In this document: positions 1 to 64,000 of the stretch, piece by piece
Position numbering within the stretch: the first letter of the stretch is position 1
How the letters are laid out: every line of letters starts with the position of its first letter
From: Spirochaetota bacterium
Lineage (GTDB): Bacteria > Spirochaetota > Spirochaetia > Treponematales > UBA12059
Direction of reading: 5' to 3'
Assembly (NCBI GenBank): GCA_022703505.1
Contig: JAKLDN010000002.1
Span: 1-64,000 of the forward strand
DNA length: 64,000 nucleotides
Program-made: the position numbers and the translations under genes
The notes under the pieces: generated by a model
Told to the model about the DNA's origin: nothing
Databases searched by the model: none
The model's input: the letters and a program-made list of their open reading frames with translations, nothing else

Positions 1-370
1 AGGTGTCGATCGCGACGAGCTGGCCTGTAAAGTCAGCCTGGATATGACGTTCCCGGAACTCCGGATCGAACCGTTCGAGGAGGCGGATCTCCTGTTCCGA
101 AAGCTCCATGCCGGTTTCCCGGGCATGTTGCTCGAGACGGAGCAGTCTCTGATGTTTGGATAACAGATTGTGCCGTTGCCAGACGCCGCGGATGGCTCCC
201 GCTCCGATGTGAATCCCCCGGAGAAGGAGCTGTTGGCTGACCCTGAGGCTTTCTTGGGTCGGGTACTCCAGGCAGTAATCGAGGAGGACTTGTTCCAGTT
301 CCTCTGAGAGACGGCTGGGGTGGGGATTGCGGGGACCCCGGACTTTGTCCAGGAGAGCCTCGGAGCCCGA
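1..370 (-). mobile_element. Transposase/integrase fragment (IS481-like), cut by the window edge
   Basis: Reading leftward from about position 370 there is one open frame encoding LLDKVRGPRNPHPSRLSEE, then a helical stretch (about QVLLDYCLEYPTQ, LLRGIHIGAGAIRGVWQRHN), and at the window edge HIQADFTGQLVAIDT. This resembles the segment between the N-terminal HTH and the first Asp of the DDE integrase core in IS481-like transposases. No start codon or HTH domain is seen in this frame beyond about 370, so the 5' end appears lost. The remainder lies left of the window. It abuts the HAD gene, which points the other way. Family assignment rests on recalled resemblance only. It could be an intact gene broken by a frameshift rather than a true truncation. 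Confidence 0.55.
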
Positions 371-471
371 AGAGTCTGACGATCTGTCGGGGCACCGCGA
401 TGCTCTTGTCCGACACGGGTCTTTCCGATACCTTCGACGAAAGAGTCGTGACCGGAGATTGGGGGATCGGG

Positions 472-1134
472 ATGCTCAAGGCGGTTCTGTTCGACCTGGA
501 TGGTACTATCATCGATAGCGAACCTCTCCATACGGAAGCCGTGCTTCGACTGCTCCGGGATCGATCCGTGGATCTCAAGGCCTCCGACTTGGACAGGTTC
601 ATCGGCATATCGAGCTCCGTGATGTGGAGGGAGATGCGCGAGCGGTTCGGATTCGCGGAGTCGGTCGAAGCGCTCAAGGAACTTCAGCACAGGGCGAACG
701 TCGAGATGCTGGAAGGTTCGGAGTCCATCCTTATCCCGGGTGTGCTACCGTTGCTCCGCGACCTGCGGGACAGGGGCATTCGGACGGCGGTGGCTTCCTC
801 CTCGACACGGGACTATATCGAGACGGTCCTGTCGAAGTACGAACTCGATTCTTTGTTCGATGTCGTCGTGAGCGGCGAGGAGGTCCCCCGCGGGAAGCCT
901 CGACCCGACGTGTTCCTCCGAGCGGCCGAGCTGCTCGGGGTCGAGCCGGGATCCTGCGTCGTCATCGAGGATTCCGACAACGGCTTGACCGCGGCCCGGG
1001 AGGCGGGGATCCGGTCGATCGGATTCCGGAACCCGAACTCGGGGAGGCAGGCCTTGTCGCTCGCGGACAGGATCGTCGACGACATCCGCGAGGTCTCCGT
1101 CGCCCTGCTTCAGAGGCTTGTGGATTCGGAATAG
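472..1134 (+). CDS. HAD-superfamily phosphatase, beta-phosphoglucomutase/phosphatase-like
   Basis: A 220-residue cytoplasmic hydrolase. The N-terminus MLKAVLFDLDGTIIDSEP is HAD motif I with the nucleophile and acid/base Asp pair. VASSST is motif II, the Lys in RGKPRPDVF is motif III, and VIEDSDNGLTAA is motif IV. The helical cap between residues about 15 and 85 is the small C1 type of phosphoglycolate phosphatase and beta-phosphoglucomutase relatives. The start at 472 puts motif I at the extreme N-terminus, as is usual, with GGGG upstream. An in-frame ATG at 400 would add 24 residues unlike the family. The substrate is probably a small sugar phosphate or other phosphometabolite and cannot be read from sequence. 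RidA follows 60 bases later on the same strand. Confidence 0.9.
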   Translation: MLKAVLFDLDGTIIDSEPLHTEAVLRLLRDRSVDLKASDLDRFIGISSSVMWREMRERFGFAESVEALKELQHRANVEMLEGSESILIPGVLPLLRDLRDRGIRTAVASSSTRDYIETVLSKYELDSLFDVVVSGEEVPRGKPRPDVFLRAAELLGVEPGSCVVIEDSDNGLTAAREAGIRSIGFRNPNSGRQALSLADRIVDDIREVSVALLQRLVDSE

Positions 1135-1194
1135 GCCGCGTACTATGGTCCGCGTGTGCCGGATGAACGGCGCCCCTCAAGGAGGTTCCCAGTC

Positions 1195-1575
1195 ATGCCC
1201 AGAAAGGCGTTCACGGCTCCCGGTTCCGTAGCCGTCGGTCCGTACTCCCATGCCGTCGAAGCGGGGGGATTCGTCTACCTCTCGGGACAGACTCCCGCGA
1301 TCCCGGGGACGAGCCGCTTGGCGGAGGGGGGGATCGAGGCCCAGACCGCGCAGTGCTTCGAGAACCTGAAGAACGTTCTCGCGGCGGCGGGTCTCACCCT
1401 GGACGATGTCGTCAAGGTGAACGTGTTCCTGACGGACATGAAGAACTTCCAGGCGATGAACGAGGTCTACAAGTCCAAGTTCGAGGCGCCGTACCCCGCA
1501 CGCAGCACCGTGGGTGTCCGCGAGCTTCCGCTGGGCGCCCTGGTCGAGATCGAGATGATCGCGCGACGGAACTGA
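1195..1575 (+). CDS. ridA: RidA family reactive-imine/enamine deaminase
   Basis: A 126-residue protein matching the RidA (YjgF/YER057c/UK114) family over its whole length. Recognisable blocks are APGSVAVGPYSHAVEAGG, VYLSGQTPAIPG, QCFENLKNVLAAAG, VVKVNVFLTDM, and PARSTVGVRELPLGALVEIE. The last contains the conserved Arg that binds the substrate carboxylate and the Glu of the active site. Family members are cytosolic trimers that hydrolyse 2-aminoacrylate and related imines formed by PLP enzymes. The start was chosen at 1195 because AAGGAGG lies just upstream; the in-frame start at 1156 would precede the Shine-Dalgarno. It is likely co-transcribed with the HAD gene. Confidence 0.92.
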   Translation: MPRKAFTAPGSVAVGPYSHAVEAGGFVYLSGQTPAIPGTSRLAEGGIEAQTAQCFENLKNVLAAAGLTLDDVVKVNVFLTDMKNFQAMNEVYKSKFEAPYPARSTVGVRELPLGALVEIEMIARRN

Positions 1576-1665
1576 GCGGGAATGCCAGGATCGCCCGGAT
1601 AGGTGCCGGGATTCCGGTGCGCGCCGGGGCTGGAAACGACGGACCCCGGGATGCGATACTGCCGC

Positions 1666-2904
1666 ATGCTTCGATCGGCGATCCATTCCTTCTCCATCTA
1701 CCGGGGCCTCCCGGCCTCCATCTACACCCTGTTCTTCGCGACCGTGGTGAACGGGATCGGAGTCTTTGTCTTCCCGTTCCTGACCTTGTTCCTGACCAAG
1801 AAAATGGGCATGGGCGAGCGAGCCGCGGGGGATTTCCTGCTCCTTGTCTCGTTGGCCTACATTCCCGGAACCTTGGCGGGAGGCAGGCTGGCGGACCGCT
1901 TCGGGCGGAAGCGCGTGATGCTCGTATCCCAGGCCCTCTGCGGACTCCTCTTCATCCCGTGCGGATTCCTGGGAGCCCACGCCCTGGTTCCCTGGCTCAT
2001 CCTGGTTTCCATCTTCTTCGACGGCGTCACGGACCCGGCGCGTTCCGCGATGAGCACGGACTTGACGACGCCGGAGAATCGCCAGGCCGCCTTTTCCCTC
2101 CTGTACCTCGGTCATAACCTGGGATTCGCGTTCGGCCCCCTGATCGCGGGCTTCCTGTTCGAGAACGCGATGAGCTGGCTGTTCTGGGGCAACGGGATCG
2201 CGGTGCTGGCGTCCCTGGCCCTCGTGATCCTGTTCATCCCGGAATCGAAGCCGTCGGACCATCAGATCCGGGAGAGCCTGGCCGGGAACTCGACGGAGAG
2301 GGCCCACGAGGGGAATCTCCTCTCCGCGCTCCGGTCGCGGTACTTCCTGGTGATATTCACCGCCCTGTCCGCGGGATACGGCTTCGTCTACGCCCAGCAC
2401 CGGTTCGCCCTGCCCCTGCAACTCGAGGCCCTTTTCGCAGAGAAAGGCGCGCCGCTCTACGGAACCTTGATGACCCTGAACGCCGTCCTGGTCATCCTCT
2501 TCAACGCCCCCCTGGTGGCCGCCTTGAAACGGTTCCGTCCGGTGGTCAACGTCGCCGTCGCGGGTTTGCTGTACATGGCCGGGTTCGGGATGATCGCCTT
2601 CATCCGGAGCCCCGCGCTGTTCCTGGTGTCCACCACGATCTGGACCTTCGGGGAGATCGTCAACGCGACGAACGAGCAGGTCTACGTCGCCAACCATACC
2701 CCCATGTCCCACCGGGGGCGGTTCAACGCGATCCTGCCCCTCATCGGGGGGATGGGCTTCGCCCTGAGTTCGCCGGTGACGGGGCGCATCATCGAGGGTT
2801 CCGGACTGGGGCCCGTCTGGATCCTGCTCGGGGCGGTGGCCTTGGCGGCGGCCGGCGGTTTCCTGCTGGTGGACCGTTCGGAACGGCGGGCCGCGACGCG
2901 ATGA
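1666..2904 (+). CDS. Major facilitator superfamily transporter (drug/metabolite efflux type)
   Basis: About 412 residues with 12 predicted membrane segments in two six-helix halves. The loop between helices 2 and 3 carries GGRLADRFGRKRVM, which matches the MFS signature G-x3-D-R-x-G-R-[RK]. A basic, charged central loop (residues about 185-225) separates the halves. The overall look (TDLTTPENRQAAFSLLYLG, AFGPLIAGFLF) is that of MdtH/YceL-like proton-driven efflux proteins. The substrate is unknown. ATG codons at 1651 and 1666 are both possible, and neither has a strong ribosome-binding site. It follows ridA by 90 bases on the same strand. Confidence 0.88.
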   Translation: MLRSAIHSFSIYRGLPASIYTLFFATVVNGIGVFVFPFLTLFLTKKMGMGERAAGDFLLLVSLAYIPGTLAGGRLADRFGRKRVMLVSQALCGLLFIPCGFLGAHALVPWLILVSIFFDGVTDPARSAMSTDLTTPENRQAAFSLLYLGHNLGFAFGPLIAGFLFENAMSWLFWGNGIAVLASLALVILFIPESKPSDHQIRESLAGNSTERAHEGNLLSALRSRYFLVIFTALSAGYGFVYAQHRFALPLQLEALFAEKGAPLYGTLMTLNAVLVILFNAPLVAALKRFRPVVNVAVAGLLYMAGFGMIAFIRSPALFLVSTTIWTFGEIVNATNEQVYVANHTPMSHRGRFNAILPLIGGMGFALSSPVTGRIIEGSGLGPVWILLGAVALAAAGGFLLVDRSERRAATR

Positions 2905-2937
2905 GGCGCGGCGAAGGCCGCGATCGAGGAGGTGACC

Positions 2938-3456
2938 ATGCGGTACGCAGAGATCCCCGTCTCCGACGCCTACGAGCTCCAGAACGCGGGCGGCCTGGTC
3001 CTGGTCTGCACCCGGGGTCCGGACGGACGCTATGACGTCGCGCCCGTAGCCTGGTGCTGTCCCCTGGACTACTCGCCCGCCTCCAAGCTCATCCTGGTCC
3101 TGGACACGGGACACCGCACCTACGCGGACCTTTCGGATTCCGGGGAGTTCGCGGTGGCCCTGCCGACCAAGGGCCAGATGGACCTGGTCGCCCGCGCAGG
3201 CTCGATGTCGGGACACGACGCGGACAAGTACGCCGAGCTCGGGATCCCCGCCTTTCCCGCCCGGGAGGTGGACGCCCGGATCCCCGAGGGCGTCGCGGGC
3301 TGGCTGGAGTGCCGCCTGTCCCGGATCGTGGTGGAGGGGACCTCCGGGGTCGTGATGGGGGAGGTCCTCCGCGCCGAGGCCGTGCCGGACGCGTGGAAGC
3401 TCCGGGTGCACTACGTGCGGGAGGGGCTCCGGTTCACCCCGGGGGAATCCTTCTAG
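2938..3456 (+). CDS. Flavin reductase-like (flavoredoxin) FMN-binding protein
   Basis: A 172-residue split-barrel flavoprotein of the DIM6/NTAB flavoredoxin group. Family-like features are a core strand PVAWCCPLDYSPASKLILV, the loop GHRTYADLSDSGEFAVALP, and GWLECRLSRIVVEG before the terminal strands. Such proteins bind FMN and act as flavin or small-molecule reductases or electron carriers, often with an NAD(P)H or ferredoxin partner. The ATG at 2938 is preceded by GAGGAGGTG at good spacing and is preferred to the GTG six bases upstream. It starts 33 bases after the MFS gene and probably belongs to the same transcript. No partner reductase is visible nearby, so its exact electron donor is open. 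Confidence 0.8.
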   Translation: MRYAEIPVSDAYELQNAGGLVLVCTRGPDGRYDVAPVAWCCPLDYSPASKLILVLDTGHRTYADLSDSGEFAVALPTKGQMDLVARAGSMSGHDADKYAELGIPAFPAREVDARIPEGVAGWLECRLSRIVVEGTSGVVMGEVLRAEAVPDAWKLRVHYVREGLRFTPGESF

Positions 3457-3525
3457 GTCCCGGGCCCCGGAGCGGCCTTCCGGGCCGCCCGCCGCGGCGG
3501 CGCCCGGCTCCGGACCCTGTCGCCC

Positions 3526-5230
3526 TCAGCGCCGAAGCCGCGTCTCCACGTAGGCCCCGTCTCGGTAGACTTCCTCCTTGACGAGGACGCCGTCCTCGAA
3601 GAAGGTCTGGACGCCCTGTTTTTTCCCTTCCGCGAAGGTCACGGTGGAGGAGACAGAGCCGTCCTCCTCGTACCAGGTCCAGACGCCCGTCCGCAGCCCG
3701 CCCCGGCACTCACCCTCCACCAAGAGGATTCCGCCGGGGGCCCAGGTTCTCTGGGGGCCGTCCAGAAGGCCCGCGGAGTAGGTGGACAGGCCGAGGGGGC
3801 TTCCGTCGGGGTAGTAGGTCTTCAGTTCCCCGGTCAGGAGCCCGTTCTCGTAGCGCGCCTCGATCCGGCCGCCCTCCTCCCCGGTCGACAGGATTCCGTC
3901 GCCGTCCCGCACGGCCCGCTCCCCGGTCTCCAGGTAGTAGTCCTTGAGGTATTCCCGCCCGTCCGAGTACTCGAAAACCCTCCTGGGTTTCCCGCCCGGG
4001 TACCAGTCCCGCCAGGTTCCCGTCTTGATCCCCCCGGCGACCGGTCCCTCGACCGCCCGGGTCCCGTCCTCGTACCGCTCCACGTAGCGGCCCTCCCCGT
4101 CGACCACAGTCTCCCGGTCCCCGTCCCGCTGGTACAGGATCCTCTCCCGGCCCCCCGCGAAATCCCTCCGGAGCGTCAGGATCCCCTCCTCCGAGTATCC
4201 CTCCCAGACGCCCGAGGGCTCCCCCTGGTCGAAGGCGGTCCGCGCCCGGAGGGCGCCGGAGTCGGAGCGTATCTCCCACGTGCCGTGCTGGAGATCCAGC
4301 AGCATCGTCCCCGAAGAGCTAAGCCGGCCGTTCGGGTGGTATTCCTCCCAGGGTCCGGTCTTCCGGTCGTATTCGTAGGCGCCCTTCGCACGAAGCGTGC
4401 CGTCGGGATAGAACTGCTCGTAGGGTCCGTGGAGGAAGCCGGCCTTCCAGGTTTTCCGTTCGGACATCGAGCCGTCCTCGGCGTAGTGGACGGACCGGCC
4501 CTCCGGCACGCCCCGGTGGAATTCGATCTCCGCCAGCAGGGTCCCGCTCTCGTCCCAGTATTTCCAGACGCCGTGGGGCTCGTTCCAGCTGGTCGGCCCC
4601 TCGTACTTCGGGGAGCCCGAGTCGTAGACGTCCCGGGCCGTCCCGTCGCTTCGCGCGGCCACGTAGACGGGGATGGCCAGGATGGCCAGGAAGGGGAGGG
4701 CCGCGGCCAGGGCCTTGCGGGGCGGGTAGGGGGGCAGGAGGGGCCGGGGTTCCGCGTCCGACGCGGATCCCTCCGCCGCGGCGGCCGTCTCCGCCTCCGG
4801 AGCGGCCGGCGCCACGGATAACTTCCAGGCCTGGAACACGGCCAGGGCGTAGAATAAAAGGTCTATGGGGCTGAAGGACTCGGCCAGGATCGCGGGGACC
4901 TGGGCCGGGCGCAGGGACAGCAGGGTGTCCAGCAGGCCCGCCCCGGATTCGGCCAGGTAGAACCCGACCTGGGAGAGGTAGTTCCCGAAGACACAGCCGA
5001 ACAAGGCGAAGCCTACGGACAGGATCCGGAAGGCCTTGCCGGATCCCTGCCCGAACCAGCGGACCGAGATCCCCACGAGGGCGCCCACCGCCACGGCCAT
5101 GTAGCCGATCTGGTACTTGGTCAGCACCGTGATCGCCGCCCAGGCCAGGGCGGACAGCACCGCGGCGTCGAAGGCCCCCAGGGCGGCGAACAGGTAGCTC
5201 TTTTCCGGATCGCGTCGGGTCGGGTCCATG
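3526..5230 (-). CDS. Membrane-anchored MORN-variant (YwqK-like) repeat protein
   Basis: 567 residues. The first about 210 residues contain four or more hydrophobic segments (for example AAVLSALAWAAITVLTKY, ALAAALPFLAILAIPVYVAA) and a Pro/Ala-rich linker. The rest is a run of roughly a dozen degenerate repeats of about 22-25 residues with the pattern G-x-W-x-x-Y-x-x-x-G-x-L-x-x-x-G-x-Y/F. Examples are GVWKYWDESGTLLAEIEF, GPYEQFYPDGTLRAKGAY, GTWRDWYPGGKP and GVWTWYEEDGSVSSTVTF. These are MORN_2/YwqK repeats, beta-hairpin modules found in surface and antitoxin-like proteins. Placing the repeats outside the cytoplasmic membrane is inference. A good Shine-Dalgarno (GGAAGGAG) precedes the ATG. It is transcribed towards the flavoredoxin gene. 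No function is assigned. Confidence 0.75.
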
Positions 5231-5321
5231 GGATCTCCTTCCTCGGGTTCGGAGAAAGTATATCGCGGGCGGGCTCCGTACCCTGCGGATCCCGCCTCTG
5301 GAGCCTGTCCTTCGGACGCCC

Positions 5322-6218
5322 TCAGTCCTCCTCGTCCTCCCCGCCCTCCTCGGCCCCGAACAGGGTCGGATCCACGGAGCCGCACTTGTCCTTCACGGCC
5401 TGGGAGAATGTGAAGCGGGGGGCGAGGCAGGCGGGTTTGGCGGGGATGAGGAGCTCCTCCCCGGTCCGCAGGTTCCTGGTGAGCCGGGCCTTCCGGGCCG
5501 CCTGGTAGCGCAAGGAGGCGCTGCCGAGCTTGCCGACCGAGACCCGCTCGCCCAGGAGCATCCCGGTCTCCACCATGGACAGGTAGTCCTCGATGAGGCC
5601 CCGGGCGGCCAGCTGGGTGACACCGTTCTTCTTGGCGATGTAGCCGATGATGGCCTTGGCGGTGAACTGGTCCACCTCCGGGACGGGCTCGAGGGAGTGG
5701 GTGCGGTTGAGCTTCACGAAGCCGTTCGTGAGGTAGACGGTGGCCTCCCGGATCCTCCGTTCCTGGTCGTCCGCGGAGAGACCCTCGGGGCAGACGGCGA
5801 TACGGAAGAGAGCCGAGGACCGCTTGACGGGGCAGCCCTCGAAGACGGCCGCCTGGTCCAGGCGGATCGGGCCCGCCAGGCTCGCCTTGTCTCCCCGCAC
5901 GAGCTCGGGCACGTCCGTCCGGAGCTTGATGGAGGCGTACTCGAGCCAGCGGCTCCTGCCCCGGAGGGGCCCCAGGCTGATGAGGGACCCGGAGTAGGTG
6001 AGGAGGACGGCCCCCCGGGTATCCTCCTTCCCGAGCTCCGGGACGAGCTCCATGCCCAGGGCCCCCACCTGACCCGTGAAGAGCCGGTACTTCTCGTCCC
6101 AGATCACCGCGAGGCGTTTCCGGGTCTCCTCGTCCCCGTCCAGGCCGGAGTCCTGGATCAGCGAGAGCAACTGCTTCCGGATCGCCTCCGGAAGGTCCTC
6201 GAATTTGACTTCCTTCAT
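5322..6218 (-). CDS. Unknown N-terminal domain fused to a C-terminal HU/IHF-like DNA-binding domain
   Basis: 298 residues. Residues about 183-281 align with HU/IHF: an alpha-helical dimerisation part (FTAKAIIGYIAKKNGVTQ, AARGLIEDYLSMVETGMLLG), the loop GERVSVGKLGSASLR, then the basic beta-arm ARKARLTRNLRTGEELLIPA and a final helix. The arm tip reads RNL-RTGE where HU has RNP-x-TGE, so the DNA-intercalating Pro is replaced. Residues about 30-172 form a separate domain (RGAVLLTYSGSLISLGP, KLRTDVPE, VKRSSALFRIAV) that is clearly paralogous to the protein encoded at 6403-6927. An acidic tail (EEGGEDEED) ends the chain. It is transcribed divergently from that paralogue's operon. Probably a nucleoid-associated or regulatory protein; the N-terminal domain's role is unknown. 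Confidence 0.8.
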   Translation of the reverse strand: MKEVKFEDLPEAIRKQLLSLIQDSGLDGDEETRKRLAVIWDEKYRLFTGQVGALGMELVPELGKEDTRGAVLLTYSGSLISLGPLRGRSRWLEYASIKLRTDVPELVRGDKASLAGPIRLDQAAVFEGCPVKRSSALFRIAVCPEGLSADDQERRIREATVYLTNGFVKLNRTHSLEPVPEVDQFTAKAIIGYIAKKNGVTQLAARGLIEDYLSMVETGMLLGERVSVGKLGSASLRYQAARKARLTRNLRTGEELLIPAKPACLAPRFTFSQAVKDKCGSVDPTLFGAEEGGEDEED

Positions 6219-6402
6219 TCCCTCCCCCTCTCCCGGGACCGGGCTGACTGAAAAACTCCTGAGTTTTTGGCCGGCCCGAGGTCCCGCGGCCGCACCCTAC
6301 CCCCTTACTATACCACGAAATCCAAGTTTTTTCATTTTTTCTCGTAAAATACCGTGAAAAATTCAAAAGAATGCTGTATCTTAGGGGCGACAGGAGGAAC
6401 AC
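6219..6402. promoter_or_regulatory. Divergent promoter region between the HU-fusion gene and its paralogue operon
   Basis: This 184-base gap is much richer in A+T than its surroundings, especially 6295-6375. For the rightward operon, a GTGAAA with TATCTT 17 bases later (near 6351-6379) is a plausible weak sigma-70 promoter, and ACAGGAGGAACAC gives a strong ribosome-binding site for the ATG at 6403. A small hairpin with arms AAAAACTC/GAGTTTTT lies near 6251-6268 just upstream of the leftward gene. No operator could be picked out with confidence. Confidence 0.45.
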
Positions 6403-6927
6403 ATGAGCACGTTCGAAACCTTGGAGCCCATCATCCAGGACCATATCCGGCAGATCGCGAAGACCTCGGGACTCCCGGCGGGCCCGGACACCTACGAGAT
6501 GATGGCGGACGCCTGGCTGGAGAAGAAGACCTGTTTCGAGGAGGCCCTGGCGGGCAACGACCTGGAGGAGGTCTCCTTCTTCGGCCGCGCCGAGGCCCGG
6601 GGGGCCCTGGTCCTGACCTACTCGGGATCCCTCCTCAACATCGGCCCCCAGGTCGAGGGCCTGCGGCGCTGCGAGTACACCTCCATCGGCATGCGAACCG
6701 ACGTCCCCGCCTCCGCGGTGGAGGAGGCCTCGGTCCTGGAGGCGGACCTGGAGGCCGACGAGCCCGCCCGCTTCGAGAAGGGCCCGATCAAGTCGAGCTC
6801 CCCGGTCTTCAAGATCGCGGTGGCCAAGGCCAAGCTGGAGGCGGAGGAGGAGGAAGCCCTCCTGACCCAGGTGTCCCAGGGGCTGGCCGAGGACTTCGTG
6901 GAAGTGAACAAGACCGTCATCGAGTAG
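6403..6927 (+). CDS. Unknown protein, paralogue of the N-terminal domain of the HU-fusion protein
   Basis: 174 residues, acidic, no signal peptide or membrane segment. It aligns end to end with residues about 20-172 of the HU-fusion protein encoded divergently. Shared blocks are RGALVLTYSGSLLNIGP, CEYTSIGMRTDVP, the segment FEKGPIKSSSPVFKIAVA, and a final amphipathic helix ending LAEDFVEVNKTV. It lacks the HU domain. It opens a tight operon: the phosphatase gene starts 16 bases after its stop. One could imagine an adaptor or ligand-binding fold shared by the two proteins, but no known family was recognised. The Shine-Dalgarno is strong (AGGAGG). Confidence 0.7.
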   Translation: MSTFETLEPIIQDHIRQIAKTSGLPAGPDTYEMMADAWLEKKTCFEEALAGNDLEEVSFFGRAEARGALVLTYSGSLLNIGPQVEGLRRCEYTSIGMRTDVPASAVEEASVLEADLEADEPARFEKGPIKSSSPVFKIAVAKAKLEAEEEEALLTQVSQGLAEDFVEVNKTVIE

Positions 6928-6943
6928 GCGGGGCGGAACGAGC

Positions 6944-8011
6944 ATGTCCGCCGCGGAAGCGGTCCGGGCGGCCTTCCTTCGCCGGGGCCTGCCCGACCGG
7001 GAGGAGTACCTGGCCAAGGTGGAGGCCGCCTCGGACGCCCTGGACGCCGAGGGAGGCCCCGGCAGGCCCCGGGATTCCCGGGGCCTGCCGGGGGGCCTGG
7101 TGCGCCTGGCCGGGGACGCCCCGACCATCCTGCTCCCGGACCTCCACGCCCGGACGGACTTCCTGGCCAGTGTCCTTTTCCAGCCCCTGCCGGAGGGGCA
7201 GACGGTCCTGGACGCCCTGGGGGAGGGGGCCCTGCAGATCCTCTGCCTGGGGGACGGCTTCCACGCGGAGTCCCGGGCCTTGGACCGCTGGAAGCGGGCC
7301 TACCAGGAATTCGCCGGAGGCTACGCGAAGCACAAGGCCATGGACCAGGAGATGCGGGAGAGCCTTTCCCTCATGGAGATGGTCCTGGTCTGCAAGGCGG
7401 CCTTTCCGGGGCGCTTCCACTTCCTCAAGGGCAACCACGAGAACGTCCTGAACGAGGAGGGGAACGGGAACCATCCGTTCCGGAAGTTCGCCCTGGAGGG
7501 GATGATGGTGACCTCCTGGCTGGAGCGATTCTACGGCCGGGACTTCCTGGAGCGCTACGCGGGATTCGAGCGGCGGCTGCCCCTGTTCGCCACGGGCCCC
7601 CGCTTCCTCGCGTCCCACGCGGAGCCCCAACGAGCGTATTCGGAAATGGAGCTGATCGACGCCCGGCTGGATCCCGGGACGGTCCTGGGCCTGACCTGGA
7701 CGGACAACGGAGCCGCGGATCCCCGGGCTGTTCCGGTCCTCCTGGACCGGTTCCTTCCGGGCATCCCGGGAGCCCGCTACTTCACGGGCCACCGGGCCAT
7801 CCGGGGCGTCTACCGGGAGCTCTCCGGCGGCCGGCATCTGCAGATCCACAACCCGGACAGGTTCGTGGTAGCCTGGGTCATGCCGGGCCGGGACTTCGAC
7901 CCGGAACTGGATATCGGTGAGATTCGAGACATCACCGCGGACCTGCGAAAGGTCCACGCCGCGGACCTGAAAAGGCCCCGCACAGCGGACCCGCGGAAGT
8001 CCGAGAGATAG
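6944..8011 (+). CDS. Calcineurin-like metallophosphoesterase, PPP-type phosphatase candidate
   Basis: 355 residues. Metal-binding motifs of the PPP Ser/Thr phosphatase/calcineurin-like fold occur in order. LLPDLHART (residues about 63-71) stands for GDxHG, CLGDGFH for GDxxD, and FLKGNHEN for GNHE. Later come a His in LASHAEPQ and GHRAIRG, which resembles the GHT-type block. All likely metal ligands (Asp, His, Asp, Asn, His, His, His) are present, though the second motif lacks the usual VDRG. It lies directly before a Ser/Thr kinase (9-base gap) and after the HU-fusion paralogue, so it is a natural candidate for the opposing phosphatase. A small-molecule substrate such as a dinucleotide is also possible. 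Confidence 0.78.
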   Translation: MSAAEAVRAAFLRRGLPDREEYLAKVEAASDALDAEGGPGRPRDSRGLPGGLVRLAGDAPTILLPDLHARTDFLASVLFQPLPEGQTVLDALGEGALQILCLGDGFHAESRALDRWKRAYQEFAGGYAKHKAMDQEMRESLSLMEMVLVCKAAFPGRFHFLKGNHENVLNEEGNGNHPFRKFALEGMMVTSWLERFYGRDFLERYAGFERRLPLFATGPRFLASHAEPQRAYSEMELIDARLDPGTVLGLTWTDNGAADPRAVPVLLDRFLPGIPGARYFTGHRAIRGVYRELSGGRHLQIHNPDRFVVAWVMPGRDFDPELDIGEIRDITADLRKVHAADLKRPRTADPRKSER

Positions 8012-8020
8012 GAGATCGAT

Positions 8021-9898
8021 ATGGCCGTGTTCCCCGAGCTGATCGGCAAGTACCCGATCGAATCCCTGGTCGCCAAGGGCGGGATGGGGGCCGTGTTCAA
8101 GGCCCTGCACCCGACCCTCAAGCGCCACGTGATCATCAAGAAGCTGACCCTGCGGGGCAGCGCCACGATCACGGAGCGCTTCAAGCGGGAAGCCCGGATC
8201 CTCATGGACTTCAAGAACGACCACATCGTCCGGGTCTTCGACCATTTCAAGGAAGGAAGCTCCCACTACATCGTCCTGGAGTACGTGGACGGAATGTCCC
8301 TGGACCAGTTGATCAAGCGCCAGCGGAGCCTGTCCAGCGAACTGGCCTTGGTCATCTTCCTGGACGCCTGCCGGGCCCTGCAGTACGCCCACGGGATGGG
8401 GGTGATCCATCGGGACATCAAGCCCGGGAACATCCTCATCTCCCGCAAGGGCGAGGTGAAGCTGGCGGACTTCGGGATCGCGGCCTCCGAGGAGGAGGAC
8501 GACTCGGGCCTGACCAAGGAGGGGATGACCCTGGGGACCCCTTCCTACATGCCCCCGGAGCAGATCGAGAACTCCAAGAACGTGGACCGTCGGGCGGACA
8601 TCTACGCCATGGGGATCATGCTCTACGAGATGGTGACCGGGAAGAAGCCCTACCCCGGGAACTTCGCGCCGGAAACCGTGGTCCTGATCCAAAAGGGCCG
8701 GTACAGGGCGGCGGGCAAGGTCAATCCCAGGGTCCTGCCCTTCGTGGACAAGCTGATCAAGAAGCTCATCAAGCCGGATCCCCGCAAGCGCTTCCAGACC
8801 ATGGACGCGGTCATCAAGACGGTCGAGAAATTCCTGTCCCGCTACTCCGCGGACTCCCTGCGCTCCGTTCTCTCGGACCTCGTGTCGGGGAAGTGCCAGG
8901 ACGAGCCGCGCTACCGCCCCGCCCCGAGGAAGCGTTTCCTCCTGGCCGCCATCCTGGTCCTCCTGGCGGGGATCGGGGCGGGGGGTTGGTACGCATGGAC
9001 GGAGGGTCTGGTCCACCGGTACCTGATGCCGGACCGCTGGGGGGAGCTGCGCCTGGTGGTCCGGGTTCCGAAGTCCCAGGCGGAGGCCGCGGACATCTTC
9101 CTCCGTGCCCGGATCTTCCACAACGACGGCAAGGAGATTCCGGAGGTCGAGGACGTCCGGATCGTCCTGCGGCCGGCGGAGACGGAGGGGGCGGATCCCT
9201 TCCACACCTTCGTCTCGAACCGCCTCTTCCTGGCCCCGGGGCCCTACCGGGTCAAGCTGACCGCGGACCAGGATCTTCATTGGGAATCCTTCCACCTCCT
9301 GCCGTACTCCATGGCGGCCCCGGGTGAGGACGGCGTCCGCGTCCTCCAGTTCCGACTGGAGGATCGGCCCCCCCGGCCCCTGGCGGTCCTGACCGAGGCG
9401 CGGGATGCCCTGACCGGGACGGTCCTGGGCGAGGCCGTCTTCTCGGCCTACCTCCGGGGCGAGTGGAAGCCCCTCGACAAGCTCGAATCCGGGGACCTGA
9501 CCAGCGGGGCGGTCTGGAAGCTGCGGGCCGAGGCCGAGGGGTACTTCCCCGAGGTCTTCTCCCTGCGGATCGCCAACGCCCAGGAGCGCCTGCGCCTGGA
9601 AGCCCGCCTGGCGCCCCGGCCCGGGTCCCTGGTCGTGGAGACTCCCGCGGGGTCCTACCGGCTGACCCTGAACGGCCTGGGCACGGCGGCCTCCGGGGGT
9701 CCGGAGATGCTCCCCCTCCGGCTGGGGACGGTCAAGGAAGGCCGGGTCGAGTGGGAACTGCCCGCGAGCGCGTATGAGCTGGGAGTCGCCCGGGGAGGCG
9801 CCTCGGGGAGGGCGTCCTTCCGGCTGGAGCCGGGCCGCACGGTCCGGATCCGCGTATCCGACGAAGGCGGGACCCTGAGGTTCCGCGTGGAGGAGTGA
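8021..9898 (+). CDS. Transmembrane Ser/Thr protein kinase (Hanks/PknB-like)
   Basis: 625 residues. Kinase domain residues about 10-265: Gly-rich loop VAKGGMGAVFKA, ATP-binding Lys in VIIKKL (about residue 40), Glu in KREARIL, catalytic loop VIHRDIKPGNILI (Asp132), metal-binding DFG at 150-152, and an activation segment ending GTPSYMPPEQ. The TLGTPSYM stretch supplies likely autophosphorylation sites. A basic juxtamembrane segment (APRKRF) leads into one membrane helix at about 305-325. The remaining about 300 residues lie on the other side of the membrane and look beta-rich. No PASTA repeats are present, so the sensor is unidentified. The downstream FHA proteins are plausible phosphothreonine-reading partners. 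The Shine-Dalgarno is GGAG. Confidence 0.93.
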   Translation: MAVFPELIGKYPIESLVAKGGMGAVFKALHPTLKRHVIIKKLTLRGSATITERFKREARILMDFKNDHIVRVFDHFKEGSSHYIVLEYVDGMSLDQLIKRQRSLSSELALVIFLDACRALQYAHGMGVIHRDIKPGNILISRKGEVKLADFGIAASEEEDDSGLTKEGMTLGTPSYMPPEQIENSKNVDRRADIYAMGIMLYEMVTGKKPYPGNFAPETVVLIQKGRYRAAGKVNPRVLPFVDKLIKKLIKPDPRKRFQTMDAVIKTVEKFLSRYSADSLRSVLSDLVSGKCQDEPRYRPAPRKRFLLAAILVLLAGIGAGGWYAWTEGLVHRYLMPDRWGELRLVVRVPKSQAEAADIFLRARIFHNDGKEIPEVEDVRIVLRPAETEGADPFHTFVSNRLFLAPGPYRVKLTADQDLHWESFHLLPYSMAAPGEDGVRVLQFRLEDRPPRPLAVLTEARDALTGTVLGEAVFSAYLRGEWKPLDKLESGDLTSGAVWKLRAEAEGYFPEVFSLRIANAQERLRLEARLAPRPGSLVVETPAGSYRLTLNGLGTAASGGPEMLPLRLGTVKEGRVEWELPASAYELGVARGGASGRASFRLEPGRTVRIRVSDEGGTLRFRVEE

Positions 9899-9901
9899 AC
9901 C

Positions 9902-10795
9902 ATGTCCCTTACCTTGAAGCGCGCGGTCATGGCCGTCCTGGGGATCCTGGGGGCCCTGATGCTCTGGCCCATTCTATTGATGGTCCAGAGGGCCCAGGCC
10001 GCGTTCCCGAGCTACCTGGTCTTCACCTTGTCCCAGGGGGTCTGCCTGGGCCTCGTGTTCGGGGCCCTCTTCGGGTCCTTCGAGGGGATCGTCGTGTCCT
10101 CCCGGTCCAAGGCCTTCCGGGGCCTGGGCTTCGGCGCCCTCTTCGGCGCGGCGGCCGGGGCGGCGGGGGTCCTGGCGGGCCAGCTCTTCCTCTTCCTGGC
10201 CGGGGGCGCCCTCTTCCGTTCGAACAGCTCCCGCCTGGGCCCGGGACTCGCGGCGGCCAACGGGATGGCCTGGGCGATTGCCGGGACCTTCCTGGCCATG
10301 ACGGAGGGCCTTCGGGCACGCTCGGGCCGGAAGCTCCTGGTCGGGCTCCTGGGGGGACTGGCCGGCGGCCTCATCGGAGGCGCGATCCTCTCGGCCCTCC
10401 AGGTACTGGCCCCCGGAGGGAAGTGGTCCCTCCTGGCTGGCCTGGCAGCCTTCGGGTTCCTCCTGACCCTCTTCTATTCTCTCTTCGAGAACCGCTTCCA
10501 GGCGGGGACCCTGAAGCTCCTGAACGGGCCGCTCAAGGGGAAGGAGTATCCGGTGGTGAGCCGGAAGCTCACGGTGGGCACGGACGCCTCCTGCGACATC
10601 GTCCTCGCCGGATATCCCGGGGTGCGGCCCCTCCACGCGACGGTCCACCTGGAGAAGGGCCGGGTCTATATCCGACCCGCGGGACCGGACGCCGGGGTCC
10701 TGGTCAACGACGGACCCGCGGGGGACGCGGCCCTGAGGCCCGAGGACGTCCTGGCCGCGGGCAAGGCGAAATTCCTGTACGGCTACTTCGCGTGA
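9902..10795 (+). CDS. Polytopic membrane protein with C-terminal FHA-like domain
   Basis: 297 residues. About six hydrophobic segments fill residues 5-195, many Gly/Ala-rich. They are followed by a soluble domain (about 205-297) with FHA-like elements: GTLKLLNGPLKGKEYPV, LTVGTDASCDIVLAG, and RPLHATVHLEKGRVYIRP, ending in a beta-rich tail. The G-x-D-x-x-x-D-I-V and H-A-T-V pattern corresponds to the G-R-x-x-x-x-D-I and S-x-x-H-A-x-I signature, although the canonical first Arg is replaced. It starts three bases after the kinase stop, implying translational coupling. The FHA domain would sit in the cytoplasm and could bind phosphorylated kinase or substrate. The membrane part is of unknown role. 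Confidence 0.75.
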   Translation: MSLTLKRAVMAVLGILGALMLWPILLMVQRAQAAFPSYLVFTLSQGVCLGLVFGALFGSFEGIVVSSRSKAFRGLGFGALFGAAAGAAGVLAGQLFLFLAGGALFRSNSSRLGPGLAAANGMAWAIAGTFLAMTEGLRARSGRKLLVGLLGGLAGGLIGGAILSALQVLAPGGKWSLLAGLAAFGFLLTLFYSLFENRFQAGTLKLLNGPLKGKEYPVVSRKLTVGTDASCDIVLAGYPGVRPLHATVHLEKGRVYIRPAGPDAGVLVNDGPAGDAALRPEDVLAAGKAKFLYGYFA

Positions 10796-10817
10796 CGCGA
10801 AGGCGGGGGTGAGGATC

Positions 10818-12269
10818 ATGAGAGCTTTCCGATACGGTTTCCTAATACTGATCGCCGCCTTGGCGGCGGTTCCGGGGGCGGGCCAGGGGCTGGCCATCAC
10901 CCAAATCGACACGGAGCGGCTCCTGTTCGGCCAGTCCGTGCGGCTCTACCTCTCCGCCCCCGGGGCGGCCGGGACCGAGTCCCCGGACGTCGAGGTCTGG
11001 GAATCCGGGGAGGGCGGGGAATGGGCTCCGAGGCCCGTGACCGCCGTATCCCGGGGGATCAACGACGCGGAGGGGATCGCCTTCTTCTTCCTCCTGGACA
11101 ACTCCGGCAGCATGTGGACCGGCCTGGACGGCCGGGAAGGCGCACCGACCGAGGATCAGCGGATGACCCACGCCAAGGCCGCCGCCCGGGCCTTCCTGGC
11201 CGAGGCGTCCCGGCAGGGCCGCGGGAAGGACCGGATCGGCCTGGGGGTGTTCAACACCCGCTACTGGAAGGCCGCGGATCCCGTGGGGGATTTCGAGAGG
11301 ATCTCCCGGGGCCTGGACGAGATCCGCAAGCCCGCGACCGAGGACGCCTACACGGAGCTCTACCTCTCCCTGGACCGCGCCCTGGCGGACTTCGCGGGGG
11401 TGCCCGGACGGCGTGCCCTGGTGGTCCTCTCGGACGGGGAGAACTTCCCCTATTACATCCGAACCGGCAAGCCGAACCCCGAGACCGGGACCCGGACCAC
11501 GGGCCCCGAGGACGTGGTGGAGCGAGCCGCCCGGGAGGGGATCACCGTGTACGTGGTCCGCTTCGGGAACGAGAAGGACCCCTCCCTGGGGGACGCGGCG
11601 GTGCGGACCGGGGGCAAGGTATTCGACGCCTCGAACCGGGACGAGCTGGCCGCGGTCTACTCCACGATCCGTGCGGACGTCCTGGCGGAGATCGCCGTGG
11701 ACTACCGGGCGGGCATGGCCCCCGGCAGCCGCCGGAACGTCCGGGCGGTCCTGCGGGACCGGGAGGGGCGGGAGTTCTCCTCGGAGCGATACTACTACGC
11801 CGGCACCGTCCTGGGCTGGAGCCGGGACCTTCCCGGCTGGTATTACCTGGCCTTCCTGCTCGTGCCGGCCCTCCTGTGGCTGGCCCTCCTGGTGTTCAAG
11901 CTGGAGAGGGAGACCACCGAGGCGGGGCTTCGGCTCCTCTACGGGCCCTCCGGCGGGGGAACCCGGGTCTTCACCCTGAACTCCCCGCAGACCGTGATCG
12001 GATCCTCCGACGCCGCGGACTTCACGATCGGGGGGAACCCCTCCCTGAAGGAGCGGCACGCCACGATCCTCTTCGACGAGAGGCAGAACGCCTACACCGT
12101 GGTGGGGGACGGGAACCTCACGGTCAACAACCGGGAGGTCGAGCGCAAGCGCCTGGAGCCCGGGGACGTCATCAACATGGCCGGGACCGTGGTGGTCTTC
12201 GACGACGCCCTGGTCAAGAAGACCCCCAAGGGGCGCCTGCCCCAGCCCTCCCGGCGGAAGAGCCAGTAG
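10818..12269 (+). CDS. VWA-domain membrane protein with C-terminal FHA domain
   Basis: About 483 residues. A signal peptide or anchor (FRYGFLILIAALAAVPGAG) is followed by a beta-rich segment and then a von Willebrand A domain. Its MIDAS motif is FLLDNSGSM, with later metal-site residues in TEDAYTELY and VVLSDGEN. A membrane helix (WYYLAFLLVPALLWLALLVF) occurs at about residues 336-357. The C-terminal about 110 residues are an FHA domain: VIGSSDAADFTIGGNPSLKERHATI, with NNREVERKRLEPGDVI, split here by motif rather than quoted in full. The VWA domain should lie outside the cytoplasmic membrane and the FHA inside. ATG 10818 is favoured over the GTG at 10809 because GGCGGGGGTGAGG acts as Shine-Dalgarno. 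It is the last gene of the kinase operon. Confidence 0.82.
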   Translation: MRAFRYGFLILIAALAAVPGAGQGLAITQIDTERLLFGQSVRLYLSAPGAAGTESPDVEVWESGEGGEWAPRPVTAVSRGINDAEGIAFFFLLDNSGSMWTGLDGREGAPTEDQRMTHAKAAARAFLAEASRQGRGKDRIGLGVFNTRYWKAADPVGDFERISRGLDEIRKPATEDAYTELYLSLDRALADFAGVPGRRALVVLSDGENFPYYIRTGKPNPETGTRTTGPEDVVERAAREGITVYVVRFGNEKDPSLGDAAVRTGGKVFDASNRDELAAVYSTIRADVLAEIAVDYRAGMAPGSRRNVRAVLRDREGREFSSERYYYAGTVLGWSRDLPGWYYLAFLLVPALLWLALLVFKLERETTEAGLRLLYGPSGGGTRVFTLNSPQTVIGSSDAADFTIGGNPSLKERHATILFDERQNAYTVVGDGNLTVNNREVERKRLEPGDVINMAGTVVVFDDALVKKTPKGRLPQPSRRKSQ

Positions 12270-12295
12270 ACCCGGAGCGGCGGTCCGGAGGACCC

Positions 12296-14215
12296 TTACC
12301 GGGGCTTCCGGTCCGCCCGCCGGACCCGCACGGTCACTTCCGCGGATCCCGGGTGGGGCCGGACCTTGAGGACCCGGCCCGGGAGGTCCGGTTCGAAGGT
12401 CCCGCCCTCCGCCTCGACCCGGCAGCCCTCCGGGTACTGCACGGGGGGCAGGTAGAGCTCCGTGGGCGCGGCGACGGCGGGGTCCGGCAGGAACCGGTAC
12501 TCCAGGTCCCCGGTCCGGGCGTCGAAGCGGAAGGACTGCGGGTCGCCGGCGGTTGCCCGGGGGTAGGGGCGGCAGAAGCCCCGGATCGCCCGGCCCCCCG
12601 CCTCCCGGGGATCCGCCCCGGCGGGCAGGGGCAGGCGGGCCTGGTCGGATGAATAGATCGACAGGTCCTCCCCGTTCCATCCGTCCCCCCGCTCGTTCGT
12701 GTTGTCCGCCGTATAGTTCCAGATCGTGGACGACAGCCCCGCCGCGTCCAGGGCGTCGTGGTAGGCCGCAAGGGCCTCCTCGTGTTTCCGGAAATCCCCC
12801 GTCCGGTAGGCCCGGCCCCCGTCCAGGTCGAAGGGCAGGCCGAACTCCCCGAGCAGGCTCGGGATCCCCCCCATCCGCTCCCGCCCCCGCCGGACCACCC
12901 GCTCCAGGGCCTCCCGGAAATAGCTCCGGAGGGCCTTCCTACCCAGGACGATCCGGCCGTCCTCCCCGTCGTACCCCAAAAATCCGAACCACCTCTTCAG
13001 CGTCAGCGTCAGGGCGTCGTACCAGTGCTCCGCGTTGACCGCGGCCGGATCGTCCGCGGGGCTCCAGGCCGGAGGCTCGTCCATGGGAACGGTCTCCAGG
13101 AAGAGGAGGAAGCGCCGGCCCCCCTCCGCGGCGGCCCGGACCTCCCGGATGTACCGCCGGGCGAAGGGCTTGAGGCAGTCCTCCCCGAAATCCAGGGGAC
13201 GCCCGTCCCGGGTCCGGGAAAAGGCGTCGGGCCGCAGGAGGACGGGCTTTCCGCGGGCCTCGTCCCAGACCCCCGCGCGCTTCCAGAGGCACTCGACTCC
13301 CTCCCGCCAGGCCCGGACCCCCTCCCGTCCCAGGATCGCGCGTCCGACCACGGACTGGCCCCGGGGGGTGATGCCGTAGCGGTCCACCTCCACGGCGCGG
13401 CCGTCCCCTGCCCGGATGGCCTCCCAGGGGCTGGGCATGGGGCCCGTGCGGGTCAGGGCCCGCTCCAGGCGGCGCAGGTCCGAAAGCCCCAGGAATCCGG
13501 CGGAGGGTTCGTTCATCGAGTCGAAGCCGACGACGTTCGGGAAGCGTCCCAGACGCCGGGCCACGGTAGCCATGGCACGGATGTAGTGCCCCTGGAGCCG
13601 CTCCTGGAAGGATTCGCCCTCGACCCGAAGCTCCGGGGCCGCGTGGTTCCCCCCGAAGAAGAGGGTGAACATCGTGGCGCAGCCCAGGCGGGCGTAGTTG
13701 GCCGCCCAGACCATCCGGGGGCAGGGATCCCCGTGCTCCTGGTGGAGGAAGGCGGCGCCCGAGGCGTGGAGGTTCCGCAGTTCGAAGCCTGCCTCCTCCA
13801 GGGTCCAGGAAGGGGCCCCGTCCCCCCCGGTCCAGCGGCTCCAGCAGTCCTGGTGGGGGTCCACGAAGAGGCGGATCCCTCGTTCTTCCGCGGCGGCGGC
13901 CACGCCCTCCAGGTAGTCCAGGTATTCCTCGTCGTACAGGCCGGGCCCCGCGTGCTCCACGGCCTCCCAAGGGACCAGGAGGCGGAGGAAGTCCAGGCCC
14001 CAGAGCTTGAGGCGGTCCAGGTGTTCCCCGGCCTCCGCACGGGGGAAGGGCCGCCCGACGAAGGAGACGTCCCGCCCCTCGTAGAAGCCCTCCCGGACGT
14101 GGGTGCGTCCGTCGGGCCGGGCGGGGTACTTCGAGCTGCCCCCCAGGTTCGCTCCCCGTAGGATGAGGGTCCGCCCCTCGGCGTCCCGGAATCGTCCGTC
14201 CCGGACCTCGATCAT
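12296..14215 (-). CDS. Glycoside hydrolase family 5, glucocerebrosidase/endoglycoceramidase-like
   Basis: 639 residues, no signal peptide. The N-terminal barrel begins with LILRGANLGGSSKYP, typical of GH5 enzymes related to endoglycoceramidases and fungal EGCrP2/sterylglucosidase (GH5_12). The acid/base Glu lies in VVGFDSMNEPSAG and the nucleophile Glu in SLLGEFGLPFD. Other barrel residues appear in IRLFVDPHQDCWSRW and FLLFLETVP. A C-terminal beta-sandwich-like segment (about 545-639) follows, as in that group. It is the third gene of a leftward operon after a lipase-like hydrolase, 23 bases away. Glycolipid or sterol-glucoside cleavage is therefore likely. The exact substrate and subfamily are inferred. 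Confidence 0.82.
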   Translation of the reverse strand: MIEVRDGRFRDAEGRTLILRGANLGGSSKYPARPDGRTHVREGFYEGRDVSFVGRPFPRAEAGEHLDRLKLWGLDFLRLLVPWEAVEHAGPGLYDEEYLDYLEGVAAAAEERGIRLFVDPHQDCWSRWTGGDGAPSWTLEEAGFELRNLHASGAAFLHQEHGDPCPRMVWAANYARLGCATMFTLFFGGNHAAPELRVEGESFQERLQGHYIRAMATVARRLGRFPNVVGFDSMNEPSAGFLGLSDLRRLERALTRTGPMPSPWEAIRAGDGRAVEVDRYGITPRGQSVVGRAILGREGVRAWREGVECLWKRAGVWDEARGKPVLLRPDAFSRTRDGRPLDFGEDCLKPFARRYIREVRAAAEGGRRFLLFLETVPMDEPPAWSPADDPAAVNAEHWYDALTLTLKRWFGFLGYDGEDGRIVLGRKALRSYFREALERVVRRGRERMGGIPSLLGEFGLPFDLDGGRAYRTGDFRKHEEALAAYHDALDAAGLSSTIWNYTADNTNERGDGWNGEDLSIYSSDQARLPLPAGADPREAGGRAIRGFCRPYPRATAGDPQSFRFDARTGDLEYRFLPDPAVAAPTELYLPPVQYPEGCRVEAEGGTFEPDLPGRVLKVRPHPGSAEVTVRVRRADRKPR

Positions 14216-14238
14216 GCGTTTCCCCTTTCGACAGGCTC

Positions 14239-15282
14239 CTAGCTCCGGAATTCCCCGAAGAACCGGAGGATCCGTTCCCGGACCCGGTCCCTCTGGGAAT
14301 CGTACAGGAGGAGGGAGTGCCGGATGTGCCGGAACCGGTCCATGTTGGCCGTATAGGTCTCGATGCGGTCAGAGCCGACCCCCCCGGCGATGATCGCCGC
14401 GTTCCGGTAGTCCGTCATCCGGTCCCCCCGGGCGTGGCAGACCAGGACGGGGCAGGTAACCCGGCGGAGCTTTCGTTCCACCTCCGGGAACCGGATCTGC
14501 ATGGTGTGGACGATCCGGGGGTAGATCCCCTCGTACCCCAGCCAGCGTTCGTCCCCGTCCTCCCCCTCCCGGTCCGGGTCCGGAACCCGGGCGCCCAGAC
14601 AGGCCGTGAAGAGTCCCAGGAAGCGGGCCGCGTAGATCAGGGGATGGCGTACCATGCCGTGCCGGACCAGGGAATTGAGGACCACCGGCGCCCCGATCGC
14701 CGCCAGGGCGGAGGGGGCCAGGGCGGGAACGGCGCAGTACTCCTCGGCCAGGGCCAGGGCCAGGGTGCCCCCCAGGGACTGACCCACCAGGAAGACCCGC
14801 TCGTACCGGGGGCGCAGACGGAGATACTCGGACCGGACATGGTGCAGGAAGGAATCGTAGTCCTGGCCGGCCAGGTCCCGGGGGCGGGTGCCGCAGCCGG
14901 GAAGGAGGGGGGCCGCCAGGTCGTAGCCCAGGACGTCCGCCTCCGGCAGGAAGGGCCGGAATTCCGCCGGGGTGGCCGGGAAGCCGTGGACGCAGAAGAG
15001 GAGGTCCCGGTGACCCTTGAGCTGAGCCAAGGGGGCGGCGTCGGGGTGCATCAGGCTCCCCGTATCCGGGGAGGACGGCGCCGGGTTCCGGGTCCGTACG
15101 GGCAGGGGTTTGAGGTTCCACCACAGGAAGGCCCCCGCGGCCGCGGCCCCCAAGGCGGCCCAGGCCGGGAACGCCGGCCCCCAACGGCATGCCGCCAGGG
15201 CCAGGAGGGCCCCCGCGCCGGGCAGGACCAGGGCGCCGACGACGGCGCGGCCGAGCCCGTCGCGGCGGAAGGGGGATTTCAT
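14239..15282 (-). CDS. Membrane-anchored alpha/beta hydrolase (esterase/lipase type)
   Basis: 347 residues. Two hydrophobic segments (about 14-32 and 38-55) anchor a hydrolase domain. LLFCVHGFPATPAEF supplies the oxyanion-hole HGFP. FLVGQSLGGTLAL contains the nucleophile Ser (G-x-S-x-G). CHARGDRMTDY carries the Asp region and FRHIRHSLLLYD the likely catalytic His. This is the carboxylesterase/monoacylglycerol-lipase arrangement (Est30-like). Its start overlaps the upstream membrane-protein gene by four bases (ATGA type), and the GH5 gene follows 23 bases downstream. The trio may work on membrane glycolipids. The substrate is not evident. Confidence 0.83.
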   Translation of the reverse strand: MKSPFRRDGLGRAVVGALVLPGAGALLALAACRWGPAFPAWAALGAAAAGAFLWWNLKPLPVRTRNPAPSSPDTGSLMHPDAAPLAQLKGHRDLLFCVHGFPATPAEFRPFLPEADVLGYDLAAPLLPGCGTRPRDLAGQDYDSFLHHVRSEYLRLRPRYERVFLVGQSLGGTLALALAEEYCAVPALAPSALAAIGAPVVLNSLVRHGMVRHPLIYAARFLGLFTACLGARVPDPDREGEDGDERWLGYEGIYPRIVHTMQIRFPEVERKLRRVTCPVLVCHARGDRMTDYRNAAIIAGGVGSDRIETYTANMDRFRHIRHSLLLYDSQRDRVRERILRFFGEFRS

Positions 15283-15956
15283 CGCCCGGCCGCCCTTGCC
15301 CGGAGGATCGCCCGGGACGCGGCCGCGGAAAGCCCCGCCAGGGCGGCGGCCCCGAGAACCAGGGGAAGGTACAGGGCCGGGGCGCTGCCGGAGTACAGAA
15401 GCCAGAGGAAGGCCGCGTAGAGGGACCCGACGGGAAAGGAGGACAGGGCGGCGGCGATCCCGGCGGCGGCGAAGACCGTGCCCGCCGCGATCCTGCCCGC
15501 CCGCCTGCCGAAGGCCGCCAGGAAGGGGAGGTGGACCGCGGCCAGGATCAGGGAGGCGGCCGCGCAGGCCGCTCCGAGCCCCCAGGGAAGGGTGAAGACC
15601 TGGGTACGGAAGCGCTGGGCTATGGTGCCGCCGATGCCCAGGGCAAGGATGCCGGCGGCGGCGGCCAGGGCGGCGGCGGCCAGCCGGAGGGGGATTTCCG
15701 AGGGGGAAGGAATCTCCCCCGCCGGACTCCTTCCGGCAGCTCCGGCCTCGGGTCCGGCGGCGGTTGAGAAGTCGCCCCGGGTCAGCACGACGTAGGCGGG
15801 CAGGAGCACGAAGACCAGGGCGGCCCCGGGGCTCCGGGCGGAAAGGAAGGAGGCCGCCGCGGACACGGCCAGGGCTCCCCGGCCGGGGGCCGACTCGGTC
15901 AGGACACCGAGGGCCCGGATCAGGCGGTTTCCGATGCCGCGGCTTTGCGCTTCCAT
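15279..15956 (-). CDS. Polytopic membrane protein of unknown function
   Basis: 225 residues, almost entirely hydrophobic, with six to seven probable membrane segments. Examples are ALAVSAAASFLSARSPGAAL, LAAAALAAAAGILALGIGG, LILAAVHLPFLAAF, IAAALSSFPVGSLYAAFLWL and LYLPLVLGAAALAGLSAAA. No family motif was recognised. It is the first gene of the leftward lipase/GH5 operon and is divergent from the oxygen-sensor gene, with only 53 bases between starts. An A+T-rich stretch (TATTATATA near 15963) in that gap may serve one or both promoters. Confidence 0.6.
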   Translation of the reverse strand: MEAQSRGIGNRLIRALGVLTESAPGRGALAVSAAASFLSARSPGAALVFVLLPAYVVLTRGDFSTAAGPEAGAAGRSPAGEIPSPSEIPLRLAAAALAAAAGILALGIGGTIAQRFRTQVFTLPWGLGAACAAASLILAAVHLPFLAAFGRRAGRIAAGTVFAAAGIAAALSSFPVGSLYAAFLWLLYSGSAPALYLPLVLGAAALAGLSAAASRAILRARAAGR

Positions 15957-16009
15957 GGCGGGTATTATATACTTCGGAGCTAAGATTTGGGAGAACGAGG
16001 ACGGAAAGG

Positions 16010-16786
16010 ATGAACGACGAGGCGGATCTGACGAGCCGTGTGCTCTACGAAGACGGGGACCATTCCTTCATCTGGCTGGGTGCCGATGCCCGTTCCGGGA
16101 AGGGTGCCGTCCAGACCATGCAGTACCTCATCCTGGACAAGGGCCGGGGCTGGCTCCTGGATCCCGGGGGGGTTCACCTCTTCGCCCGGGTGGTCGCGGC
16201 GGTCAGCCGCCACGTGCCCATGGACCGGATCGACGGGATCTTCTTCTCCCACCAGGACCCGGACGTTTCCAGCGGGATCGCCCTGTGGCTGGGGGTGACC
16301 CCGGCCCGGATCTACATCTCCGGACTCTGGACCCGGTTCCTGCCCCACTTCGGCATCGTGGATCCCGGGCGGATCCAGCCCATCGAGGAGGCGGGCAAGG
16401 GCGTCCGGCTCGGCTCCGGGGCCGAACTGTCCTTCGTGCCGACCCATTACATGCACTCTCCGGGGGCCTTCAGCCTCTTCGACAACCAGGCGCGGATCCT
16501 CTTCTCCGGGGACGTCGGGGGAGGGTTTTTCCCGGAGGGAGGGGAGACGGCCTTCGTGGACGACTTTTCGGCCCACCTGCCGGTGATCCAGGGCTTCCAC
16601 GAACGGCTCATCGCCTCCAACTCCGTCGCCCGGCGCTGGTGCGATATGGTCTCCCGGCTAAAGCCCGAGATGATCGCCCCCCAGCACGGCGCTATCTACC
16701 GGGGAGCCTCGGTCCAGGGCTTCCTCGCCTGGCTCTCGGCCCTCAAGTGCGGCACGGACCTCCTGGACAGGTTCTATGGAGCCTAG
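16010..16786 (+). CDS. Oxygen-binding diiron protein (ODP), metallo-beta-lactamase fold, chemotaxis sensor
   Basis: 258 residues with the metallo-beta-lactamase-like fold of flavodiiron proteins but without a flavodoxin domain. Metal-ligand candidates follow the flavodiiron order: FFSHQDPDVSSG (His, Asp, Asp), PTHYMHSPG (His), ILFSGDVGGG (bridging Asp) and IAPQHGAIY (His). The usual final His of the H-x-E-x-D-H motif is Val here. In Treponema denticola an ODP of this type binds oxygen and Fe(II) and signals through a soluble chemoreceptor encoded beside it. The same pairing is seen here: the next gene, a cytoplasmic receptor, starts inside this gene's last codons. The start at 16010 follows GGAAAGG. 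Assignment is by motif and context. Confidence 0.82.
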   Translation: MNDEADLTSRVLYEDGDHSFIWLGADARSGKGAVQTMQYLILDKGRGWLLDPGGVHLFARVVAAVSRHVPMDRIDGIFFSHQDPDVSSGIALWLGVTPARIYISGLWTRFLPHFGIVDPGRIQPIEEAGKGVRLGSGAELSFVPTHYMHSPGAFSLFDNQARILFSGDVGGGFFPEGGETAFVDDFSAHLPVIQGFHERLIASNSVARRWCDMVSRLKPEMIAPQHGAIYRGASVQGFLAWLSALKCGTDLLDRFYGA

Positions 16787-17657
16787 GATGCCTCCCGAGC
16801 CGCCCCGGGCGGATCCGTCCGGGAACTACCGGGCCGCGATAGAAGCCTTCGTGGTGGGGTACCACAAGAGCGTGGTGCTGACCGCCGTGACCGCCAATTC
16901 CCTGGAGATCCTGGACGACTCCATGGGCCGGATCGGGGCGGCCCTGGCCTCCATCGTCTCGGCCTTCGAGGAGATCCGGGCCACCAGCGGCAGCACCGCC
17001 GGCAACTCCGCCCGGATCGATTCCATGATGGCGGAGATCCTGCGCAAGAACGAGGGGATGAACGGGGACATCGAGGCCCGGGTCGGCGAGATCGTCCAGG
17101 CGTCCCGGGACGCGGGCACCCTGGCCGGACTCTTCCAGAACATCAAGGACAAGACCTCCGCCGTGGCGGGCATCACGGGCGCGATCCAGGACGTCTCGGA
17201 CCGCACGGGCATCCTGGCCATCAACGCCTCCATCGAGGCCGCCCGGGCCGGGGCGGTGGGGCGCGGGTTCCGGATCATCGCCAACGAGGTCCGTACCCTG
17301 GCCCAGCAGACCGGGGATTTCGCCAAGCAGATCGACCAGAACGTGGGGGACTTCCGGAAGGCCGTGGACGCGGTTTCCGAGAGGATGGACGGCTTCCTGG
17401 CCCTGCTGGGACGGTTCCACGAGTCCTTTACGGGGATCCTGGAAGCCTTCCGGGAAAACTCCCGGTCCGTCACCCAGGCGGGGGAATTCCTATCGGAGAT
17501 ATCCTCGGCCCTGAAGGAGGAGAACCTGGCGCTGACCGACGGCCTGGAATCCCTGGAAAAGATCTCCCAGTCCGCCCAGGACACCCACGCGGTCTTCGGC
17601 GCCCTGCAGTCCAGCTACAGGTACCTGGACACCCTCCTGTCCCGGGCCGACCGATAG
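16776..17657 (+). CDS. Cytoplasmic methyl-accepting chemotaxis protein, partner of the ODP sensor
   Basis: 293 residues, no membrane segment or HAMP domain, and predicted mostly coiled coil. The signalling tip is recognisable as VSDRTGILAINASIEAARAG followed by GRGFRIIANEVRTLAQQT. Flanking Ala/Glu/Gln-rich heptads could include methylation sites. It begins within the last 11 bases of the ODP gene, so the two are translationally coupled. An alternative ATG at 16788 would remove four residues. The short N-terminal segment (about 60 residues) before the coiled coil is the likely docking site for ODP. The job inferred from the Treponema precedent is to pass redox/oxygen state to CheA. No che genes are in the window. 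Confidence 0.86.
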   Translation: MEPRMPPEPPRADPSGNYRAAIEAFVVGYHKSVVLTAVTANSLEILDDSMGRIGAALASIVSAFEEIRATSGSTAGNSARIDSMMAEILRKNEGMNGDIEARVGEIVQASRDAGTLAGLFQNIKDKTSAVAGITGAIQDVSDRTGILAINASIEAARAGAVGRGFRIIANEVRTLAQQTGDFAKQIDQNVGDFRKAVDAVSERMDGFLALLGRFHESFTGILEAFRENSRSVTQAGEFLSEISSALKEENLALTDGLESLEKISQSAQDTHAVFGALQSSYRYLDTLLSRADR

Positions 17658-17667
17658 GCCGGGACCT

Positions 17668-17713
17668 CCGGCCGTCGTCGACGGCCGGGATGGCCTAGGA
17701 GCCCGACAAACTC
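17668..17713. terminator. Possible hairpin terminator between convergent genes
   Basis: A 10-base inverted repeat (CCGGCCGTCG / CGACGGCCGG) at 17668-17688 is followed by a second small inverted repeat with arms TAGGAG / CTCCTA at 17696-17713. They sit between the convergent chemoreceptor and CBM48-like genes. No run of T follows either arm, so factor-independent termination is uncertain. Confidence 0.3.
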
Positions 17714-18415
17714 CTAGCGGATCCGGATGACCGAGACGGTCCTGCCGGAGGAATCGTACAGCCGGGCGGGATTGAGGGGGTCCGGGACGCGGTCCCCCCG
17801 CACCAGGAAGGCGTAGCGGTGCTCCCCGGACGGCAGGGGCAGGGCGAGCTCGTAGACCCCGGGGCGGGTCTCCTTCAGCTCGTGGACGAAGGGGTCCCAG
17901 GCGTTGAAGTCCCCTATCACGGCGACGGAAAGCCCCGGATCGGATTCGTACCGGAACCGAGCCGTCCGTCCGTCCTCCGCCACGAGGTTCCAGGCGCCGG
18001 GGCGCGCGGAGGAGAGGAAGGGCACCGCCGCCAGGGAGAAGACGGCCCCCGTGCGGGGATCCCGCTCGAACTCCGGGTTGACGGCGTCCCGTCCCCAGAT
18101 CCCGTCCACCACCAGCCGATACTTCAGGGGTTCCCGGACCTCGTAGGGCACGGGCACGGCCAGGATGAAGAGGCCGTGGGCGTTCCGCTGGAAGGAGTGC
18201 ACGGTCCGGAAGCTCTCGTGGGCGAAGGAGGCTCCGACGTGGCGGAAGGAACCTTCCGCGGTCAGGATCAAGTAGCCCTCCACGACCTGGGGGGGAGCGG
18301 CATTCTTCAAGCCCGCCAGGTGGAGGTGAAGGCTGAGGGACTCCACCTGGAAGGCTCCGGCGGCCTGGGCGGCCAATGCCAGGAGGAGGGCGGCGATCGC
18401 GGTTCTGTGCTTCAT
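17714..18415 (-). CDS. Secreted protein with glycogen-binding (CBM48/AMPK-type) E-set domain
   Basis: 233 residues. A signal peptide (MKHRTAIAALLLALAAQAAG, cleavage near AGA-FQ) is followed by two immunoglobulin-like domains. The C-terminal one contains LSVAVIGDFNAWDPFVHEL and YELALPLPSGEHRYAFLV plus VPDPLNPARL, the classic CBM48/AMPK-beta glycogen-binding pattern. The first (about 40-130) has KYRLVVDGIWGRDAVNPEF, a degenerate version. Known homologous domains bind alpha-glucans. In spirochaetes such proteins occur without catalytic domains, so a structural or envelope role is possible. The ATG at 18415 is preferred to a TTG three codons upstream. It is divergent from the FlcA-like gene. Confidence 0.72.
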   Translation of the reverse strand: MKHRTAIAALLLALAAQAAGAFQVESLSLHLHLAGLKNAAPPQVVEGYLILTAEGSFRHVGASFAHESFRTVHSFQRNAHGLFILAVPVPYEVREPLKYRLVVDGIWGRDAVNPEFERDPRTGAVFSLAAVPFLSSARPGAWNLVAEDGRTARFRYESDPGLSVAVIGDFNAWDPFVHELKETRPGVYELALPLPSGEHRYAFLVRGDRVPDPLNPARLYDSSGRTVSVIRIR

Positions 18416-18513
18416 GGCGTTCAAGTACTGTATCGGCGGGGAATTACGCCGTCCTTTAGCGATTTCCCTATACAGCCCGATGAACCTTCCGTTAATATAG
18501 GGGATGGGACGAC

Positions 18514-21500
18514 ATGCCTAACCTCGAGGATATCGATCGCTTCAAGCAGGATATACGCGCCCTGGGACGGGAGTCGGAACTCCTGGAGCAGTGGGGGGAG
18601 GCCTACGAGGACGTCCCGCCGCCGGAACAGGGCCTGCCTCAGGACCTTTCCGAGCTCATGGGCCCCGCGCCCGGAGGGGAGGCGGCCCCGGCTTCCCCGG
18701 AGGGAGACCTGGCTTCCTTCCTGGACAACCTGGCCCTGGGCGCCGAACCGGGAGGGGAGGAGTCCGAATCCCCCCTGGCGGCCGGACTGGAGGCCCCGGA
18801 GGCGTTCTCTCCGCGGGAGACCTTCGGGGAGGAAGGCGGGGAGGGCGCGGCATCCGTGGAAGCCCTGGGCAAATCCATACCGGACTTCGGGGGCCTCGAG
18901 GACCTGACCGGAACGGAAGGGCTCGCGGACCGGCCCCGGGAAGCGCCGGAGGTCCCCGTCCCGGAGGACGAGGGGGGGATCCCCGAGGGGCTCCTGGGCG
19001 GCCTCACGGAAGACCTGGAAACCCCGGTCCCGGAGTTCCCGGAAACCGACTTCGAGACTGCCCCGGAGGCTCCGGAAGAGACCCCGGGAATCGTGGACGA
19101 CCTTTCCGCCTTCGAACTGTCCGAGCCGGAGGCCGCGGCACCGGAACCCGCCGCGGAAGAACCGGCGGGTTTCGAGGAGATCCCCCTGGCCCCGGAGGAG
19201 GTTTCCCTCTTCGGGGAGGAGGAAGCGCCCGAGTCCTCGGAGCCGGCCGCCCCGGGGCTGCCGGATTTCGGCCTGCCCGAGGAGCCCCTCCCGGACCTCT
19301 CCGAGGCCGGAGCCTCCGCGGCGGGTGCGGAGGACTTCGAGGGCTTCGACGTCTCCATCCCCGAACTGGGAGATGCCGGCGGGGAATCCCCGGAACCCCT
19401 CCGGGCCGCCGGAGCGGCGCCGGAAGAACCGGCCGCGGACTTCGGGGAACTCTCCCCGGGTCCCGGACCCGCGCCGGAAGAACCCTCGGATTCCTTCGAG
19501 ACCTTCCGCCTGGACGAGGCGGAGCTCTCCTCCGCGCCGCCCCCCGCGGCCGGGGCCGGCGGGCTGAACCTGGACGAGGAACTCGCGTCCCTGGAGAACG
19601 ATCTCACCCCGTCGGAGAACTTCAACCTGGAGAGCGCCTGGGGGGCCGCGGACTTCTCCATCCCCGGCTACGAGACCCCCGCTCCGGCCGCCAAGAAGCC
19701 CGCCGCCGAGAAGGCCAAGGGCGGCTCCGGTCCGGGCCGCCCGGACCGGGAGTCCCGGGCCTTCCGGGAGCCCCCCCGGGAAGGGGAGGACGAGTCCGTC
19801 CCCGAGGTGACCCTGACCGAGGACCAGGTGGACGCCCTCCAGGACACCCTCCTGTCCTATCCGTTGAACCTGCGCCTGGCCATCGAGGAGGCCCTGGCGG
19901 AGGAAAAGGGAACGGAAGCCCAGCGGTCCCGCCTGGTCCTCCTCCTGGCCAAGGGGGCCACCCCCGGGGAGGCCGCCTCCCAGGCCAGCCGGATCCTGAA
20001 GCGCCCGATCTCGGTCCCCAAGGACTTCGAGAAGCGCACGGGTGCAGAGCTGGAGGCGGAGAAGGGGAGCCTCCGCTACATCCTGATCCATACGGTGGCG
20101 CCCATAGCGGCCATGGTCCTGGCCGTCGTCCTGGGCCTGGGAGCCCTGGGCTTCCTGGGCTACCGCTTCGTGTACCGGCCCATCCGGGCGGAACTGCTCT
20201 ACCGGGAAGGGTACGAGGAGATCCGCCAGGACCGCTTCCCCGAGGCGGAGACCGTCTTCCAGAAAGCGGACAGGGTCTGGGTCCACAAGCGGTGGTACTA
20301 CCGGTACGCGGAGGCCTTCGCGGCTAAGAATCAGTTCGTCTCCGCGGCGGGCAAGTACGAGGCCCTGCTCAAGCGCTGGCCCAACGACCGCAAGGGGGTG
20401 CTCGACTGGGCGGCCCTGGAGTTCCGGTCCCGGCTGGACTACGCCAAGGCGGCGCGCCTGCTCAAGGGCTTCATCGAGGCCCGGAACTACTTCGACAAGG
20501 ACGCCCTCATGCTCCTGGGGGACGTCTACCTGGAATGGGCGGAGAGCGAGGGGGACCGGGGAGAGCGGCTCTTCGAGGACGCCCGCCTGCAGTATACCAC
20601 CCTGGTGGAACGGTACGGCGCCGAGGACCCCTACATGGAGAGGATGCTCCGGTGGTTCCTGCGCACGGACCGGACCCTGGGCCGGGATAACTACGAGGAC
20701 ATCCGGAAGCTGAAGGACCGGTTCCTGGGGGACCCGAAGTCCAGGATCTCCTCGGAAACCCTGGCGGACCTGGGAGGCTACCTCCTGGACCGCGGGGAGG
20801 TGGAGGACGTCTCCCGGATCCTCCTGCGCGCCGTGGACCAGGACCCCTCGGTCCCGGAGGCCCATTACGAGCTTTCCCGGTACTTCCGACGCATCGGGAA
20901 CGCCCCGGAGGAACGGAGGGCCCTGGACAACGCGATCCGCATCCTGGAGGACGTACCGAATCCCACCAACCGCCGGCTGGGCATGCTGGTGGAGGCCCTG
21001 AACCGGGCGGGGGAGGGCTACGTCGAGCTCCGGGAGTACGTCACCGCCGAGGACCTCTTCACCCGGGCGGTACGGCGCTACGAGCGGGCCCTCAGCCTGG
21101 GGCAGCTCCGCAGGAGCCCGGTCTACGGCAAGGCCTATGCCAACCTGGCGGACATCCTCTTCTTCCAGCGGGACGACCTGGACGGTGCCGCGGTCCTGTA
21201 CGGAAAATCCCACGACCACGGCTACGTGACCCCGGACACCCTGTACAAGCTCGGGTACGTGCACTACCGGCGGGAGCGCTGGGAGCAGGCCCTGGAGAAC
21301 TTCTACCGGGCGGGCCTGGATTCGGAGGAGAGTCCCTACCTTCTATATTCCACGGCCAACGCCCTCTTCCAGCGGGAGGACTTCTTCGCGGCCCAGGGGT
21401 ACTACGCCCGGCTGGTGGACCGGCTCGAGTTCGAGCTGGACCAGCTTCCCCTGGTGGAGCCCCAGGCCCGTCCCTCCCACGGGGAGATCGTGGACCTCCT

Positions 21501-21768
21501 CATGCGGACGACGAACAACCTGGGGGTGTCCCTGTACCGGATCGGCAACCGCATGGGCGATCCCCGCCGGAGGGCCTCGGCCATGGCCCAGCTCATGGAA
21601 TCCTCCCGGTACTACGATTCCCTGGAGCGGGATCCCGCCACCATGATCCGTCCCGAGACCCGCAACCTGGGGTACCTGAACCTGGACTTCGTCCTCCATC
21701 CCCAGAGGGGGATCGACCTGTCGATCTATCCGGACCTGCCGAAGAGGATGAAGTTCCCGAGGGATTGA
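18514..21768 (+). CDS. flcA: FlcA-like periplasmic flagellar collar protein (acidic cytoplasmic N-domain, TM, TPR)
   Basis: 1084 residues. The N-terminal motif PNLEDIDRFKQDIRALG and EDVPPPEQGL begin a very acidic, Pro/Glu/Ala-rich low-complexity region (to about 450). This is followed by a folded segment (VTLTEDQVDALQDTLLSYP, PLNLRLAIEEALAEE), one membrane helix at about 523-545 (TVAPIAAMVLAVVLGLGALG), and about 500 residues of TPR-like helices (FPEAETVFQKADRVW, YGKAYANLADILFFQRDD, TLYKLGYVHYRRERWEQAL). This layout matches spirochaete BB0326/FlcA, needed for the flagellar collar and stator assembly. I recognise it by architecture and recalled N-terminal similarity, so moderate certainty only. 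It stands alone as a transcription unit. A periplasmic TPR region is expected from the orientation of the single helix. Confidence 0.65.
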   Translation: MPNLEDIDRFKQDIRALGRESELLEQWGEAYEDVPPPEQGLPQDLSELMGPAPGGEAAPASPEGDLASFLDNLALGAEPGGEESESPLAAGLEAPEAFSPRETFGEEGGEGAASVEALGKSIPDFGGLEDLTGTEGLADRPREAPEVPVPEDEGGIPEGLLGGLTEDLETPVPEFPETDFETAPEAPEETPGIVDDLSAFELSEPEAAAPEPAAEEPAGFEEIPLAPEEVSLFGEEEAPESSEPAAPGLPDFGLPEEPLPDLSEAGASAAGAEDFEGFDVSIPELGDAGGESPEPLRAAGAAPEEPAADFGELSPGPGPAPEEPSDSFETFRLDEAELSSAPPPAAGAGGLNLDEELASLENDLTPSENFNLESAWGAADFSIPGYETPAPAAKKPAAEKAKGGSGPGRPDRESRAFREPPREGEDESVPEVTLTEDQVDALQDTLLSYPLNLRLAIEEALAEEKGTEAQRSRLVLLLAKGATPGEAASQASRILKRPISVPKDFEKRTGAELEAEKGSLRYILIHTVAPIAAMVLAVVLGLGALGFLGYRFVYRPIRAELLYREGYEEIRQDRFPEAETVFQKADRVWVHKRWYYRYAEAFAAKNQFVSAAGKYEALLKRWPNDRKGVLDWAALEFRSRLDYAKAARLLKGFIEARNYFDKDALMLLGDVYLEWAESEGDRGERLFEDARLQYTTLVERYGAEDPYMERMLRWFLRTDRTLGRDNYEDIRKLKDRFLGDPKSRISSETLADLGGYLLDRGEVEDVSRILLRAVDQDPSVPEAHYELSRYFRRIGNAPEERRALDNAIRILEDVPNPTNRRLGMLVEALNRAGEGYVELREYVTAEDLFTRAVRRYERALSLGQLRRSPVYGKAYANLADILFFQRDDLDGAAVLYGKSHDHGYVTPDTLYKLGYVHYRRERWEQALENFYRAGLDSEESPYLLYSTANALFQREDFFAAQGYYARLVDRLEFELDQLPLVEPQARPSHGEIVDLLMRTTNNLGVSLYRIGNRMGDPRRRASAMAQLMESSRYYDSLERDPATMIRPETRNLGYLNLDFVLHPQRGIDLSIYPDLPKRMKFPRD

Positions 21769-21815
21769 GCGGCTGAAGGAAAGAAGACTTGAGGGGGAAA
21801 ATGGAAAATCCGCGT

Positions 21816-21887
21816 TGGACGATGTTGGATTTGAACCAACGACTTCCACCGTGTGAAGGTGGCACTCTCCCGCTGAGTTAATCGTCC
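21816..21887 (-). tRNA. tRNA-Val (anticodon CAC)
   Basis: The 72-base gene folds into a complete cloverleaf. Acceptor GGACGAT/ATCGTCC pairs over 7 bp, the D stem is ACTC/GAGT, anticodon stem CCACC/GGTGG encloses loop TTCACAC with CAC at 34-36, the variable loop is AAGTC, and T stem GTTGG/CCAAC encloses TTCAAAT. The discriminator base is A and CCA is not encoded (the next bases are ACG). It would read GUG. Unusually, pairing continues outside the acceptor stem: the 10 bases 5' of the gene (AATCCGCGTT) are perfectly complementary to the 10 bases beginning at the discriminator. Confidence 0.95.
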
Positions 21888-21916
21888 AACGCGGATTCTC
21901 GACCGACGGACCGCAT

Positions 21917-21944
21917 GATATACGGGGGTACGGCCGGCTGTCAA
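21917..21944 (-). promoter_or_regulatory. Sigma-70-type promoter of the tRNA-Val gene
   Basis: On the minus strand, TTGACA (21939-21944) is followed after 16 bases by TATATC (21917-21922). Transcription would start near 21910, about 23 bases upstream of the mature tRNA 5' end at 21887. Confidence 0.7.
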
Positions 21945-22131
21945 GGATGGCGGAAGCCCGGGGTGAAGCGAACCGTGAATTCGAGGTGTATGGTTTTTTC
22001 TACGACCGCCGTCCCGGAACCGGCGGGGTATGAGTAATTCATTCTCAAACAAGGCGGTTTTTTTATCATGGGAAACGGCGAAATCTGGCACGGAAACAGG
22101 ATGTTATCGGATCTCGAAAGGATTTCGCCGA

Positions 22132-22757
22132 TGGAAAAATCCCTGGTCATAGCCGCGGGCAGGACCGGACTCGCCCGCTTCTCCGGCAAGATTGAGACGG
22201 AGATCGTACGGAAGAGCATCCACATCCTCGTGGGCATCGTCCCGACCCTGGCCGCCGTCAATCTCCAGGTTACCTCGACCCTGCTGGGATTCGGCATCCT
22301 CTTCTATACCTACTGCGAACTTCTCCGCCTCCGGGGCTACGAGGTGGCCCTGGTGTCCCGGGTGACCGCCCTGGCGGCCCGAAGGCGGGATGCGGGGCGC
22401 TTCGTCCTAGGACCGGTGACCCTGGGCATGGGGGCGCTGTTCTCTCTCCTCGTCTTCCCGGAACCCGCGGCCTCCATCGCGATCTACGCCCTGGCCTTCG
22501 GGGACGGTCTTTCCAGCCTCATGGGCCGCCTGTTCGGCACGGTGCGCATACCCTACACGGGGGGGAAATCCCTGGAGGGGAGCCTCACCTGCTTCCTGGC
22601 CGTCTGGGTCTCCGCCTACGGCCGGACGGGGGATCCCGCGGGAGCCCTGGCCGTGGCGGGCGTCGCGATGGTCGCGGAAGCCCTTCCGACCCGGGACCTG
22701 GACAACCTCATCCTGCCCCTGGTGGTCGGCCTGACCGCCCGGCTGATCTTCCCGTAA
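22132..22757 (+). CDS. Diacylglycerol/polyprenol kinase family membrane protein (dolichol/phytol kinase-like)
   Basis: About 208 residues, seven hydrophobic segments. The signature is TEIVRKSIHILVGIVPT near the N-terminus and ALAFGDGLSSLMGRLFG with KSLEGSLTCFL in the second half. These correspond to the CTP-binding and catalytic blocks of the SEC59/VTE5 (dolichol or phytol kinase) family. Bacterial members are thought to phosphorylate polyprenols or related lipid alcohols at the membrane. Three in-frame ATGs exist (22068, 22101, 22132). I chose 22132 because GAAAGGA precedes it at usable spacing and homologues start close to the first helix. It lies alone between the tRNA gene and a convergent gene. 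Confidence 0.8.
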
Positions 22758-22798
22758 CCGCGGACGGCGACGACTCCGGGACGGACGCGTCGGGACTC

Positions 22799-23626
22799 CT
22801 AGAGCCACAGGTAATAGGCGTGGATTTTCCGCAGGAAGAGGACCGTTCCGGCGGCCAGTCCCAGGGTTCCCAGGATGACCGTGCCGGGGGATCGGGAAGC
22901 CCGGAGCGCCAGACCCCCGACGAAGATCAACGCGTTGCCCAGGGCCGCTAAATTGTAGCCCTTTTCGCCCGTAAGCCGGGCGGCCAGGGCGTAATTGGCG
23001 GAGGCGCCCAGAAGGCAGGCGGCGTAGAGGAATCCGTACAGCTGGGTGTACCCCACCCTCTGCAGGAGATCGGCCCCGAAGATACCGGTATTGATCGGAA
23101 GCCCCGTGCCCAGGGCCAGGGAGGCCAGGAGCACGGCTCCGATCGGGACGGATTGCTTGTCCTCCGAATACCCGACCGAGTACAGGGATCCCGCGAACAG
23201 GGAGAATATCCCCAGGAACCGCATGGACAGGAGGAGGCGGGTCACGATGCTTCGCTCCGGGAAGGACGCGCCCAGGAGGGCACCCCGGAGGGACTCGACC
23301 CGGAGGGCCTCGGCCGCCAGGGCCAGGGCCCAGAAGGCGAAGAAATACAGCTCCATGGAGACCGTACGGGAGTAGCGGAAGCTGAGGAGGAAGAGGACTA
23401 CGATCCCGTAGGCCGAGCACAGGACGGCGGCGGCGACGGGCAGGGCTCCGGGATACCGCGCCAGGATCTCCATCCCCCTGCCGTGGGCGGGATAGCCCGG
23501 AAGGCGGCCCGCCCCGGTCAAGGCGTCCGGCCCCAGCCGCAGGAACGCCGTCGCGGAGACGGCCGCGAAGACCAGGGCCAGGATCCAGCAGGCGCGGTAG
23601 GTCCTCGTCCGGGAGGATATCGTCAT
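22799..23626 (-). CDS. Polytopic membrane protein, unknown (7TM-like)
   Basis: 275 residues with about eight hydrophobic segments. Examples are ACWILALVFAAVSATAFLRL, VAAAVLCSAYGIVVLFLLSF, MELYFFAFWALALAAEAL, LYGFLYAACLLGASANYAL and VILGTLGLAAGTVLFL. No enzymatic motif or cofactor residue was recognised. The arrangement loosely resembles the membrane part of bacterial 7TM receptors but has no signalling domain. It is transcribed towards the polyprenol-kinase-like gene and away from the DUF2259 gene. Confidence 0.6.
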   Translation of the reverse strand: MTISSRTRTYRACWILALVFAAVSATAFLRLGPDALTGAGRLPGYPAHGRGMEILARYPGALPVAAAVLCSAYGIVVLFLLSFRYSRTVSMELYFFAFWALALAAEALRVESLRGALLGASFPERSIVTRLLLSMRFLGIFSLFAGSLYSVGYSEDKQSVPIGAVLLASLALGTGLPINTGIFGADLLQRVGYTQLYGFLYAACLLGASANYALAARLTGEKGYNLAALGNALIFVGGLALRASRSPGTVILGTLGLAAGTVLFLRKIHAYYLWL

Positions 23627-23713
23627 GGATCGAGCTTACTACGAAGCGGACACGAAAAAAAGCGGTTGAACCCGTCGCGCCGCGTGCCGATACATACGCT
23701 AGGAGTAAACCGG

Positions 23714-24406
23714 ATGAAACGGATGCAAGCGCTCTGTCTGGCCCTTGTCCTGCTCGCCGCGCCCCTGTGGGCCGGGGACGTAGCGTTTTTCGTAAACCTC
23801 GGATTCTCCCCGGATTCCGCGTACTACATGTTCGGGCAGTACGGCCTGGATACCCGGACCGGAACCCCCTACGCGGAAACCTTCATCGTCGACACCAAGG
23901 CCAACGACTTCGTCCGGAAGGGAACCGCCCGGATGACCTACGCGGTCCGCCCGGAACCCGGACAGGACCCGGCCGCGGCCTTCTACGCCCTCCTGGCCGA
24001 CCAGGGCGCCGCCCGGCTCAAGGAATACAGGATCGACCCCCTCCGGCAGGGGCGCATCGTATACCTTTTAGTGAACGGCCAGACTCCCTCGGACGCCCTC
24101 TCGTTCCGGGACTACAAGACCGAGGCCCAGTGGGAGGTCCTCCTCCGACCGGTGACCACGGAGGCGAACGGGGAGGTGACCTCCTCCTTCGGCATCTCCG
24201 CGTCCATCACCTCCAAGGGCGGGACCGTGAAGCGCTTCGAGGCGGGCAATCCCGGCATCAAGCGCAAGGGGGTCCGGGGCTACGCCATCCGCCGCATCCT
24301 GGTGACCCCGGACGAGAAGACCGTAGTCTTCATCGTGGAAAAGCGCGTGGCCGAGAAGGACGGGGACTCCGTCCGTTACATGGTGGAGACCGTCCGGATC
24401 CCGTAA
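23714..24406 (+). CDS. Secreted protein of the DUF2259 family
   Basis: 230 residues. A clear signal peptide (MQALCLALVLLAAPLWAG) is followed by AFFVNLGFSPDSAYYMFGQYG, the characteristic opening of DUF2259 proteins, which are common in spirochaetes. Two beta-rich halves follow, the second ending GYAIRRILVTPDEKTVVFIV. The function is unknown; by signal and lack of lipobox it should be periplasmic. The start at 23714 is set by AGGAG at 23701 and by the signal peptide. It stands alone between a divergent membrane-protein gene and a repeat-bearing intergenic region. Confidence 0.75.
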   Translation: MKRMQALCLALVLLAAPLWAGDVAFFVNLGFSPDSAYYMFGQYGLDTRTGTPYAETFIVDTKANDFVRKGTARMTYAVRPEPGQDPAAAFYALLADQGAARLKEYRIDPLRQGRIVYLLVNGQTPSDALSFRDYKTEAQWEVLLRPVTTEANGEVTSSFGISASITSKGGTVKRFEAGNPGIKRKGVRGYAIRRILVTPDEKTVVFIVEKRVAEKDGDSVRYMVETVRIP

Positions 24407-24642
24407 CTTTTTCCGGAACTCACCACGGAGGACACGGAGGGCACGGAGAAAAGACCGGGCAAGAACATGGTCGAAGCGAACCTCGGCTGAGTTTCCCGGT
24501 ATTCGACGAAGCCCTGCGGGCTTCGTCGCCGAGAGGCCGCGGATGCAGCCTCTCGCGGCCTCTCGCTGATTCCTATACAGGTTGAATCCCGCCCTTGATT
24601 TCCGTTATCATCCCTCATCCATTCTCCGAACAAGGAAGCATC
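24407..24642. repeat. Intergenic region with dispersed repeat and palindromes
   Basis: This 236-base gap holds three things. At 24419-24455 is a CACCACGGAGGACACGGAGG-type sequence, a short imperfect 9-base tandem pattern like dispersed repeats seen in many bacteria. At 24504-24528 is a palindrome with arms CGACGAAGCC / GGCTTCGTCG. At about 24529-24565 is a second palindrome with arms CGAGAGGC / GCCTCTCG. The CGACGAAGC palindrome recurs after proS and after galE. AAGGAAGC before 24643 is the ribosome-binding site of proS. Confidence 0.7.
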
Positions 24643-26109
24643 ATGGCCGAGAAGATCACCAGCCGCGCCGTCGACTACTCCCAGTGGTACATCGACATCG
24701 TCCTCAACGCGAAACTCGCCGACTACTCGCCGGTGAAGGGCTGCATGGTCGTCCGGCCCCGGGGCTACGCGATCTGGGAACGGATCCAGACCGAGTACGA
24801 CCGCCGCTTCAAGGAGACGGGGCACCAGAACGCCTACTTCCCCCTCCTCATCCCCATGAGCTTCCTCAAGAAGGAGGCGGAGCACGTGGAGGGCTTCGCC
24901 CCCGAGCTGGCGGTGGTCACCCACGGGGGCGGGGAGGAGCTCGAGGAGCCCCTGGTCATCCGGCCCACCAGCGAGACCATCATCTGGTCCAAGTACAAGG
25001 ACTGGATCCAGTCCTGGCGGGACCTGCCCCTCCTGTACAACCAGTGGTGCTCGGTGCTCCGCTGGGAGAAGCGCACCCGTCTCTTCCTCCGCACCGCGGA
25101 GTTCCTCTGGCAGGAGGGCCACACGGCCCACGAGACCGAGAAGGACGCGGTGGAGGAGACCATGCGGATGCTGGACGTCTACCGCGAGGTCGCCGAGCGC
25201 CACCTCTGCCTGCCGGTCATCGCCGGAAGGAAGAGCGACGCGGAGAAGTTTGCGGGCGCCGTGGCCACCTACTGCATCGAGGCGATGATGCAGGACCGCA
25301 AGGCCCTCCAGGCGGGGACCAGCCACTTCCTGGGGCAGAACTTCGGGAAGGCCTTCGAGGTCCAGTTCCAGACCCGGGACGGGGGCCTCGACTACGCCTG
25401 GGCCACCAGCTGGGGGCTCTCGACCCGCCTGATCGGCGCCATCATCATGACCCACTCGGACGACAAGGGCCTGGTCCTCCCGCCCTCCCTGGCGCAGGAG
25501 CAGGCGGTCATCGTCCCGATCTACAAGACCGACAGCAAGGCCGCGGTCCTCGACTACGCCTCGAAGATGGAAACCTCCCTGAAGGACGCGGGGGTCCGGG
25601 TCGTCACGGACACGGACGACACGAGCTCCCCGGGCTGGAAGTTCGCGGAGTGGGAGATGCGGGGGGTGCCCGTGCGGATCGAGGCGGGTCCCCGGGACAT
25701 GGAGGCCGGCAAGGCGGTCCTGGTGCGCCGGGACACGGGGGAGAAGCTCGTCGTCGCCGCGGCCGAGGTCGCCGTCAAGGTCCGGGAGCTCCTGGACGCG
25801 ATCCAGAAGAACCTCTACGACCGCGCCAAGGCCTTCCGCCTGGCGAACACCCGGGACGTCGCGGACTACGAGGAGATGAAGGCCTTCTTCGGAAAGGCCG
25901 GCGAGGAGAACGAGGGCACCGCCACGGCCCGGGGCGGCTTCGCCCGGGCCCTCTGGTGCGGAAGCCGGGAGTGCGAGGCGAAGCTCAAGGAGGAGACCAA
26001 GGTCACCCTGCGCTGCATGCCCCTGGACGACCAGGACCATATCGAGGGGAAGTGCGCCCTCTGCGGCTCCCCCGCGCGCCACCGGGCGATCTTCGCGAGG
26101 AACTACTGA
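24643..26109 (+). CDS. proS: Prolyl-tRNA synthetase, archaeal/eukaryotic-like type (ProS type 3)
   Basis: 488 residues. Class II motifs are present: motif 1 region [14 protein letters not shown]; motif 2 [21 protein letters not shown] with the downstream [11 protein letters not shown]; motif 3 [26 protein letters not shown] is the proline-binding TxE loop. A short C-terminal zinc-like module (CGS-REC and CALCGS) and a terminal Tyr (ARNY) mark the type without the large bacterial insertion domain. This type is also found in spirochaetes, Deinococcus and mycoplasmas. It charges tRNA-Pro in the cytosol. The start at 24643 follows AAGGAAG. The last about 30 bases of the gene are repeated twice more downstream. 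Confidence 0.96.
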
Positions 26110-26343
26110 TGATTCGCGCGGGGGAGTTCCGGGCGATCGACGAAGCGAAGCTTCGTCGCCGCGGAGGCGCCGCCTCCGCGCACCACCGGGCGATCTTCGC
26201 GAGGAACTACTGATGAACCGCGGCGGCATCGCCGCCGCGCGGCATCGGGCCATGTTCGCGAGGGATTACCGATGAGCCGCGCGGGGGCTTTCCGGGAGGT
26301 CGACGAAGCGAGGCTTCGTTGCCGCGGCGGCATCGCCGCCGCG
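26079..26343 (+). repeat. Triplicated proS 3' tail interspersed with palindromes
   Basis: The final bases of proS, encoding HRAIFARNY-stop (26079-26109), reappear at about 26181-26215 almost unchanged ([10 protein letters not shown]-stop in another frame) and at about 26240-26275 in diverged form (RHRAMFARDY). Each copy is followed by palindromes. After copy 1 there is CGACGAAGCG/CTTCGTCG with CGCGGAGGCG/CGCCTCCGCG. After copy 2 there is CGCGGCGG/CCGCCGCG. After copy 3 both a CGACGAAGC-type and a GCGGCGG-type palindrome occur, and these run into the coding region of the next gene. This is a tandem duplication of gene tail plus REP-like elements. Confidence 0.85.
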
Positions 26344-27378
26344 CTCTGCCTGGCCGCGCTCTGCCTGGCCGCGGGCTGCGCCCGCCGCGCCGACCCCGAG
26401 CCCGTCGAGGAATTTCCGGAATCCTTCGCCCAGGGCGCCGTCCTCAGCCTCTCCGGGGGACGCTTGGCCGCCCTCCCGGCCGGCGCGGTGTCCGTCCCTC
26501 CGGGCCTGCCCTCCGGTGTGGCTCCGGCGGTCGCGGCCCTCGCGGCCGTCGACGGCCGGACCGCGGCCCTCGCCCTGAACCGGACCGGACTGGTCCTTCT
26601 CCGGATCGATCCCGAGCGCCGGCGTTACAGAATCGACCCCCTGGAGTCCGGGGAGGAGTTCGACGGCCGGACCGTGGGGGGCCTGTTCCTCCGGGAGGGA
26701 ACCCTGTACTGCACCCTGTACCGGGACCCCCACTTCGAAACCCGGCCCACCCGGGATCCCCCCTCCGTACTGGTCGCGGCGGATCCGGGAAATCCGGCCT
26801 CGCCCGCACGCCCCTTCGACCTGGGCCTGGGCGCGGAGGGCTCCGGACTCTTCGCCCTCTTCCCCCAGCCGGACGGCTCCTGGGCTCTCCAGTTCCGGAG
26901 GGCCGTGGAGGACGGCTTCGAGAGCACCTTCCGCCGCTACGACCCCGCGTCCGGATCTTCCCTGGCTCTTTCCCGCTCGGTGTTCGAGGGGCTTCTGGCC
27001 CCCCGCCTCCTGGCCTCGGCCCCGGACACCCTCCGCAGGGCCGCCCGGGCCCTGGCCCCGGAGGGGGCGCCCGCCGTCGTCTCGGCGTCCCTGGCGGACG
27101 GCAGCCGGGGGGCCTACCTCTTCGGCGACGGTCCGGCGGAGGACACGGTGGAGCTTCGCGGGGCCGTATCAGCCTCCGGGGCGGCCCTGGTCTCCTGGAA
27201 CGCCGTGGCGGCGGTAGCCCGGGAGGGCTCGGAGACCGCACTGCGCCTGCCCGTACCGATACCGGGAGCGGTGTACCGCGACGCGGTTCCCCTGGAGGGG
27301 GCGATCCTGGCGGTCTGGGAGGTCGGGGTCTTCCCCAACATCGAAGAATCCGGGATTGTCTTGCTTCCGGTGCCGTGA
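26272..27378 (+). CDS. Putative lipoprotein of unknown function
   Basis: 368 residues. A lipobox (LCLAALCLAAGC, Cys near residue 37) follows a hydrophobic segment, so export and lipidation are expected. The mature part is Pro/Ala-rich and beta-rich, with no recognised domain. Segments such as TVGGLFLREGTLYCTLYRDP and GSWALQFRRAVEDGFESTF could be propeller-like repeats. The first about 22 residues before the hydrophobic core (FREVDEARLRCRGGIAAA) are encoded by the palindromic repeat that also lies behind proS, giving an unusually long n-region. A later start could also be used, but no ATG lies before the lipobox. An outer-membrane-protein-like gene follows 27 bases on. Confidence 0.68.
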   Translation: MSRAGAFREVDEARLRCRGGIAAALCLAALCLAAGCARRADPEPVEEFPESFAQGAVLSLSGGRLAALPAGAVSVPPGLPSGVAPAVAALAAVDGRTAALALNRTGLVLLRIDPERRRYRIDPLESGEEFDGRTVGGLFLREGTLYCTLYRDPHFETRPTRDPPSVLVAADPGNPASPARPFDLGLGAEGSGLFALFPQPDGSWALQFRRAVEDGFESTFRRYDPASGSSLALSRSVFEGLLAPRLLASAPDTLRRAARALAPEGAPAVVSASLADGSRGAYLFGDGPAEDTVELRGAVSASGAALVSWNAVAAVAREGSETALRLPVPIPGAVYRDAVPLEGAILAVWEVGVFPNIEESGIVLLPVP

Positions 27379-27405
27379 GTGGTATAGTTCCTGGTGGAGG
27401 GCCCC

Positions 27406-28053
27406 ATGAAAAGGATGTTCCTGGCGGCGGCCATGCTCCTGGTCTCGGTCTGCGGATTCGCCCTGGATCCCGAGTACCTGAATCCCCGGATCGGGGTCAT
27501 CCTCATCAACAACGTCGTAACCGGGCAGGTCGGGGCCCCGGACGCCCTGGTGAACACCCTCGGCGCCTCCCTAAGCTTTCCGTTCAAGAAGAATCCCCGC
27601 TTCTCCTTCGACCCCGGCCTGGATCTCTACTGGACCCGGTACGAGTGGGGCGCCGACCTACGGGCCCATCCTACGGAGCTGGAGACCGCGGACGCGGGCT
27701 TCGTCGTGGGGGCCATCCTGGACGCCCCGGTCCTCTGGCGCTGGGAGATCGCCGACCGTTTCGACGCCCATCTCGGGGCCGGGGGATCCCTGGTCATCCG
27801 GGCGACCTTCCGGACCGCGGATTCCGCCGCCGAGGACGTGCGGTCGATCGGGGCGTGGTTCTATCAGGGCCTGCGATGGTTCTATCCCAACGCCCAGGTG
27901 CGCCTGTCGTACCGCCTTCAGGAGCGGTTCACCTTCGAGTTCATCCTCCGCGGCTTCCTGCCCCTCTTCAACGCCCTGGACCCCGACGCCCCGTCCTTCT
28001 TCGACCATGCGATGCTGAACGCGGCCATGGGCATGAGGATCAAATTCCGGTAG
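27406..28053 (+). CDS. Putative outer-membrane beta-barrel protein
   Basis: 215 residues. A signal peptide (MKRMFLAAAMLLVSVCGFAL) is followed by alternating aromatic/hydrophobic strands typical of small outer-membrane barrels. Examples are RFSFDPGLDLYWTRYEW, ADAGFVVGAILDAPVLWRW, HLGAGGSLVIRATF, QVRLSYRLQERFTFEFILRG and a last strand ending MGMRIKFR with a terminal aromatic/basic pair. No specific family was recognised. GGTGGAGG sets the start at 27406. It is probably co-transcribed with the preceding lipoprotein, suggesting an envelope assembly. Confidence 0.6.
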   Translation: MKRMFLAAAMLLVSVCGFALDPEYLNPRIGVILINNVVTGQVGAPDALVNTLGASLSFPFKKNPRFSFDPGLDLYWTRYEWGADLRAHPTELETADAGFVVGAILDAPVLWRWEIADRFDAHLGAGGSLVIRATFRTADSAAEDVRSIGAWFYQGLRWFYPNAQVRLSYRLQERFTFEFILRGFLPLFNALDPDAPSFFDHAMLNAAMGMRIKFR

Positions 28054-28107
28054 GAAATCCTCCGGTTCCGGCCCGTCCCGACAGGTTGTCGCAAGACTCG
28101 ATGCGGT

Positions 28108-28461
28108 TCAAAACCCCGCCAGGCGTTTCAGGAAACCGTCCTTGGCTATGAAATTGGTCTGGGCATTCAGGCGGCCGTCCCGGTAGTACCGGACGTAGGG
28201 GATCTCCCGGTTGCCCAGGGTATCCTCCTTGAACGCCAGGAATTCCTCGTAGAAGGGCTCCCGGTCGTATTCCAGGTAGTAGACGCGGTACTCCGGGCTA
28301 TCCGGAAGCCCTTCCAGGTAGGAACGCATCCAGACCCACTGGGGGCACCAGGACTGGGTCAGGACGACGGCCACGGAGGCCGCGGATCCGAGGACATCCG
28401 CCTCGAACTCCCCCCGGGACAGGGCGCTCCTGCACTGCGCTTCCGTAAGGCGGGTCATCAT
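28108..28461 (-). CDS. Thioredoxin-fold protein with a single active-site cysteine
   Basis: 117 residues with thioredoxin topology. A strand-turn ASVAVVLTQSWCPQWVWM occupies the position of the WCGPC motif, followed by YRVYYLEYDREPFYEEF, and IPYVRYYRDG corresponds to the cis-Pro loop. Only the first cysteine of CxxC is present (CPQW), so it cannot act as a classic dithiol oxidoreductase and may be glutaredoxin-like or regulatory. No signal peptide is seen. Start codons at 28461 and 28458 are equally possible. It follows the receiver-domain gene by 31 bases on the same strand. Confidence 0.65.
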   Translation of the reverse strand: MMTRLTEAQCRSALSRGEFEADVLGSAASVAVVLTQSWCPQWVWMRSYLEGLPDSPEYRVYYLEYDREPFYEEFLAFKEDTLGNREIPYVRYYRDGRLNAQTNFIAKDGFLKRLAGF

Positions 28462-28492
28462 GGCCGGAGTGTACCCGGAAGGCGGCCCGCCT

Positions 28493-28876
28493 TCAAGGCA
28501 CGGCGGCCTGGCCGGACAGGGCCCGCTCCACGGTCTTCCGGAGCAGGCCCGGGGCCAGGGGTTTGAGCAGGTAGGCGTAGGGCCGGGTACGGGCCGCCCG
28601 GTCCTGGGATCCCCGGCCCGGGTAGGCGGTCACGTAGATGACCGGGGCGTCGGAGAGGACCCGCATGCGCTCCGCCGCGTCCACTCCGTCGGTGAAGCTG
28701 GCCAGGCGGATGTCCATGATCACCAGGCTGGGTTTCCATCGCAGGACGGCCGGAAGGACGGCGTCCCCGGAGGCGATGATCTCGGGCACGTCGTAGCCCG
28801 CGTCCTCCAGGGTCTCCTGCATCTCCATGGCGGCCAAAGGCTCGTCCTCGACGACGAGAATTCGGGGTCTGTCCAT
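28493..28876 (-). CDS. Single-domain response regulator (receiver only)
   Basis: 127 residues, entirely a CheY-like receiver. ILVVEDEPLAAMEM supplies the acidic pocket, LVIMDIRLASFTDG the phospho-accepting Asp, PVIYVTAYPG the conserved Thr, and YLLKPLAPG the conserved Lys. The short loop FTDGVDAAERM resembles receivers of the hybrid/ANTAR-free type common in spirochaetes and deltaproteobacteria. There is no output domain. The start at 28876 follows GAGGG. The cognate kinase is not in the window. It lies 118 bases downstream of pyrC, so it may have its own promoter. Confidence 0.88.
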   Translation of the reverse strand: MDRPRILVVEDEPLAAMEMQETLEDAGYDVPEIIASGDAVLPAVLRWKPSLVIMDIRLASFTDGVDAAERMRVLSDAPVIYVTAYPGRGSQDRAARTRPYAYLLKPLAPGLLRKTVERALSGQAAVP

Positions 28877-28994
28877 GCATCCCTCGGTGAGTAAAAGGTT
28901 AACATTCCCAAATTCTGTTTTTCGCTTCGACGGGCCGGGCCCGCGGGGCTCGAACGGCGGCCGCGTACATACAAGGTCCGGCAACCCCGTAAGG

Positions 28995-29996
28995 TTACAC
29001 CCTTTCGGCCGTCCAGGCAAGGGCGGATCCAGCGGCGGCCGGGACGGCCCCGTCCACCTCGTCCGGGACCGTCCAGGTTTCCCGGACCAGCCGAACCCGG
29101 CTCCGGTTCGGTGGAAGTCCGTAGAACGAGGCGCCCCGGGCGGAGGCGAAGTCCTCCAGGCGGTCCAAGGCGTCTTCCTCCTCGAAGGCTGCGGCCAGGA
29201 GGGGGAGGGCGACGGGCGCGGCGTAGATCCCCGGGGGGATCGACCCGGACTCCTTGCGGTCCCGGGGATGGGGGGCCGAGTCGGAGCCGAAGAAGACCCG
29301 CTCGCAGGCGGCCGCGGCCTTCCGAAGGGCGGCCCGGTGGGCGGCGTCCTGCAGGACGGGTTTGCAGTAGAGGTGGGGGTTCAGCGCCCGCCCCGCCAGG
29401 TCGTCGGTGGTGAAGGACAGGTGGTGGGCCGTCACGGTGGCGCCCAGGCGCCGGGGCCCCGCGGCCACGAACTCGGCCGCCTCCCGGGTGGACAGGTGCT
29501 CCAGGACGATGCGGAGACGGGGGTAGTCGTCCAGCAGGCCCCGGACCACGGGCAGGAAGGCCCGCTCCCGTTCCAGGACCGGGGCGGCCGGGTCCTCCCC
29601 GTGGACGGACAGCACCAATCCGGCATCCTCCATGGCCGCCAGGGCCTCCCGGATCTCCCCGGGTTCCCGGATCCCGTCGCTCGAATGGGTGGTCGCGCCT
29701 GCGGGATAGTACTTCCCGACCCGGGCTCCCGCGCCGGCCAGGGAGCGCACGGTTTCCGTGTCCATCCCGGGCAGGAGCTTGAAGCTGAGGACCAGGTCCA
29801 GGTCGGGGGCCGCGGCACGGACCGAGGCGGCGTAGGCCCGGAGCGTCGCAGCGTCCGCCAGGGGAGGCAGGGTGTTGGGCATGGGCAGGGCCCGGTCGAA
29901 GAGGGCCGCCGTCCTGCGGACGAACTTCTCCAGGCCGGGGCCGGAGCGGAAATGGACATGGAAATCGTCCGGGGCCCGGATGACCAGGTCACGCAT
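28995..29996 (-). CDS. pyrC: Dihydroorotase (PyrC, class II)
   Basis: 333 residues. It cyclises N-carbamoyl-aspartate in pyrimidine biosynthesis. Diagnostic blocks are PDDFHVHFR (metal-binding HxH), ALPMPNTLPP, GKYYPAGATTHSS (carbamylated-Lys region), LVLSVHGE, VLEHLSTREA, ATVTAHHLSF (metal His), LYCKPVLQD and FFGSDSAPH (catalytic Asp). Length and motif order match E. coli-type PyrC rather than the longer class I enzymes. The start codon overlaps the end of the PP2C phosphatase gene by eight bases, so it is part of that leftward operon despite the unrelated role. Confidence 0.95.
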   Translation of the reverse strand: MRDLVIRAPDDFHVHFRSGPGLEKFVRRTAALFDRALPMPNTLPPLADAATLRAYAASVRAAAPDLDLVLSFKLLPGMDTETVRSLAGAGARVGKYYPAGATTHSSDGIREPGEIREALAAMEDAGLVLSVHGEDPAAPVLERERAFLPVVRGLLDDYPRLRIVLEHLSTREAAEFVAAGPRRLGATVTAHHLSFTTDDLAGRALNPHLYCKPVLQDAAHRAALRKAAAACERVFFGSDSAPHPRDRKESGSIPPGIYAAPVALPLLAAAFEEEDALDRLEDFASARGASFYGLPPNRSRVRLVRETWTVPDEVDGAVPAAAGSALAWTAERV

Positions 29997-31611
29997 CGAA
30001 CCGGAATCCCACCAGGGAAACGTCGTCCTCGAACTGCCCCCGGCCGGAGGCCGCCCTCACGGCCCGGACGATGCCCTCCACCCCGGCGGTTCCCAAGCTC
30101 CGGTTCGACTCCTCCAGGATGGAAAGGAACCCGGGGAGTCCCAGGATGCGATCGTCCGCGCCGCGGACCTCGTAGATGCCGTCGCTGAAGAGGTACAGGA
30201 CGGAATTCGGGGGGATTTCCGTCTCCGCCCCGGGGAACTCCGCCGCGTCGTCGACGCCCACCGCGGGGCCTTCGGTCCTGAGTTCCCGGACGGGTTCGTC
30301 CGGAGCCAGGAGGGCGGCTGGGGGGGAGCCCGCGCTGGCGTACCGGAGCCTCCGGGTCCGGGGGTCCCAGAGCCCGAACCAGGCGGAGAAGTACAGGTTG
30401 TTCTGCTCCTCCCCGCGGTAGGAGGCGTTGAGATCCGAAAGGATCCGCCGGGGATCCCACAATTCGGGTTCCGCGCGGGACAGGGAGTTCACCCGGTGGA
30501 GGAGGCTGACGGACAGGAGGGCCGCCTCGATCCCGTGGCCGCTCACGTCCAGGAGGTAGAGGGCTATCCTGCCGTCCTCGAGCCTCGTGTACCCGAAGGC
30601 GTCCCCCCCCAGGTCCCGGGAGGGCAGGAAGACCCAGTCGGTCCGGAGTTCCCGCCACCGGACCTTCCGGGGAAGCAGCCCCCGGACGTACTCCGCGGCC
30701 CTCCGAAGCTCCGCGGCCAGGTGGTTCTGGGCCGCAGCCACGGCCCTAAGGGAGAGCCTCTCCCGGGCCCGCAGGCGGTTCCGCTCCAGGCAGGATTCGA
30801 TCCGGGCCCGCAGGACCACGGGGTCGAACTCCCGGGGAAGGTAGTCCTCCGCGCCCAGGCGGAGGCAGCGGGCTACGCTGCTGGATTCCTCCAGGGCGGA
30901 GATGACGATCACGTGGATGTCCCGCTGGTTCGGGGCCGCCTTGATCCGTTCCAGGAACTGGTAGCCGTTCATCCCGGGCATCATGATGTCCAGGAGGACC
31001 AGGTCGTAGGACCCCTGATCCAGGGCGTTCAGGGCCTGGGCCCCGTCCGAGGCCTGGTGGACCGAGTGGCCCTGGCGCTCGAGGTGCCGGGTGAGGATCT
31101 CCCGGTTGAAGGCGTCGTCGTCCACCACCAGGATGCTGCCCGCCAGGCGGGAAGGACCCGCGGATTCCTCGATCCCGGCCAGGGATTCCTCGGACAGTTC
31201 CTCCGCGTCGAAGGCGTGGGCCAGGGCACTCTCGAAGAGTTCCGCGGTCCGGTTGGATGCCTCGAGTATCTTCTGGAGGTCCGGGATGTACAGGGAAAGG
31301 TCCTCGGATTGGCAGGCCCGCTTGGCGGCCTGGATCTGGGCTATGGCGTCGTACAGGAGCCCGTAGATCCTCCGCTTCAGGGGCTCCCGGCTCTCCGCGG
31401 CCGGGGCTCCCTCCCCGGGGGCCGCGAAGAACTGGAGCAGGGGCTCCCGGAGGGAAAGGGCCTTTTCCCGCAGGTCTCCGAAGGCGGTTTCCAGCTCGGA
31501 TTCCCTCCGGCCCGCCGCGTCCTCCAGCAGGATGTCCGCGTATCCCACGATGTGGTTGAGTAGGGTGCGTATCTCGTGGCGTATCCGGGTGCGGGATTCC
31601 GGGGTCGTCAT
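29989..31611 (-). CDS. PP2C/SpoIIE-type phosphatase with HisKA-like helix and receiver domain
   Basis: 540 residues. The N-terminus has RHEIRTLLNHIVGYADIL, which looks like a HisKA dimerisation/phosphoacceptor helix (His about 12), but no ATPase domain follows. A receiver spans about 158-275 (ILVVDDDAFNREIL, LVLLDIMMPGMNGY, VIVISALEESS). The C-terminal about 230 residues are a PPM/SpoIIE phosphatase: PSRDLGGDAFGYTRLEDGR, LYLLDVSGHGIEAALLSVSL, ASAGSPPAALLA, LYLFSDGIYEV and FEDDVSLVGFRF. Such RsbU/RsbP-like enzymes dephosphorylate STAS anti-anti-sigma factors, and one STAS gene lies at 38698-39249. Its ATG is five bases after the stop of the 44-residue upstream gene. Confidence 0.88.
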   Translation of the reverse strand: MTTPESRTRIRHEIRTLLNHIVGYADILLEDAAGRRESELETAFGDLREKALSLREPLLQFFAAPGEGAPAAESREPLKRRIYGLLYDAIAQIQAAKRACQSEDLSLYIPDLQKILEASNRTAELFESALAHAFDAEELSEESLAGIEESAGPSRLAGSILVVDDDAFNREILTRHLERQGHSVHQASDGAQALNALDQGSYDLVLLDIMMPGMNGYQFLERIKAAPNQRDIHVIVISALEESSSVARCLRLGAEDYLPREFDPVVLRARIESCLERNRLRARERLSLRAVAAAQNHLAAELRRAAEYVRGLLPRKVRWRELRTDWVFLPSRDLGGDAFGYTRLEDGRIALYLLDVSGHGIEAALLSVSLLHRVNSLSRAEPELWDPRRILSDLNASYRGEEQNNLYFSAWFGLWDPRTRRLRYASAGSPPAALLAPDEPVRELRTEGPAVGVDDAAEFPGAETEIPPNSVLYLFSDGIYEVRGADDRILGLPGFLSILEESNRSLGTAGVEGIVRAVRAASGRGQFEDDVSLVGFRFDA

Positions 31612-31616
31612 CCGGC

Positions 31617-31751
31617 TTATGTCCGCTCGGCGTGCTCTTCGGCGTACTTGCGGAACTCCTCCTCGGTCATCCTGTCCGCGTACAGGGGATACAGGGCCTC
31701 GACCAGCTCTTCCAGGGTCGGGAATTTCGCTCCGTCCAACTTGAATGCCAT
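31617..31751 (-). CDS. 44-residue acidic protein upstream of the PP2C phosphatase
   Basis: A small gene not captured by length filters. It reads MAFKLDGAKFPTLEELVEAL, then YPLYADRM, TEEEFRKYAEEH and AERT. The sequence is amphipathic helical, with two helices separated by a short turn and no cysteines or signal. An AGGAAAGG ribosome-binding site lies at good spacing, and its stop is five bases before the phosphatase ATG, which argues for a real, co-translated gene. The role is unknown; it could be a partner or regulator of the phosphatase. Confidence 0.62.
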   Translation of the reverse strand: MAFKLDGAKFPTLEELVEALYPLYADRMTEEEFRKYAEEHAERT

Positions 31752-31833
31752 GCTCGCGCCTTTCCTGTGCGTCCGGTGCCGATCCATAGGGGGGCGGGAT
31801 CAACTATAGCCGATGGGAGGGGAGGGATCAATC

Positions 31834-31847
31834 GGTGGACGGTGGAC
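31834..31847. repeat. Two GGTGGAC heptads
   Basis: Two copies of GGTGGAC lie upstream of murA. The same heptad is repeated five times, with inverted copies, at 40220-40329. It is a short relic or seed of the same repeat family. Confidence 0.55.
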
Positions 31848-31901
31848 AGGGAGGGGGGGCGCCTGTTGCCTAATCGCCCTCCGGACCGATAGAGTAGCCC
31901 C

Positions 31902-33185
31902 ATGTACAAGTACCGAATCGAGGGGGGCTTCCCCATCAAGGGCCGGATCCGGGCCAGCGGAAACAAGAACGCAGCCCTGCCCTGCATCGCCGCCGCCCTG
32001 CTGGCGGAAGAGCCCGTCATCCTGCGCAACATCCCGGAGATCGAGGACGCCCAGGTGATGCTCGAGACCGCGTCCCGCCTGGGCGCCCGGGTGGAGAAAC
32101 TGGATCCCGGGGTCTGGAGGATCGACGCCTCGGGACCCCTCGGCACCGAGATCCCGGAGGAGCAGTCCCGGAAGATCCGGGCCTCCATCCTCTTCGCGGG
32201 TCCCCTCGTGGCCCGCACGGGCCGCTGCGTCCTCCCGCCCCCCGGGGGCGACGTGATCGGCCGGCGCCGGCTGGACACCCACCTCCTGGCCCTGGAGGAA
32301 CTGGGCGCCCGGATCGAGGTGGACGGCAAGTTCGTCTTCACCGCCAACAAGCTGGTCGGGGCGGACGTCTTCCTGGACGAGGCCTCCGTGACCGCCACGG
32401 AGAACGCCGTGATGGCCGCCGTCCGGGCGGAAGGCCGGACGGTCCTGCGGAACACGGCCAGCGAGCCCCACGTCCAGGACCTCTGCCGCATGCTCGTGGG
32501 CATGGGGGCCTCCATCTCCGGCATCGGCTCCAACATCCTGGAGATCCAGGGCGTGCCCGCCCTGGGAGGGACGGATTTCTCCATCGGCCCGGACTTCATG
32601 GAGATCGGCTCCTTCATCGGTCTGGCCGCGGTCACCCACGGGGAGTTGGATATCGAGGGAGTGCGGTCGGACGAGCTCCGGATGATCAAGCTGGGCTTCG
32701 CCAAGCTGGGGATACGGTGGACCGTGGAGGGCGACCTCCTTCGGGTCCCCGCGGGCCAAGTCCTCAAGGTCGTCCCGGACCTGGGCGGTCAGATCCCCAA
32801 GATCGACGACGCCCCGTGGCCGGGTTTCCCTCCGGACCTGACCAGCATCATGACCGTGGTGGCCACCCAGGTGGAGGGCACCAGCCTGATCCACGAGAAG
32901 ATGTTCGAGTCCCGGATGTTCTTCGTGGACAAGCTCATCGGGATGGGTGCCCGGATCATCCTCTGCGACCCCCACCGGGCCGTGGTCTCCGGGCCGTCCC
33001 GGCTCTCGGGCTCCGAGCTCGTCTCCCCGGACGTGCGGGCGGGCATGGCCATGGTCATCGCGGCCCTCTGCGCCGAGGGGACCAGCATGATCAAGAACGT
33101 GTACCAGATCGAGCGGGGCTACGAGCGCATCACCGAGCGCCTGCGTTCTCTGGGCGCCCGGATCGACCGCATCGAGGATTGTTAA
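31902..33185 (+). CDS. murA: UDP-N-acetylglucosamine 1-carboxyvinyltransferase (MurA), Asp variant
   Basis: 427 residues. It adds enolpyruvate to UDP-GlcNAc, the first committed step of peptidoglycan synthesis. [16 protein letters not shown] is the conserved Lys/Asn N-terminal loop, with [38 protein letters not shown] and [13 protein letters not shown] following. The mobile catalytic loop reads [11 protein letters not shown], so Asp117 replaces the Cys that fosfomycin alkylates. The same substitution is known in Mycobacterium, Chlamydia and Borrelia. Its stop overlaps the stop of the convergent J-domain gene. No clear Shine-Dalgarno precedes the ATG. Confidence 0.96.
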
Positions 33186-33940
33186 GCCCGGGCCCGGGAC
33201 AGGCGCTCGTAGGCCTCCCGGGCCTCCCGGAACTTCTCCTCGTTCCCGGCCGGTCCGTCGGGGTGGTGGAGGCGGGACAGCCGCTTCCAGGCCCGGCGGA
33301 CCTCGTCCGTCGGCGAGCCCGGGGGAAGTCCCAGCACGTCCCAATCGTCCCGGTAGTCCGGGAAATGCCGGGCCCGGGCGAGCCGCGCCTCCTCCTCCGG
33401 AACCCCCAGGGCTGCCAGGCGGGAGGAGGTGTCCAGGTCCTCCCCGGGTCCGAGGTCCCGGGAGTTCATCCTCCGCAGGGCGAAGAAGGCATCGGCCGCC
33501 AGGGGCCGCAGGGCGCGGTCCGCCCGGCCGTCGAAGGCCGCGGTGAGCACGGCGATGCTTCGGTCCAGGTCCCCGGAGGGACGGACCGCGGAGGCCGCCC
33601 GGGCCGTCCAGGCCGCCAGGCCCCGGGGTGCCGAGGCGGAATCGCGCAGGACCTGTCCGGCGCTTTCCGGGGGTATCCCGAGCCTGCGGGCTTCCGCGGC
33701 CGCCAAGCCCGCCAGGAGGGCGGCCCCCGGCGCGGGCTCCGACCGGGGCGGGGGGGAGGAGTCGGGATTCTCCAGGTAGGAAGCCAGTTCCGCGCGCAGG
33801 CGCTGGGTCCGGAGTATCTCCGCCCCCATGACGCCCAGGAGGGCTCCCGCGGGCACTCCGTAGAATCCCGCCAGGATACCCCCGGCCAGGGCCCCCAGGA
33901 GGGCCGGCGTTCCCGCGCGGGCCGCCTCAGTCGGGCGCAT
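33182..33940 (-). CDS. DjlA-like J-domain protein
   Basis: 252 residues. A hydrophobic N-terminus ([21 protein letters not shown]) suggests membrane anchoring. The middle (about 70-175) is helical, in the place of the TerB-like domain of DjlA. The C-terminus is a J domain, [19 protein letters not shown] followed by [10 protein letters not shown] with the essential HPD, then [13 protein letters not shown]. It would stimulate a DnaK-type ATPase at the membrane. Its start overlaps the upstream membrane-protein gene by 14 bases. It is last in a three-gene leftward operon. Confidence 0.82.
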
Positions 33941-35669
33941 GCACGCCGAGCCTTCCCACGGCCAGGAAGGACAGCGCCAGCAGGGAGACCAGGAAGCCGG
34001 CCCAGACGGCCAGCGCCCCCGTGGAAGGCAGGTCGGCGAAGAGGCGGCCCAGGAGGTACTGTCCCGCCCGGCCGGCCGCGGCCATCGGAATCGAGGCCAG
34101 GGCCGTCAGCAGGGGAAGGGTCAACATCATCCGGAGGCGGCCGGGTTCCTCGTCCCGGCGGAATCGGGCGCCCAGGGCGGTGCCCAGGAGTACCAGGGTC
34201 ATCAGCATCACGGGGATGGAGATCCGGAGGGCGGTCTCCATGCGGTACGGGGACGGATCGATTCCGTAGGCCGGGGCGATCCGGGCTCCCGCGGCCAGGC
34301 GGAAGAAGGGGATGCGCTCCGCCTGGTCCTGAAGGTCCAGCAGGATCGAAAGGGCCTCGAAATCCATGGGCAGGACCAGGACCGTGGAGTCCGGGGGGAC
34401 CATGGAGCCCTTCAGGAACCGGGGCCGGGACGCCTGACGGGGGGAGCCCCGTTCCACCATACGGAGGCTGACGGCGCTGGCCGGGGGCGGCGCCTCCTTT
34501 CCGGGGGGTTCCGAACCCGCCGCGGGCAGGCCCCGGAGGCGAGCGTAGGGGGCCTGGACATGGAGGACGGGTCCGTTCTCGCCGACGGTCATGTACTCGA
34601 ATTCCTCCAGGTACAGGAAGGGCCCGGCGACGGCCACCCGGGAGGCGTACAGGACATGGTCCACCCCTTCGGACACGACCCGGACGGCCAGGCCTTCCCG
34701 GCTCTGCCCGGCGAAGGCCCGTCGGAAATCCTCCCCGAAGAAGGCCGTCTGGGCGAGGCGGTCGAGGCTTTCCTTGCGGTAGCGTACGACGTCGGCGTCC
34801 CCGGGATCCTCCCGATTCAGGTCCGTGAACGCCCGGTACGCCTCCAGGTAGGCCTCGGACTGAAGGAGGGCGTAGGCCTCGGCCTTGCGCTCGTGGAAGG
34901 CGGCCCGGGCCTTGTCCGCGGGGTTCTCCGGGGGGGTGGTGATCCGTTCCCAGGCGTCCGCCTGGAGTTTCCGGGCGTCCCGCCGGGAGGGATCCAGGAT
35001 CAGGGACTTGCCGGCGTACCAATGGGCGCTGTAGAAGTCCCCCCTGCGGTAGAAGGCCAGGGCCCGCTGGTAGAATTCGTACGCGGATGCCCCGTCGTCC
35101 GGGGGGGCGGGGGGAGCTTCCGTTTTCCGGGGGGAGGTGTCCTCGGACTGCCGGGCCCGCAGGACGGCCCGCTGGACCTTTTCGTTCAAGAGCTTGTAGG
35201 CGGTCTCCGTCGAGTCGATCGCCCCGGCCAGGGAAGCCCGCTCCTGGGCTCGGGCCAGATCCCCGTCTCCCAGGGCCGTCTCGGCGTCCGCCAGGGCGTC
35301 CCGGAAGAGGGTGGACAGGGATTCATACACGGTCTGGGCCCGGCGCACCCCGGGCAGGACCGTGAGTTCCAGGGCGGAGAAGAGCAGGGCCAGGATGAGG
35401 GCGGGGACCAGGACCGGCCGCAGGAGCTCCGCGAAGCGCAGACCCTGCTCCCGGTGGAGGCTCATGGACGCCGCGCAGGCCGCGAAGAGCAGGGGAGGCA
35501 TCCACGCGGCCAGGAGCGAGGCGGCCCGGGCCAGCTCCCATCGGATCGCGAAGCGGGCGATGATGTCGGAGGAGCGGAATTCCAGGAGGGCGACCACGAA
35601 GGCCGCGGCGAAGCCCAGGAGGACGGCGACCGCCACGGCGGACCGGGATTCGCTATCGCGGACCGCCAC
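33927..35669 (-). CDS. Membrane protein with 3+3 TM topology and TPR-bearing extracytoplasmic domain (LptF/LptG-like?)
   Basis: 580 residues. Three N-terminal membrane segments (VAVAVLLGFAAAFVVALLE; SLLAAWMPPLLFAACAAS; VLVPALILALLFSALELTV) and three C-terminal ones (ISIPVMLMTLVLLGTALGA; MLTLPLLTALASIPMAAAG; VWAGFLVSLLALSFLAVG) flank a large soluble domain. That domain contains TPR-like helices (ASAYEFYQRALAFYRRGDFYSAHWYAGK, split as two helices) and a beta-rich part. The stretch SLHREQGLRFAELLRP followed by LELTVLPGVRRAQ resembles the coupling-helix and TM3 end of LptF/LptG lipid-export permeases. Relationship to these is inferred. It overlaps both neighbours (17 and 14 bases). Confidence 0.55.
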   Translation of the reverse strand: MAVRDSESRSAVAVAVLLGFAAAFVVALLEFRSSDIIARFAIRWELARAASLLAAWMPPLLFAACAASMSLHREQGLRFAELLRPVLVPALILALLFSALELTVLPGVRRAQTVYESLSTLFRDALADAETALGDGDLARAQERASLAGAIDSTETAYKLLNEKVQRAVLRARQSEDTSPRKTEAPPAPPDDGASAYEFYQRALAFYRRGDFYSAHWYAGKSLILDPSRRDARKLQADAWERITTPPENPADKARAAFHERKAEAYALLQSEAYLEAYRAFTDLNREDPGDADVVRYRKESLDRLAQTAFFGEDFRRAFAGQSREGLAVRVVSEGVDHVLYASRVAVAGPFLYLEEFEYMTVGENGPVLHVQAPYARLRGLPAAGSEPPGKEAPPPASAVSLRMVERGSPRQASRPRFLKGSMVPPDSTVLVLPMDFEALSILLDLQDQAERIPFFRLAAGARIAPAYGIDPSPYRMETALRISIPVMLMTLVLLGTALGARFRRDEEPGRLRMMLTLPLLTALASIPMAAAGRAGQYLLGRLFADLPSTGALAVWAGFLVSLLALSFLAVGRLGVHAPD

Positions 35670-36579
35670 GATTCCTCCGGGCCCCCCCTCGGGCCGCCGA
35701 GAAGGGCCTGCACAGGGCGAAATCCAGGAACACCAGGGCTATACCGCAGGCCCCCGCCAGGATGCCTGCACGCAGGGTCGCCGGAACCCGCAGGCCCACC
35801 AGGGAAGCCAGGTCTCCGGCGGCGGGGGACCGGAAGATCCCGTGGAGGGTGCCCAGCAGGACCAATCCCGCCAGGGCCGCGAAGGTCCCCACCAGGGGCC
35901 AGCGGAAGAGCCGGGAGAGGGGCCACAGCCCGCAGATGAGGGCGGCGACGCCGAGGGCGGCGGCCAGGGCCTCGAACAGGTTCCCCCGGCCCAGCTCCAG
36001 GTACCAGGTCCGGAGTTCCCGGAACCCCGGCAGGGGGTCCGAGGAGGACCCCGGGTTCCCGAGGGGCAGGGGGGTCCGGTCGGCCATCAGGATTCCCCGG
36101 TCCCGCCGGTAGGTTCCCGAGGCCGCCCAGGCCAGGCGGGGTCCCTCTCCGGAAGGCCGGACGTAGATGATTCCGGTGGCCGTGTCCCCGGAGCTCTCCC
36201 GGACGAAATGCCGCGCCGGGGAGGAGGCGGGGACGGACGCGGTCGGACCCGCGGGAAAGGGTTCGGGGGGGGTCGTCAGCGCCCGGGATACCCACACCCC
36301 GCCGGAAAGGACGGCGGCGGTCAGTGTCCCCAGGATCAGGTACCCGCTCAGGCGGTGCCGAAGGGTCCGGGTGGCCAGGAATCCCGCGCCCAGGAGGGCG
36401 ATCGAGACGGATACGGGCAGGGATTCGACGGCGTAACCGGCCCAGAAGCTCAGCTGGAAGGAGCTCCCGCCGGAGGCGCTTTTCATGAGCGGACCGGCCG
36501 CCAGGATGAGGGTTTCCACGATCACAGCGCAGAGGAACCATGCAAGGTATCGGCCCGCGACGGAAAGCCCTCGTTTCAT
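35653..36579 (-). CDS. Membrane protein with 3+3 TM topology, partner of the adjacent gene
   Basis: 308 residues from the ATG at 36579, chosen because the first membrane segment starts directly after it (a longer frame to 36687 adds a charged, non-hydrophobic leader). Three membrane segments (YLAWFLCAVIVETLILAAG; YAVESLPVSVSIALLGAGFL; LILGTLTAAVLSGGVWVSRA), a soluble beta-rich region of about 110 residues (TGIIYVRPSGEGPRLAWAA), and three more segments (AAALGVAALICGLWPL; LVGTFAALAGLVLLGTL; GILAGACGIALVFLDFAL) give the layout of LptF/LptG half-permeases. No ATPase gene is adjacent. It is first in the operon with the TPR membrane protein and the J-domain protein. Confidence 0.5.
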   Translation of the reverse strand: MKRGLSVAGRYLAWFLCAVIVETLILAAGPLMKSASGGSSFQLSFWAGYAVESLPVSVSIALLGAGFLATRTLRHRLSGYLILGTLTAAVLSGGVWVSRALTTPPEPFPAGPTASVPASSPARHFVRESSGDTATGIIYVRPSGEGPRLAWAASGTYRRDRGILMADRTPLPLGNPGSSSDPLPGFRELRTWYLELGRGNLFEALAAALGVAALICGLWPLSRLFRWPLVGTFAALAGLVLLGTLHGIFRSPAAGDLASLVGLRVPATLRAGILAGACGIALVFLDFALCRPFSAARGGARRNRGGPR

Positions 36580-36922
36580 TGGAGCTAACTCTAACACGCG
36601 CCCATCCCGTTGGCAAGTTCCGGGAGCATATAGACAAACGGGGTTTCGAGTCCGGGCCCGCCTCGGTACCAGGCTTGAGGAGTCCACAAGTTATCCACAG
36701 GGAAAACCGGAATCCCGGGGGATCCCCGGCGGCGGTTCGGCGGATTTGCTCCACGCTTGTACCCCGGGATTTTGGAGATTATCATGAAGATGACAATTAA
36801 ATGTATATCATGAAAGAAAATAGAATCTAGCGTAAAAAAGTAAAAAATACACGGTTCCTGTCGTCTACATTATTATACGGCCTAGGGGGGGGGCATAGGA
36901 TAAGGAATTATTTCTCAACAGG
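36580..36922. other. A+T-rich intergenic region with DnaA-box-like sites (possible replication-origin-like element)
   Basis: This 343-base gap has no credible gene. TTATCCACA, a perfect DnaA-box consensus, lies at 36691-36699, and TTATGCACA, a close variant, at 36923-36931 inside the end of the next gene. Between them, 36770-36885 is the most A+T-rich stretch of the window (for example GTAAAAAAGTAAAAAATACA), with a direct repeat TATCATGAA, followed by a run of nine G near 36884-36892. The layout resembles a DNA-unwinding element flanked by DnaA boxes. Only two boxes are seen and dnaA/dnaN/gidA are absent, so this is tentative. It may instead be a promoter-rich regulatory region. Confidence 0.35.
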
Positions 36923-37534
36923 TTATGCACAGGGTGTTCCGTCGAGCCGATACCCGTAGTTCCTGACCGCCGCAAGGAATGAGCCCGCCCGGGAATCCCC
37001 GGCGGCCCGGGCCAGCCGGGACCGCAAACGGCAGATCGTCATGTCGGGTCTTCGGGACGGCGAGGGTCCCGGACCGTGTCGGACGCGGAGGAAGGCCTTG
37101 CGGGGAACGGGCCTGCCGAGGCTGTGAAGCAGGAGCTCCAGCGCCCGGCGTTCCCCTTCCGGGAGGGCCACGGTGCCGGCCGCTCCGGCCAGGCGCCCGG
37201 TCGAATAGGTAAACGGGTGCTCCCCCAGCCGGAACCTCCACGTAAGGAATCGAAGGGCCCGAGCTTCGAGCTCCTCCAGGTCCCAGGGCTCCCGGAGGTA
37301 GTCGGCGCAACCCTCCGCGAAGGCGTCCGCCGTCAGGCTCGCGGGTCCGTAGGCGATCCGGAGCACGTCCCTGTCCGCTCCGGCTCCCTCCAGGAGGAGC
37401 CCCGCGGGAAGGACGATCAGGTCGCAGACGAGGGGGGATCCGAGGTCGGGGGAAAAGAAAAAGGAGAGGGGCCCCTCGGCATTCCTCTCCTCTTCGACAT
37501 GCTTGAGCCCGGGGTCGATCACCAGGACCCGCAC
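36923..37534 (-). CDS. OmpR-type winged-helix regulator with degenerate receiver
   Basis: 203 residues. The N-terminal about 105 residues have receiver-like spacing (MRVLVIDPG; CDLIVLPAGLLLEG; DYLREPWDLEELEARALRFL) but lack the acidic pair and the phospho-accepting Asp, so phosphorylation is unlikely. The C-terminal part is an OmpR/PhoB winged helix: ALPEGERRALELLLHSLGRP, the region DMTICRLRSRLAR as recognition helix, and FLAAVRNYGYRLDG as the wing hairpin. It follows pspA by seven bases and is the last gene of the PspA operon, so it may control envelope stress genes. Confidence 0.78.
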   Translation of the reverse strand: MRVLVIDPGLKHVEEERNAEGPLSFFFSPDLGSPLVCDLIVLPAGLLLEGAGADRDVLRIAYGPASLTADAFAEGCADYLREPWDLEELEARALRFLTWRFRLGEHPFTYSTGRLAGAAGTVALPEGERRALELLLHSLGRPVPRKAFLRVRHGPGPSPSRRPDMTICRLRSRLARAAGDSRAGSFLAAVRNYGYRLDGTPCA

Positions 37535-37541
37535 GGCCGCG

Positions 37542-38240
37542 TCAGTTCTTGGTGCCCGCGTCCTCGGTGAGCATCTTGGCCTTGAGCTCCTCCAGCAGGA
37601 GGTCCGCGCTGGCCCCGGAGGATTCCAGCTGGGCGAACTGCTTCTCCAGGGACGTGTCCTTGGACAGGTCCTCGAGCTCCTTGGCCGCTTCCGCCTTGGC
37701 CTCCAGCTCGTCCACCTTCTTGGCCATGCGGTCGAAGGTGTCGAAGGCGCTGGTGTTGCCGGACATGGTCGTCAGGGTCTTCTGGATCTTCTCCTGGGCT
37801 TCCGCACGCTTGGCCCGGGCGATCAGGATGTTTTTCTTCCGGGACGCCTCGTCGATCTTGTTCTGGAGCTGCCGCAGGCTCTCCTTGAGCTTCTCGACCG
37901 AGGCCTTCTGCGCTTCCCACTGGGGCTTCAGCTGGAGGAAATACCCCTCGTACTCCTGCTTGCGCACGAGGGCTTCCTTGGCCAGGTCGTCCCGGCCGGC
38001 GCGGACCGCGAGCATGGCCTTCTTCTCCCACTCGTCCGCCTGCCGCTTCTGCTCGGCGAGCTCCCGCTCGATCTTCTTCTCGTCCGCGATGGCCATGGCC
38101 ACGGATTTCTTGGACTCCACCATCTGCTGGTTCATGTCCAGGAGCAGCTGGTTGAGCATCTTTTCCGGATTTTCCGCCTTGGCGATCATGTCGTTTATAT
38201 TGGACGAGACGACGGTCTTGAATCGGCTGAAGATACCCAT
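37542..38240 (-). CDS. pspA: PspA/IM30 family membrane-stress protein
   Basis: 232 residues, almost all coiled coil. The N-terminus MGIFSRFKTVVSSNINDMIA and the following KAENPEKMLNQLLLDMNQQ are the PspA/Vipp1 amphipathic helix and first hairpin. Heptads run through EYEGYFLQLKPQWEAQKASV and KNILIARAKRAEAQEKIQKT, ending in an acidic tail. Family members assemble ESCRT-III-like polymers on the inner membrane and protect it under stress. It is encoded between a YbjN-like gene and a winged-helix regulator in one operon with a STAS protein. Length is typical. Confidence 0.92.
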   Translation of the reverse strand: MGIFSRFKTVVSSNINDMIAKAENPEKMLNQLLLDMNQQMVESKKSVAMAIADEKKIERELAEQKRQADEWEKKAMLAVRAGRDDLAKEALVRKQEYEGYFLQLKPQWEAQKASVEKLKESLRQLQNKIDEASRKKNILIARAKRAEAQEKIQKTLTTMSGNTSAFDTFDRMAKKVDELEAKAEAAKELEDLSKDTSLEKQFAQLESSGASADLLLEELKAKMLTEDAGTKN

Positions 38241-38263
38241 CGGGGCCTCCTTGTTCTCTTCCG

Positions 38264-38647
38264 TCAGGCCCGGAATTTACCGAGGACGGCGTAGTGCTGG
38301 GCTAGGGCGAAGCCGACCGCGTCGAGGGCGGCTTCCAGTTCGGAGCGGTCCAGGGTCTCGAGCTCCAGGTTGTCCACCAGGACGATGTCGTCCCCTTCCA
38401 GGGCGTAGGCTCCGTGCAGGAGGTCCGACGCGTTCAGCCGGAGCAGGGTTTCGAAGAGTTCCTGGCGATGTTCCTTGGGGGCGGCCATGACCTTGGTCCG
38501 GAGGGCCACCACCGGATCCGCCTGGGTGATGACGACCTGGGTCAGTCCCCGGGCCTCGTCGTTCACGAGCCAGGCGTTCGGGGAGATTTCCTCGTACTGG
38601 ATCTCGAGGCTGATCAGGTAGCTTTCAACGCGGCTGAGTCCGGCCAT
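38264..38647 (-). CDS. YbjN/type III chaperone-like fold protein
   Basis: 127 residues with alternating helix and strand (YLISLEIQYEEISPNAWLVN, LTQVVITQADPVVALRTKVM, LFETLLRLNASDLLHGAYAL, LVDNLELETLDRSELEAALD). This is the fold shared by YbjN sensory-transduction-like proteins and secretion chaperones. No catalytic residues are apparent. It lies 23 bases upstream of pspA and 50 downstream of the STAS gene. In other bacteria similar small proteins are found beside pspA, suggesting a regulatory or client-binding role. Confidence 0.65.
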   Translation of the reverse strand: MAGLSRVESYLISLEIQYEEISPNAWLVNDEARGLTQVVITQADPVVALRTKVMAAPKEHRQELFETLLRLNASDLLHGAYALEGDDIVLVDNLELETLDRSELEAALDAVGFALAQHYAVLGKFRA

Positions 38648-38697
38648 CGGTTCCTCCTTGGGCGGCGTAGACGAATCCGGCGGACCACGATGCGGGA

Positions 38698-39249
38698 TCA
38701 GCCTAGGAACACCTGCCCCGCGTTGTCAATAGCCAGGATGGTCTTGCACTCGGAGCAGCGGAACCGGCCCGGCTTGGCCGCCTTGAGTTTCTTGTTGCAG
38801 ATGGGGCAGGAGAAGATCTTGGGGAACACGCTCTGGGACGAGCCCTGGTCTCCCTGGCGGAAGAAGCCCATGGCCTCCTCCAGGTTGTCCTTGATGTTGA
38901 AGAACTGGGAGAAGCCGAGCAGCTGGAACACCTCGTAGACCTTCGGCTGGATCTCCAGGAGGACGATGTCCCCGCCCCGGGGTTTCACGGACTTGAGGAA
39001 GGCCGTGAAGGATCCGATGCCCGTCGAGGAGACGTAGTTGAGCCCGCCGCAGTTGAAGATGAGGCGTACGAAGCCGGAGTCGATGGCCTTGCTGACCCGT
39101 TTCTGGAAGAAGTTGGAATTGTAGGTATCGATATACCCCGTGAGGAAGAGGGTGAGGCAGTTCTCGACCGGGTCGACCTTCTGCAGGCGTATCTTTAGAC
39201 TATCGTCCTTCTCGTCGTCGAATCCTGGAACGATATCGTTATTATTCAT
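38698..39249 (-). CDS. STAS anti-sigma-factor antagonist with C-terminal zinc ribbon
   Basis: 183 residues. A SpoIIAA/RsbV-like STAS domain occupies about 15-130: NCLTLFLTGYIDTYNSNFFQ, LIFNCGGLNYVSSTGIGSF (phosphorylatable Ser-Ser-Thr with the conserved DxSxxG position altered to YVSSTG), and LEIQPKVYEVFQLLGFSQFF. The C-terminal about 35 residues carry SCPICNKKLKAAKPGRFRCSECK, shortened here to two CxxC pairs, a rubredoxin-like zinc ribbon not usual in SpoIIAA. It may be the target of the SpoIIE-type phosphatase at 29989. It leads the operon with YbjN-like, pspA and regulator genes and has GAGGAG before its ATG. Confidence 0.82.
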   Translation of the reverse strand: MNNNDIVPGFDDEKDDSLKIRLQKVDPVENCLTLFLTGYIDTYNSNFFQKRVSKAIDSGFVRLIFNCGGLNYVSSTGIGSFTAFLKSVKPRGGDIVLLEIQPKVYEVFQLLGFSQFFNIKDNLEEAMGFFRQGDQGSSQSVFPKIFSCPICNKKLKAAKPGRFRCSECKTILAIDNAGQVFLG

Positions 39250-39295
39250 GGTGCTCCTCTCGGATCCAAAGATGAAGGATACGCCGTATGCAGGT

Positions 39296-39324
39296 ATTGT
39301 AGGTCCATCCTAGTATCAAGTCAA
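39296..39324 (-). promoter_or_regulatory. Sigma-70 promoter of the STAS-YbjN-PspA operon
   Basis: On the minus strand TTGACT (39319-39324) is followed after exactly 17 bases by TACAAT (39296-39301). Transcription would start about 40 bases upstream of the STAS ATG at 39249. Confidence 0.7.
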
Positions 39325-39459
39325 TCTCCTGTCAAATCCGCGGTCCCGGGCGAATCCGGGACTTCTAGATTTTCGGCATTGTCGACCAAAAAATCCAGAG
39401 CCCTCGAGCGAAATATCGAGGAATCCGCATACCCTCGGTTCCAGCCCGTCTCCTTGATT

Positions 39460-40206
39460 CTACCACGCCGCCAGGCCTTCGTCCGCCGTCAGGATACCCC
39501 CGTTCCAGAGGGGCGGGTCCCGGCACAGAAGGTCCGCGGCCAGGTCCCCGAAGACGCCCGGGTCGGTAAGGCTGCCCCCGGGGGTCTTCGCGGCCAGTCC
39601 CTCCAGGGTCTCCGGGGTCAGGTACTCCGTCCGGACGAATCCGGGACAGAGGACCAGGGCCGCGATCCCGTCCCGGGCGTACTCCAGGGCGATGGACTTG
39701 GCCAGGACTCCCAGGCCCGTCTTGGCGGCCGCGTAGGCGGCGTTGGTGCGGAAGCCCCGGATCCCGTCCGTCCGGGTGCCTCCGAGGAAGAGGATCCGGC
39801 CCCAGCGCCGGGACCGCATCCCCGGCAGGGCGGCGGATACCAGGGCCCCGGGCAGGGCCAGGTTGAAGGCGACCGCCGCCTCCCACTCCTCCGGGGCGGT
39901 CTCGTGGAGGGGTTTCTGCAGGAAGGGCCCCCAGGCCGCGACCAGGATGTCCGCCGCTCCCGCCCGGTCCAGGAGGGGGCCCGTGCCCGCCAGGGAATCC
40001 AGGGAAAAGGCCGACCCCTCGGCCTCGATGCCCGCCTCCCGGAACTCCGCCAAGGCGGATTCCAGCTTTCGGCCTTCCCGGCCGTGCACGTCCAGGCGGG
40101 CGCCCCGAAGGCCCAGGGCCCGGGCTATGTGTCGGCCTATGCCCCCCGTCCCTCCCAGGATGAAGGCCCGGCGGCCGGCGAGGGGGGGGTCCGCATTCCG
40201 TTGCAT
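39460..40206 (-). CDS. Short-chain dehydrogenase/reductase (SDR)
   Basis: 248 residues. A classical SDR Rossmann domain: AFILGGTGGIGRHIARALG (dinucleotide-binding TGxxxGxG variant), DILVAAWGPFLQ in place of NNAG, a catalytic Ser/Thr region (ILFLGGTRTDG), YAAAKTGLG (catalytic Tyr and Lys) and LVLCPGFVRTEYL. The HGREGRK segment after the second strand favours NADP(H). The substrate is unknown. It stands alone, divergent from the TrmJ-like gene across a heptad repeat hairpin. Confidence 0.88.
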   Translation of the reverse strand: MQRNADPPLAGRRAFILGGTGGIGRHIARALGLRGARLDVHGREGRKLESALAEFREAGIEAEGSAFSLDSLAGTGPLLDRAGAADILVAAWGPFLQKPLHETAPEEWEAAVAFNLALPGALVSAALPGMRSRRWGRILFLGGTRTDGIRGFRTNAAYAAAKTGLGVLAKSIALEYARDGIAALVLCPGFVRTEYLTPETLEGLAAKTPGGSLTDPGVFGDLAADLLCRDPPLWNGGILTADEGLAAW

Positions 40207-40213
40207 GAATACA

Positions 40214-40333
40214 GTATACGGTGGACGGTGGACGGTGGACAGTGGACAATGGACAGCGACGCTTCTCGCAGAGGCACGGGCAGGAGTCCGGATTCGTCTC
40301 CGTCCACCGTTTACCGTCCACGGTTTGCCGTAT
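40214..40333. repeat. Heptad tandem repeat with inverted counterpart (long hairpin)
   Basis: Five tandem heptads (GGTGGAC three times, then AGTGGAC, AATGGAC) at 40220-40254 are followed about 47 bases later by inverted heptads (GTCCACC, GTTTACC, GTCCACG, GTTTGCC) at 40302-40329. The outer bases GTATAC/GTAT also match in inverse orientation. The whole can fold into one hairpin. It lies between the divergent SDR and TrmJ-like genes, replacing any obvious promoter. The heptad also occurs twice at 31834-31847. Confidence 0.8.
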
Positions 40334-40345
40334 TACACTCCCCTC

Positions 40346-41131
40346 ATGAAGTCCCCGCCGGAGTTCGTGGTCGTCCTCTGCCGGGCCCGGGAACCGGGCA
40401 ACGTGGGCGCCGCGTGCCGGGCCATGGCCGCCATGGGACTCGGCAGCCTGGTCCTGGCGGACTGTCCGGACCATCCCCCGGAGCCCGTCAAGACGTTCGC
40501 CCTGGCGGCCTATCCCCTGTTCGAGCGTGCCCGGCGCTTCGGCACCCTCGAGGATGCCCTTGCGGACTGCGCCTTGGCCGCGGGATTCACCCGAAGGACC
40601 GGACGGCTCCGGGTACGGGAGCCCCGGGACGTGACGGAGTTCGCCCGGGACGCGATCCGGCGGTCCGGCCGGATCGCCCTGGTCTTCGGGAACGAGGCGG
40701 ACGGACTTTCCGCCTCGGAACTGGCCCTCTGCGACCTGGCGGTGCGCATCCCCACCTCCGACGTCTTCCCCTCCCTGAACCTGGCCCAGGCGGTCCAGAT
40801 CGCGGCCTGGGAGCTGGCGCGGGCCCGGGCCGAAGGAGGGCGGGTCCCTCCGTCCGCCGAGGTTCCCGGGGATGCCGACGGGCCTGCGGCCGGACCGGAC
40901 GGGACGTCCGACGAGGCGCCGGCCGCCCGGGCGGAGATCCTGGACGCGGTCGAGGCCGCCGCGGAGGACCTGGCCCGGGCCGGATTCTTCAAGATCTCCG
41001 GCCGGCCGGACTTCGTGCGCGTCCTGAGATCCCTGCTGGCCCGGGCGGGCGCCTCGGGCCGGGAGCTGGAATACCTGCGTCGTATCCTGGGCAAGGCGGC
41101 GGCCCTGTCCGGCCGGCGGCCGAAGCCTTGA
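40346..41131 (+). CDS. SpoU/TrmH-family RNA 2'-O-methyltransferase (TrmJ-like)
   Basis: 261 residues. A SPOUT knot domain covers about 1-160: FVVVLCRAREPGNVGAACRA (motif 1 with Glu/Asn/Gly/Ala), IALVFGNEADGLSASEL (motif 2) and IPTSDVFPSLNLAQAVQIAAW (motif 3, SLNLA-AV). The C-terminal about 100 residues are helical, as in TrmJ, which methylates position 32 of tRNA using SAM. An acidic linker (GDADGPAAGPDGTSDE) separates the two. TrmJ is the best match, but another rRNA/tRNA target is possible. No strong Shine-Dalgarno is seen before 40346. Confidence 0.85.
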   Translation: MKSPPEFVVVLCRAREPGNVGAACRAMAAMGLGSLVLADCPDHPPEPVKTFALAAYPLFERARRFGTLEDALADCALAAGFTRRTGRLRVREPRDVTEFARDAIRRSGRIALVFGNEADGLSASELALCDLAVRIPTSDVFPSLNLAQAVQIAAWELARARAEGGRVPPSAEVPGDADGPAAGPDGTSDEAPAARAEILDAVEAAAEDLARAGFFKISGRPDFVRVLRSLLARAGASGRELEYLRRILGKAAALSGRRPKP

Positions 41132-41197
41132 CCCCCGGTCCGGGGGGCGCTAGAGTAGGTTTCGGCCCCTCGGGCTAAGCCCGGAAGGAGATGGACG

Positions 41198-41671
41198 ATG
41201 CGCAGACCCAAGGCCCCTTGGATCGCGGCGTGGGCGATGACCTTCGCGGTCCTGTCCGCCCTCCCAAGTCCCGCCCAGTCCGGGCCGGGGGGTGCCTTCG
41301 ACTTCGCGGCCAGCGTGGAATCCCTGGCCCAGGCCGCCGAGACCGGAGCCGGCCTGCCCGTCGGGCGCTACGTCGTGCTGACGGGCACCGTGCGCTCCAC
41401 GGTATCCCAGGAGGAGGGTTCGTTCTCCGCCCGGGTGGAGCTCGCTGCGGGCCAATGGATCGGCACCTCCCGCATCGTCCTTCGTACCGTGCTGGTCGAG
41501 TTGGCCGGGGATTCGTACCGGGACCTCTTCGACCGCGGTTCCCCGTCCTTCCTCCGCCCCGGATCCGCCGTGCTGGTCGTGGCCCGGGTGACCGGAACCC
41601 GGGAGGCCCCGGAGGGCGGACGGGTGGCCGTGCTGGAAGGGATCCACCTGCGCCGCCTGGACACCCTGTAG
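41198..41671 (+). CDS. Exported protein of unknown function (OB-fold-like)
   Basis: 157 residues. A signal peptide (IAAWAMTFAVLSALPSPAQS) is followed by a small beta-rich domain. Segments GRYVVLTGTVRSTV, FSARVELAAGQWIGTSRIVL and SAVLVVARVTGTREA look like strands of an OB-like barrel. There is no lipobox and no recognised family. GGAAGGAG precedes the ATG. It is 66 bases after the TrmJ-like gene on the same strand and convergent with the sigma-54 activator. Confidence 0.6.
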   Translation: MRRPKAPWIAAWAMTFAVLSALPSPAQSGPGGAFDFAASVESLAQAAETGAGLPVGRYVVLTGTVRSTVSQEEGSFSARVELAAGQWIGTSRIVLRTVLVELAGDSYRDLFDRGSPSFLRPGSAVLVVARVTGTREAPEGGRVAVLEGIHLRRLDTL

Positions 41672-41690
41672 ACCGGGACCGGCCTGTCCG

Positions 41691-42878
41691 CTATTCGGCC
41701 CGGACCCGGGGAAGGGCGGAGGGCCTGCATCCGAAATCCACATGCTCCGCCCGGATGATGCCGCCCTCCGATTCCGAGGCCGCCACCGCGGCCCGGCAGA
41801 TCGCGTTCCTGAGCTGCCGGACGTTTCCCGGCCAGTCGTAGCCCGAGAGCAGTTCCATCGCGTCCGGCCCGATCTCCGCCGCTAGTCCCGCCTGGTCCAG
41901 GAAATGCCGCGCCAGCAGGGGGATGTCCCCGAGGCGTTCCCGGAGCGGTGGAAGCTTGAGCACCAGGGTCTCCAGCCGTTCCAACAGGTCGAAGCGCATG
42001 CCCTGGAACCGGTCCAGCTCCACGTTGGTCGCCGAGATCAGCCGGACGTCGCAGGATGAGGAGGACCGGGCTCCCAGGCGGCGGATCTCGCCGTTTTCCA
42101 GGATCCGGAGCAGCTTGGCCTGGGCCCCGGGCGAGAGTTCCGTTATCTCGTCCAGGAAGAGGGTTCCCCCGTCGGCGGTTTCGAAGGTCCCGGGCCGGGA
42201 GACCGCGCCGGTGTAGGCTCCGCGCTCCGTCCCGAAAAGCTCGCTCTCCAGGATGGATTCCGGGATGGCCCCGCAGTTGACCGCCAGGAAAGGCCGGGAA
42301 GCCCGCCGGGAAAGACCGTGGATCGAGCGGGCCGCCAGGTCCTTGCCGGTGCCGCTCTCCCCGGTGATCAGGACCGGGAAGTCGTACCGGGCGAAGAGAC
42401 GGATCCGGCGGCGGACCCCGCGTATGCAGTCGCTTTCCCCCAGGAGGATCCGGGTATCCGGATCCGGTTCCCCGTAGGGTCGGGAAGGTTCCCGGCAGGA
42501 CGGTTCCGTCGACCGGGAGGACCGGACCCGCCGGAGCCAGGCTTTCAACTCGTCCCCGGGGCAGTCCCGGGAAACGCAGGCCGCCGCTCCCTCCCTCAGA
42601 AGCGCGGTCGTCCGGGCGGGATCCCCGGCGGGAAGCCGGCAGACCAGGGGCACGGAGGGGAGGCGGGCCTTGAGGAGCCGGATCCTTCCTGCGGCGTCCC
42701 CGGCGACCGGGTCCCCGGCTCCCAGGATGACCAGGTCCCAGCCCTCCTCGGCCGCCGCGGCTTCGGCCTCGGCCGGGGTCCCGACGCCGCGGACGAGGTA
42801 TTCGTCTGCGAGGAGGGCGGCGAGGATGTCCCGTTCCTCTTCGTCTTCCTCCCAGTGGAGAATCCTGCGCATGCCCAA
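41691..42878 (-). CDS. NtrC-family sigma-54 activator lacking a DNA-binding domain, degenerate receiver
   Basis: 395 residues. The N-terminal about 120 residues have receiver-like form (RRILHWEEDEEERDILAALL; WDLVILGAGDPVAG), but the phospho-accepting Asp position is Gly. The AAA+ domain (about 145-375) has Walker A ITGESGTGKDLAA, the sigma-54 contact loop GAYTGA (Tyr variant of GAFTGA), Walker B GGTLFLDEITEL, sensor/Arg-finger regions (LLERLETLVLKLPPLRER) and a final DWPGNVRQLRNAI. The protein ends about 25 residues later with no Fis-type HTH. It may therefore activate from solution, like FlgR-type regulators. An inverted repeat lies 51 bases upstream. Confidence 0.85.
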   Translation of the reverse strand: MGMRRILHWEEDEEERDILAALLADEYLVRGVGTPAEAEAAAAEEGWDLVILGAGDPVAGDAAGRIRLLKARLPSVPLVCRLPAGDPARTTALLREGAAACVSRDCPGDELKAWLRRVRSSRSTEPSCREPSRPYGEPDPDTRILLGESDCIRGVRRRIRLFARYDFPVLITGESGTGKDLAARSIHGLSRRASRPFLAVNCGAIPESILESELFGTERGAYTGAVSRPGTFETADGGTLFLDEITELSPGAQAKLLRILENGEIRRLGARSSSSCDVRLISATNVELDRFQGMRFDLLERLETLVLKLPPLRERLGDIPLLARHFLDQAGLAAEIGPDAMELLSGYDWPGNVRQLRNAICRAAVAASESEGGIIRAEHVDFGCRPSALPRVRAE

Positions 42879-42928
42879 ACGGTAGAGCGGGCGGATCGCG
42901 GCTTCAATAGGCCCCGAGCCCGGGACTC

Positions 42929-42946
42929 TGTAGATTATTGTCTACA
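42929..42946. promoter_or_regulatory. Palindromic operator-like site upstream of the sigma-54 activator gene
   Basis: TGTAGATTATTGTCTACA is a perfect inverted repeat (TGTAGA-N6-TCTACA) in an otherwise GC-rich 120-base gap, 51 bases before the activator's start and just downstream of the WecG-like gene. It could be a regulator-binding site; the protein is unknown. Confidence 0.4.
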
Positions 42947-42998
42947 TCCAGAAGCGGTCGGACCGGGGGCCGGAGCGGCCCCCCCGGCACGGGGACGC

Positions 42999-43745
42999 TT
43001 AAAGCCGGCGGATCCTGTACCAAAGCAGGAGGAGGCGGTACCGTAGGTAGGGCAGGATCCGGAAGACCTTCCACGGGCGGCGGAGGGTGTAGGGAAGCCA
43101 CTCCAACCCGCGGTCGAAGAGGGCCTTGGACGGCTTGGGGACCTTTTCCGCGAAGACGTCGAAGAGGTCCGAGCACCAGAGGTAGAGGCCGGAGTTGAAG
43201 TGCTTGAGGCTCCGGGGAATCCACCGCTCCCGCCCGATGACTCCCCGGCCCACCAGGAGCAGGGTGGGCGTGGACTTGCGGATGGCCTGGAGTATGCTCT
43301 GTTCCATCTGCTTGGGATAATGGCCGGGAAAGCGGCCCACGATCCGGATGCCCGGGTAGGTGGCGTGGATGTTCTCCTCCGCCAGGCTCAGGTTGCGCCG
43401 GGTGGAGCCCAGGAGGTAAACGGACCGGTTCCACCGTTCCAGGGCATTCAGGAGCCGGATGGCGAAATCGAAGGGCATGTACCGGACCGGTTCTTCCCGG
43501 CGGAGGAACCGGGCTCCCCGGACCAGGGACCGGGAGATGGGCAGGACCAGGGAGGCCCCGTTGACCATGGTCCGGAATTCCCCGCTCCTGCGGGCCCGGA
43601 GCAGGTCCCAGAGGGACAGAAGGACGATCTGGTGGTTCCTTCCGTCGGAGAACATGGAGCGGATGACGTCGTCGAAGTCCTCGGGCTTGAGGATGTCCAG
43701 GGGCACCTTGAGGAGGGAAATTCGGGTTACGCGGTCGGAGTCCAT
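42999..43745 (-). CDS. WecG/TagA/CpsF-family glycosyltransferase
   Basis: 248 residues. It has the family fold: LDILKPEDFDDVIRSMF, VLLSLWDLLRARRSGEFRTMV, GASLVLPISRSLVRG, SVYLLGSTRRNLSLAEENI, YPGIRIVGRFPGHYP and LLLVGRGVIGRERWIPR. The C-terminal basic helix (LRYRLLLLWYRIRRL) may dock on the membrane. WecG-type enzymes add ManNAc or related sugars to lipid-linked intermediates. Here the acceptor is unknown. The usual catalytic Asp in GxPDGxG is not seen (LPISRS instead), so activity may differ. The start lies inside the last 19 bases of rsmE. Confidence 0.8.
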   Translation of the reverse strand: MDSDRVTRISLLKVPLDILKPEDFDDVIRSMFSDGRNHQIVLLSLWDLLRARRSGEFRTMVNGASLVLPISRSLVRGARFLRREEPVRYMPFDFAIRLLNALERWNRSVYLLGSTRRNLSLAEENIHATYPGIRIVGRFPGHYPKQMEQSILQAIRKSTPTLLLVGRGVIGRERWIPRSLKHFNSGLYLWCSDLFDVFAEKVPKPSKALFDRGLEWLPYTLRRPWKVFRILPYLRYRLLLLWYRIRRL

Positions 43746-44509
43746 GAGGAACGCTCCCGTAGGATCACTTGAATGGCGGCCACGGCATACAGGGCGGCGG
43801 TCTCGGTCCGAAGCACCGTGGGTCCCAGGTGGGCGGGCCGGAAGCCCAGGCCGTCCAGGAAGCGCACCTCATCCATGGAAAAGCCGCCTTCGGGGCCGAC
43901 GCAGGCCACGATCTCTTCGGGTTCTCCGGAAAGATAGCGATGAAGGGCCGCTCCTTCAAGGGGCGCCTCGTGGAAATAGAGGCCTATTCTGCCCGGGGCG
44001 GCCTTTCCGAGGATCCCGGGAAGCTCCTGGAAGGGCCGGGGGCTGTCCACCTCGGTCCGCAGGGAGGATCCGCTCTGCTGGAGGGCTTCCCGGACGATGC
44101 GTTCCCAGCGCGCCCGCTTGGCCGCCGCCCCGCCCTCGTCGGAGATCCGGGCCACGGAACGGGAGCTTTCGACCGGGATGATCCGCGCCACCCCGGCCTC
44201 CGCGGCCTGGCGGACGACCAGGTCCATCTTGCGGCCCTTGGGCAGGGCCTGCACCAGGACGAGGCGCGGGAGTCTCGTACCCCCCGGGCGGCCTTCTCCG
44301 GTCCGGGTGTCGGGGCGCACGGCCAGTTCGACCCGGCCCGCCTCCACGGCCCGGATCTCCAACTCGTAGCGGCGGCCTTCCCGGTCCAGCCCCGGAAAGC
44401 GGTCCCCCGGGGACAGGCGAAGCACCGAGAGCAGGTATCGGGCGGCTTCCCCCGCCAGGACGCAGCCGGGCTCCCCGGACCAGTCCGGGGGTAGGACGAA
44501 TTGACGCAT
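43727..44509 (-). CDS. rsmE: 16S rRNA m3U1498 methyltransferase (RsmE)
   Basis: 260 residues. An N-terminal PUA-like part (about 1-75) precedes the SPOUT domain: LPRLVLVQALPKGRKMDLVV, QAAEAGVARIIPVESSRSV, RWERIVREALQQSG, then IVACVGPEGGFSMDEV and LGPTVLRTETAALYAVA, the last two forming the SAM-binding knot (GPEGG and LRTETA). This is RsmE over its full length. It methylates U1498 of 16S rRNA on the 30S subunit. It lies between the S41 protease gene (28 bases upstream) and the WecG-like gene, which it overlaps. Confidence 0.95.
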   Translation of the reverse strand: MRQFVLPPDWSGEPGCVLAGEAARYLLSVLRLSPGDRFPGLDREGRRYELEIRAVEAGRVELAVRPDTRTGEGRPGGTRLPRLVLVQALPKGRKMDLVVRQAAEAGVARIIPVESSRSVARISDEGGAAAKRARWERIVREALQQSGSSLRTEVDSPRPFQELPGILGKAAPGRIGLYFHEAPLEGAALHRYLSGEPEEIVACVGPEGGFSMDEVRFLDGLGFRPAHLGPTVLRTETAALYAVAAIQVILRERSSWTPTA

Positions 44510-44537
44510 ATCGCCTTTCCGCGCGGAATCCGCGCGC

Positions 44538-46019
44538 TCAGGGCGACGGAGCCGCGGCCGCCAGGTCCTGGCTTTCCCGGACCGTCCGGGATCCGGACAG
44601 GAGCTCCCGGATCCGGCCCTGGTCGATCAGCTTGATCGCCTCCTGGAGCTGGATGTCGTACTCCAGGTCGTAGGCCGGGGCTATGGAAGTGCGCTGGAGC
44701 TCGTTGCGGAGGAGCCGGTCCAGGATCCGGTCCGAAAGCTTGATACCCGAGTCCCGGAGCTTCCGGACGAAGGCCCTGCGCTCCGCCTCCGTGGCGGAGG
44801 GCTTCTCCTTGGCGAAGTTGGCGAAGACCCGCTGCTCCAGGAGCCCGGACAGCTCCGCGGACTCCTCCTCCGTGAGCTCCGGCTCCTTCACCTCCAGGTC
44901 CGGCAGGATGCCGATCTTGTCGATGTTGGCGTCGCTGGGGGTGTAGTACCGGGACATGGTCAGCTTGAACCCCGTCTCCCCCAGGGGGAAGATCTGCTGG
45001 ACCGCTCCCTTGCCGTAGCTCCGCTCCCCGATCAGGTAGGCCCTCTTCTGGTCCTTCAGGGCCCCCGCCAGGATCTCCGAGGCGCTGGCGGAGCCCCGAT
45101 TGATGAGGACCACCACGGGCCAATCCCGGGGCACGGTCAGGGTGGATTTTGCGCGGTAGACCTGGTTCTCGTAGGCCGTCCGGGATTTCGTGGAGACGAT
45201 GACACCCGAATCCAGGAAGAGGTCGGCGGTGTCGATGACCGCGGACAGAAGGCCTCCGGGGTTGTTCCGGAGGTCGATCACCATGGCCCGTGCGCCCTGG
45301 GCCTTGAAGTCCTCCACGGCTTCCTTGACCCGCGCGGTGGTCTGGGGGTTGAACTCTATGATGCGCAGGTAGCCCGTGCGGTTGGGCATCATCGCCCGCT
45401 TGACCGAGGGGACCTCGATCAGGGCGCGGACGATCGCCACGGGGAAGGTGATGTTCTCGCCCCTGCGGATGGTCAGGACCACCGTGGAGCCCGGGGTTCC
45501 GCGGAGCTTCTTCAGGACTTCGTCCATGGCCAGGGGAGCCGTGGAGGCTCCGTCGATCTCGCTGATCCAGTCTCCGGGCTGTATCCCCGCGCGCCAGCCC
45601 GGGGTGTCCTCGATGGGGGACACGACCTCCACCCAGGGTTCTTCCCCGGGACGGCGGCTGGAAGGCGGGGTCTTGGAGATGTACAGCCCGATGCCCCCGT
45701 ACTGGCCGACCGTGGTGTCCTGGAGATCGCTGATGGCCGCGCTGTCCAGGAAGGTCGAATAGGGGTCGTTCAGGGCGTCCAGCATCCCCTTCATGGCCCC
45801 CTCGTACAGGACCTTGGGATCCACTTCGTCCACGTAGTTCTGGAGGATGAAGGAGTATACGTTCTGGAACAGGGAGGAATACCGCTGGGCCTCGGACGCC
45901 TGGGTCTGGGCGAAGGCGGGGGGTACGGAGACCGAGAGCAGCGAGCACAGCGCCAGCGCCGCGACGACCGCGGTCCAGGCGACCCTATCCTGTTTCCCGT
46001 GGGAGGGGGAGGTTTGCAT
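44538..46019 (-). CDS. Carboxy-terminal processing protease (S41 family)
   Basis: 493 residues. A signal peptide or anchor (VVAALALCSLLSVSVPPAFA) is followed by a helical segment, a PDZ domain (about 100-180: VGQYGGIGLYISK, GIQPGDWISEIDGAS) and the S41 catalytic core. There VIDLRNNPGGLL, LINRGSASASEILAGAL (nucleophile Ser) and GERSYGKGAVQQIFPL (catalytic Lys) are intact. The enzyme should act in the periplasm, trimming or degrading proteins from their C-terminus. ATG 46019 has AGGAAT upstream. It is followed by rsmE and a glycosyltransferase gene in one leftward run. Confidence 0.93.
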   Translation of the reverse strand: MQTSPSHGKQDRVAWTAVVAALALCSLLSVSVPPAFAQTQASEAQRYSSLFQNVYSFILQNYVDEVDPKVLYEGAMKGMLDALNDPYSTFLDSAAISDLQDTTVGQYGGIGLYISKTPPSSRRPGEEPWVEVVSPIEDTPGWRAGIQPGDWISEIDGASTAPLAMDEVLKKLRGTPGSTVVLTIRRGENITFPVAIVRALIEVPSVKRAMMPNRTGYLRIIEFNPQTTARVKEAVEDFKAQGARAMVIDLRNNPGGLLSAVIDTADLFLDSGVIVSTKSRTAYENQVYRAKSTLTVPRDWPVVVLINRGSASASEILAGALKDQKRAYLIGERSYGKGAVQQIFPLGETGFKLTMSRYYTPSDANIDKIGILPDLEVKEPELTEEESAELSGLLEQRVFANFAKEKPSATEAERRAFVRKLRDSGIKLSDRILDRLLRNELQRTSIAPAYDLEYDIQLQEAIKLIDQGRIRELLSGSRTVRESQDLAAAAPSP

Positions 46020-46098
46020 AGTATTCCTATTGTCCGCGCAGCGCCTTGCGCTGTCAATGCTTGACGCCCCCGGGAGGCCACGGGTAGACTGGACCCCT

Positions 46099-46563
46099 AT
46101 GCGGCGATCCTTCATCACCCTCCTGGGCGCGGGCGGGGAACTGGTCCGGTACTTCGGGCTCATCGCCCTGGCGCGCGCCTTCCTGGGCGGGGCGGGGGGT
46201 AAGACTACCCTGGCGCTCCTCCAGTTCGCCGCCTCCCCCCACCTTCTGTTCGCGGGCGGGTTTTTTTTTCTATGGCTTGATTCCCGCAGGTACGACGCCT
46301 TCCGGCCCCTGCTGGCCGCGGGAAAGGCGCTCGGTTTCCTGACCCTGGGAACCCTCCTGGCCCGGTTCGCCCTGGGCTTCCGCGACGAGCTGCCGCCCCA
46401 GGGGGATCCGGCGGTTCTGCTGGCCGCCATGGGGGCCTTCCTGGCCTGGGACGCCGCCGCGGGACTCGCCCTGGCCCGGTCCCTCCGCGCCTACCCCCTG
46501 GATTCCGGCGTCTCGCGCCCGGAAACCCCGGAGCCCGTGCCGGAGCCCGTGGAACTCGAGTAG
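46099..46563 (+). CDS. Small membrane protein upstream of the FlhG-like gene
   Basis: 154 residues with four hydrophobic segments (ITLLGAGGELVRYFGLIALA; ASPHLLFAGGFFFLWL; LGFLTLGTLLARFALGF; VLLAAMGAFLAWDAAAGLAL) and a Pro/Glu-rich tail (RPETPEPVPEPVELE). No family was recognised. Its stop is eight bases from the FlhG-like ATG, and FapA follows, so it may belong with a flagellar or cell-polarity function. It is divergent from the S41 protease. Confidence 0.62.
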   Translation: MRRSFITLLGAGGELVRYFGLIALARAFLGGAGGKTTLALLQFAASPHLLFAGGFFFLWLDSRRYDAFRPLLAAGKALGFLTLGTLLARFALGFRDELPPQGDPAVLLAAMGAFLAWDAAAGLALARSLRAYPLDSGVSRPETPEPVPEPVELE

Positions 46564-46571
46564 GAGGGCCC

Positions 46572-47714
46572 ATGCACATCGTGCCGATCGCCAGCGGGAA
46601 GGGCGGGGTGGGCAAGTCCCTGGTGGCCGCGAACCTCTCCATAGCCCTGGCGGAGGCGGGACGCCGGGTGATCCTGGCGGACCTGGACCTGGGGGCCTCC
46701 AACCTCCACGTGATCCTGGGGATTCCGTCCACCGGGCGGGGGGTGGGCACCTGGCTCTCCACCTCCGGCGCGGAGTTCTCGGACATCGTCCTTTCCTCGG
46801 ACTATCCGAACCTCCGGTTCATACCCGGGGACGCGGAGATCCCGGGGCTAGCCAACATCACCGCCCCCCAGAAGCACCGCCTGATCCGGAAGCTCCTGGC
46901 CCTGGACGCGGACTACCTGGTCCTGGACCTGGGGGCCGGGACGGGGGCCAACATCCTGGACTTCTTCCTGACCGCGACCCAGGGGATCGTGGTCACGGCC
47001 CCGGCCCTGACGGCCACCCTGAACGCCTACCTCTTCCTCAAGAACGCGATCTTCCGGCTCATGTGGACCACCTTCAAGAAGGGCTCCGCGGCCTACGCGG
47101 TCCTGGAGGGCCTACGGAAGGACGGGTCCTCCCTCCAGAAGGCCTACGTCCCGGCGATCCTGGACCAGGTGGGCCGGGCGGACCCGGAGAGCCGAGCCGC
47201 CTTCGAGGCCAAGGCCGCCCAATTCCGGCCCCGCCTGGTCATGAACATGCTGGAGGACCCCAAGGACGCGGAAAAAGCCCAGAAGATCCGAAAGTCCAGC
47301 CTCCAGTACCTGAACCTGGACGTGGAGCACCTGGGCATCCTCTACCGGGACGACCTCCAGGACATCGCCCTGGGCAGCCGGATCCCCATCCTCCGGTACA
47401 AGCCCCAGGCGGTCCTGTCCCAGGCCATCTACCGCATGGCGGACAAGCTCCTGTCCTGCGAGGACGCCGCGGAGGAGCCCCTGTCGGACGCCTACCTGGA
47501 CGAGACCTACCAGACCGCGGAGATGGAGGCGGAGATCGATTATTCCGCCAAGGTGGAGTACATCGAGGACCTCCTCCACTCGGGCTCCCTGACCCCCGGG
47601 GACCTCGTGGAGACCGTCAAGTCCCAGCAGTTCGAGATCGGCCAGCTCCGGAAGGAGAACCAGTTCCTCAAGTCCAAGCTGGTCAAGGCTTTCTCCCAGG
47701 GATTCAAGGGGTAG
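46572..47714 (+). CDS. MinD/ParA-family ATPase, FlhG-like
   Basis: 380 residues. Deviant Walker A IASGKGGVGKSLVAANLSIA, switch I region LADLDLGASNLHVILG, and switch II YLVLDLGAGTGANILDFF are present, as is the APALTATLNAYLFLKNA segment typical of FlhG/YlxH-type proteins. After the MinD core (to about 290) comes a C-terminal extension with coiled coil (IEDLLHSGSLTPGDLVETV; QQFEIGQLRKENQFLKSKL) unlike the amphipathic helix of MinD. It probably controls number or placement of flagella or another polar structure. It ends three bases before fapA. Confidence 0.83.
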   Translation: MHIVPIASGKGGVGKSLVAANLSIALAEAGRRVILADLDLGASNLHVILGIPSTGRGVGTWLSTSGAEFSDIVLSSDYPNLRFIPGDAEIPGLANITAPQKHRLIRKLLALDADYLVLDLGAGTGANILDFFLTATQGIVVTAPALTATLNAYLFLKNAIFRLMWTTFKKGSAAYAVLEGLRKDGSSLQKAYVPAILDQVGRADPESRAAFEAKAAQFRPRLVMNMLEDPKDAEKAQKIRKSSLQYLNLDVEHLGILYRDDLQDIALGSRIPILRYKPQAVLSQAIYRMADKLLSCEDAAEEPLSDAYLDETYQTAEMEAEIDYSAKVEYIEDLLHSGSLTPGDLVETVKSQQFEIGQLRKENQFLKSKLVKAFSQGFKG

Positions 47715-47717
47715 GTC

Positions 47718-50657
47718 GTGGCATCCGTCCCGACCGGTTCGATCGAGCTGCGGGTCGACCCCGCGGGCCTGGAGGCCCTTCTCGCCTTCAAGCCGGATCC
47801 CAAGGGCGAGGAGTGGAGCGTCGGCCGGACGATGCGCCTGGCCCTGGACGCCCGCTTGGCCGGGGTGGCCCAGAAGCGGATCGAGGAGATCCTTTCCAAG
47901 TTCGCCCGGGCCCCGGGGCCCGCATCGGAGGTCCTGGTCCGGGGCGTCCCGCCGGAGCCGCCGAGCCTGGAGGACCCCGAGTGGGTCGAGCTTACCGTCC
48001 CCCCCGAGGCGGAGCCCTTCCGGGACGCGGTTCTGCGGGAAGCCCCCGCCCCTGCGGTGTTCCGGATCCGGACGGAGAAGGTCTCCGTGGAAAAGGTGAT
48101 CCGAAAGCCCGGGGCCCTGCCCTTCCTGCCCGCCAAGGAAGAGCGGATCGTGGAGGTCGAGAAGCGGGAGGTCCGGGAGCCGGTGGCCCTGGACACCCGG
48201 ATCCTGAAGGTGGGATTCACCCGCAGGGGCCAGCGCTTGGCCGTGCTCTCCACGGCCGCCCCGGGCAGGCCCGGGAAGACCGTGTACGGCAAGGCGATCA
48301 ACCCCGAGGGGCCGGAGGACACGAGCTTCCACTGCGGCGAGGGGGTGACCCGGAACCGGAACGAGCTCGTCGCCTCGGCGGACGGCTTCGTCCGGATCGG
48401 GTCCCGCTGGGTGGACATCCGGCCCTTCCCCCTCCACGCCTGGGAGGTCGCGCGGTCCGCGGACGGGACTTCCTTCCTGCTCAACTTCACCCCCGGGGAT
48501 CCGCGCCTGGACCTGCCCGAGGCGGAGGGGATCCTGGCCGCCGCGGAGGGACTGGGCGCCGACCGGGCTTCCCTGGTCTCCGCGGACGACATAACCCGGG
48601 CGATCCGGTCCGCGGTCGCGGAGGCGGAACCCCTCCTGTCCTACAGCATCTCCGAAAGCCGGGACGCCTCCGTGGAGATCGTGGTCTCCCCGGACCGGAT
48701 GCGCGCCTCCGTGAACGTGCGGAAGGGCCGGGGCCGGGGGCGGCCCCTGGAGCTGCCGGCCCTGGGCACCGCGATCGCCCGGGCCAAGATCTCCGGCATG
48801 GACACCGCCAAGGTCAAGAAGGACCTCCTGGAGTTCTTCAAGGGCCCGGAGACGGAACTGGCCGACTACGTCCTGGCCGAGGGCCGGCCCCCGGGACGGG
48901 GCAAGGACCGGGAGCTGGCCTGGTCCGTGGCCTTCCTTCCCGAGGACCAGGCGGAGCCCCTCCGCAGGGCCGTCTCCGCCCACCCGGCCCTGACCTCCTC
49001 CGTCCCCACCCTGGACGACTTCCCCCTCCCGGCAGCCCAGGGCGTCTGCTTCGTCCAGGCGGGCCAGGAGATCGGGAAGTTCACGCCCCCCGCCCCGGGC
49101 ACTCCGGGCCAGTCGGTCCTGGGGGAGGCCCTGTCGGGGATCCCCGGGGCGGAACCGAAGATACGCACCTTCGAGAACGTGGCCCGCATACGGGACGTCT
49201 TCCGCAGCGAGGTCGAGGGCCTGGTTCTCCGGGGCGAGCGGGACGGGGAGGTCCTGCTCCGGGTGGTCCCCTACAAGGAGTACCGGGCGGAGGTGACCCT
49301 GGCCCCGGACATCTCGGAGGCCCGGCTGTCCCTGTACCCCGCGGAGGGCTTGGCTCCCCGGCCCACGGCGGAATCCCTCCTGGCCGCCCTGGCCGAGGAG
49401 GAGGTGAGCTACGGCATCGACCGGGAGGCGGTGTCCGGGGCGATCCAGGAATCCCTGGAGGGCCGGCCCGTGGAGGGGCTCGTCGTGGCCCGGCGCAAGG
49501 ATCCCGTGGCAGCCGGGGGCGTCCGGACGGAGTGGAAGGTCCGGAAGGCCACGGGCGCCGCGGTGACCATCCGCGAGGACGGCCGGGCGGACTACAAGAA
49601 CCAGGACCGCTCCACCCTGGTCACCGAGGGACAGCCCCTGGTGGAACTGGTCCGTTTCGGAGGGGAGGGGGAGGACGGGATCGACGTCCGGGGCCAGCCG
49701 ATCAAGCCCCCCGCGGATCCCCGGTCCGCCCCCCCGCCCCAGTGGGACGCCTCGGTCCGGGAGGAGAAAACCCCGGAGGGCAACGTCCTTCTGGTGGCCG
49801 CCCGCACCGGGGAGCTCTACTTCGAGGGAAACCGCCTTGCCATCGTCCAGGGCAAGCAGGTGGCCGGGGACGTGGGTCCCGCCACCGGAAACGTCCGCTT
49901 CCCCGGGGCCGTCCAGGTCTCGGGCTCCGTCCTGGGAGGCTACACCGTCTTCGCGGAGGGGGATGTCACCATCTCCGGCTCCGTGGAGGCCGCCCTGATC
50001 TCCTCGGACGGGTCCATCCGCATCGGGGAAGGCATCAAGGGCCGCCGCAAGGCGACCCTCCGGGCCCGGAAGACCCTGGAGGCCTCCTTCGCGGAGCAGG
50101 CCCTGCTCCTGGCCGTGGAGGGAGTATCCCTCCGGGGCGCGTGCCTCCTGTCCAACGTGAAAACCAACGGCCGCCTGGTCCTGGGCGGGGACAAGGGCAT
50201 CCTGATCGGGGGGGTCGTGCGGGCCCGGAGGGGGGTGGAGGTCCAGAGCCTCGGCTCCGAGAACGGGATCAAGACCGAGGTCTCCTTCGGCCAGGACTAC
50301 CTCCTGGCGGACCAGGCGGAGGCGGAGGAGCGGGAGATCGAGCGTCTCAAGGCCCTGATCCTCCAGACGGACAAGCGAATGAAGGACCTGGAGCGGAGCG
50401 GCTTCGCCCTGGACGAGGTCCGGCAGGACAAGACCAAGCTCCTCAAGCTCATCGAGAAGCGGAGCCTCCGGGTCTTCGACTTCCGGGAGCGCTTCGAGGA
50501 GCACCACGAGTCCGCGGTGGTGGTCCGGGGGGTGGTGCATCCCGGGGTGGTCCTGGAAAGCCACAACCGCTTCCTGGAGATCCAGAGCCGCAAGGAGAGG
50601 GTGGCCTTCACCTTCGACGTCCAGCTGGGGCGCATCGTGGAGAAGCCCCTGAAGTGA
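47718..50657 (+). CDS. fapA: FapA (DUF342) family protein, long form
   Basis: 979 residues starting at GTG 47718 with AGGGGTAGG upstream. The C-terminal third is the DUF342/FapA module. The beta-helix region has IKPPADPRSAPPPQWDASV, LYFEGNRLAIVQGKQVAGDV, VQVSGSVLGGYTVFAEGDV and VTISGSVEAALISSDGSI. A coiled coil (EAEEREIERLKALILQTDKR) and a final domain (VVVRGVVHPGVVLESHN) follow. The N-terminal 550 residues contain further DUF342-like beta segments (GKTVYGKAINPEG; GQSVLGEALSGIPG) at lower similarity, suggesting internal duplication. FapA-like proteins bind polymers of flagellar/pilus or polar systems. Its location beside an FlhG-like gene fits that. Confidence 0.82.
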   Translation: MASVPTGSIELRVDPAGLEALLAFKPDPKGEEWSVGRTMRLALDARLAGVAQKRIEEILSKFARAPGPASEVLVRGVPPEPPSLEDPEWVELTVPPEAEPFRDAVLREAPAPAVFRIRTEKVSVEKVIRKPGALPFLPAKEERIVEVEKREVREPVALDTRILKVGFTRRGQRLAVLSTAAPGRPGKTVYGKAINPEGPEDTSFHCGEGVTRNRNELVASADGFVRIGSRWVDIRPFPLHAWEVARSADGTSFLLNFTPGDPRLDLPEAEGILAAAEGLGADRASLVSADDITRAIRSAVAEAEPLLSYSISESRDASVEIVVSPDRMRASVNVRKGRGRGRPLELPALGTAIARAKISGMDTAKVKKDLLEFFKGPETELADYVLAEGRPPGRGKDRELAWSVAFLPEDQAEPLRRAVSAHPALTSSVPTLDDFPLPAAQGVCFVQAGQEIGKFTPPAPGTPGQSVLGEALSGIPGAEPKIRTFENVARIRDVFRSEVEGLVLRGERDGEVLLRVVPYKEYRAEVTLAPDISEARLSLYPAEGLAPRPTAESLLAALAEEEVSYGIDREAVSGAIQESLEGRPVEGLVVARRKDPVAAGGVRTEWKVRKATGAAVTIREDGRADYKNQDRSTLVTEGQPLVELVRFGGEGEDGIDVRGQPIKPPADPRSAPPPQWDASVREEKTPEGNVLLVAARTGELYFEGNRLAIVQGKQVAGDVGPATGNVRFPGAVQVSGSVLGGYTVFAEGDVTISGSVEAALISSDGSIRIGEGIKGRRKATLRARKTLEASFAEQALLLAVEGVSLRGACLLSNVKTNGRLVLGGDKGILIGGVVRARRGVEVQSLGSENGIKTEVSFGQDYLLADQAEAEEREIERLKALILQTDKRMKDLERSGFALDEVRQDKTKLLKLIEKRSLRVFDFRERFEEHHESAVVVRGVVHPGVVLESHNRFLEIQSRKERVAFTFDVQLGRIVEKPLK

Positions 50658-50686
50658 GAATCCCGGGTTCCGGGGAAGGGGAGAGG

Positions 50687-51658
50687 ATGATGAGGATACT
50701 GGTGATCGGAGGGGCCGGGTACATAGGGAGCCACGTGGCCCGGGCCTTCCTGGACCGGGGCGCGGAGGTCACGGTCTTCGACAACCTCTCCACGGGGGTC
50801 CGGGAGAATCTCTTTCCCGAGGCCCGGTTCGAGGAGGGGGACATCCTGGACTACGGCCGCCTCGAGGCCGTGATGAAGGGGGGCTACGACGCCCTGGTCC
50901 ACCTGGCCGCCTTCAAGGCCGCCGGGGAGTCCATGGAGAAGCCCGAGAAGTACTCGGTGAACAACATCTCCGGGACCCTGAACATCCTGAACGCCGCCTG
51001 CGCCGCCGGGGTGCGCCGGATCGTCTTCTCCTCCTCCGCGGCGGTCTACGGGGAGCCCGAGTACGTACCCCTGGACGAGGGGCACCCGACGAATCCGGAG
51101 AACTACTACGGCTTCACGAAGCTGGAGATCGAGCGCTTCCTGGGCTGGTACGACAAGCTCAAGGGCATCCGCTTCGCCGCCCTGCGCTACTTCAACGCCG
51201 CCGGGTACGACGAGGCCGGCCGGGTCCGGGGCCTGGAGCGGAATCCCGCCAACCTCATCCCCGTGATCATGGAGGTGGCCGTCGGGCGCCGGGCCGAGCT
51301 CAAGGTCTTCGGCACCGACTACCCGACCCCGGACGGCACGGGGGTCCGGGACTACGTCCACGTCTCCGACCTGGCGGAGGCCCACGTCGCGGGCCTCGAG
51401 TACATCGGGAAGCACGACCGCAGCCTGACCGTCAACCTGGGCAGCGAGGAGGGCCTCTCGGTCCTGGAGATCCTCGAGGCCGCCCGGAAGATCACCGGGA
51501 AGCCCATCCCCGCGGCCATGACCGCCCGGCGTCCCGGGGATCCCGCCAAGCTGGTGGCCTCCTCCGCCCGGGCCCGGGAGCTCCTGGGCTGGACCGCCCG
51601 CCGCTCCGACGCCGCCACCCTCGTCCGGACTACCTGGGAGGCATACACTAGAGACTGA
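50687..51658 (+). CDS. galE: UDP-glucose 4-epimerase (GalE)
   Basis: 323 residues of the extended SDR family. RILVIGGAGYIGSHVARAFL is the NAD-binding GxxGxxG, VHLAAFKAAGESMEKPEKY is GalE-specific, IVFSSSAAVYGEP holds the Ser/Thr, and NYYGFTKLEIERF the YxxxK. RFAALRYFNAAGYD, NLIPVIMEVA and FGTDYPTPDGTGVRDYVHV are diagnostic of UDP-galactose/glucose epimerases. It interconverts UDP-Glc and UDP-Gal in the cytosol. Two tandem ATGs (50687, 50690) follow GGGGAGAGG. Its last 24 bases are included in a 172-base tandem duplication downstream. Confidence 0.95.
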   Translation: MMRILVIGGAGYIGSHVARAFLDRGAEVTVFDNLSTGVRENLFPEARFEEGDILDYGRLEAVMKGGYDALVHLAAFKAAGESMEKPEKYSVNNISGTLNILNAACAAGVRRIVFSSSAAVYGEPEYVPLDEGHPTNPENYYGFTKLEIERFLGWYDKLKGIRFAALRYFNAAGYDEAGRVRGLERNPANLIPVIMEVAVGRRAELKVFGTDYPTPDGTGVRDYVHVSDLAEAHVAGLEYIGKHDRSLTVNLGSEEGLSVLEILEAARKITGKPIPAAMTARRPGDPAKLVASSARARELLGWTARRSDAATLVRTTWEAYTRD

Positions 51659-51978
51659 AATCGTTTCGGAATACTCGATGAAGCCCGCAGGGCTTCATCG
51701 CCGCGAGGGCGGCTCGGCCGCCCTCGCGCGGACTAGGTTAGAGAAACTCGACGAAGCCCTGCGGGCTTCGTCGCCGTCGATCCGGCAAAGCCGGATTGAC
51801 GCGACGTGGGAGGCATACACTAGAGACTGAAACCGTTTCGGAATACTCGATGAAGCCCGTAGGGCTTCATCGCCCCGAGGGCGGCTCGGCCGCCCTCGCG
51901 CGGACTAGGGTTCCTGGGAATCGACGAAGCCCGAAGGACTGCGGCGCCGTCGATCCGGCCAAGCCGGATCGACGCGAC
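51635..51978 (+). repeat. Tandem duplication of galE tail plus four palindromes
   Basis: Two near-identical units of about 172 bases lie head to tail at 51635-51805 and 51807-51978. The first 103 bases of each match with three differences. Each unit holds the galE 3' end (TGGGAGGCATACACTAGAGA and TGA), a palindrome with arms CGATGAAGCCC/GGGCTTCATCG, one with arms CGAGGGCGG/CCGCCCTCG, a CGACGAAGCCC-type palindrome (decayed in unit 2), and one with arms TCGATCCGGC/GCCGGATCGA. The CGACGAAGC family is shared with the proS region and 24504-24528. Confidence 0.9.
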
Positions 51979-51988
51979 ACCCCGGCAC

Positions 51989-52017
51989 TTGACAGGGCCC
52001 GGGCCGCGGATTACCTT
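51989..52017 (+). promoter_or_regulatory. Promoter upstream of the riboswitch and CDF gene
   Basis: TTGACA at 51989-51994 is followed after 17 bases by TACCTT at 52012-52017. The start would fall near 52023, directly at the 5' edge of the riboswitch candidate. Confidence 0.6.
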
Positions 52018-52120
52018 CCAGATCAGGATCAGGCGGCCTTCCCCCACCGGGGCGGGCGGAGCCGGGCTACACGCAGCGGAAACCACCCGCGGGACCACCA
52101 TTCGGCCCCGCGGGTTTTTT
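52018..52120 (+). ncRNA. Candidate NiCo (czcD-type) riboswitch
   Basis: The leader of the CDF metal-exporter gene shows, in order, ATCAGGC (52028-52034), a GC-rich hairpin region (CCCCCACCGGGGC), GGAGCCGGGCT (52058-52068), a short loop, AGCGGAAAC (52075-52083) and GGGAC (52091-52095). These match, from memory, the conserved interhelical segments of NiCo riboswitches (CAGGCA, GCAGCCGGGCU, AGCGGCAACA, GGGAC), which bind Ni2+/Co2+ and control czcD-type exporters. The terminator at 52085-52120 overlaps the 3' part, so metal binding could prevent terminator formation. I could not draw P1 with certainty. A covariance search is needed for proof. Confidence 0.62.
52085..52120 (+). terminator. Intrinsic terminator overlapping the riboswitch 3' end
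   Basis: Arms ACCCGCGGG (52085-52093) and CCCGCGGGT (52107-52115) form a perfect 9-bp stem with a 13-base loop, followed by a T6 run (52115-52120). It lies between the promoter and the CDF coding region and so acts as an attenuator rather than a gene-end terminator. Confidence 0.88.
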
Positions 52121-52156
52121 ATCGTCCCGGGGCCTCTCGAAAGGCGGAACCGAACG

Positions 52157-53020
52157 ATGGACGAAAAACGCAGGCTGGGGTACTTCGAAGGGACGCTGTC
52201 GGCGGTCCTCAATACCCTGCTCTTCGGGTTCAAGATCTGGGTCGGGGCGGCCGCGGGTTCCGTGGCCATGATCGCCGACGCCTGGCACACCATGTCGGAC
52301 ACCCTGACCTCCCTGGTGGTGATCCTGGGATTCTGGATCTCCGGGAAGCCCGGGGACCGAAAACACCCCTTCGGTCACGGCCGGGCGGAGCTCGTGGCGG
52401 CCGTCGTCATCGGGACGCTCCTGGGCGTGGTGGGGGTGAATTTCCTGCGGGATTCCGCCGTTCAACTGAGGGAACGCCGGGGAGCCGAGTTCGACGTGGC
52501 GGCCCTCATCGTGTTCGGGGTCTCGGTGATCCTGAAGGAAGCCATCGCCCGGTTCTCGATCCGGGCCGGGCGCCGGGTGAAATCCCAGTCCCTGGTGGCG
52601 GACGGCTGGCACCACCGGAGCGACGCCCTGGCCTCGGCGCTCATCCTGGCCGGGGCCCTGCTCCAGCGGAGATTCTGGTGGATCGACGGGGTCCTGGGGA
52701 TCGGGGTGTCCCTGCTGATCCTGTACGCTGCCTACGGCATCATCCGGGAAGCCGCGGACACCCTCCTGGGTGAGTGCCCCGACGAGGACACCGTCCGGGG
52801 CATCCGGGAGATCCTGGCCCGGCTCACCCCCGAGGCCACCGACATCCACCACATCCACATCCACCGCTACGGCGACCACGTGGAGGTCACCCTCCATATC
52901 CGCATGCCCCCGGAGATGTCCGTACGCGAAGCCCACGGGATCGCCACGAGCCTGGAAACCGAACTCCGGCAAACCCTGGGGTGGGAGGCCACGGTGCACC
53001 TGGAGCCGCGGCAGGGGTGA
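52157..53020 (+). CDS. Cation diffusion facilitator (CDF) metal exporter
   Basis: 287 residues with six membrane segments. CDF signatures are AMIADAWHTMSDTLTSLVVI (TM2, with HxxxD), KHPFGHGRAELVAAVVI before TM3, and LVADGWHHRSDALASALILA (TM5, second HxxxD). The C-terminal cytoplasmic domain has IHHIHIHRYGDHVEVTLHI, His-rich metal-sensing ferredoxin-like fold. Homologues (CzcD, FieF) export Zn, Co, Ni, Fe or Mn using the proton gradient. The HH in TM5 and the riboswitch candidate upstream favour Co/Ni. It is under likely riboswitch attenuation control. Confidence 0.92.
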   Translation: MDEKRRLGYFEGTLSAVLNTLLFGFKIWVGAAAGSVAMIADAWHTMSDTLTSLVVILGFWISGKPGDRKHPFGHGRAELVAAVVIGTLLGVVGVNFLRDSAVQLRERRGAEFDVAALIVFGVSVILKEAIARFSIRAGRRVKSQSLVADGWHHRSDALASALILAGALLQRRFWWIDGVLGIGVSLLILYAAYGIIREAADTLLGECPDEDTVRGIREILARLTPEATDIHHIHIHRYGDHVEVTLHIRMPPEMSVREAHGIATSLETELRQTLGWEATVHLEPRQG

Positions 53021-53114
53021 GGGGCGAGGCTCGGATTCCGGAGCGGGGCGAGCTTCTCAATCCGATTCCGGGGACGTATGATGCTTCCATTCGCACCCAT
53101 AGGGAGGACACCGT

Positions 53115-53417
53115 ATGCTCGCCATCGCCGTAACGTACAAGGCCAAGCCCGGGAAGCGCGAGGAGGCGCTGAGGGCGGCGCGGACCTGCTCCGCCGAGAC
53201 CCGCCGCGAGGCCGGGAACGCGGACTACACCTTCTACGCGGGGATCGACGATCCCCAGACCTTCTTCCTCTTCGAGCACTGGGAGAGCCGGGAGGCCCTG
53301 GATGCCCACCTGAAGTCTTCCCACCTGGCGGCCTTCCGGGCGGCCCTGAAGGACCTGCTGGAAGCTCCGCCCGCCATCCGGATCTACGAGGTGTCGTCCT
53401 TCAAGAACGGACTCTAG
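53115..53417 (+). CDS. Antibiotic biosynthesis monooxygenase-domain protein (YgiN-like)
   Basis: 100 residues of the dimeric ABM ferredoxin-like fold. LAIAVTYKAKPGKREEALRA, EAGNADYTFYAGIDDPQTFF, FEHWESREALDAHLKSSHL and a last strand IRIYEVSSF are typical of putative quinol monooxygenase YgiN/LsrG-like proteins. These act on quinones or small aldehydes without cofactor. Its TAG stop is the first three bases of the palindromic element at 53415-53550. Confidence 0.82.
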   Translation: MLAIAVTYKAKPGKREEALRAARTCSAETRREAGNADYTFYAGIDDPQTFFLFEHWESREALDAHLKSSHLAAFRAALKDLLEAPPAIRIYEVSSFKNGL

Positions 53418-53550
53418 CAGGTTGTTGAAATACTCGAGGCATTTCAACAACCTGCTATGCAATTGCTCGAGAACCATACGGTTCTCTGCGCAATTGCGAC
53501 ATCAAGGTAGTGTTGAAAAAGGCTCTATAGCCTTTTTCAACACCCTGCTA
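53415..53550. repeat. MITE-like palindromic element supplying stop codons to both flanking genes
   Basis: A 136-base element bounded by inverted repeats. The left end TAGCAGGTTGTTGAAA and the reverse complement of the right end, TAGCAGGGTGTTGAAA, agree at 15 of 16 positions. Inside are three hairpins: 53416-53456 (arms AGCAGGTTGTTGAAA), 53459-53497 (arms GCAATTG and GAGAACC/GGTTCTC), and 53510-53543 (arms GTGTTGAAAAAGGCT). The outermost TAG on each side is exactly the stop codon of the ABM gene and of the convergent aspartokinase gene. It can also serve as a bidirectional terminator. Confidence 0.8.
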
Positions 53551-54543
53551 GTTCGTCCGGAACGCGGCGAAGAGGGCCTGGGCCAGGTCCGGGGCGGAGG
53601 CGGCGGGGCAGAGGAAGGACGCGACGTCCGGGTCCTCCGTCGGGACCCGGTCCCGGGACCAGGGAGCCGCGGCCTGTGTGGCCTTGCCGATGCCCTCCCC
53701 GCCCCGACCGGTCCGGAAGAGGATCGTGACCGTCGAGGACTCGGGGTTCTTCTTGTCCACCGCGATCCCCAGGAAGGCCTTCTCGGGGGTCCCGGGACGC
53801 TCGGGACCGATCAGGGTCCCGGGCTTGTAGTCGAAGGTGGACAGGACCCGGACCCGGACCCCGCGCTCCTGGGCGATCCGGGCCGAGCGGTCGTGGAGGA
53901 CCCGGGCCCCGCAGGCCGCCAAGCGGTACATGGACTGATAGTCCAGGTAGTCCAGGAAGGGGGCGTCCGGCACGATCCGGGGATCCGCGGCGGCCACCCC
54001 CGGGACGTCCGTGTAGATGTCCGCGTAGTCCGCCCCCAGGAAGGCGGCAAGGGCTACGGCGGTGGTGTCGCTCCCCCCCCGGCCCAGGGTCGTGATCTGC
54101 CCCTCCGGATTGACGCCCTGGAAGCCCGTCACCACGGGGACCTTCCCGGCGTCCAGGGCGGCCCGGATCCGGGCCGCGTCCGCCGCGACGGGGGTCGCGT
54201 CCCCGTAGGGGCCCTCCGCCCGGATCCCCGCGGTGAAGGCGGTCATCGGGACCGCGGGGGTGCCCCGGGAGGAGAGGAAGGCCGCCACCAGGCAGGCGGA
54301 GACGATCTCCCCGCAGGATGCCATCAGGTCCCGGTTCGCCGCGTCCGCCCCGTTCCCGAAGGGCGAAAGGAGGTCCAGGAGGGTGTCCGTGGCGTAGGGA
54401 GCGCCCCTCCGTCCCATCGCGGAGACGACCAGGACGACCTTGTCCCCCCGGGCGCGGGCGGCCTCGGCCTTGGCGGCCAGGTGTTCCCGGGCCTTCTCGT
54501 CGGCCACGGAGGTCCCTCCGAATTTCTGCACGATCAGGGCCAT
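53548..54543 (-). CDS. lysC: Aspartate kinase, short form
   Basis: 331 residues, shorter than the usual about 400-450. The amino-acid kinase domain is complete: IVQKFGGTSVADEKAREHLA, VVLVVSAMGR, LMASCGEIVSACLVAAFL, ITTLGRGGSDTTAVALAAFL, DIYTDVPGVAAADPRIVPDA and SYxSM-like YLDYQSMYRLA. The C-terminal about 85 residues offer room for only one small ACT-like unit (AFLGIAVDKKNPESSTVTIL) instead of two, so lysine/threonine feedback may be weakened or different. It converts aspartate to aspartyl phosphate. It is the last gene of the operon that contains dapA. Its TAG stop lies in the palindromic element. Confidence 0.9.
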   Translation of the reverse strand: MALIVQKFGGTSVADEKAREHLAAKAEAARARGDKVVLVVSAMGRRGAPYATDTLLDLLSPFGNGADAANRDLMASCGEIVSACLVAAFLSSRGTPAVPMTAFTAGIRAEGPYGDATPVAADAARIRAALDAGKVPVVTGFQGVNPEGQITTLGRGGSDTTAVALAAFLGADYADIYTDVPGVAAADPRIVPDAPFLDYLDYQSMYRLAACGARVLHDRSARIAQERGVRVRVLSTFDYKPGTLIGPERPGTPEKAFLGIAVDKKNPESSTVTILFRTGRGGEGIGKATQAAAPWSRDRVPTEDPDVASFLCPAASAPDLAQALFAAFRTN

Positions 54544-54597
54544 AGATTCCTCCAGAAGTTTGGTTCGGACATCCGGGACGGCGAGCCGCTCGGCTTT

Positions 54598-55122
54598 TTA
54601 AAGCCTGCGCATCGAGATCACGTCGTCCACGTACTCAGCGGGGAATTCCGCGGTCACCACGGCGGTGCGGTTGTTCCGGGCCGGGTTGATCACCGAGACC
54701 ACGGTGCCCCCGCAGACGGGATTCCCCAGACGGTCGACCATCTCGACGCGGTCGCCCTTGGCCGGGACGGGGAGGTATTCCCAGGGGAACCGGATCTTGG
54801 CTCGATCCCCCTCCAGGCTCTTGATCACCACCGCGAGGCCCGGACAGGCGGGAATGCACAGGCCGCAGGCCGTACATTTCTGACGGTCCAGTACGGGCAG
54901 GTTCGTGATGGGCTGGCCCACGGTCAGGGCGCCTTGGGGACAGGAAGTCTCGCAGGGATTGCAGGGGATCTCCTCGATGCATTCCACGCAGACGCAGGGA
55001 TGGGCGGCCAGTTCCTCCCGGGAGGGCACGACCCCCGCTGCCCTCAGTTCCGCCAGAGAGGGAGCTCCCAGGGTCTTCAGGGTCCTGTCGGAGGCATCCG
55101 GGGCGTCGGGGCTCATGGGCAT
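54598..55122 (-). CDS. 4Fe-4S ferredoxin-type subunit of the flavin/Fe-S dehydrogenase
   Basis: 174 residues. Two Cys clusters of the ferredoxin type are seen: CVCVECIEEIPCNPCETSCP and CTACGLCIPACPG. The spacing suits up to two [4Fe-4S] centres. The N-terminal 40 residues are a leader (PSLAELRAAGVVPSREELAA), and the C-terminal about 70 are a beta-rich domain (VEMVDRLGNPVCGGTVVSVI). Similar proteins accompany FAD-dependent proline/hydroxyproline or opine dehydrogenases; the gamma subunit of archaeal L-proline dehydrogenase is an example. The start at 55122 follows AAGGAGAAGGA and overlaps the FAD oxidoreductase gene by 10 bases. Confidence 0.8.
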   Translation of the reverse strand: MPMSPDAPDASDRTLKTLGAPSLAELRAAGVVPSREELAAHPCVCVECIEEIPCNPCETSCPQGALTVGQPITNLPVLDRQKCTACGLCIPACPGLAVVIKSLEGDRAKIRFPWEYLPVPAKGDRVEMVDRLGNPVCGGTVVSVINPARNNRTAVVTAEFPAEYVDDVISMRRL

Positions 55123-56219
55123 TCCTTCTCCTTTTCCGCCAGGATGCGTTCTTTGGCCGTGAAGCGCTTTGCTCCGAAGACTCCCTGCCGGAGGGCCCGG
55201 AGCCGGCGCCGGGTGTCGGCGGTCCGCCTCTCCATCTCCCCGGAATCCAGGTAGCCCATGGAAAAGGCGGCGTGGATCCCCGCAAGGCGGCCTTCCTCCA
55301 TGGCGGTGCTGGCCTCCTCGACCCCCGCGATGTCCCCGACCACGTAGACCGCCGGGACGCTGGAGCGCATGAACTCGTCGTGCAGGGGCATGTGCCCTCC
55401 GAGCTCGGGGACGAAGAAAGTCCGGCACCCCGCCAGGGACGCCAACTCGATCGAGGGGGTCAGCCCCACGGCAAGGCAGATCGTATCCACGTCCAGGGTT
55501 CGTTCCGTACCGGCCAGGGGCTTGAACTTCCCGTCCACCTCTGAGATGACCGCCCGCTCCACCCCCTCGTTTCCCTCGGCCCGGACGATCGTGGTCCGGA
55601 CCAGCATGGGCACTCCGGCGCGCCGGACCTTCGCGGTGTGCACGCCGTAGCCCCCCAGGGCCGGGGCGGCCTCGATGACCGCCGCCACCTCGGCCCCGGC
55701 CTGTATAAGCTGGTAGGCCACGATGACTCCGACGTTGCCGGATCCGACCATCAGGATCCGCTTTCCGGGAAGTACCCTGTGGACGTTGATCAGGGTCTGG
55801 GCGCAGCCCGCGGTCATGACCCCCGGGAGGGTCCACCCCGGGAAGGGCACGGCGTTCTCCGTGGCCCCCGTTGCCAGGATGACCCGGGATGCATCCAGGG
55901 TGTAGGACCTTCGGCGTCCTTCCACAGCCCAGACCTTCAAGTTGGGATCGAGACCCACGACCTCCGTGTCCAGACGGACGTCGATCCCCAGGTCCAGGGA
56001 CTCCCGGAGAAGGTCCTTGCCTATCTCGATGCCCCGGACCCCGGCACGGTGCTCCTGGGACCCGAAGAACTTGTGGATCTGCTTGAAGAGCTGGCCCCCG
56101 GGTTTGGCGTTCTCATCCATCAGGAGGACCGGGGCGCCCGCCCGCTTGAGCTCTATGGCGGCGCAAAGCCCCGCGGGGCCGGCGCCCACCACGACGGCGG
56201 GCCGGGTATCACGCTCCAT
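55113..56219 (-). CDS. FAD/NAD(P)-dependent oxidoreductase (HcnB/OoxA alpha-like subunit)
   Basis: 368 residues. Two dinucleotide folds: VVVGAGPAGLCAAIELKRAG (FAD) and ILMVGSGNVGVIVAYQLIQA (NAD), with VILATGATENAVPFPGW and VYVVGDIAGVEEASTAM as FAD-binding blocks. It matches the pyridine-nucleotide-disulfide family subunit of opine/HCN synthase-type and D-hydroxyproline dehydrogenase complexes. The [2Fe-2S] BFD-like C-terminal domain normally fused to it is a separate gene here (57513-57785). There is no redox-active CxxC disulfide. It overlaps the neighbouring genes on both sides, by 10-11 bases. Confidence 0.87.
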   Translation of the reverse strand: MERDTRPAVVVGAGPAGLCAAIELKRAGAPVLLMDENAKPGGQLFKQIHKFFGSQEHRAGVRGIEIGKDLLRESLDLGIDVRLDTEVVGLDPNLKVWAVEGRRRSYTLDASRVILATGATENAVPFPGWTLPGVMTAGCAQTLINVHRVLPGKRILMVGSGNVGVIVAYQLIQAGAEVAAVIEAAPALGGYGVHTAKVRRAGVPMLVRTTIVRAEGNEGVERAVISEVDGKFKPLAGTERTLDVDTICLAVGLTPSIELASLAGCRTFFVPELGGHMPLHDEFMRSSVPAVYVVGDIAGVEEASTAMEEGRLAGIHAAFSMGYLDSGEMERRTADTRRRLRALRQGVFGAKRFTAKERILAEKEKECP

Positions 56220-56568
56220 CCCGCCCGTCCTCTCCGGCCCAGCGGCCGACGCCTTCCTGTCGTTCCACCCGCATGCCGTCCCGGACCGCGGTCACGCAGG
56301 TCCGCACTCCCGGCACCCCGTCCACGCTCATGACGCAGTCCGTACAGCGGCCGATTCCGCAGAACATCCGGCGGGGAGACCCGTTCTTGGTGTACCGGAG
56401 GATCCCGACCCCCGATGCGATCAGGGCGGAGAGTATGGGTTCCCCCTCCCGGGCCTTCACGGCCCGGTCCTCGAACCAGATGGTCACCTCCCGGAGGGGT
56501 TCCAGGTCGCCCAGGACGGCGTGCCGGGTCACCCGGTTAACGGCGGGCAGTTCCGGACCAGGTTTCAT
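56209..56568 (-). CDS. [2Fe-2S] ferredoxin-like subunit (HcnA/SoxA N-terminal type)
   Basis: 119 residues with the Fer2_4 pattern. VTIWFEDRAVKAREGEPILS is the beta-grasp start, and the cluster residues are FCGIGRCTDCVMSVDG followed by the fourth Cys in VRTCVTAVR. This domain is the HcnA subunit of hydrogen cyanide synthase or the N-terminus of sarcosine oxidase alpha. Here it is a free-standing protein whose gene overlaps both dapA (4 bases) and the FAD oxidoreductase gene (11 bases). Confidence 0.83.
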   Translation of the reverse strand: MKPGPELPAVNRVTRHAVLGDLEPLREVTIWFEDRAVKAREGEPILSALIASGVGILRYTKNGSPRRMFCGIGRCTDCVMSVDGVPGVRTCVTAVRDGMRVERQEGVGRWAGEDGRDGA

Positions 56569-57443
56569 GGAAGGAGTCCCAGGTCCAGGAGGGCCTTCTT
56601 GAGGGCCTGGACGACCTCCAGGGACGCGTCCTTGAGGGGAGGGCGCAGGGAACCCGCGTCGAAACCGCAGAGCTTCAAGGCCGCCTTCAGGGGCACGGGA
56701 TTGGGCTGGAGGAAGAGGGCCCGATTGAGGGGGAGGAGCTTCCCGTGGAGTTCCGCGGCCTTGACCACGTATCCGGCGACGTAGGCTTCGATCATCTCCT
56801 TCATCTGTTTCCCGATCACGTGGCCCGAGACGCTCACGACCCCGTACGCCCCGACCGCCAGGCTCGGGAGGGTCATGGAATCGTCCCCGGTGTAGGCCCG
56901 GAAGCCCGGGGCGGAGTCCCGGACGATCTGGGTCAGCGCTTCCAGGTCCCCGGAGGCTTCCTTCACGTACCGGATGTTCGGCACCTCCCGGGACAGCTTC
57001 ACCACCGTCTCGGGGCGGACGCTGGCGGCGGTCCGGCCGGGGACGTTGTACAGCATCGAGGGGATCTTCACGCTCTCGGCGATCGCCTTGAAGTGGTCGT
57101 AGAGCATCCCCTGGTCGGGCTTGTTGTAGTAGGGCACCACGAGCAGGAGGCCGTCCACCCCGGCTTCCTCGGCGTCCTTCGCGTTGCGGATGGATGCCCG
57201 GGTGTCGTTGGTCCCGACGTTCGCGATGATCGGGACGCGAACGGCCTTCTTCAGGGTCTTGATCAGTTCGATCCTCTCCTCTCTGGAGAGGGTGGGGGAT
57301 TCCCCGGTGGTCCCCGCGGAGACGAAGGCGGTGGCTCCCTCCGCGACCAGGCGGCGGGCCAGTTCGGCGGTCTTGTCGTAGTCCACTTCCAGGTCCGGCC
57401 GGAAGGGTGTGGCCAAGGCCACGATTAGTCGTCCGTATTCCAT
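56565..57443 (-). CDS. dapA: 4-hydroxy-tetrahydrodipicolinate synthase family (DapA or a related aldolase/deaminase)
   Basis: 292 residues, full-length TIM barrel of the NAL/DHDPS superfamily. VSAGTTGESPTLSREER is the carboxylate-binding Thr-Thr loop, SMLYNVPGRTAASVRPE carries the catalytic Tyr and the Arg after NVPxR, IRYVKEASGDLEALTQI holds the Schiff-base Lys, and FRAYTGDDSMTLPSLAVGAYG is the GDD region. These match genuine DapA, and an aspartokinase gene is downstream, which supports lysine/DAP synthesis. However, it is embedded between subunits of a dehydrogenase complex, and hydroxyproline-pathway deaminases belong to the same family. That alternative role is possible. Confidence 0.85.
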   Translation of the reverse strand: MEYGRLIVALATPFRPDLEVDYDKTAELARRLVAEGATAFVSAGTTGESPTLSREERIELIKTLKKAVRVPIIANVGTNDTRASIRNAKDAEEAGVDGLLLVVPYYNKPDQGMLYDHFKAIAESVKIPSMLYNVPGRTAASVRPETVVKLSREVPNIRYVKEASGDLEALTQIVRDSAPGFRAYTGDDSMTLPSLAVGAYGVVSVSGHVIGKQMKEMIEAYVAGYVVKAAELHGKLLPLNRALFLQPNPVPLKAALKLCGFDAGSLRPPLKDASLEVVQALKKALLDLGLLP

Positions 57444-57512
57444 CGCATCCTCCGCTCGTTCGATACTATATATAGTAACACCTTGTCCATAGGTCCGGCG
57501 TCCGGGCCCGGT

Positions 57513-57785
57513 TCATTCCTTGGACCCGTCCATGGAATCCAGGGACACCGGCCGGACCGGCGGCCGGAACGACGAGGGCTCCGCCTCCCCGGGGGAAAGG
57601 CCGAGTTCCTCCGCGAGGATCCTTTCCACAAGACGCCGGCAGGTGCGCCCCTGGCAGATCCCCATCCCGGAGCGCGTCCAGCGCTTGATCTCCTGTACGG
57701 AGCGTGCCCCGCCGCGGATCGCCGCGCGGATCTCCTCCTCCGTGACCTCCTCGCAGCGGCAGATGTAGTTCTCTTCACGGTCCAT
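57513..57785 (-). CDS. BFD-like [2Fe-2S] subunit
   Basis: 90 residues. YICRCEEVTEEEIRAAI and RSGMGICQGRTCRRLVERI give the four-Cys CxC...CxxxxC pattern of bacterioferritin-associated ferredoxin domains. In HcnB/OoxA-type subunits this domain sits at the C-terminus of the FAD protein; here it is independent, as in the delta subunit of archaeal L-proline dehydrogenase. The tail is Pro/Ser-rich. It lies 69 bases upstream of dapA and 38 bases downstream of the regulator gene. Confidence 0.85.
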   Translation of the reverse strand: MDREENYICRCEEVTEEEIRAAIRGGARSVQEIKRWTRSGMGICQGRTCRRLVERILAEELGLSPGEAEPSSFRPPVRPVSLDSMDGSKE

Positions 57786-57823
57786 TCGCAGCTCCTGGGT
57801 CCGGGGTTTCGGGGCCCGCCGGG

Positions 57824-58549
57824 TCAGTCACGGTAGGCGTCCCAGTATTTCGTCACGTCCTCGATGAGGGCGTCCATGTGCCGGATCATGTTCTTCTCCG
57901 CCTCGTCGGGATCGTGGGAGCAGATCGCCTCCAGGATGGACCGGTGGGCCGGCCGATACGGGGCGTTCACCCGGCTCCGGACGAACTCGAAGAGCTCGGA
58001 CTGCTGGCCCATCGTGGAAAGGATCCCGTACAGGGCCAGGAGGGCGGGGTTGCGGGAGGCGTGGGCTATGCCCCGGTGGAAGGCGATGTCGATCTCCGCG
58101 ATGCTCTCCCCCCGCCGGGCCTTGACCTCCTGCTCTTCCAGGATGGCGTGCAGTTCCCGTTTCCCCGCCTCGGTGATGTTCTCCGCGGCCAGGCGGGCGG
58201 TCTCCCGCTCGATGGCCTTGCGCGCCTGGAGAACCATGATGAAGTCCTCCAGGACCTTGCTGTTGATCAGGTTCTCCAGGTCCTTGCGGTGGGAGTCCAT
58301 GGAGTTGAAGGCCTTGGTCTTCCCTATGGCGGTCACCCCGGCTTTGGTGATGATGCGGCCGCGGTTTCCCTGCCCCTCCACGTAGCCGCGCTGTTCCAGG
58401 CGGTAGAGGATCCTCCCGATGGAGGCGGAGCTGACCCGATACCCTCGGTCCTCCAGGTGCTCGACGAGGCTCCAGGACCCCAGGGGCTCCGCCGAGTCGC
58501 GGATGCATTCCAGTACGATCAGTTCCCTCTCATCCAGAGGCTGCTTCAT
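57824..58549 (-). CDS. Regulator with NrpR-like winged helix and FCD ligand-binding domain
   Basis: 241 residues. The N-terminal winged helix (about 1-72: LDERELIVLECIRDSAEPLG, LVEHLEDRGYRVSSASIGRI, LEQRGYVEGQGNRGRIITKAG) looks like NrpR/RNase R-type winged helices rather than the GntR DNA-binding domain. The C-terminal part (about 90-235) is an FCD helical bundle: VLQARKAIERETARLAAENI, EIDIAFHRGIAHASRNPALL (metal-binding His), and YRPAHRSILEAICSHDPDEA. FCD domains bind organic acids. It lies within the operon, its start inside the flavoenzyme gene's end, so autoregulation by the imported substrate is likely. Confidence 0.83.
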   Translation of the reverse strand: MKQPLDERELIVLECIRDSAEPLGSWSLVEHLEDRGYRVSSASIGRILYRLEQRGYVEGQGNRGRIITKAGVTAIGKTKAFNSMDSHRKDLENLINSKVLEDFIMVLQARKAIERETARLAAENITEAGKRELHAILEEQEVKARRGESIAEIDIAFHRGIAHASRNPALLALYGILSTMGQQSELFEFVRSRVNAPYRPAHRSILEAICSHDPDEAEKNMIRHMDALIEDVTKYWDAYRD

Positions 58550-59774
58550 CCAGGTCTCCTTGCCCTTCCAGGAACCGTTCCGGCCGGAAACTCTCCAGGG
58601 AGAACTCCGGCTTCCGGCCCTCCACGAGGTCGGCCGTCACCCGACCCGTGATCGGGGACAGGGCGATCCCGTCCCCCTCGTGCCCCGCGGCCATGAAGAA
58701 GCCCGGGAATCCCGGTACCTCCCCGATCACGGGCATGCCGTCCGGCGTGGACGGCCGGAGGCCCGCGAAGGTCCGTATGAAGTGCACGTCCTTCATGACC
58801 GGGAAGTAATGTATGACTTGCCGGGCCAGTAGGCCAAGGGCCTCGGGGACCGTGGTCTTGTCGAACCCCGCGTTTTCCCGGGTACTGCCGATCAGGTAGT
58901 TCCCGCTGTGGGTCCCCGTGAAGGCGAAGCCCAGGCCGAAATCCGCGGCCTTCCGGGCCTCTTCGGGGCCGGACATCCAGGGGGCGGCCCCGGGGGCCGG
59001 GACCCCGGCGGGACGCAGCTTGGAGACGATGTACTGGGCGCTCCAGACGTTGGTGGCCCCCAGGGGCGGGAGCTGTTCGGTCACCAGGACCTGGCCCTTC
59101 CGGGGGGCGATGGGGAACTCGAGGCCCAGGAGGCCGCAGATCTCGTTGGCCCAGGCCCCCGCGGCGTTCACGACCGACCCGGTCTCCAGGGTTTCCCCCG
59201 TGGAGAGCTTGATCTCCCAGCGTCCGTTCCGGGGGCTCAGGGACTCCGGCCGGCTCCGACGGAGGAAAGTGAGCCCCTTGGCGGTGGCCCCCAGGAAGAA
59301 GCCCTTCATGAGGAGCATGGGGTTCACCTGGGAGTCCCGGGCGCTGTAGGTGGAGGCGATGACCCGATCCGTCACGTGGGGGTGGAGCTCCCGGATCCGT
59401 CGGGCGTCCACGATCTCCACCGCAAGGCCGTGCCGGTTCTGGCTGGCCACGAAGTCCTCCATGACCGCCAACTCCTCGGGGGTCTCGATGAGGATGGTCC
59501 CCCCCCGGGTGTCGAACTCGATGTCGCAGGGCAGCTCCTTCTCGAGGTCCCGGAAAAGCTCCAGGCTGCGGAATGCCATCTCCAGGAGGATGCCCGGCTT
59601 CTTGGACTGCAGAAGGATCATGTCGTCGCAGGAGCCCGAGGCCCCCGCCCCCATGACCACCTTGTCCACCAGGACGACCGATCGTCCCCGCTTGCACAGT
59701 TCGTAGGCCGTGGACATCCCGTTCACGCCGGCGCCCAGCACCGTGACATCCGCTCGAATCGTCATCCCGGGCAT
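58530..59774 (-). CDS. DadA-like FAD-dependent amino/imino-acid dehydrogenase (beta/HcnC subunit)
   Basis: 414 residues. Its N-terminal FAD fold is VTVLGAGVNGMSTAYELCKR, followed by GASGSCDDMILLQSKKPG and, near the C-terminus, TFAGLRPSTPDGMPVIGEVP and FMAAGHEGDGIALSPITG. These blocks are those of D-amino acid dehydrogenase, glycine/sarcosine oxidase and HcnC-like proteins. With the FAD/NAD protein and three Fe-S proteins nearby it would be the substrate-oxidising subunit of a complex. Substrates might be D-hydroxyproline, proline, sarcosine or an opine; the sequence does not decide. Confidence 0.88.
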   Translation of the reverse strand: MPGMTIRADVTVLGAGVNGMSTAYELCKRGRSVVLVDKVVMGAGASGSCDDMILLQSKKPGILLEMAFRSLELFRDLEKELPCDIEFDTRGGTILIETPEELAVMEDFVASQNRHGLAVEIVDARRIRELHPHVTDRVIASTYSARDSQVNPMLLMKGFFLGATAKGLTFLRRSRPESLSPRNGRWEIKLSTGETLETGSVVNAAGAWANEICGLLGLEFPIAPRKGQVLVTEQLPPLGATNVWSAQYIVSKLRPAGVPAPGAAPWMSGPEEARKAADFGLGFAFTGTHSGNYLIGSTRENAGFDKTTVPEALGLLARQVIHYFPVMKDVHFIRTFAGLRPSTPDGMPVIGEVPGFPGFFMAAGHEGDGIALSPITGRVTADLVEGRKPEFSLESFRPERFLEGQGDLDEAASG

Positions 59775-59790
59775 CCTCGATCCGCGGCCC

Positions 59791-61698
59791 TCAGACCGCG
59801 AAGCCCCGGGCCCGCAGGGCTCGGCGGTTCCCGATAACGAAGACCGCGATGCCCGCCAATGCGGCCCCGATCAGGGCCAGCTGGGGACCCGTGGTCGCGA
59901 GGAGCTTGGCGTTGGCGGCCACGAGGACCCCCGCCAGGCTTCCGACCGCGGTCAAAGCCCTGCCCAGAATGCCCAGAGGTTTGAAGAGGAAACCCGTGAT
60001 GGCGGCTCCCGAGAGGGTCGTCGTGACCAGGAGAGCGAGGAACACTCCTATGATCTCCAAGGCAGGGCCCCGGAGCAGGAGGGCCTGGTTGTACACGAAT
60101 ACGAAGGGAATTATATAGCCCATGATGGCCAGGAGGGAGGCCTCGAAGCCCGTGGACAGGGGCTTGGTCCCCGCGATGGCGGCCCCGCAGTAGGCGGCGA
60201 TGCACACGGGAGGGGTCACCTCCGCCAGGATGGCGAAGTAGAACACGAAGAGGTGGGCCGGGAGCATCTCGATCCCGAGACCCAGCATGGCCGGCCCGCC
60301 GATGGTCACCGCGATGATGTAGGCCGGGGTGCAGGGAAGCCCCATGCCCAGGATGATGGAGGTGATCATCACCAGGATGAGGGCGGGCAGGAGGATCCCG
60401 TGGGAGAAGCTCGTGATCACCGTGGCGATCCCGAGGGCGAGGCCCGTGTAGGTCACGATGCTGATTACCATCCCGGCCCCCGCGCAGGACACGGCCAGCA
60501 TGATCAGGTTGAATCCCGAAAGCCGGAACGCATCGAACAGCCGCTTCGGGGTCATGGTGGTTTCCTTGCGTAGGAAACCCAGGAGGAAGGAGGCCCCGAT
60601 CGCGTAGGTGCAGGCCCCGAAGGGGGAGTACCCGATGACCAGGAGGGCGATCAGGACGACCAGGGGGATGAGGAGGTAGGAGTCCATCAGGACCTGTTTC
60701 CAGGAGATCATCTCCGATGGATCCATGGCCTTGAGGTTGTCCTTGAGGGCGATCAGGTGGACCCGGATTCCGATGCTGAAGTAATACAGGATGGCCCCCA
60801 AGGCGGCGGCCAGGGCTATGGTCGCGTAGGGGATGTTCGTGATCTCGGACATGACGAAGGCACCGGCCCCCATGATGGGGGGCATGATGAGTCCGCCGGT
60901 GGACGCGGCGGCCTCCACGGCTCCCGCGAACTGGGGGCGGTAGCCCAGGCGTTTCATGAGGGGGATCGTGAAGGTCCCCGTGGCGTAGACGTTGGCCGCG
61001 GCGACCCCCGAGATGGAGCCGAAGAGACCCGAGCTCACGACGGCGATCTTGGCGGGTCCGCCGGGACCGCTTCCGGCCACCTTGCAGGCGAAGTTCGTGA
61101 AGAACTCGCCTGTCTTCGTATATTGCATGAAGGAGCCGAAGATCACGAAAATCGCGACGAAGGTCGCCGTGACTCCCGTGATGGCCCCGTAGATCCCCGA
61201 GTCGGTGATCAGGTAGTTCATCTCCACGATGCGGGCCAGGGATACCCTCCGGGAATAGAAGATCCCCGGGAGGTAGGGCGCGATGAAGATGTACGCGAAG
61301 AAAACGAGGACCAGCACGGCCATGGCGGGCACCACGACCCGGCGTATGGCCTCGATGAGGAGGAGTATGTTCACGATGCCCAGCCAGAGCTCCAGGGTCG
61401 TCATGGGGGAGACCATTGGCATGCGCATGTTCAGGGGTTCGTTCATGACGATGACGTACAGGGACGGAAGGGTCGCAAGGAAAGCCAGGAAGAAGTCCGG
61501 CATCGACGGGCGATCCGTCGGGGATTTCTTGGTGGCGGGGTAGAGGAGGAAGGCCAGCGGCAGGAGAAAGAGGATATGGATCCCCCGCTGGATGCGCGGT
61601 TGCATGATGCCGAAGACGGCGGTGTAGAGGTGGAAGACCGCGATCGCCGCAGCCCAGATCGAGACGAGTACCTTCAGGTGACCTTTAAGCTCTCTCAT
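59791..61698 (-). CDS. TRAP transporter fused permease (TAXI type, 4TM/12TM fusion)
   Basis: 635 residues with about 18 hydrophobic segments. The N-terminal small-permease-like part (about 1-180) is joined to the large DctM-like part. Signature blocks include VAAANVYATGTFTIPLMKRLG, AAASTGGLIMPPIMGAGAFV, ILVMITSIILGMGLPCTPAY and FYFAILAEVTPPVCIAAYCG, characteristic of TAXI-associated fused permeases. It uses Na+ or H+ to import the ligand delivered by the TAXI binding protein encoded upstream. It is separated from that gene by 106 bases and from the flavoenzyme gene by 16. Confidence 0.92.
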   Translation of the reverse strand: MRELKGHLKVLVSIWAAAIAVFHLYTAVFGIMQPRIQRGIHILFLLPLAFLLYPATKKSPTDRPSMPDFFLAFLATLPSLYVIVMNEPLNMRMPMVSPMTTLELWLGIVNILLLIEAIRRVVVPAMAVLVLVFFAYIFIAPYLPGIFYSRRVSLARIVEMNYLITDSGIYGAITGVTATFVAIFVIFGSFMQYTKTGEFFTNFACKVAGSGPGGPAKIAVVSSGLFGSISGVAAANVYATGTFTIPLMKRLGYRPQFAGAVEAAASTGGLIMPPIMGAGAFVMSEITNIPYATIALAAALGAILYYFSIGIRVHLIALKDNLKAMDPSEMISWKQVLMDSYLLIPLVVLIALLVIGYSPFGACTYAIGASFLLGFLRKETTMTPKRLFDAFRLSGFNLIMLAVSCAGAGMVISIVTYTGLALGIATVITSFSHGILLPALILVMITSIILGMGLPCTPAYIIAVTIGGPAMLGLGIEMLPAHLFVFYFAILAEVTPPVCIAAYCGAAIAGTKPLSTGFEASLLAIMGYIIPFVFVYNQALLLRGPALEIIGVFLALLVTTTLSGAAITGFLFKPLGILGRALTAVGSLAGVLVAANAKLLATTGPQLALIGAALAGIAVFVIGNRRALRARGFAV

Positions 61699-61804
61699 GG
61701 GGAATCCTTATCTCGTGGTATTCATGCGGAGGGTCCGCGCGGCTCGGGGATCGGAGGGGGATCAGGCCCGTACGGGCCCGATTCCCTTCCGCGGCGGCGG
61801 ATGA

Positions 61805-62852
61805 TTACTTCATGACTCCGACGTCCTTGTAGTATTTCTCGGCTCCGGGATGGAGCGGGACCTGCACCGTGGACCAGGTGGTCTTGGGATCGAAGACCCT
61901 GTACCCGGCGCCCAGGCTCACGAGGAAGTCCTTGTTCTCGTTCAGGACCTTCGTGATGGCGTAGACCGCCGCCGCGGGCATACTCGGACTGACCAAGATC
62001 TCGGTGGAATGGCAGAGGGTCTGGATCTCGTTCGGCATGCCTGTGTACGTCCCGCCGGGAACTCTGGCCAGCCCGCTGGCCCGGGCGACGGTCCCGTACG
62101 TCTTGGCGCAGTGGTCGATGATCTCGTTGGAGAGGGCCATCAGAGTGGAGGGCCGGCCCATGGCCATTTCGGTCATGATGGCCCCCGGGAGCCCCAGGGT
62201 GGCGAAGGCGTAATCCACGTGGCGGTCCTTGTAGAGGCTGGGCATGTCGCCGTAGATGGCCTGGATGACGGTTCCGCCGTTCTGCTTGATTGTGTCGTAG
62301 GAAATCCCGTAGTAGGCCAGGACGAAGGATGTCATGACGTAATCGGAGGTTCCCGTCATGGGAGCCGCGATCTTGATCTTCTCGCCCTTCTTGATCTTGT
62401 CCACGAACTGGTCCAGGGTGGTGACCCCGGTGTCCTTGGCCGCCAGGAAGTGGTAGTAGTCCACGGCCATGGTTCCGGAGATGGAGGCCAGGTTCTTGTA
62501 GGCCTTGTCGTAGATGGGGGCGGTCCCGTTGAAGGCGGCCTTGTCCACGTACCCCACGCCCCAGGCGATGTCCACGTCCCCGTTGTTCAGGGCGATCGGG
62601 TTGGCCACGCCGCCGCCGGGGATCACCTTGATCGTGATCTTGGGCTCCTTCTCGTTCACCAGCCGGGCGAATCCTCCGGCGACGGTATACCAGCCGCCGC
62701 CCATGCTCCCTGCCACCCAGGTGTAGGTCCCGGGCTGGAGTTCCGTCGAACCCGCCGGGGCCGCGGCGTCCTTGGTTCCGTTGGCGAAGGCCATGCCGAC
62801 GGTAAGGGATGATAATACCAGAATCGCGATAGCCTTTCCGAATTTGCCCATT
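61805..62852 (-). CDS. TAXI-family TRAP transporter solute-binding protein
   Basis: 348 residues from ATG 62852, which has GGAGGCACC upstream. A signal peptide (AIAILVLSSLTVGMAFA) is followed by a TAXI domain: TYTWVAGSMGGGWYTVAGGF, ITIKVIPGGGVANPIALNNG, VDIAWGVGYVDKAAFNGTAP and VTTLDQFVDKIKKGEKIKIA. TAXI proteins carry small carboxylates, such as glutamate or 2-oxoglutarate, in the periplasm to the TRAP permease. It is the first gene of the leftward catabolic operon, and its promoter has TTGACA and TACCAT boxes. Confidence 0.92.
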
Positions 62853-62898
62853 GGTGCCTCCTGCTTGGATTCATCCACTACTCTTCAGCGGATGAGTA

Positions 62899-62927
62899 AT
62901 GGTAGGACGGTACTCCGGAGTTGTCAA
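62899..62927 (-). promoter_or_regulatory. Promoter of the TAXI/TRAP-dehydrogenase operon
   Basis: On the minus strand TTGACA (62922-62927) and TACCAT (62899-62904) are exactly 17 bases apart, and transcription would begin about 40 bases before the TAXI start codon. The promoter lies between the divergent TAXI and PadR genes. Confidence 0.7.
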
Positions 62928-62939
62928 CCCGAAATCTCC

Positions 62940-62963
62940 GCATGTTTATGCGATACTACATGC
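62940..62963. promoter_or_regulatory. Inverted repeat between TAXI and PadR genes
   Basis: GCATGT (62940-62945) and ACATGC (62958-62963) form a symmetric site with a 12-base A+T-rich centre, 13 bases upstream of the operon's -35 box. Its position in the shared divergent gap fits binding by the PadR or FCD regulator. No binding data. Confidence 0.4.
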
Positions 62964-63044
62964 AGAAACAAAGTTCTTCAAGGAGCAGACCAGGAACGGG
63001 ATACCCGCTTGACGGCGGGGCATCCCCGCCGGACACTGGTATCC

Positions 63045-63611
63045 ATGGACGAACCGGTATCCATCGAGTTCGCGATCCTGGGCCTCCTGTACGAGGGGCC
63101 CCTCCACGGCTACGAGCTCTATCGGCGCTACGCCGGCCGGTCGGGCCTGTCCGTCGTCTGGAAGGTCAAGCGGAGCCGGTTCTACGCCCTCCTGGCCCGG
63201 CTCGGACGGCTCGGCCTGGTGGCGATGGATGTCCGGGAGCAGGCGGGCCGGCCGCCCCGGAAGGTGTTCCGCCTGACCCCGGAAGGGCAGGCCGCCCTCC
63301 GGGCCTGGATGACGGAGCCCGTGGCGGACAGCCGGGCCTTTCGGGTGGAATTCCCCGCCAAGCTCTACTTCTGCGCCCGGGTGGATCCCCCGGCGGCCCG
63401 GCGCCTGGTGTCGGAACAGAAGGCGGTGTGCGATGCCTGGCTTCGCCTTCGCCGCCTCGAGTCCGGGGACCGAGGCTTCGAGGCCCTGATCCGCCGCTTC
63501 CGGACCGGCCAACTGGCGGCCATGACGGCCTGGCTTTCCGACTGCGAGGCCTACCTGGACGGCCGGACGGATCCCGGGGCGGCCGGGGAGATTCCGGGAC
63601 GTCCGCTTTGA
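63045..63611 (+). CDS. PadR-family transcriptional regulator
   Basis: 188 residues. The winged-helix part is EFAILGLLYEGPLHGYELYR, VWKVKRSRFYALLARLGRLG and PPRKVFRLTPEGQAALRAWM, which are the PadR motifs. The helical C-terminal part (about 100-180) completes the PadR-Vir layout (FPAKLYFCARVDPPAARRLV). Such regulators respond to phenolics, drugs or other ligands and usually repress neighbouring genes. It is divergent from the TAXI operon and likely regulates it, itself, or both. ATG 63045 is used; the Shine-Dalgarno is weak. Confidence 0.88.
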   Translation: MDEPVSIEFAILGLLYEGPLHGYELYRRYAGRSGLSVVWKVKRSRFYALLARLGRLGLVAMDVREQAGRPPRKVFRLTPEGQAALRAWMTEPVADSRAFRVEFPAKLYFCARVDPPAARRLVSEQKAVCDAWLRLRRLESGDRGFEALIRRFRTGQLAAMTAWLSDCEAYLDGRTDPGAAGEIPGRPL

Positions 63612-63747
63612 ATTCACGCCGATTCACGATACGTTCAAGTAGGGAGCCGTTCCTGCCGATAAGATAAGGCCGGATTTCGTCCTGAACGGGCTCCGGCGCC
63701 CCGAGGCCTCCGCGGGACTCGGGGAAGCCGAAAACCTTAGGAAACCG

Positions 63748-64000
63748 ATGAGCATGTCGGATCTGGATCCCTCCGCGGTCGGCGGAGACGAGACGATACC
63801 CCTCCTCGACCTGCCCCCTGAGGATTCCCTGTTCTCCGAGGCCCTCATGAGCCTGCTCCGGACCTGCCGGAAGCCGGGAGGGGAGCTGGACGCGGACTTC
63901 CAGATCCTGTTCGACGGTTCCCCGGACATGCTGGTCCTGATCGGGCCGGACGGGGTCTTCCGGGACGCCAACCCCTCCTTCCTGGGCACCAGCGGGTACG
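63748..64000 (+). CDS. PAS-domain protein, N-terminal part (runs off the right edge)
   Basis: The open frame continues to the last base. About 84 residues are visible: an acidic leader (SDLDPSAVGGDETIPLLDLP) and the start of a PAS domain, DFQILFDGSPDMLVLIGPDG followed by VFRDANPSFLGTSGY. The latter has the usual F-E-x-S-P-D-x-I and G-x-x-x-x-x-N-x-A-F pattern of PAS sensors. The output module (kinase, GGDEF or phosphatase) lies beyond the window. AGGAAA precedes ATG 63748; a second ATG at 63754 is possible. Confidence 0.72.
   Translation, partial: MSMSDLDPSAVGGDETIPLLDLPPEDSLFSEALMSLLRTCRKPGGELDADFQILFDGSPDMLVLIGPDGVFRDANPSFLGTSGY

Follow-up and report, generated by a model that had tools for sequence, protein, structure and literature searches.

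GarA and OdhI, which act with PknB/PknG, are small FHA switches whose N-terminal phosphothreonine is bound by their own FHA domain. A larger set of parts makes up the Arn system of Sulfolobus acidocaldarius, namely the FHA protein ArnA, the VWA protein ArnB, the kinase ArnC and PP2A, in which the assembly of FHA and VWA proteins as a pair is governed by the kinase and PP2A (PMC7472852, PMC6509490). In M. tuberculosis, HU is phosphorylated by Ser/Thr kinases, and this phosphorylation weakens its binding to DNA (PMC6523023).

The locus considered here lies at 5322-12269 in a 64,000-nucleotide stretch of DNA from a Spirochaetota bacterium (the whole stretch analysed is hereafter the window), and comprises six predicted genes (Table 1): one for a protein in which a domain that we call X is fused to an HU-type domain (X-HU), divergent from an operon that encodes a stand-alone X, a PPP-like phosphatase, a Hanks-type kinase, a membrane FHA protein and a VWA-FHA protein. 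Its likeness to Arn is by parts list only (FHA, VWA, eukaryotic-type kinase and PPP phosphatase are common to both), and it differs from Arn in that it belongs to Spirochaetota, its FHA and VWA-FHA proteins are membrane-bound with degenerate FHA domains, and X and X-HU are present in addition. With the M. tuberculosis case it would share an HU-fold protein as the proposed output of a kinase; there, however, HU itself is the target, whereas the spirochaete HU domain is fused to X and encoded beside a dedicated kinase. An open-access literature search of incomplete coverage returned no description of such a spirochaete module.

Table 1. Features of the X/X-HU locus, in window coordinates
Feature	Position	Strand	Properties
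X-HU fusion	5322..6218	-	298 aa
Parts of X-HU			X domain 1-173; low-confidence linker about 172-186; HU/IHF-type DNA-binding domain about 186-278; acidic tail
Divergent intergenic region	6219..6402	.	184 bp; 52% GC inside 68% GC DNA
Promoter-like site for X-HU, ATGAAA-17-TATAGT	6307..6335	-	Consensus match only
A/T-tract element between both promoters, candidate operator	6327..6368	.	Conservation in close relatives
X, stand-alone	6403..6927	+	174 aa; computed pI 4.4
PPP-like metallophosphatase	6944..8011	+	355 aa
Hanks-type Ser/Thr kinase	8021..9898	+	625 aa; TM 306-324; extracytoplasmic C-terminal part
Membrane FHA protein	9902..10795	+	297 aa; glycine-rich TM part and cytoplasmic FHA-fold domain
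VWA-FHA protein	10809..12269	+	486 aa; signal sequence, VWA, TM 347-365, degenerate FHA

All six genes reported in the initial annotation, including the HU fusion divergent from an operon led by its stand-alone paralogue, were recovered, and the paralogy of X with the N-terminal part of X-HU is confirmed by 35% identity over 168 residues (E 4e-27). The tight spacing of the operon also stands, with its range corrected from 3-22 bases to measured gaps of 16, 9, 3 and 13 bases. A MORN-repeat (MORN_2) protein, encoded at 3526-5230, adjoins X-HU and is not conserved with the module.

The kinase, the PPP-like phosphatase, the membrane FHA protein, the VWA-FHA protein, X and X-HU are co-inherited as a unit. 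Within the same GTDB family, the window genome and 13 of 22 sampled relatives have X or X-HU, and wherever the contig permits, the six-gene block is intact in family relatives, with flanking genes that differ outside the genus. Across 84,980 species scanned, 64 loci were recovered, of which Spirochaetota account for 63 and a weak and doubtful match in Candidatus Saganbacteria for one; as the query was a single conserved peptide, remote members of the X family elsewhere may be missed. (The Saganbacteria match, L126:240-1043, is a weak X-like domain near purine and isoprenoid genes, and is the sole candidate outside the phylum.) X is the first gene in every locus that shows the operon, the median spacing between operon genes is about 10-15 bases in X loci across the phylum, and the kinase comes directly after X in 41 of the 49 X loci that are followed by 3.5 kb or more of sequence. 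The phosphatase gene is missing between X and kinase in ten loci. Among 296 Spirochaetota genomes sampled, X is present in 33 and the full-length membrane FHA protein in 29, every one of which has X (an overlap counted by hand from two genome lists). Scattering of the paralogues away from these neighbours, which the initial annotation named as refuting, was sought and not seen, save for a small group of additional X genes that mostly adjoin an FHA-LuxR protein instead. Since the same six-gene block recurs with unrelated flanks in the GTDB family, and its core recurs across the phylum, the association is far beyond chance, and linkage together with the phylogenetic profile identifies a single module and not scattered genes. 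Of 43 operon loci, 30 include X-HU and 13 do not, which we count against the phospho-signalling reading developed below.

In a tree of the two protein types, one branch with support of 100/99 separates X from X-HU, so the two split once and early. The module occurs in the cultured species Alkalispirochaeta alkalica and Breznakiella homolactica. No further neighbour recurs widely (the commonest clusters are in 10 and 7 of the 64 loci), and no relatives of X were found in viral contigs. The phosphatase is also found in many Treponema-like genomes without X, and in three such loci (L127, L128 and L129) a small canonical FHA protein, a PPP-like phosphatase and a Hanks kinase form an operon without X. 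The Treponema-type operon resembles the present one in its homologous phosphatase and kinase, with the small FHA gene directly upstream, and differs in having no adjoining X, X-HU, membrane FHA or VWA-FHA gene; it is possibly the ancestral core.

No Hanks kinase besides that of the operon was detected in the genome. The operon kinase (Pfam Pkinase, E 4.3e-53) has the catalytic Lys, HRD, DFG and glycine loop of its class: in 51 sequences K40 is conserved at 98%, D132, N137 and D150 at 100% and G20-G23 at 98-100%, with HRD and DFG invariant. The phosphatase matches Pfam Metallophos below the curated cut-off; nevertheless, the metal-ligand motifs (DxH, GD, GNHE, H, H) are present, D66, H68, D104, N164, H165, H225 and H283 are conserved at 100% (42 sequences), and the family profile reaches eukaryotic PP1/PP5. 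Its earlier designation as a PPP-type enzyme therefore holds for the metal ligands but not for the full GDxVDRG signature, which reads GDGFHAE and retains only the G and the D, and for this reason we use the name PPP-like. A second PPP-like paralogue in this genome (G000:C9:210675-211670; L142) lies beside a TPR protein gene, with no kinase. Pfam supports the VWA domain of the VWA-FHA protein, and its MIDAS is intact (D97xS99xS101, T182 and D209 all 100% conserved). Both this protein and the kinase are predicted to span the membrane, as had been supposed, the topology of the operon proteins being a prediction from hydropathy only.

An FHA domain is supported by Pfam in both operon FHA proteins; for the membrane FHA protein the best Pfam match is the cytoplasmic domain of T3SS YscD, and the top PDB matches of its profile are GarA and OdhI. 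A phosphothreonine-reading FHA domain was taken to have a pocket Arg (GR), Ser (SxxH) and Asn (NGT). In alignment with GarA, these positions are replaced in both operon domains (R, S and N are retained in 2, 6 and 0 of 26 membrane FHA sequences, and in 0, 1 and 0 of 24 VWA-FHA sequences). With the pocket residues gone, the suggestion that these domains read phosphothreonine has to be abandoned, and to judge from their sequences both are best read as scaffolds. The genome has three FHA domains, and the third is in a small canonical FHA protein encoded outside the window on another contig (G000:C3:29189-29389). This gene is unlinked to the module in this genome, a further point against phospho-signalling, yet its relatives adjoin X-HU or X in several other genomes, and directly precede the phosphatase and kinase genes in Treponema-like genomes. 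The pocket Arg, Ser, His and Asn are each kept in 14/14, and an N-terminal Thr-Ile (T4-I5) is invariant in the 14 aligned sequences, mostly as D-x-T-I. It is likely that this separate protein is the phosphothreonine reader of the module. It resembles GarA and OdhI in consisting of an FHA domain alone, whose pocket is complete, and in its invariant N-terminal Thr (T4-I5 being a candidate only), and differs from them in its D-x-T-I motif and its linkage to X-HU; we know of no action of the spirochaete protein on 2-oxoglutarate dehydrogenase.

X had no family match in Pfam or NCBIfam. The structure prediction recommended for the protein encoded from 6403 gave a confident AlphaFold2 model (pLDDT 90.9), with helices at 9-21 and 28-51, a beta domain at 54-141 and a long C-terminal helix at 147-173, which matched no solved structure (best Foldseek E 0.017 in PDB and 0.012 among viral structures; best Z 3.9). 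Such an absence of fold relatives does not prove a new fold. A proteasome subunit, the single weak PDB sequence match (E 0.0057), was disbelieved as a relative. In the X-HU model (pLDDT 84.7), the X domain is followed by a low-confidence linker and then an HU/IHF fold. That the HU-like part has a real HU fold is borne out by Pfam (Bac_DNA_binding, E 3.4e-11, 43.7 bits against a cut-off of 22.4) and by Foldseek (Anabaena HU, E 4.5e-6; IHF, E <1e-3), while assignment to HU-HIG fails in Pfam (15.2 bits against a gathering score of 26.2). An ordinary HU is encoded elsewhere in the genome, and X-HU is thus a second, separate HU-type protein. Two variants of these architectures may be mentioned: at L133:8604-10526, a divergent X lies beside a membrane-anchored HU, a protein whose HU domain is N-terminal and in which a TM helix and a LysM-like periplasmic region were recognised by eye, and at L130:8439-9449 and L141:8194-9105, X is fused to an unknown C-terminal domain in place of HU.

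The C-terminal tail of X draws attention to one residue. Operon copies end in N-[K/R]-T plus a hydrophobic residue, and position 171 is Thr in 40 of 41 full-operon X proteins; each of the seven copies of X in Spirochaetota with no adjacent kinase has Asp or Glu there, the two classes having been assigned by hand. Of 12 columns of X dominated by Ser or Thr, 171 alone turns acidic in the kinase-less copies, and in six genomes with both kinds the operon copy has Thr171 and the lone copy Asp or Glu. The matching position of X-HU, 173, which sits in the low-confidence linker, is Thr or Ser in 32 of 34 sequences. This pattern makes Thr171 a candidate phospho-acceptor. Three observations count against the phospho-signalling reading: the acidic copies are mostly in one clade and hence represent few independent events; in a clade that lacks the phosphatase (L111, L114, L116 and L123) the kinase is present, yet residue 171 is acidic; and Thr171 is retained in five of nine X proteins from loci without the phosphatase. 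Six of the seven lone copies (L106, L110, L115, L121, L122 and L124) are extra X genes with Asp/Glu171, divergent to a gene for a canonical FHA-LuxR (GerE) regulator; Pfam confirmed FHA and GerE for two.

A membrane kinase and a phosphatase linked to X, which is also fused to HU, raise the possibility that an envelope signal reaches the chromosome by phosphorylation. The explanation that we prefer, at what we consider about even chances, is that the six genes specify a Spirochaetota-specific Ser/Thr phospho-signalling module. Sensing of the envelope would fall to the periplasmic portions of kinase and VWA protein, with the two degenerate FHA domains serving as scaffolds; the kinase would phosphorylate the N-[K/R]-[T/S] tail motif at the end of X (Thr171) and in the linker of X-HU (Thr173), the phosphatase would reset it, and the small canonical FHA protein would read the phosphorylated form. 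Free X and X-HU, having a domain in common, might compete for this reader or for each other, and the competition would alter how X-HU binds DNA, beginning with the divergent promoter of its own gene. The more specific idea, that X is a new phospho-switch domain written by the kinase at Thr171/Thr173, erased by the phosphatase and read by the small FHA protein, with an HU-class output and with Asp/Glu copies locked on, is put forward more tentatively, as a proposal that may well be wrong.

The divergent promoter region bears on these ideas. The window's element has a single copy in its own genome and a single copy in a close relative's, and a search of a third family member returned none. A 40-bp element is conserved in a different clade, even where identity between X proteins falls to about 45%; of five genomes searched, four have a single copy, at the X-HU/X promoter, and the fifth has none. 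X-HU may bind the conserved element, and the confinement of such elements to some clades is counted against phospho-signalling. Searches for a regulon via the element returned the module's own promoter only, and this candidate was set aside, the three mismatches allowed being such that HU-like low-specificity binding would be missed. The curvature of the window's element, as modelled with wedge parameters, is 70 degrees (4 of 100 shuffles were as high), and DNA bending was rejected as a general feature, being evident in the window's family and a small number of others but missing from clades whose intergenic regions are short. In nine loci (L102, L109, L112, L100, L117, L101, L092, L087 and L093) a palindrome, GCAGCTGC, is conserved between X-HU and X, in the X leader and 3' of the A/T-rich element.

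It is conceivable, though we think it rather unlikely, that the membrane FHA protein, the VWA-FHA protein and the kinase constitute an envelope scaffold or assembly regulator, with X a soluble adaptor and X-HU purely an autorepressor of the operon that has no wider nucleoid role. The leading position of X, the scaffold-like character of the operon FHA domains (with the YscD match), the restriction of the element, where found, to one copy per genome at the X-HU/X promoter, and the existence of a separate canonical HU would all accord with this; however, the site search was blind to the binding mode expected of an HU-like protein, and the extra X genes beside the FHA-LuxR regulator suggest a broader link of X to DNA-binding outputs. 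Less probable still is that X is not a substrate and instead is a sensor that binds a ligand or phosphate, the kinase and phosphatase following its ligand state: K41, T72, S74, S76, R88, S94, R98 and S133, which would form the pocket, are invariant or nearly so in X and X-HU across the phylum, but such a role leaves the change from Thr171 to Asp/Glu unexplained. An anti-phage defence or toxin-antitoxin type of system is very improbable and was set aside, since the scores of the kinase against many PADLOC kinase models reflect generic kinase-domain matches, the other five proteins match no PADLOC model, and X and X-HU are co-inherited across the whole phylum.

X represents a domain family that lacks annotation and whose confident model has no match among solved folds, and we regard the module as a variant form of Ser/Thr kinase signalling with this new domain at its base. 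If X is indeed a phospho-switch domain as proposed, an envelope kinase would have an HU-class architectural protein as its dedicated output in transcription, and the extra X copies with fixed Asp or Glu would be locked-on versions beside FHA-LuxR regulators. To our knowledge, few bacterial Ser/Thr kinases are known to have a DNA-binding partner dedicated to them; in this module, the gene for such a partner would adjoin that for the kinase, and candidates for the phosphosite, the reader and the operator can be named.
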